Assembly: GCA_011620245.1 (NCBI GenBank)
Contig: WOZN01000354.1
Location: forward strand, 1-14,888
DNA: 14,888 nt
DNA from: Acidovorax sp.
GTDB taxonomy: Bacteria > Pseudomonadota > Gammaproteobacteria > Burkholderiales > Burkholderiaceae_C
Direction of reading: 5' to 3'
Positions 1 through 14,888 of the stretch are shown piece by piece (the first letter of the stretch is position 1; the number at the start of each line of letters is the position of its first letter). The position numbers and the translations under genes are program-made. Below the pieces are notes generated by a model, which saw only the letters and a list, made by a program, of their open reading frames with translations, had not been told where the DNA came from and did not search any database.

Positions 1-1
1 G

Positions 2-343
2 TTGCAACTGACCTGCCAGATGAATGCGCCCGACGCCTTGCACCTGCCAGAGCCTGCGGCCATTGCCGTGTTTCGTATTTTCCAGGAGATGTTGAGCAAC
101 GTGGGTCGCCATGCGCAGGCCAGTGCCATCGACGTTGCCATCGACGTGCAGGACGAGCAGCTGCAATTGCGCGTGCGTGACAACGGGGTGGGCGCCACTC
201 GCCAGGCCCTGGAGGCGCCCACCGCCTATGGCGTGATGGGCATGCGCGAGCGGGCGCGGCAGCTCGGTGGCCGGTTGAGCATCACCAGCGAGCCGGGCCA
301 GGGTTCGTGCCTGCAATTGCTGATTCCACTGGAGCTGCCATGA
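2..343 (+). CDS. Sensor histidine kinase, C-terminal part (NarX/DegS type, partial)
   Basis: This is the 3' end of a gene that starts before the window; the first complete codon is at base 2 and about 113 residues are visible. They form the ATP-binding (HATPase_c) domain of a two-component sensor kinase. The N-box helix holds Asn33 in FQEMLSNVGRHA, the G1 box is DNGVG (residues 60-64), and the G2-like motif is YGVMGMRER (76-84). The short domain with GMRER-type spacing is typical of the NarX/DegS/UhpB class, whose partners are LuxR-type regulators. The stop codon overlaps the start of the next gene in an ATGA arrangement, so the two are probably translationally coupled and form one signalling pair. 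The sensor and dimerisation parts lie outside the window, so the signal is unknown. Confidence 0.88.
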   Translation: MQLTCQMNAPDALHLPEPAAIAVFRIFQEMLSNVGRHAQASAIDVAIDVQDEQLQLRVRDNGVGATRQALEAPTAYGVMGMRERARQLGGRLSITSEPGQGSCLQLLIPLELP

Positions 344-1029
344 ATTCCGTCATTCGTGTATTGATTGGGGACGACCACCGCATCGTGCGCGAAGGCCTCA
401 AGCAGGTGCTGGGAGATCCGGCCAATGGACAGCCCGAGATGGTGGTGGTGGCAGAGGCCACCCAGGGCCGCGAAGTGCTGGAGCAGGTGGCCGCACTGCA
501 GGGCACGCAGGGGCTGGACCTCGTGCTGCTGGATATCGCCATGCCGGGCATGGATGGTCTCGAAGTGCTGCAGGCGCTGCGCAAGGCCCGGCCCGTTCTG
601 CCGGTGCTCATGCTCAGCACTTACCCCGAGCGGCAGTATGCCGTGCGCTGCATCCAGATGGGCGCGGCCGGTTATCTGCACAAGAGTGCCGATCCCGACG
701 ATATGGTGGCCGCCGTGCGCAAGGTGGCGGCAGGCGGCCTCTACCTGGCGGAGGCCACGGCCCTGGCCCTGGCCGGTGCGGTGGAGCGCACCGGCGTGGT
801 GCGTGCCGCCCAGCAGGGCATGCCAGCCGGGGTGGATGCGCTCTCGTACCGGGAGCACCAGGTGTTCCGCCTGCTCACGGCGGGGCACAGCGTCAGCGAA
901 ATTGGTGCACAGCTCATGCTTGCGCCCAACACGGTGAGTACCTATCGCGCCCGCATCCTCGAAAAGACCGGCGCGCGCAACGACGTGGAGCTGGCACTAC
1001 TGGCGCGCGGTGGCACAACAACACACTGA
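340..1029 (+). CDS. NarL/LuxR-family response regulator
   Basis: This is a 229-residue DNA-binding response regulator, the probable phosphoacceptor of the kinase encoded just upstream. The receiver domain (about 1-125) has the acidic pair Asp11-Asp12, the phosphorylation site Asp65 in LVLLDIAMPGMDG, and the conserved Lys115 in GYLHKS. A LuxR-type helix-turn-helix follows (about 168-225) with the SYREHQVFRLL, SEIGAQL and NTVSTYRARI segments of the family. I chose ATG 340 because it overlaps the kinase stop (ATGA) and begins directly at the beta1 strand; an in-frame ATG at 307 would add 11 residues inside the kinase gene. The cyanate operon begins 145 bases downstream on the same strand, so control of it by this pair is possible, but no binding site shows it. 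Confidence 0.9.
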   Translation: MNSVIRVLIGDDHRIVREGLKQVLGDPANGQPEMVVVAEATQGREVLEQVAALQGTQGLDLVLLDIAMPGMDGLEVLQALRKARPVLPVLMLSTYPERQYAVRCIQMGAAGYLHKSADPDDMVAAVRKVAAGGLYLAEATALALAGAVERTGVVRAAQQGMPAGVDALSYREHQVFRLLTAGHSVSEIGAQLMLAPNTVSTYRARILEKTGARNDVELALLARGGTTTH

Positions 1030-1174
1030 TTTGCAGCCCCTGCGCGCCGTTTTGTAGTGTTGCCCCTACACGCTGTAGACATTGCCCCCGCGAAATGGGG
1101 CCGCCGGGCCGGTGCCGGCCGAACCTGGCCCGCGATTTGCGTAATGCATGGCACCAACTTCTGCAAGGTGTGCC
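1030..1174 (+). promoter_or_regulatory. Intergenic leader of the cyanate operon
   Basis: This 145-base gap separates the response regulator from the binding-protein gene and probably carries the operon promoter. It contains two small perfect inverted repeats, CTACA-CGC-TGTAG (1066-1078) and GGCCGG-TG-CCGGCC (1107-1120), and an AAGGTG ribosome-binding site at 1165-1170 that supports the ATG at 1175. I see no convincing -35/-10 pair and no well-spaced sigma-54 site. The inverted repeats could be regulator sites or leader hairpins; this is only positional inference. Confidence 0.35.
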
Positions 1175-2581
1175 ATGTCCGAATTCTTCTCGCCTTTCGA
1201 CGCCGACCGTCCGCTGATGCTCAAGTGCAGCTGCGGTCGTGACCACACAGCGGCCGACCACCATGCCGAGGTGTCGGCTGACGCCGCAGCCGCCACTCTG
1301 CGCCAGCGCAGCCTGACCAGCGAGTTCGAGGCCTACAGCAACGAGTTCATCGAGGCCACGCTGGTCAAGGCCCTCTTTCCGCAAGACGCGGTGCGCCGCC
1401 GCTTCCTGAAAGCCGTGGGCAAAAGTACGGCCATGGCGGCCATTGCCAGTGTGCTGCCGATGGCCAGCATGCAGGCCATGGCGCAGGAGAAACAAGGCGC
1501 GCTGGAGAAGACCAACCTCAAAATCGGATTCATCCCGATCACCTGTGCCACGCCGCTGATCATGGCTCACCCGCTGGGCTTCTACCAAAAGCAGGGCCTG
1601 AACGTGGAGGTGACGAAGACGGCTGGCTGGGCGCTGATCCGCGACAAGATGATGAACAAGGAGTACGACGCCACGCATTTCCTGTCGCCCATGCCGCTCG
1701 CGATCTCGATGGGTCTCGGCTCCAATGCCATGCCGATGAATGTGGCGACCATTCAAAACGTTAACGGGCAGGCGATCACCTTGGCCCTCAAGCACAAGAA
1801 CAACCGCGATCCGAAAAACTGGAAGGGCTTCAAGTTCGCGATTCCGTTCGAGTACAGCATGCACAACTTCTTGTTGCGCTATTACCTGTCCGAAGCGGGC
1901 TTGAACCCTGATACCGAGGTGCAGCTGCGCGTGGTGCCCCCGGCCGAGATGGTGGCCAACCTGCGCGCGGGCAACATCGATGGCTTCCTCGGGCCAGATC
2001 CATTCAACCAGCGTGCGGTGTACGAGGAAGCAGGTTTCATCCACTTGCTCACCAAGGACCTGTGGAACGGTCACCCTTGCTGCGCCTTTGGTACCAGCAC
2101 CGAGTTCATCCAGAAGAACCCCAACACCTTTGCGGCGCTGTACCGCGCCGTTCTCATATCGGCCGCCATGGCGCGCGACCCGGCCAATCGCGAACTGATT
2201 GCCAAGGTGATCTCTCCACAGGCGTATCTGAACCAGCCAGAGGCGGTGGTGGCGCAGGTGTTGACTGGAAAATTTGCGGATGGTCTGGGTAAGATCCAGA
2301 ACGTACCCGACCGTGTCGATTTTGATCCGATGCCTTGGCAGAGCATGGCCGTGTGGATGCTCACGCAGATGCAGCGGTGGGGTTACGTCAAGGGCGATGT
2401 GAACTACAAGCAGATCGCCGAGAAGGTGTTTTTGATCACCGACGCCAAGAAGCACATGAAGGCGTTGGGTCAGAAGGTGCCGGACGGCGCCTATCCAAAG
2501 TTCAAAATAATGGGCAAGGAGTTTGACCCCACCAAGGCCGCTGAATACGCGGCCGGCTTCCCGATCCGAAAGGCAGGCTGA
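1175..2581 (+). CDS. cynA: NrtA/CmpA/CynA-family ABC transporter substrate-binding protein, Tat-exported
   Basis: This 468-residue protein is the periplasmic binding component of a nitrate/bicarbonate/cyanate-type ABC importer. The mature domain begins near residue 104 and shows family signatures such as LKIGFIPITCATPLIMA, the AGWALIRDKM segment, and LRAGNIDGFLGPDPFNQRA. Cyanate is inferred as ligand because the same operon ends in cyanase; nitrate or nitrite remain possible, so the symbol is context-based. Export looks Tat-dependent: RRRFLKAVG at residues 74-82 precedes a hydrophobic stretch ending in AMA. Unusually, about 73 residues precede the twin arginines and include a Cys/His cluster (Cys18, Cys20, His24, His29, His30). 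ATG 1175 is preferred over the in-frame ATG at 1148 because AAGGTG lies 4 bases upstream of it. The permease gene follows after one base. Confidence 0.85.
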   Translation: MSEFFSPFDADRPLMLKCSCGRDHTAADHHAEVSADAAAATLRQRSLTSEFEAYSNEFIEATLVKALFPQDAVRRRFLKAVGKSTAMAAIASVLPMASMQAMAQEKQGALEKTNLKIGFIPITCATPLIMAHPLGFYQKQGLNVEVTKTAGWALIRDKMMNKEYDATHFLSPMPLAISMGLGSNAMPMNVATIQNVNGQAITLALKHKNNRDPKNWKGFKFAIPFEYSMHNFLLRYYLSEAGLNPDTEVQLRVVPPAEMVANLRAGNIDGFLGPDPFNQRAVYEEAGFIHLLTKDLWNGHPCCAFGTSTEFIQKNPNTFAALYRAVLISAAMARDPANRELIAKVISPQAYLNQPEAVVAQVLTGKFADGLGKIQNVPDRVDFDPMPWQSMAVWMLTQMQRWGYVKGDVNYKQIAEKVFLITDAKKHMKALGQKVPDGAYPKFKIMGKEFDPTKAAEYAAGFPIRKAG

Positions 2582-2582
2582 T

Positions 2583-3449
2583 ATGGGCAGCACCCGCAAC
2601 CTCAACGTCCGCGCTGGCGTGCTGTCAGTGCTGATCCTGATGGCGCTGCTGGGCATCTGGTATGTCGCGACCGCCAACTCGGGGCCCGCGAACACCCTGG
2701 CCGGCATGACCGCCGAACAGATCGAGTACGCCAAGATGATGGGCAAGGACCCAGGTACCACCAAGAGCGATGGCTTTCCCACACTGGCCGACATGGGGGC
2801 CACCACCTGGGGGCATCTATCCAACCCGTTTTACGACAACGGGCCCAACGACAAGGGCGTGGCGCTGCAACTGGGGTATTCGCTGGCGCGCGTGGCGCTG
2901 GGTTTCGGTTTCGCCTGCCTGGTGGCGATACCGCTGGGTTTCATCATCGGAATGTCGCCGTTGTTGCGCCGTGCGTTCGACCCGTTCATCCAGGTGCTCA
3001 AGCCCATCAGCCCGCTGGCGTGGATGCCGCTGGCGCTCTACACCATCAAAGACTCGTCGATCTCGGGCATCTTCGTGATTTTCATCTGCTCGGTGTGGCC
3101 CATGCTGGTGAATACGGCGTTTGGCGTGGCCTCGGTCAAGCGCGAGTGGCTCAATGTGTCGGCCACGCTGCAGGTCAACCCGCTGCGCAAGGCTTTCCTG
3201 GTGATCCTGCCCGCTGCGGCGCCCACCATCCTCACGGGCATGCGCATCAGCATGAGCATTGCCTGGCTGGTGATCGTGGCCGCCGAGATGCTGGTGGGCG
3301 GCACAGGCATCGGCTACTTCGTGTGGAATGAGTGGAACAACCTGTCGCTGACCAACGTGATCTTCGCCATCTTGGTGATTGGTGTGGTGGGCATGCTGCT
3401 CGACCTCGCTTTTGGGCAACTCCAGAAGGCGGTGACCTATGTGGAGTGA
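2583..3449 (+). CDS. cynB: NrtB/CynB-type ABC transporter permease
   Basis: This 288-residue inner-membrane permease would form the translocation channel of the importer. A first membrane helix (about 11-30) is followed by a long polar stretch (about 31-95) and then helices near 98-122, 141-180, 203-238 and 255-277. The BPD-transporter (EAA-type) loop that contacts the ATPase is in the region EWLNVSATLQVNPLRKAF (188-205), followed by the family pattern LPAAAPTILTGMRIS. Length and pattern match the nitrate/cyanate permease family. ATG 2583 lies one base after the binding-protein stop; an upstream in-frame ATG at 2523 would overlap that gene by about 60 bases and add 20 non-membrane residues. 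The 3' end overlaps the ATPase gene by 11 bases. The cyanate assignment comes from the neighbouring cynS. Confidence 0.85.
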   Translation: MGSTRNLNVRAGVLSVLILMALLGIWYVATANSGPANTLAGMTAEQIEYAKMMGKDPGTTKSDGFPTLADMGATTWGHLSNPFYDNGPNDKGVALQLGYSLARVALGFGFACLVAIPLGFIIGMSPLLRRAFDPFIQVLKPISPLAWMPLALYTIKDSSISGIFVIFICSVWPMLVNTAFGVASVKREWLNVSATLQVNPLRKAFLVILPAAAPTILTGMRISMSIAWLVIVAAEMLVGGTGIGYFVWNEWNNLSLTNVIFAILVIGVVGMLLDLAFGQLQKAVTYVE

Positions 3450-4308
3450 CGTGACCCATCGCACATCCGCTGCCTCCGATGCAAGCGGTGCGCCGCAACG
3501 AAAGGTTTCTGCCGTGAACGGTTTTCTCCAGATTGAAAGGCTCAGCAAGGCCTACGTCCCCACCAAACCGGTGTTTACCGATTTGTCGTTTGCGCTCGAC
3601 AAGGGCGAATTCGTTTGCATCATCGGCCATTCGGGCTGCGGCAAGACCACTATCCTCAACGTGCTGGCGGGGCTCGATACTGCCACCTCGGGTAACGTCA
3701 TCATGGACGGGCACGAGATCTCCGGCCCGAGCCTCGACCGTGGAGTGGTATTCCAGAGTCACGCACTCATGCCCTGGCTGACGGTGCGCCAGAACATCGC
3801 TTTTGCCGTCAAGTCGCGCTGGCCCGATTGGAAGAAGGCGCAGGTCGATGCCCATGTAGAGAAGTTCGTCGCGCTGGTGAGCCTGTCGCCTGCTATCGAC
3901 AAGAAGCCCTCGCAGCTGTCGGGTGGCATGAAGCAGCGCGTAGGCATTGCGCGGGCGTTCTCCATACAGCCCAAGATGCTGCTGCTCGACGAGCCCTTCG
4001 GCGCGCTCGATGCTCTCACGCGCGGCACTATTCAGGACGAGTTGATGGCCATCGTGCGCCAGACGCAGCAGACGGTGTTCATGATCACCCACGACGTGGA
4101 CGAAGCCGTCCTGCTAGCCGACCGCATCCTGCTCATGAGCAACGGCAACGAGACGCCCGAGGGCTACCGCCCCGGTGGCATCGCCGAGGTGGTGGTCAAC
4201 CCACTGCCGCGCGAACGCACGCGCACCAGCCTGCACCACCTGGACGGCTACTACGCGCTGCGCAACCACATCGTGGACTTCCTGGTGACCCGTGCAAAAG
4301 CCCACTGA
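3439..4308 (+). CDS. cynD: NrtD/CynD-type ABC transporter ATP-binding protein
   Basis: This is the 289-residue ATPase subunit that would drive the importer. All ABC motifs are present: Walker A GHSGCGKT (63-70), Q-loop Gln106, signature LSGGMKQR (160-167), Walker B MLLLDEP (180-186), D-loop GALDALTR and switch His218. The C-terminal [17 protein letters not shown] region resembles nitrate/cyanate-type ATPases. There is no binding-protein-like domain fused at the C terminus, so it is the NrtD/CynD form and not the NrtC form. Two starts are possible: ATG 3439, overlapping the permease gene by 11 bases, or GTG 3514 with AAAGG eight bases upstream, which would remove 25 low-complexity residues. 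The second gives a conventional N terminus; I keep the longer form with that caveat. Confidence 0.85.
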
Positions 4309-4330
4309 ACGCATCCGACCGTAAGCCCTA

Positions 4331-4356
4331 CCCTGCCGCCCTTCTGGGCGGCAGGG
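4331..4356 (+). terminator. Perfect 11-bp hairpin between the ATPase gene and cynS
   Basis: CCCTGCCGCCC (4331-4341) and GGGCGGCAGGG (4346-4356) form a perfect 11-bp stem with a TTCT loop, 22 bases after the ATPase stop. There is no T-run after it, so it is a poor intrinsic terminator. A partial terminator, or an mRNA-stabilising or processing element that sets a different cynS level, is plausible. Confidence 0.5.
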
Positions 4357-4421
4357 AGGACCACACCCTGAATTTCTTTGTCCCGCTGTTTCAAAACCAC
4401 CCCAACCAAGGTGCCATCACC

Positions 4422-4865
4422 ATGAACCGCAACGACGTCACTGAAAAAATCATCAGCACCAAGGTCGCCAAGGGCCTGCAATGGGAAGCCATTGCCGAGA
4501 AGGTCGGCCAGTCCAAGGAATGGACCACGGCCCTGTGCCTGGGCCAGATGACGGCCACGCCCGAGCAGGCCATGATCGTGGGCAAGATCTTCGGCCTGAC
4601 GGCCGAGGAGCAAAAGTGGCTGCAGGTCGCGCCCTACAAGGGCTCGCTGCCTACGTCCGTGCCCACCGACCCGCTGATCTACCGCTGGTACGAAGTGGTG
4701 AGCGTGTATGGCACCACCATCAAGGAGCTGATCCACGAAGAGTTTGGCGACGGCATCATGAGCGCCATCGACTTCAGCATAAACATCCAGCGCGAAGCCA
4801 ATCCCAATGGCGACCGTGTGAACGTGGTGCTGTCGGGCAAGTTCTTGCCCTACAAGCAGTACTAA
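4422..4865 (+). CDS. cynS: Cyanase (cyanate hydratase)
   Basis: This 147-residue cytoplasmic enzyme decomposes cyanate with bicarbonate to carbon dioxide and carbamate, which breaks down to ammonium. Length is close to the E. coli enzyme. An N-terminal helical domain (about 1-80) precedes the catalytic domain with DPLIYRWYE and FGDGIMSAIDF. By alignment with the known cyanase triad (Arg96, Glu99, Ser122 in E. coli), the active-site residues are Arg88, Glu91 and Ser114, all present. ATG 4422 is chosen because AAGGTG lies eight bases upstream and the product then has the standard length; the frame stays open much further upstream but only as the shadow of the ATPase gene. It follows the importer genes after 113 bases containing a strong hairpin, matching the cynABD-cynS layout described in cyanobacteria. 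Confidence 0.96.
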   Translation: MNRNDVTEKIISTKVAKGLQWEAIAEKVGQSKEWTTALCLGQMTATPEQAMIVGKIFGLTAEEQKWLQVAPYKGSLPTSVPTDPLIYRWYEVVSVYGTTIKELIHEEFGDGIMSAIDFSINIQREANPNGDRVNVVLSGKFLPYKQY

Positions 4866-4893
4866 CCCCCCTGAGTCGCTTTGCGCCTCTTTC

Positions 4894-4925
4894 CGCTTTC
4901 CGAATTACTCGCAATTCGGGAAGCG
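4894..4925. terminator. Hairpin downstream of cynS
   Basis: CGCTTTCCGAATT (4894-4906) and AATTCGGGAAGCG (4913-4925) form a 13-bp stem with one G-T wobble and a 6-base loop, 28 bases after the cynS stop. No T-tract follows on either strand. It lies between cynS and a convergent pseudogene, so it may end transcription from either side. Confidence 0.5.
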
Positions 4926-4941
4926 AGATACCGCCAGCGCA

Positions 4942-4997
4942 CGCCAGTGAAACGCTGCTGCGCAGCTTCGGCAGCCCTTGCACGGCGGTCACTGGCG
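4942..4997. repeat. Inverted repeat with internal hairpin
   Basis: CGCCAGTGA (4942-4950) is repeated in inverted orientation as TCACTGGCG (4989-4997). The enclosed 38 bases contain further self-complementary GCTGC/GCAGC tracts. It could be an extragenic palindromic element or part of the terminator zone between the convergent genes. I cannot tell whether it recurs in the genome. Confidence 0.4.
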
Positions 4998-5027
4998 GGT
5001 GGCTGCGCCTGTTGCTGAGGTTGCCCC

Positions 5028-5595
5028 TTACGCCGCCTTCCAGAAGATGTAGTCGGCTTGGTACTTCACGATCTGGCGCTCGCGCCCTTGTTGGCCGTTG
5101 TGCAGGCGGCCGCAGGGGCTACGCCGCCCTTCAAGGCCACGCGCTGGATGAAGGTGACACCACTCATGGAGCCCATGCCCATGGCCGGGTTGGCCTTGAC
5201 CAGTTGGCAGCGCAGGTTGTCCATGCCGGATGGCGCCACGGCCAACTGGGTGGCGTTCAGCTTGGAGCCGTCCTTCGATTCCCAGGTGGCAGGTGGGCCA
5301 TAGTAGGTGTCCACGGGCTTGTTGCCACGGCCTTGGGGCCTACGAACACCCGTTCGGTCTGGTCGGGCATGTTGGCCTTGTTGCGGCATTCGTAGGTGAT
5401 CTCGCCCACGCCCACGGTCTCCATGGCAACCTTGTTGCCTGCAGGCACCTTGATGGCGTCGGGCGGGCTGTCCTGAGAGAACATGGGCTGGGCGGGCGAC
5501 GACATCATCGAGCCGCAGGCGGTCAGCAATACGGCGGCAGCAACTGCACCGGTCAGGGGGATCAGGAAGTGGAGGGTGGACGGTGTGGTGTTCAC
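5028..5595 (-). pseudogene. DUF3455-family lipoprotein, broken by two frameshifts
   Basis: Reading from 5595 down, GTG (the next in-frame start upstream is TTG 5625) opens a lipoprotein signal ending in the lipobox LLTACGS. The segment VPAGNKVAMETVGVGEITY then follows, as I recall for the DUF3455 family. Near 5328-5331 the frame shifts just after VFVGPKA, where several residues seem deleted. The second frame carries GNKPVDTYYGPPATWES and VKANPAMGMGSMSGVTFIQR down to NKG. Near 5079-5086 it shifts again, apparently by a two-base GC addition, and the third frame completes RQIVKYQADYIFWKAA with TAA at 5030-5028. All three frames are needed to cover the family, so no complete product can be made unless the window has sequence errors. 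The function of the family is unknown to me. Confidence 0.78.
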
Positions 5596-5706
5596 TGTGT
5601 CGGTGGGTTGAAAAGGCAGCAGCAACTTGCGCTGCCGCTGTGATTACTCACCAAAACGCTAATTGGATTCAGCCGGGTGCAAGTTTTTTCGCAGTCCGCC
5701 TTTGGA

Positions 5707-5715
5707 AGCTGAATC
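5707..5715. repeat. Left 9-bp target-site duplication
   Basis: AGCTGAATC here is identical to the copy at 5892-5900, and each abuts an end of the inverted-repeat element between them. This is the expected footprint of transposition into a single AGCTGAATC site. Confidence 0.72.
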
Positions 5716-5891
5716 CCACCCCTTTTAAGGTCTTTGCATTTGGGCCTTCATCTGAGCCTCATCAGCCGCCAACTGCACGTAAATGCATCATCGATCTGCT
5801 TATTTTTATGCGACCATCTGCCAATTCTGGCCAGTTGATGCCCAAAGACGGCAGGATGCGGGTGTTTTCCCAAACACCTTGAAAGGGGTGG
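5716..5891. mobile_element. 176-bp MITE-like non-autonomous element
   Basis: The ends are terminal inverted repeats: the left end reads CCACCCCTTTTAAGG and the right end, reverse-complemented, reads CCACCCCTTTCAAGG. The match extends to about 21 bases with 19 identities (TCTTTG against TGTTTG after the first 15). A perfect 9-bp direct repeat, AGCTGAATC, flanks it exactly on both sides. The interior has no credible gene and is less GC-rich than its surroundings; it includes a hairpin, GGTGTTT-TCCC-AAACACC, at 5861-5878. Size, end repeats and target duplication fit a miniature inverted-repeat element moved by a transposase elsewhere. The duplication length is compatible with several IS families, so I do not assign one. 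It sits between the rubredoxin-reductase gene and the DUF3455 pseudogene. Confidence 0.7.
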
Positions 5892-5900
5892 AGCTGAATC
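5892..5900. repeat. Right 9-bp target-site duplication
   Basis: This is the second copy of AGCTGAATC, abutting the right end of the element. An inverted copy of the same word, GGATTCAGC, lies at 5665-5673. Without the insertion the two would face each other as a hairpin just downstream of the rubredoxin-reductase stop codon. Confidence 0.72.
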
Positions 5901-5907
5901 TCTTTGG

Positions 5908-7239
5908 TCAATGCAGTGTCAGCGGACGGGTGGTGGTCTTCACCCGCACCACGGCAGAGCGGTGCTCATAGGGGCTGGCGCCCTGGCCCAGCACTGCAGC
6001 GGCCAGGGTGCGCGCCTGCCGGGCAATCGGTTCGATGAAGCGGCTGCATTGCCCGTCGATGCTGATGCAGTCGCCCAGTGCATGGATGCCGGGCACGCTG
6101 GTCTGCAGCGTGCTTGGGTCCACAGCAATGCCATTGGCCCAATTGAGTCCTGCACTCTGCGCCAAGCGGTTGGGGGGCAGCAGGCCTGTGGCCACCACCA
6201 CTTCGTCGGCCGCAAAATGTTGCCCGCTGCTGGTGGTGACGCGGTAGCACGACCCCACGCGCTCCACCTGCTGCACCTGCAGGCCGCCCTCGAAGCGGAT
6301 GGACAGATCTTTCCAGGCATCCAGTAACTGCGACCCCGCCTGCTGGTCCTGCCAGCGCGCCAGCGGCTCTGCGGCGGTGTCCAGCAGCGTGATGCGGTGG
6401 CCGCCCAGCGCTAGGTCGTTGGCCAGCTCGCTGCCCACCAGGCCCGCGCCGATAATGAGCACGTCCCTGGGCTGGCCGCCCAACTGTTGCCACAGGCGCT
6501 GGTAGGCGTCCAGGTGGTTGATGCGCCAGCACATGTGGGGCGAGAGGCCGGGGGGTAGGGCGGCCTGTGCACCATGGGCCAGCACCAAGTGGCCGTAGCG
6601 CAGCGTGCCCCGGGTGGTGCGCAGCCGGCGCGTGTCGGCGCAGATGCGCACGGCGTGGGTGTGGGCCAGCAGAGTGACGCCCAGGCGCTGGGCGGCATCG
6701 CGGCCGGTTTCGGACACCAGCGCCTGCGGGTCCAGCTGCCGCGCCATGGCCACCGACAGCAAGGGCTTGTCGTACCGGTCGCCTGCGCACGCGGTGACCA
6801 GGGTGATGGGCAGCGTGGCGCTGTGCTGACGCAGGGTCTCGGCCAGTTGCCAGCCTGCGCGGCCTGCGCCGACGATGACCACACCCGGCTCGCTGCGTGG
6901 CCGGATGGAGGGCGCGGTCGTGCCGGCTTGCGCCTTGAGTGCTTCCACTGTGGGGGCTTGATAAAGCGAAAAATCGGCCTTGGTCACCCCACACAAGGGG
7001 CAGGCCCAGTCATCAGGAATGTCGACCAGCCGCGTGCCGGGTGGCAGGCCGCCATCGGGGTCGCCATCGGCCTCATTGTAGATATAGCCGCAGGCATTGC
7101 AGATGTAGCTTTCCCAGGGTGCCAGGGCAGCCCCGTCGGCCATATCGGCCCCATTGGTGAACGCATTGCACAGCGCCTGCGAAGCCGCGCTCAATGTAAA
7201 GTCGGAAGCAGCCAGAGGCGTGGGGGCGGCGAGGGTCAT
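5908..7239 (-). CDS. Rubredoxin fused to FAD/NAD(P)-dependent rubredoxin reductase
   Basis: This 443-residue protein combines an electron carrier and its reductase. A rubredoxin domain (about 45-90) has the iron ligands Cys47, Cys50, Cys80 and Cys83 in CNACGYIY and CPLCGV. It is followed by a two-dinucleotide-fold flavoprotein with FAD motif VIVGAGRAG (121-129), NAD(P) motif [11 protein letters not shown] (261-271) and C-terminal FAD motif GIHALGDC (384-391), as in AlkT-type rubredoxin reductases. It should pass electrons from NAD(P)H to a partner oxidase or flavoprotein. The start is ATG 7239, overlapping the TGA of the preceding flavoprotein gene (ATGA); the open frame continues 57 codons upstream only as a shadow of that gene. 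This coupling suggests the acyl-CoA-dehydrogenase-like protein is the redox partner, which is inference. Confidence 0.86.
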
Positions 7240-8393
7240 GCAGGCATCTCCTCGGCGCTGAGCCGGGCGATCTCTTTGCGCAGATGCTTGATGGCAGGCG
7301 TGACGATGGCCACAAAGTGCGACTCGCGCACGCGCCGCTGAACCTCCGAACTCATGAGGTAGCCGCGTGCGCCCTGGTGCATCAGGGCCGACTGGGCGGC
7401 GCGCAGGCACAGCTCGGCGCCGTGGGCGCGGGCGTCCAGCACGTCAATGAAAAATTCGGTGCCCGTATCGAACGGGGTCTGGGCCAGTTGCATGACGCGT
7501 GCGGTCAGCACATCCAGTTCGGCCTGTAAGGCATCCGGCCGGTCTTCAAGGAACTGATTCACGTGGCCCAACTGCGCCTCCACCGCCCACATCGAGTCGA
7601 TGGCGCCCTGCGTGATGCCCACGGCCATGCCACATTGCAGCATCACAAACGCAGCGCGGATGCGTGCGATGAAGGGGCGTGTGGGGTCGGCCATGATCTC
7701 GGCCGTGCTGATGAAATGGTCCTTGAGCCGCAGCGCATAGGTGCCCGTGCCCTCCATGGCCGAGAAACTGGGGCATTCGCGCATCTCTACGCCAGGGACA
7801 CCGCAGCGTAGCAGGAACATCACCTCGCGGTTGTTGTTGCTGGCATTTGCCTCCACCACGGCCGCAATCGCGCCGCAGTAGTGGTCGGGCCCCAGGTTGC
7901 TCACCCAGGGCAGGGTGCCGTTGACGAGGTAGCCGCCATCCACCGGCGTGGCCTTGAGCAGCAGGCTTTCGATCTGCGCGTAGCTCTTCATGGGGTTGGA
8001 TAGCGCCGTGCCGCCCATGCCCGTGCCGCTGGCGTGGCGCTGCAGCACATCGCCCATTAGCGCTGGGTTGCCGGACTGCTGCAGGTACAGTCCACATACC
8101 GCCTGGCACCACATCATGAAGCCGGTGGCGCCGCACACGCGCGAGGCCTCGGCCATTGCGCGGATGGCCAAGCCATAGTCGGCCGGGCCGGCGGTGCTGT
8201 CCAAGTGCGCGCTCATCGCGCCCACTGCGGCCAGCTGCTGCAGCTCGGCGCAGGGGTAGTAGCCGGTGCGGTCAATCGCCTCCACCTGCGCGGCCAGCGG
8301 GCCCTGGGCAATGGTGCGCACGGCGGCCAGCAGCGCATCGCCGCGCAGGGCGCCTTTTAGGTGGAGTTGGGGTGGGAGGTCGGCGGGGTTCAT
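7236..8393 (-). CDS. Acyl-CoA-dehydrogenase-fold flavoprotein, atypical active site
   Basis: This 385-residue protein has the acyl-CoA dehydrogenase architecture: an N-terminal helical domain (1-125), a beta domain with [10 protein letters not shown] and [14 protein letters not shown] (about 126-168) and a C-terminal helical domain with [18 protein letters not shown]. In classical dehydrogenases a YEGTxxIQR segment near the C terminus supplies the catalytic Glu; here the matching stretch reads [15 protein letters not shown] (360-374) and I see no Glu at that place. That favours another flavin chemistry, such as a class D monooxygenase like DszC or SfnB-type sulfur enzymes, but this is inference, and some true dehydrogenases place the base elsewhere. 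ATG 8393 has AAGGAG just upstream. It lies 44 bases after the OsmC-like gene and overlaps the rubredoxin-reductase gene. Confidence 0.75.
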
Positions 8394-8437
8394 GGGGCTC
8401 CTTGGATGCGCGGGGCGGACTCGATGGCGGTGGGCTC

Positions 8438-9007
8438 TTAGTCCGCGAGGCTGATTTCGAAGGGGATGGGGTTGCGCATGGTGTTGGCCACCGGCGAGTA
8501 GAAGTTGGCGTGCTGCACGATCTCATTGAGCACCTCGCGCGGCGCATCGCCCTCCACCAGCACCTTCACGCGGATCGCCTGAAAGCCCATTTCGGCGGGC
8601 AGCTTCTGCAGCGCGCCACCCGCACCCCAGGCGGCCGGGTTGCCGATGTCGCCTTCCATGAAGATCTCGATCTTGCTGAGCTTGACCTGCTTCCAGGTGG
8701 CCACGGCCGTGATGCCCACAGCCAGGCAGCCGCCCAGGCCCGACAGCACGATTTCGCCGGGCGCGGGCGCCGTGTCCTGGCCGAAGAGGTGCAGCGGCTC
8801 GTCCACCACCACGGGGGCGTGATTTCCCACATAGCTCAGCGAGCGGTACTGGCCCTCCATCACCGTGTGAACCTTGTTGGTGCCCCGGCTGGCGGGGTTG
8901 CTGCGGCCCTTGTCGGCAAAGGTCATCAGCCCCTCGCGGTCGATGGGGCGCAGGTACGTGGTGATGGTGGTGACGGGGGCAGAGGGTTCCAGCAGATCGG
9001 TGGACAT
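8438..9007 (-). CDS. OsmC-family protein with a single conserved cysteine
   Basis: This 189-residue protein has the OsmC/Ohr fold pattern: VHTVMEGQYRSLSYVGNHAPVVVDEP near 47-71, then the central helix SGLGGCLAVGITAVATWK with Cys94, then KLSKIEIFMEGDI. OsmC and Ohr peroxidases use two cysteines, the second usually in an HxxCPV-like segment. Here the aligned segment is HANFYSPVANTM (about 167-177) with Phe-Tyr in place of that Cys, and Cys94 is the only cysteine in the protein. A thiol peroxidase cycle is therefore unlikely; a sulfur-carrier, thiol-binding or persulfide role would fit its place directly after a sulfurtransferase gene, but that is inference. ATG 9007 is preferred because AAGGA lies upstream; a longer open frame reaches 9088 without such support. 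It is 87 bases from the preceding gene. Confidence 0.82.
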   Translation of the reverse strand: MSTDLLEPSAPVTTITTYLRPIDREGLMTFADKGRSNPASRGTNKVHTVMEGQYRSLSYVGNHAPVVVDEPLHLFGQDTAPAPGEIVLSGLGGCLAVGITAVATWKQVKLSKIEIFMEGDIGNPAAWGAGGALQKLPAEMGFQAIRVKVLVEGDAPREVLNEIVQHANFYSPVANTMRNPIPFEISLAD

Positions 9008-9094
9008 GGTTTTCCTTGGTGATAAATGGGTTGAGCTGAGAAAGGGAGGAGGGGTCTGAAGAGGGCCACGCCCGCTGCAGAGATGCACTGGGGC

Positions 9095-9994
9095 TCAGGC
9101 CGCCAGCGCCAGGGCGGGCTTCTTGGGGAACTTAACCAGCGGCAGGCCGCTTTCAATGGGCAACTTGTCGTCGCGCGACCATTCGTTCCACGAGCCGAAA
9201 TACATGCGCACATCGGCAAAGCCCGCCTGCCTGAGGGCGAGGAAGGTGTTGGACGCGCGCGCGCCCTTGAAGCAGTACAGGTACACCGTGTCGCTGGGGC
9301 TGATGCCTGCGGTGGCGCATTCGGCGCGCACTTCGTCGGGCGACTTGAAGACCGGACCCTGGGCCGACGGCTTCATGAAGCGGTACCACTCCACCCATTT
9401 GGCGCCGGGTAGGCGGCCCTTGCGGGGCGCGAAGTCCTTGCCGTAGGGGCTGGAGCTGTCGCCAATCCACTCGTCCACATCCCGTACGTCCAGCAGCACG
9501 GTGTCGGTGCCCAGGGCCTCGATCACGTCCTCTTTGGTCACCATCGCGTCGGTGGTGACCAGTTGGGTGGGGAAGATGGCCGGTGTGGGCACTACGGCCT
9601 CGGTAGTGACGGGCAACTCAGCCGCCTTCCAGGCCGAGTAGCCGCCATTGAGCACCTTGACCTTGGGGTAGCCAAGCCAAGTCAACAGGTAGTAGCCCCG
9701 GCACGATTGGCCGTAGCCGCTGTTCAGCGCGTCTTCATAGAACACCGCCGTCTCGGCGCCCGACAGGCCAATCGCGCCCAGGTGAGCGGCAAAGGTGTCC
9801 TTGAGTTCCTGTAGCCCCTGGGGCGTGGAGGTGGCCAGGTACGTGAAGGTCTCGCGCAGGTTCACCGCGCCGGGGATGTGCCCCAGCGCATAGGTGTCAG
9901 CGTCGCGGGTGTCGATCAGCACCACAGGCTCTGCGGCTTGCAGGGCCTGCAACTGGGTGGGCGAGATAAGGACGGCGTCGGAATCGGTGCTCAT
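9095..9994 (-). CDS. Two-domain rhodanese-type sulfurtransferase
   Basis: This 299-residue protein is a tandem rhodanese of the thiosulfate/3-mercaptopyruvate sulfurtransferase type. The N-terminal domain (about 8-130) has VVLIDTRDADTYALGHIPGA and VLNGGYSAW; the C-terminal catalytic domain (about 150-290) has VLLDVRDVDEW, RLPGAKWVEW and the active-site loop YCFKGARASN with Cys241. The loop is CFKGAR, neither the classical rhodanese CRKGVT nor the mercaptopyruvate CGSGVT type, so the donor and acceptor cannot be read from it. No signal peptide is visible, suggesting a cytoplasmic protein. It is the first gene of the operon: a sigma-54 promoter ends 48 bases upstream of its ATG and AAAGG precedes the start. 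Cyanide-to-thiocyanate conversion is a known rhodanese activity, but nothing here shows it is the role. Confidence 0.87.
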   Translation of the reverse strand: MSTDSDAVLISPTQLQALQAAEPVVLIDTRDADTYALGHIPGAVNLRETFTYLATSTPQGLQELKDTFAAHLGAIGLSGAETAVFYEDALNSGYGQSCRGYYLLTWLGYPKVKVLNGGYSAWKAAELPVTTEAVVPTPAIFPTQLVTTDAMVTKEDVIEALGTDTVLLDVRDVDEWIGDSSSPYGKDFAPRKGRLPGAKWVEWYRFMKPSAQGPVFKSPDEVRAECATAGISPSDTVYLYCFKGARASNTFLALRQAGFADVRMYFGSWNEWSRDDKLPIESGLPLVKFPKKPALALAA

Positions 9995-10042
9995 GGGAAA
10001 CCTTTCGATGCGGTGGAGGGCGGGATGCCTGCCTTCCTTGTC

Positions 10043-10057
10043 GCAATAGGTGTGCCA
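10043..10057 (-). promoter_or_regulatory. Sigma-54 (-24/-12) promoter of the sulfurtransferase operon
   Basis: On the minus strand the sequence reads TGGCAC-ACCTA-TTGC, an exact match to the sigma-54 core TGGCAC-N5-TTGC with the required GG-to-GC spacing. The predicted transcript start is near 10031, giving a leader of about 37 bases before ATG 9994. The gene immediately upstream encodes a sigma-54-dependent activator, which independently supports the call. Confidence 0.85.
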
Positions 10058-10064
10058 GAGCGGT

Positions 10065-10150
10065 TTGTGATAGGGAAATTTGAATCTAATGGACTGGAGG
10101 CTCTTTTTGAATATGTGCTTGCAGCTATGAATTTAATAGTAAATGGCGCG
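10065..10150. repeat. AT-rich intergenic repeat remnant between activator site and promoter
   Basis: This AT-rich stretch contrasts with the GC-rich surroundings. Part of it, GCAGCTATGAATTTAATAG (about 10121-10139), resembles GCAGCTATTATTTTAGTAG next to the hairpin after purT. I infer a decayed copy of the intergenic repeat seen there. It lies where DNA bending would bring the upstream activator site to the promoter; no clear IHF consensus was found. Confidence 0.35.
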
Positions 10151-10195
10151 CGATATTCCGTCTCTGGCTGGGATGGGCAGGACAGCGCTTCACAC

Positions 10196-10218
10196 TGTGT
10201 CTACAAATTGTTGACACA
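10196..10218. promoter_or_regulatory. 23-bp palindrome, probable upstream activator site
   Basis: The sequence has the form TGTGTC-T-ACAA-A-TTGT-T-GACACA; twenty of 23 positions obey dyad symmetry, and the exceptions are the centre and one symmetric pair. Its centre is about 176 bases upstream of the predicted start of the sigma-54 transcript, the usual range for enhancer-like activator sites. The likely ligand is the GAF/AAA+/Fis activator encoded next door. It does not match the NifA site TGT-N10-ACA. Confidence 0.7.
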
Positions 10219-10338
10219 ATGTTTGTTGAGCTTTCCAGCGGTTCTCTCATGGTTCTTCGGCCCTGCCGCAGCCGTTGAAACTGGCGCGGCAAAAGCGTGG
10301 GACGCCGAGCAAGGGCAGATCCGCAGCGAGGGCATCGT

Positions 10339-10372
10339 CCCCCTGGGGAAGGCGCGAAGCGCCACAGAGGGG
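10339..10372. terminator. GC-rich hairpin after the activator gene
   Basis: GGCGC-GAA-GCGCC (10351-10363) is enclosed by a CCCC run (from 10339) facing a GGGG run (10369-10372). On the minus strand it starts three bases after the activator stop codon. It lacks a T-tract, so termination is likely but not certain. It would separate the activator transcript from the sigma-54 operon that follows. Confidence 0.5.
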
Positions 10373-10374
10373 CT

Positions 10375-12036
10375 CTATTTGATTCCGGCTTTACGCAGCC
10401 GATAGCTGAACTGCCGAAGCGTCAACCCCAGGCTTTGCGCCGCGCGCGACTGGTTGCCGTGGTGTTTGGCCAGCGCGGCCTGCAGCACTTGGACGCTGTG
10501 GGATTGGGCTGGGTGGTAGTCGCGCACCAGCGGCGCCGGGCTGGCGTTGGGGTGAGCCGCCGCATCGTTCGGCGGTGCGGGAGGCAAATGCGCAGACGCA
10601 GCGGGCAGAAACCGGTCCAGCTCACCACGCGTCACCAGCGTGCCATTGGCCAGCAGCACCAGGCGCTCGATCAGATTGCCCAGCTCGCGGATGTTGCCGG
10701 GCCAGGGGTGTTCTTCCAGCCGGGCCAGCGCGTCGGGCGACAGGTTCACGTTGCGCTGGTGCGCCTGGTTGGCGCGGCTCACAAAGTGCAGCGCCAGCGC
10801 ACGGATGTCTTCACGCCGCTCGGCCAGCGAAGGCAGGCGGATGGGGATCACGTTGAGACGGTAGTACAGGTCTTGCCGAAAGTGGCCAACCTCCACCTCC
10901 TGCGCCAGGTCGCGGTTGGTGGCTGCGACCAGGCGCACATTGACCTTGACCTCGCGCTGCCCGCCCAGACGCACCAGCGTGCCCTCCTGCAGCGTGCGTA
11001 GCAGTTTGGACTGCATGGCCAGCGGCAGCTCGCCGATCTCGTCCAGAAAGATGGTGCCGCTGTCGGCCTGCTCGAACCAGCCCGCGCGCGCAGTGCTGGC
11101 GCCCGTGAAGGCGCCTTTTTCGTAGCCGAACAGTTCGGACTCGAAAAGCGCGTCCGGAATGGCCGAGCAGTTGACCTTGATGAAGGGCCGGTCGCGCCGC
11201 CCGCTGGCCAGGTGCACCGCGCGCGCAAACAGCTCCTTGCCTGTGCCTGACTGGCCCAGCAGCAGCACGGTGGCCTGGGTTTGTGACACGCGCTCCAGTT
11301 CGCTTAGCGCCTGCAGCAGCGCGGGCGAGCTGCCAATGAGCCCGTAGCGCGCGCTTTTGGTGTTGAGCGCGTTGGCCAGCACGGCGTTGCGCGCCTCCAG
11401 TTGTCGCGTCTGCTCGGCCACCAGTGCTTCGAGCTGCAAGAGTTGCCCCACCAGCGTGGCCAGCACGCGCAGCACGGCCAGGTCGTCGTTCAGGTGGCGC
11501 TGCCGGCTGCGGATGCGGTGACAGGCTAGCACGCCGATGGGCGCGTTGTTGACTTCGATGGGTAGCGCGATGAAGGCCACCGTCTCGGGCGGCAGCTGGC
11601 TGCGGACCACCGCGCGGGCCAGGAACAAGGGCTCGGCATCGATGTCCTGCACGATGGCGGGCTGCCCGGTGGCCAGCACGCGGCCCGTGATGCCCTCGCC
11701 CCAGGCATAGCGGCCGCGCGCCACTTCGGCCTGGGTGAGTCCGTAGGCCTGCTGGATGGAGGCGCTGCGCAGCGCGCCGGCCTTGGCGGGGGCTTCATCC
11801 ACCAGCACGATGCGCCCCCGGTTCAGGCCCAGCAACTCGCTCATCAGGTGCAACATCTCGCGCAGCACCAGGCCGGGCGCCAGGCTGCGGCCGATGAGGC
11901 GCATCACCTCGCGCATCAGCAGCAACTCTTGCGCGTGCCAGTCGGTGGGGCTGTGCGACCGGGCCGCGCTGGAGAGGGAGGACGGGGGCGGTGGGGGCAT
12001 GCCCAGGGCGACTGCAAGTTCTGCGCCCGGGTGCAT
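10375..12036 (-). CDS. Sigma-54-dependent transcriptional activator (GAF-AAA+-Fis)
   Basis: This 553-residue enhancer-binding protein activates RNA polymerase with sigma-54. A GAF sensory domain (about 40-205) is joined by a coiled linker (about 200-225) to an AAA+ domain with Walker A GQSGTGKE (261-268), the sigma-54 contact loop GAFTGA (308-313), Walker B TIFLDE (328-333) and the [14 protein letters not shown] segment (445-458). A Fis-type helix-turn-helix (about 515-552) ends the protein. The GAF-first layout resembles NifA, but no nif genes are present, and there is no receiver domain, so it probably responds to a small molecule or redox signal. ATG 12036 is taken; Met13 at 12000 is an alternative. 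It lies upstream of, and in the same direction as, the operon with an exact sigma-54 promoter, its presumed target. It diverges from purT across 62 bases. Confidence 0.9.
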
Positions 12037-12098
12037 TAAAGTCGCCTGCGTTCTGCCTACACACTGACTTTTCCACCTTTCTCGAAAGCATACCCACC

Positions 12099-13301
12099 AT
12101 GACCACCCTCGGAACCCCCCTGTCCCCCCATGCCACCAAAGTCATGCTGCTGGGCGCGGGCGAGCTGGGCAAGGAATTGCTGATTGCCTTGCAGCGACTG
12201 GGCGTGGAGACCATCGCCGTGGACCGCTACGACAACGCCCCCGGCCAGCAGGTGGCGCACCATGCGCGCACCATCACCATGAGCGACCCGGCCCAGCTCA
12301 AGGCCCTGATCGAGGCCGAGCGGCCCCATCTGGTGGTGCCCGAGATCGAGGCCATTGCCACCCCTATGCTCGAAGAGCTGGAGGCCGCTGGCACCGTGCG
12401 CGTCATCCCCACGGCCCGCGCCGCGCGCTTGACCATGGACCGCGAAGGCATCCGCGTGCTGGCCGCTCAAACGCTGGGTCTGCCTACCAGCCCCTATAAG
12501 TTCTGCAATTCGCTCGAAGAACTGCAGGCCGCCATCGACGCAGGGATTGGCTACCCCTGCATCGTCAAGCCCGTGATGAGCAGCTCGGGCAAGGGCCAGA
12601 GCAAGATCGACGGGCCGGACGATGTGAAAAAGGCCTGGGACTACGCCATGGCCGGTGGCCGCGTCAGCCATGGCCGCGTGATCGTCGAGGGCTTCATCGA
12701 CTTTGATTACGAGATCACCCAGCTCACGGTGCGTTCGGTGGGCGCGGACGGCCAGATCGTCACCAGTTTCTGCGACCCCATTGGCCATGTGCAGGTGAAC
12801 GGCGACTACGTGGAAAGCTGGCAGCCCCACCCCATGCACCCGGCGGCGCTCGAAAAATCGCGCCAGATCGCCAAGGCCGTGACGGACAACCTCGGTGGCC
12901 AGGGTTTGTTTGGCGTGGAACTGTTCGTCAAGGGCGAGCAGGTCTGGTTCAGCGAAGTGAGCCCGCGCCCGCATGACACCGGCCTGGTCACGCTGTGCAC
13001 TCAGCACCAGAGCGAGTTCGAGCTGCACGCGCGCGCCATCCTGGGCCTGCCCGTGGACACCCGCCTGCGCAACCCCGGCGCCAGCGCGGTGATCTACGGC
13101 GGCGTGGATGCCCGGGGCATCGTCTTCGACGGTGTCGATGACGCCCTGCGCGTGCCCGATACCGACCTGCGCCTGTTCGGCAAGCCCGAGAGCTTTGCCA
13201 GGCGCCGCATGGGCGTGGCGCTGGCGCGTGCGGGCGATGTGGAAACCGCGCGCGCCAATGCCAAGCTGGCGGCCAGCAAGGTGCGGCCACGCCAGGTTTG
13301 A
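12099..13301 (+). CDS. purT: Phosphoribosylglycinamide formyltransferase 2 (formate-dependent)
   Basis: This 400-residue cytoplasmic enzyme uses formate and ATP to formylate glycinamide ribonucleotide in purine synthesis, replacing the folate-dependent PurN step. It belongs to the ATP-grasp family. The N-terminal [21 protein letters not shown] (15-35) is a PurT/PurK-type start; the ATP-binding loop is [10 protein letters not shown] (159-168); [20 protein letters not shown] (194-213) and [25 protein letters not shown] (271-295) carry the metal and ATP ligands. Length is close to the 392 residues of E. coli PurT. ATG 12099 matches the family start; the open frame extends upstream to 11991 but there overlaps the divergent activator gene. 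No strong ribosome-binding site is seen. Confidence 0.96.
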
Positions 13302-13305
13302 GTAT

Positions 13306-13345
13306 AAAAAAGGCTGCTAGCGCTTATAGGTAAAGCGCTAGCAGC
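13306..13345. terminator. Bidirectional terminator or repeat hairpin between convergent genes
   Basis: GCTGCTAGCGCTT (13313-13325) and AAGCGCTAGCAGC (13333-13345) form a perfect 13-bp stem with a 7-base loop. Six A residues at 13306-13311 become a T-tract for the minus-strand ATPase gene, and an AT-rich stretch follows on the plus side after purT. It fits a bidirectional intrinsic terminator. The AT-rich GCTGCTAGCGCTT core is, as I recall, a recurrent intergenic repeat in Comamonadaceae. Confidence 0.75.
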
Positions 13346-13362
13346 TATTATTTTAGTAGCTT

Positions 13363-14304
13363 TCAACCATCCTCGCGAATCTGCCGCCCCGTCAGCTTGA
13401 GGAACAGGTCCTCCAGGTTGGCCGGTCGGTGCAACGTGCGCAGATGCCCGTGCTGCTCCAATGCCTGCAGCAGGGAGTGGGCGTTCTGGGTGTAGAAGAA
13501 AACGGTCTCGCCGCTGACTTCCACGCGGGCGGCCAGCGCGCGCAGGGCGGCGTCATGGGCCAGGGCGATGGCGCCCACGCCATATACCTCCACCACGTCG
13601 GGCTCCAGGTGCTGGGCGATCAACTCGCGCGGGCGGCCTTCGGCAATCTTCCTGCCATGGTCCAGCACCAGCAGGCGCGAACACAGGCGCTCGGCCTCGT
13701 CCATGAAATGCGTGGTGAGCAAGATGGATTTGCCCTGCTGCAGCAGCAGTTGCAGGCGCTCCCAAATCAGGTGGCGGGCCTGCGGGTCGAGGCCTGTGGT
13801 GGGCTCGTCCAGCAGCAGCAGGCGCGGGTCGTTGACCAGCGCGCGGGCCAGCGACAGGCGCCGTTTCATGCCGCCCGACAGTTCGCCGGGTTTTGCGTTG
13901 GCCTTGTGCCCAAGCGCCGCAAATTCGAGCAGGCGGGGCACGCGCTCGTCCATCACCGCACCCTTGAGCCCGAAGTAGCGGCCATACACGCGCAGGTTCT
14001 CGGCGCAGGTGAAATCAGGGTCGAGCGTGTCGAGCTGCGTGACCACGCCCAGCTGGGCCTTGATGGCCAGGGTGTCGCGGGGCATATGCAGCGGGGCTGC
14101 GCCCACGCCGGGGAAGAACTGCACGCTGCCGCTATCGGGGGCGGTGTGGCCCAGGCATATGCGGATGGTGGTGGTCTTGCCGGCGCCATTGGGGCCAATC
14201 ACGCCCAGGCATTCGCCGGGGGCAATGGCAAAAGACAGATCGTTGACCACCGTGGTGTTGCCATAGCGTTTGCTCAGCTGCGAGGCTGCGAAGAGGTCTG
14301 TCAT
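13363..14304 (-). CDS. NodI/DrrA-type ABC transporter ATP-binding protein
   Basis: This 313-residue ATPase powers an ABC exporter. It has Walker A GPNGAGKT (37-44), Q-loop Gln90 in VVTQLDTLDPDFT, signature LSGGMKRR (142-149), Walker B LLLLDEP (162-168), D-loop TGLDPQARHLIWERL and switch His199. The LDTLDPDFT and DPQARHLIWERL patterns and the C-terminal extension (about 230-313) match the NodI group, which pairs with a NodJ-type permease. No permease gene adjoins it: a terminator and convergent purT lie downstream, and a YqeY-type gene lies upstream. The partner must be elsewhere or lost, so the substrate is unknown; a nodulation role should not be assumed, since NodI-like ATPases are common in non-symbiotic Burkholderiales. 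ATG 14304 directly precedes the ATPase fold. Confidence 0.85.
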   Translation of the reverse strand: MTDLFAASQLSKRYGNTTVVNDLSFAIAPGECLGVIGPNGAGKTTTIRICLGHTAPDSGSVQFFPGVGAAPLHMPRDTLAIKAQLGVVTQLDTLDPDFTCAENLRVYGRYFGLKGAVMDERVPRLLEFAALGHKANAKPGELSGGMKRRLSLARALVNDPRLLLLDEPTTGLDPQARHLIWERLQLLLQQGKSILLTTHFMDEAERLCSRLLVLDHGRKIAEGRPRELIAQHLEPDVVEVYGVGAIALAHDAALRALAARVEVSGETVFFYTQNAHSLLQALEQHGHLRTLHRPANLEDLFLKLTGRQIREDG

Positions 14305-14319
14305 GGGCTGATTGTGTGC

Positions 14320-14360
14320 GATCTGGCGGGCGCCCGGCCTGGGAGGCCGTGGGCCAGATC
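14320..14360. terminator. Inverted repeat between the yqeY-like and ATPase genes
   Basis: GATCTGGC (14320-14327) and GCCAGATC (14353-14360) enclose a smaller hairpin, GGCCT-GGG-AGGCC (14336-14348). The structure fills most of the gap between the two minus-strand genes and reaches into the stop codon of the upstream one. No T-tract follows, so it may be a weak terminator or an RNA-stabilising structure. Confidence 0.4.
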
Positions 14361-14805
14361 AGCCCGCCAGCGCAGCCTTCACGGCGGCCGAGACCTGGCC
14401 CATGTCGGCCTTGCCTGCCAGGCGGGTCTTGACCACGCCCATGACCTTGCCCATGTCGCCGGGGCCGGTGGCGCCCAGTTCGGCCACGATGGCCTTCACG
14501 GCGGCCAGGGTTTCTTCGGCCGACATGCGCTCGGGCAGATAGGCCTGCAGCACGGCGATTTCAGATTTTTCCTTGTCGGCCAGGTCCTGGCGGCCCGCGC
14601 CTTCAAACGCGGTGATGCTGTCCTTGCGCTGCTTGATGAGCTTGTCCACGATGGCGACGATGGCGGCATCGTCCAGCACGATGCGCTCGTCCACCTCTTT
14701 TTGCTTTATCGCGGCCTGCAGCAGGCGGATGGCGCCCAGGCGCTCGCTGTCTTTGGCGCGCATGGCGGTTTTCATGTCTTCGGTGATCTGGTCTTTGAGG
14801 CTCAT
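14359..14805 (-). CDS. GatB/YqeY domain-containing protein
   Basis: This 148-residue protein matches the YqeY family over its full length: SLKDQITEDMKTAMRAKDSERLGAIRLL at the start, then YLPERMSAEETLAAVKAIVAELGA, and DMGKVMGVVKTRLAGKADMGQVSAAVKAAL at the end. It resembles the C-terminal domain of the amidotransferase subunit GatB, which binds tRNA, but the role of the free-standing protein is not settled. ATG 14805 is supported by GGGAG just upstream. In many Proteobacteria it follows rpsU; the 83 bases before it in this window contain no recognisable rpsU end, so that link cannot be confirmed. The NodI-like ATPase gene follows after 54 bases. Confidence 0.9.
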   Translation of the reverse strand: MSLKDQITEDMKTAMRAKDSERLGAIRLLQAAIKQKEVDERIVLDDAAIVAIVDKLIKQRKDSITAFEGAGRQDLADKEKSEIAVLQAYLPERMSAEETLAAVKAIVAELGATGPGDMGKVMGVVKTRLAGKADMGQVSAAVKAALAG

Positions 14806-14888
14806 CGTTATCTCCCAAGGTTAACGGCAGGATGGATAGGGGGTTTCTTCAGTTTTCCGGCTGGCTCAACTGCGGCTTTCAGGTTCAA

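Follow-up and report, generated by a model that had tools for sequence, protein, structure and literature searches.

Gene organization of the locus

The window, that is, the whole stretch of 14,888 nucleotides that was analysed, carried the following features.

307..1029, + strand: LuxR/NarL-type response regulator (domain and family matches), upstream of the transporter
1148..4308, + strand: CynABD/NrtA-type ABC transporter (binding protein 1148-2581, permease 2523-3449, ATPase 3439-4308)
4422..4865, + strand: cyanase, cynS (NF002773, 224 bits; TIGR00673, 167 bits; both over cut-off)
5908..7239, - strand: rubredoxin fused to NAD(P)H:rubredoxin reductase (PF00301, 70 bits; PF07992, 149 bits)
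7236..8393, - strand: ACAD-fold flavoprotein, the proposed thiocyanate-attacking enzyme (Pfam, alignments, structure comparison)
8438..9007, - strand: single-Cys OsmC-family protein with Cys94 (PF02566, 74 bits)
9095..9994, - strand: two-domain sulfurtransferase of the rhodanese family, motif CFKGAR (two PF00581 stretches)
10057-10043, - strand: sigma-54 promoter TGGCACACCTATTGC, TGGCAC-N5-TTGC, 48 bases before the sulfurtransferase ATG
10196..10218, no strand: inverted repeat TGTGTC-N11-GACACA, read from the sequence, a candidate activator binding site
10375..12036, - strand: NifA-like sigma-54 activator with GAF, AAA+ and Fis-type HTH domains (domain matches, NCBIfam)

It was proposed in the first-pass annotation that the four genes from the sulfurtransferase to the rubredoxin/reductase fusion run head to tail, and both ORF positions and Pfam matches placed them in this order on the - strand. 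The ATGA overlap described between the flavoprotein and rubredoxin/reductase genes was present at 7239-7236, and the other intergenic gaps were 87 bases (sulfurtransferase/OsmC) and 44 bases (OsmC/flavoprotein). The transporter and cyanase genes, which that annotation did not contain, sat just past the 3' end of the four-gene module.

Sigma-54 promoter and regulators

The site annotated earlier as one exact sigma-54 promoter was indeed the sole exact TGGCACN5TTGC in the window. This single site was weak by itself since 27 of 200 shuffles contained at least one (chance mean 0.14). The promoter call became strong because it was conserved across OsmC-type loci. Namely, TGGCA[CT]N5TTGC was located upstream of the first gene in 74/89 of them, a count in which one upstream region was empty and two began at OsmC, where the contig cut the sulfurtransferase. 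Shuffled upstream regions, which preserved base composition only, had a mean of 0.4 sigma-54 sites even with a looser pattern. The inverted repeat, with one base per arm relaxed, was found in 17/89 upstream regions vs 0.0 in shuffles and is a possible binding site of the activator.

The neighbouring GAF-type activator was also recovered, as a GAF / sigma-54 AAA+ / Fis HTH gene at 12036-10375. Its best NCBIfam match was NifA (459 bits vs the cut-off of 529), i.e., the protein was NifA-like rather than NifA, and control of nitrogen fixation was dropped as an explanation because of this score. A relative of the activator was present in at least 67/101 module loci, although this count may take in other sigma-54 activators since a partner was defined as a BLAST match with at least 30% identity over 60% of the query. 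Relatives of the LuxR/NarL-type protein, a possible second regulator, were found in 26/80 loci (those of the best 80 of 179 relatives).

Conservation of the module

The view that these genes form a module was borne out by 101 related loci, in which the unit was widely conserved. The relatives behind this set included the best 80 of 179, and the plasmid loci were 8 of 28 matches; partner counts were lower bounds because the flanks end. A thiol protein was encoded directly upstream of the flavoprotein in 98/98 loci with upstream sequence (OsmC in 89, AhpD-like in 9), and the two partners never occurred there together; the other 3/101 loci started at a contig edge and were missing this region. 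The reductase was downstream of the flavoprotein in 95/101 loci. Thus, the module held up, but its four genes were not equally bound: OsmC (or the AhpD-like protein) and the flavoprotein made up the core, whereas the sulfurtransferase was detected in at least 54/101 loci. The cluster occurred in Acidovorax, including A. facilis DSM 649 and A. delafieldii DSM 64, and many other Proteobacteria.

Proteins of the module

PF02771 was the only Pfam model scoring on the flavoprotein, and the Foldseek matches listed for it were acyl-CoA dehydrogenases and their relatives, with 13-22% identity in structural alignments; oxygenase families absent from this listing may still be related. The protein had the ACAD fold and lacked the catalytic Glu of acyl-CoA dehydrogenases at both of its possible positions. 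The helix-G Glu, which we take to be the catalytic residue of isovaleryl-CoA dehydrogenase-type ACADs, was present in 15/15 generic ACADs, and the flavoprotein family alignment had a gap there. The C-terminal short-chain-type position was occupied by Thr365 in 52/52 family sequences; this placement came from an extension of the alignment to SCAD, and the SCAD letters past the aligned stretch, which equate Thr365 with the SCAD-type Glu position, were assumed by us. The family had its own set of invariant residues, including His63, Cys87, Trp95, His277, Asn279, His339 and Lys369. Although the protein was weakly similar to 3-sulfinopropanoyl-CoA desulfinase (within the same 13-22% range) and DszC, an acyl-CoA or sulfinate-CoA enzyme set was dropped because the flavoprotein lacked the catalytic Glu. 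No signal peptide was seen when its sequence was inspected by eye, and the flavoprotein is apparently cytoplasmic.

The OsmC-like protein matched PF02566 and had one Cys in its sequence, in agreement with its earlier description as a single-Cys protein. Both Cys94 and Ser171 were invariant in 90/90 OsmC sequences, and the further Cys of some relatives were unconserved. Accordingly, the reactive Cys of OsmC/Ohr peroxidases was retained, whereas the second Cys was replaced by Ser at position 171, which we take from the Ohr/OsmC motif to be the resolving-Cys site. In the AhpD-like variant, the flavoprotein was up to 77% identical to that of the window. The sulfurtransferases of four distant module loci were 60-63% identical to that of the window and belong with it to one subfamily.

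The fusion protein contained both CxxC pairs of rubredoxin as well as an FAD/NAD(P) domain. The nearest relatives of its reductase domain were the P. aeruginosa rubredoxin reductase and NorW. However, it scored 230 bits vs the NorW cut-off of 392, and a scan of ten window proteins recovered no flavodiiron protein; the reading as a NorVW-like nitric oxide system was therefore dropped. Rubredoxin was found in 26/41 module loci scanned for it and was missing in 3/4 named alphaproteobacterial loci and 10/12 loci outside the class. It adjoined the flavoprotein even in loci where the reductase was not detected.

Association with cyanase and ABC transporters

In a class-wide sample, cyanase was present in 13/14 genomes with the flavoprotein vs 38/355 others (Fisher 2e-11, with genomes taken as independent although three of the 14 shared a genus); counted by genus, it was present in 11/12 with the flavoprotein. 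It was located beside the module in at least 53/101 loci, and the association recurred in distant genomes, Marinobacter, Acetobacter and Comamonadaceae among them. For example, the Marinobacter plasmid pMAD49a had a run of transporter, sigma-54 activator, OsmC, ACAD, FAD oxidoreductase with rubredoxin, and cynS. A Caballeronia locus had the CynABD-type transporter, cyanase and sigma-54 activator in one stretch, as in the window. Among the OsmC-type genomes checked, cyanase was not seen in three. The presence of cyanase is by itself no proof of a cyanate route.

A second ABC transporter family, SBP-II, was represented by 17 copies in 16/369 genomes: 8 with the flavoprotein, 7 with scn genes of thiocyanate hydrolase and 2 with neither. 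One genome had both a flavoprotein-linked and an scn-linked copy. In another, the transporter was linked to a flavoprotein fragment by shared-contig coordinates only. At one of the scn loci, the scn subunit matched the gamma subunit of the Thiobacillus thioparus thiocyanate hydrolase (4.9e-131). In the binding-protein tree, the scn-linked copies formed one group (99/99) within SBP-II, where the OsmC-linked copies were also found; four long branches, among them the two copies with neither partner, were placed unsurely. Berben et al. 2017 (PMC5328954) described the scn region of T. thioparus as carrying a NitT/TauT transporter and cyanase.

SBP-II was not found in the genome of the window (72% complete), whose own transporter was of the CynABD type, so that the thiocyanate link extends to Acidovorax via the shared core only. 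The same genome had no match to scnC, which was present in 1/14 flavoprotein genomes. The AhpD-like variant had an adjacent cyanase in 0/9 loci and a cyanase in only 2/10 genomes or records, and 8/9 of its binding proteins in the tree made up a separate SBP-II group. Therefore, this variant may act on another substrate.

Proposed route of thiocyanate use

We propose that the cluster is probably a thiocyanate-use system under sigma-54/NifA-type activation, with a route that has no relation to either known enzyme. Thiocyanate is the most likely substrate from genomic context since cyanase and an NrtA/CynA-type transporter accompany the system and SBP-II is shared with thiocyanate hydrolase operons. 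The purpose would probably be nitrogen assimilation, and perhaps sulfur assimilation as well.

From the gene set we infer thiocyanate as the substrate, the use of O2, the order of electron flow, a persulfide step and cyanate as the product, as follows. Thiocyanate (SCN-) would be imported through the NitT/NrtA-family ABC transporter, and electrons would pass from NADH to the reductase, to rubredoxin and to the ACAD-fold flavoprotein. The flavoprotein with O2 would attack the sulfur of thiocyanate, and this hypothetical chemistry might give a hypothiocyanite-like species. The sulfur could then be captured by the conserved OsmC Cys as a thiocyanato/persulfide adduct, setting cyanate free. The sulfane sulfur would be passed onward by the sulfurtransferase, and cyanase would convert cyanate to ammonia and CO2.

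The roles assigned previously, with electrons supplied by rubredoxin and its reductase and sulfur handled by the thiol protein and sulfurtransferase, fit this gene set. The proposed oxidation of an organosulfur or persulfide compound was kept for its redox and sulfur roles, but the likely substrate is inorganic thiocyanate rather than a generic organosulfur compound. More tentatively, the system may represent a third, unrecognised biological route of breaking thiocyanate, in which an ACAD-fold flavoenzyme, fed by rubredoxin and dependent on O2 and NADH, works with OsmC as the sulfur acceptor and provides cyanate for cyanase. In the open-licence literature, we found no paper that tied OsmC, rubredoxin, sulfurtransferase or acyl-CoA dehydrogenase genes to thiocyanate, and no occurrence of the terms 'thiocyanate oxygenase' and 'thiocyanate monooxygenase'.

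Alternative explanations

It is rather unlikely that the substrate is cyanide (or a small organic cyanide, thiocyanate or isothiocyanate), with cyanide turned into thiocyanate by the rhodanese in a first step and cyanase clearing cyanate. Such a scheme would account for the joint occurrence of a rhodanese-family protein and cyanase, and it is consistent with a flavoprotein that has no helix-G dehydrogenase Glu and a private set of conserved residues. However, HCN is not known to require an ABC transporter, whereas a type I or II binding protein was found in at least 40/63 full-length OsmC loci. Moreover, the type II binding protein is shared with thiocyanate hydrolase, which acts on inorganic SCN-, and the sulfurtransferase was not detected in 47/101 loci, a count limited by where the flanks end.

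Oxidation of organosulfur or persulfide compounds unrelated to thiocyanate, with cyanase and cyanate transport being merely co-regulated nitrogen genes, appeared improbable. The weak resemblance of the flavoprotein to the desulfinase and DszC pointed in this direction, as did SsuA/TauA-type models that scored the binding proteins weakly, below cut-off. On the other hand, the recurrence of cyanase in genomes as distant as Marinobacter, Acetobacter and Comamonadaceae, and the location of 7/9 SBP-II copies outside the module next to scn genes, argued against it.

A defence module against hypothiocyanite, peroxide or cyanate-derived thiol damage, with an OsmC/AhpD-like peroxidase re-reduced via rubredoxin and the flavoprotein, was very unlikely. 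Peroxidases occur within the OsmC and AhpD families, and both alternative partners were thiol proteins, but Ser at the resolving-Cys position in 90/90 OsmC sequences speaks against this function, and sigma-54/NifA-type control with an ABC importer is a poor fit to a stress response. Finally, that redox genes lie together here by chance and share no single pathway, as the absence of the sulfurtransferase and reductase from some loci might suggest, was hardly credible given a thiol protein adjoining the flavoprotein in 98/98 testable loci and a promoter kept in 74/89.

Comparison with known systems

Two enzymatic thiocyanate routes are known, thiocyanate hydrolase and TcDH (PMC5328954). The TcDH 'cyanate pathway' has been described in Thioalkalivibrio, Thiohalobacter and Guyparkeria (PMC6504805, PMC5328954). 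Similar to the thiocyanate-use system proposed here, it has been proposed to convert SCN- to cyanate with the sulfur taken up by a carrier protein, which is thioredoxin-like in PMC6504805, and its loci have a sigma-54 regulator, with cyanase operons in two TcDH genomes (PMC6504805, PMC5328954). However, TcDH is described as a copper beta-propeller enzyme of the periplasm that uses cytochrome c, whereas the module encodes an ACAD-fold flavoprotein of another fold, apparently cytoplasmic, with rubredoxin and its reductase, and has OsmC as the thiol protein.

The 'COS pathway' of thiocyanate hydrolase (scnABC) in T. thioparus shares the SBP-II transporter family and often cyanase with the module (this analysis; PMC5328954). 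Unlike the module, it depends on a cobalt enzyme of the nitrile hydratase family that gives COS and ammonia. In seven thiocyanate hydrolase loci, we found no module-type flavoprotein, OsmC or rubredoxin.

In Pseudomonas, cynABDS is switched on by the sigma-54 activator CynF, with cyanate and ammonium as the controlling signals (PMC6627978). The window resembled cynFABDS of Pseudomonas pseudoalcaligenes CECT5344 in having a sigma-54 activator (10375-12036, likened to CynF by description) near a CynABD-type transporter and cyanase (1148-4865). In comparison, cynFABDS as described in PMC6627978 comprises no OsmC, flavoprotein, rubredoxin reductase or sulfurtransferase and uses external cyanate.

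Heterotrophs from several genera, Methylobacterium thiocyanatum among them, reportedly obtain nitrogen for growth from thiocyanate (PMC5328954). If the module were their route, it would offer a marker gene for one step of pollutant breakdown in waste from mining and coking. The proposed activity would also add one more rubredoxin-fed flavin enzyme and provide a function for a large family of proteins whose named members in listings were labelled acyl-CoA dehydrogenase, AidB-like or hypothetical. With one query, 5,322 of 8,000 scored candidates belonged to this family at E <= 1e-60.

Organization and conservation of the module

The four genes, the ATGA overlap, the sigma-54 site and the adjoining GAF-type activator described in the first-pass annotation were all confirmed in the window:

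9994-9095, - strand: two-domain sulfurtransferase
9007-8438, - strand: single-Cys OsmC protein
8393-7236, - strand: ACAD-fold protein (the flavoprotein), overlapping the next gene at ATGA
7239-5908, - strand: rubredoxin-reductase fusion
10057-10043: sigma-54 site TGGCACACCTATTGC
12036-10375: NifA-like GAF/AAA+/Fis activator
10218-10196: inverted repeat TGTGTC-N11-GACACA
307-4865, convergent to the four-gene run: response regulator, CynABD/NrtA-type ABC transporter and cyanase

The closest loci were mostly from Acidovorax, with flavoprotein identities of 92-95% for the first six among the best 80 of 179 relatives. Positions 1-1029 contained what by eye resembled the end of a histidine kinase, and a NarL/UvrY-like response regulator, ahead of the transporter; these two may control the transporter independently of the sigma-54 activator. 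At 5066-5625 (- strand), a lipoprotein-like gene was apparently split across two frames in the assembly; its relatives (~245 aa) were present in seven fetched loci.

We compared 101 loci, namely the best 80 of 179 named-genome relatives, 13 class-sample stretches and 8 of 28 plasmid-collection matches. A thiol protein was located immediately 5' of the flavoprotein in all 98 loci with upstream sequence, the remaining three starting at a contig edge. It was OsmC in 89 loci and an AhpD-like peroxidase-related protein in 9, and the two never occurred together. Of the 89 OsmC-type loci, 74 carried TGGCA[CT]N5TTGC in the region 5' of their first gene vs 0.4 in shuffled regions, and 17 had the inverted repeat there when one base in each arm was allowed to vary. 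Thus, the expected co-conservation was borne out, and the module is a real, widespread unit behind a sigma-54 promoter. The proposed four-gene set held in part: the core was widely kept together with a 3' reductase of the rubredoxin-reductase or a related kind (95/101 loci, 93 within 600 bases), but the sulfurtransferase was seen in at least 54 of 101. A NifA/CynF-type activator was present in at least 67 loci and cyanase beside the module in at least 53, all three counts being lower bounds because the flanks end.

One plasmid locus (L127, Marinobacter shengliensis pMAD49a) combined module, transporter, activator and cyanase; since this plasmid was typed as conjugative, the module may be mobile between bacteria. 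Two Neisseria gonorrhoeae records filed in the plasmid collection (NZ_CP119140.1 and NZ_CP119142.1) were chromosome-sized (~2.17 Mb).

Association with cyanase

The flavoprotein was found in 14 of the 369 class-sample genomes (E <= 6e-44; the next genome was at 2e-17). Cyanase was encoded by 13 of these 14 vs 38 of the 355 others (Fisher 2e-11), or 11 of 12 when counted by genus; the sole exception, genome G324, had the most diverged flavoprotein (33% identity). In the phylum sample, 16 of 398 genomes had the flavoprotein and 13 of the 16 had cyanase (the window's genome G000, G107 and 11 of the 14 others), a count that covers the flavoprotein genomes only. The three lacking it comprised two with the AhpD-like variant (L155, L156) and one of the OsmC type (L151). 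Cyanase was not found in G324, G381 and G551 despite their OsmC-type module, which counts against the thiocyanate reading. Some small module-bearing genomes had a large gene near cyanase (L116, with similar long ORFs in L118 and L119); that of L116 by eye resembles the inorganic-carbon transporter DabA. A further point against is that, according to PMC6504805 and PMC5328954, the presence of cyanase is no proof of a cyanate pathway.

Transporters and the probable link to thiocyanate

A second binding-protein family (SBP-II), which shared ~28% identity with the binding protein of the window, was found beside the core in Marinobacter and other gamma- and alphaproteobacterial loci. The class sample contained 17 copies in 16 of 369 genomes (cut-off 1e-60, with a gap in matches from 1e-122 to the cut-off). 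Eight copies sat with the flavoprotein, that of G241 linked by a shared contig only, and seven of the remaining nine accompanied thiocyanate hydrolase (scn) genes (L134-L139, L142). The scn subunit of L137 matched the gamma subunit of the T. thioparus thiocyanate hydrolase at 4.9e-131, and this subunit was 82-100% identical across the SBP-II/scn genomes. Genome G055 had one copy of each linkage. The last two copies (L140, L141) had neither flavoprotein nor thiocyanate hydrolase alongside; by eye, aprAB-like genes were near L140 and a cytochrome c-like gene was in L141, whose locus stopped at a contig edge.

A phylogeny of 53 binding proteins placed the scn-linked copies in one group (99/99) within SBP-II, a family that also included 14 OsmC-linked copies. 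True scnC was present in nine class-sample genomes, one of them with the flavoprotein; mutual avoidance was not significant (Fisher 0.30). The T. thioparus scn genes are described as accompanied by a NitT/TauT transporter, which may itself be of the SBP-II family, and cyanase in Berben et al. 2017 (PMC5328954). The new observation is that transporters related to this kind also accompany a different enzyme set. On the other hand, SBP-II was not found in G000 (2.5 Mb, 72% complete), and the window's own transporter was of the CynABD type; the Pseudomonas transporter of that name is tied to cyanate in PMC6627978. Both points count against thiocyanate. More than one binding protein lay beside the module in two loci: type I (CynABD/NrtA-type) and type II (SBP-II) in L117, and a pair of type I in L122. 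Such loci would be able to take up two anions independently.

Features of the module proteins

The structure predicted from a 52-row alignment (pLDDT 91.9, pTM 0.92) had an ACAD fold. The helix-G Glu was present in 15 of 15 generic class-sample ACADs, and the flavoprotein family had a gap at that place. The C-terminal position, which from the alignment is the probable site of the short-chain-type Glu, was Thr365 in 52 of 52 family sequences. Family invariants included His63, Cys87, Thr90, Trp95, Gln97, Tyr103, His277, Asn279, His339 and Lys369. Together, these features disfavoured acyl-CoA dehydrogenation and favoured another flavin chemistry, for which a putative form is given below.

Cys94 of OsmC was invariant in 90 of 90 sequences, all with Ser at the presumed resolving-Cys site of the OsmC/Ohr family; some relatives carried an additional Cys elsewhere. 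A lone conserved Cys would suit an acceptor of sulfur or of the SCN group. The sulfurtransferase belonged to one subfamily, with 60-63% identity to the window's in four distant loci compared.

A direct scan found rubredoxin in 26 of 41 module loci; it was present in L133, L155 and L156, loci without a detected reductase. It was not found in the other 15, being absent from 3 of 4 named alphaproteobacterial loci scanned (Acetobacter L128 was the exception) and from 10 of 12 scanned loci of genomes outside the class. Its place was taken by a ferredoxin-reductase-type protein (L130, L144, L145) or by nothing recognised. Rubredoxin is thus not universal, which counts against the proposed thiocyanate mechanism.

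The AhpD-like variant

The AhpD-like protein replaced OsmC in L049, L052, L056-L058, L071, L078, L129, L133, L155 and L156, with hosts including Neisseriaceae and Moraxella. Cyanase was beside the variant in 0 of 9 loci and anywhere in 2 of 10 genomes or records, another point against the thiocyanate reading. Either its substrate is another anion, or the product of its flavoprotein is not cyanate. The variant mostly had its own transporter group (eight binding proteins formed a distant group in the tree, branch 1.07), which suggests another anion; some of its flavoproteins were 77% identical to the window's. Its substrate may differ from that of the OsmC type.

Proposed mechanism

The earlier guess of electron supply by rubredoxin reductase and of sulfur handling fits, but the links to cyanase and of SBP-II to scn favour thiocyanate over the organosulfur or persulfide substrate suggested there, and thiocyanate use is the most likely role of the module. 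Our hypothesis for its whole working, gene-family identities excepted, is that nitrogen shortage and an inducer would switch on the sigma-54 promoter and thiocyanate would be imported. NADH would reduce the flavoprotein through rubredoxin, and the reduced flavin with O2 would oxidise the thiocyanate sulfur, an oxygen-dependent mechanism that is plausible but unproven. Cys94 of OsmC would take the sulfur and set cyanate free; the sulfurtransferase would hand on the sulfane sulfur, and cyanase would convert cyanate to ammonia and CO2.

Thiocyanate degradation is already known; the new part, if true, would be the enzyme set carrying out this route, of which we found no published description in the open-licence literature searched. 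An analogous case is described in PMC6504805 for thiocyanate dehydrogenase (TcDH) in Guyparkeria and Thiohalobacter: its locus includes a sigma-54 activator and a thioredoxin-like protein proposed to accept the sulfur, and cyanase operons are present in the two genomes. The two systems would therefore appear to follow a parallel logic with unrelated enzymes.
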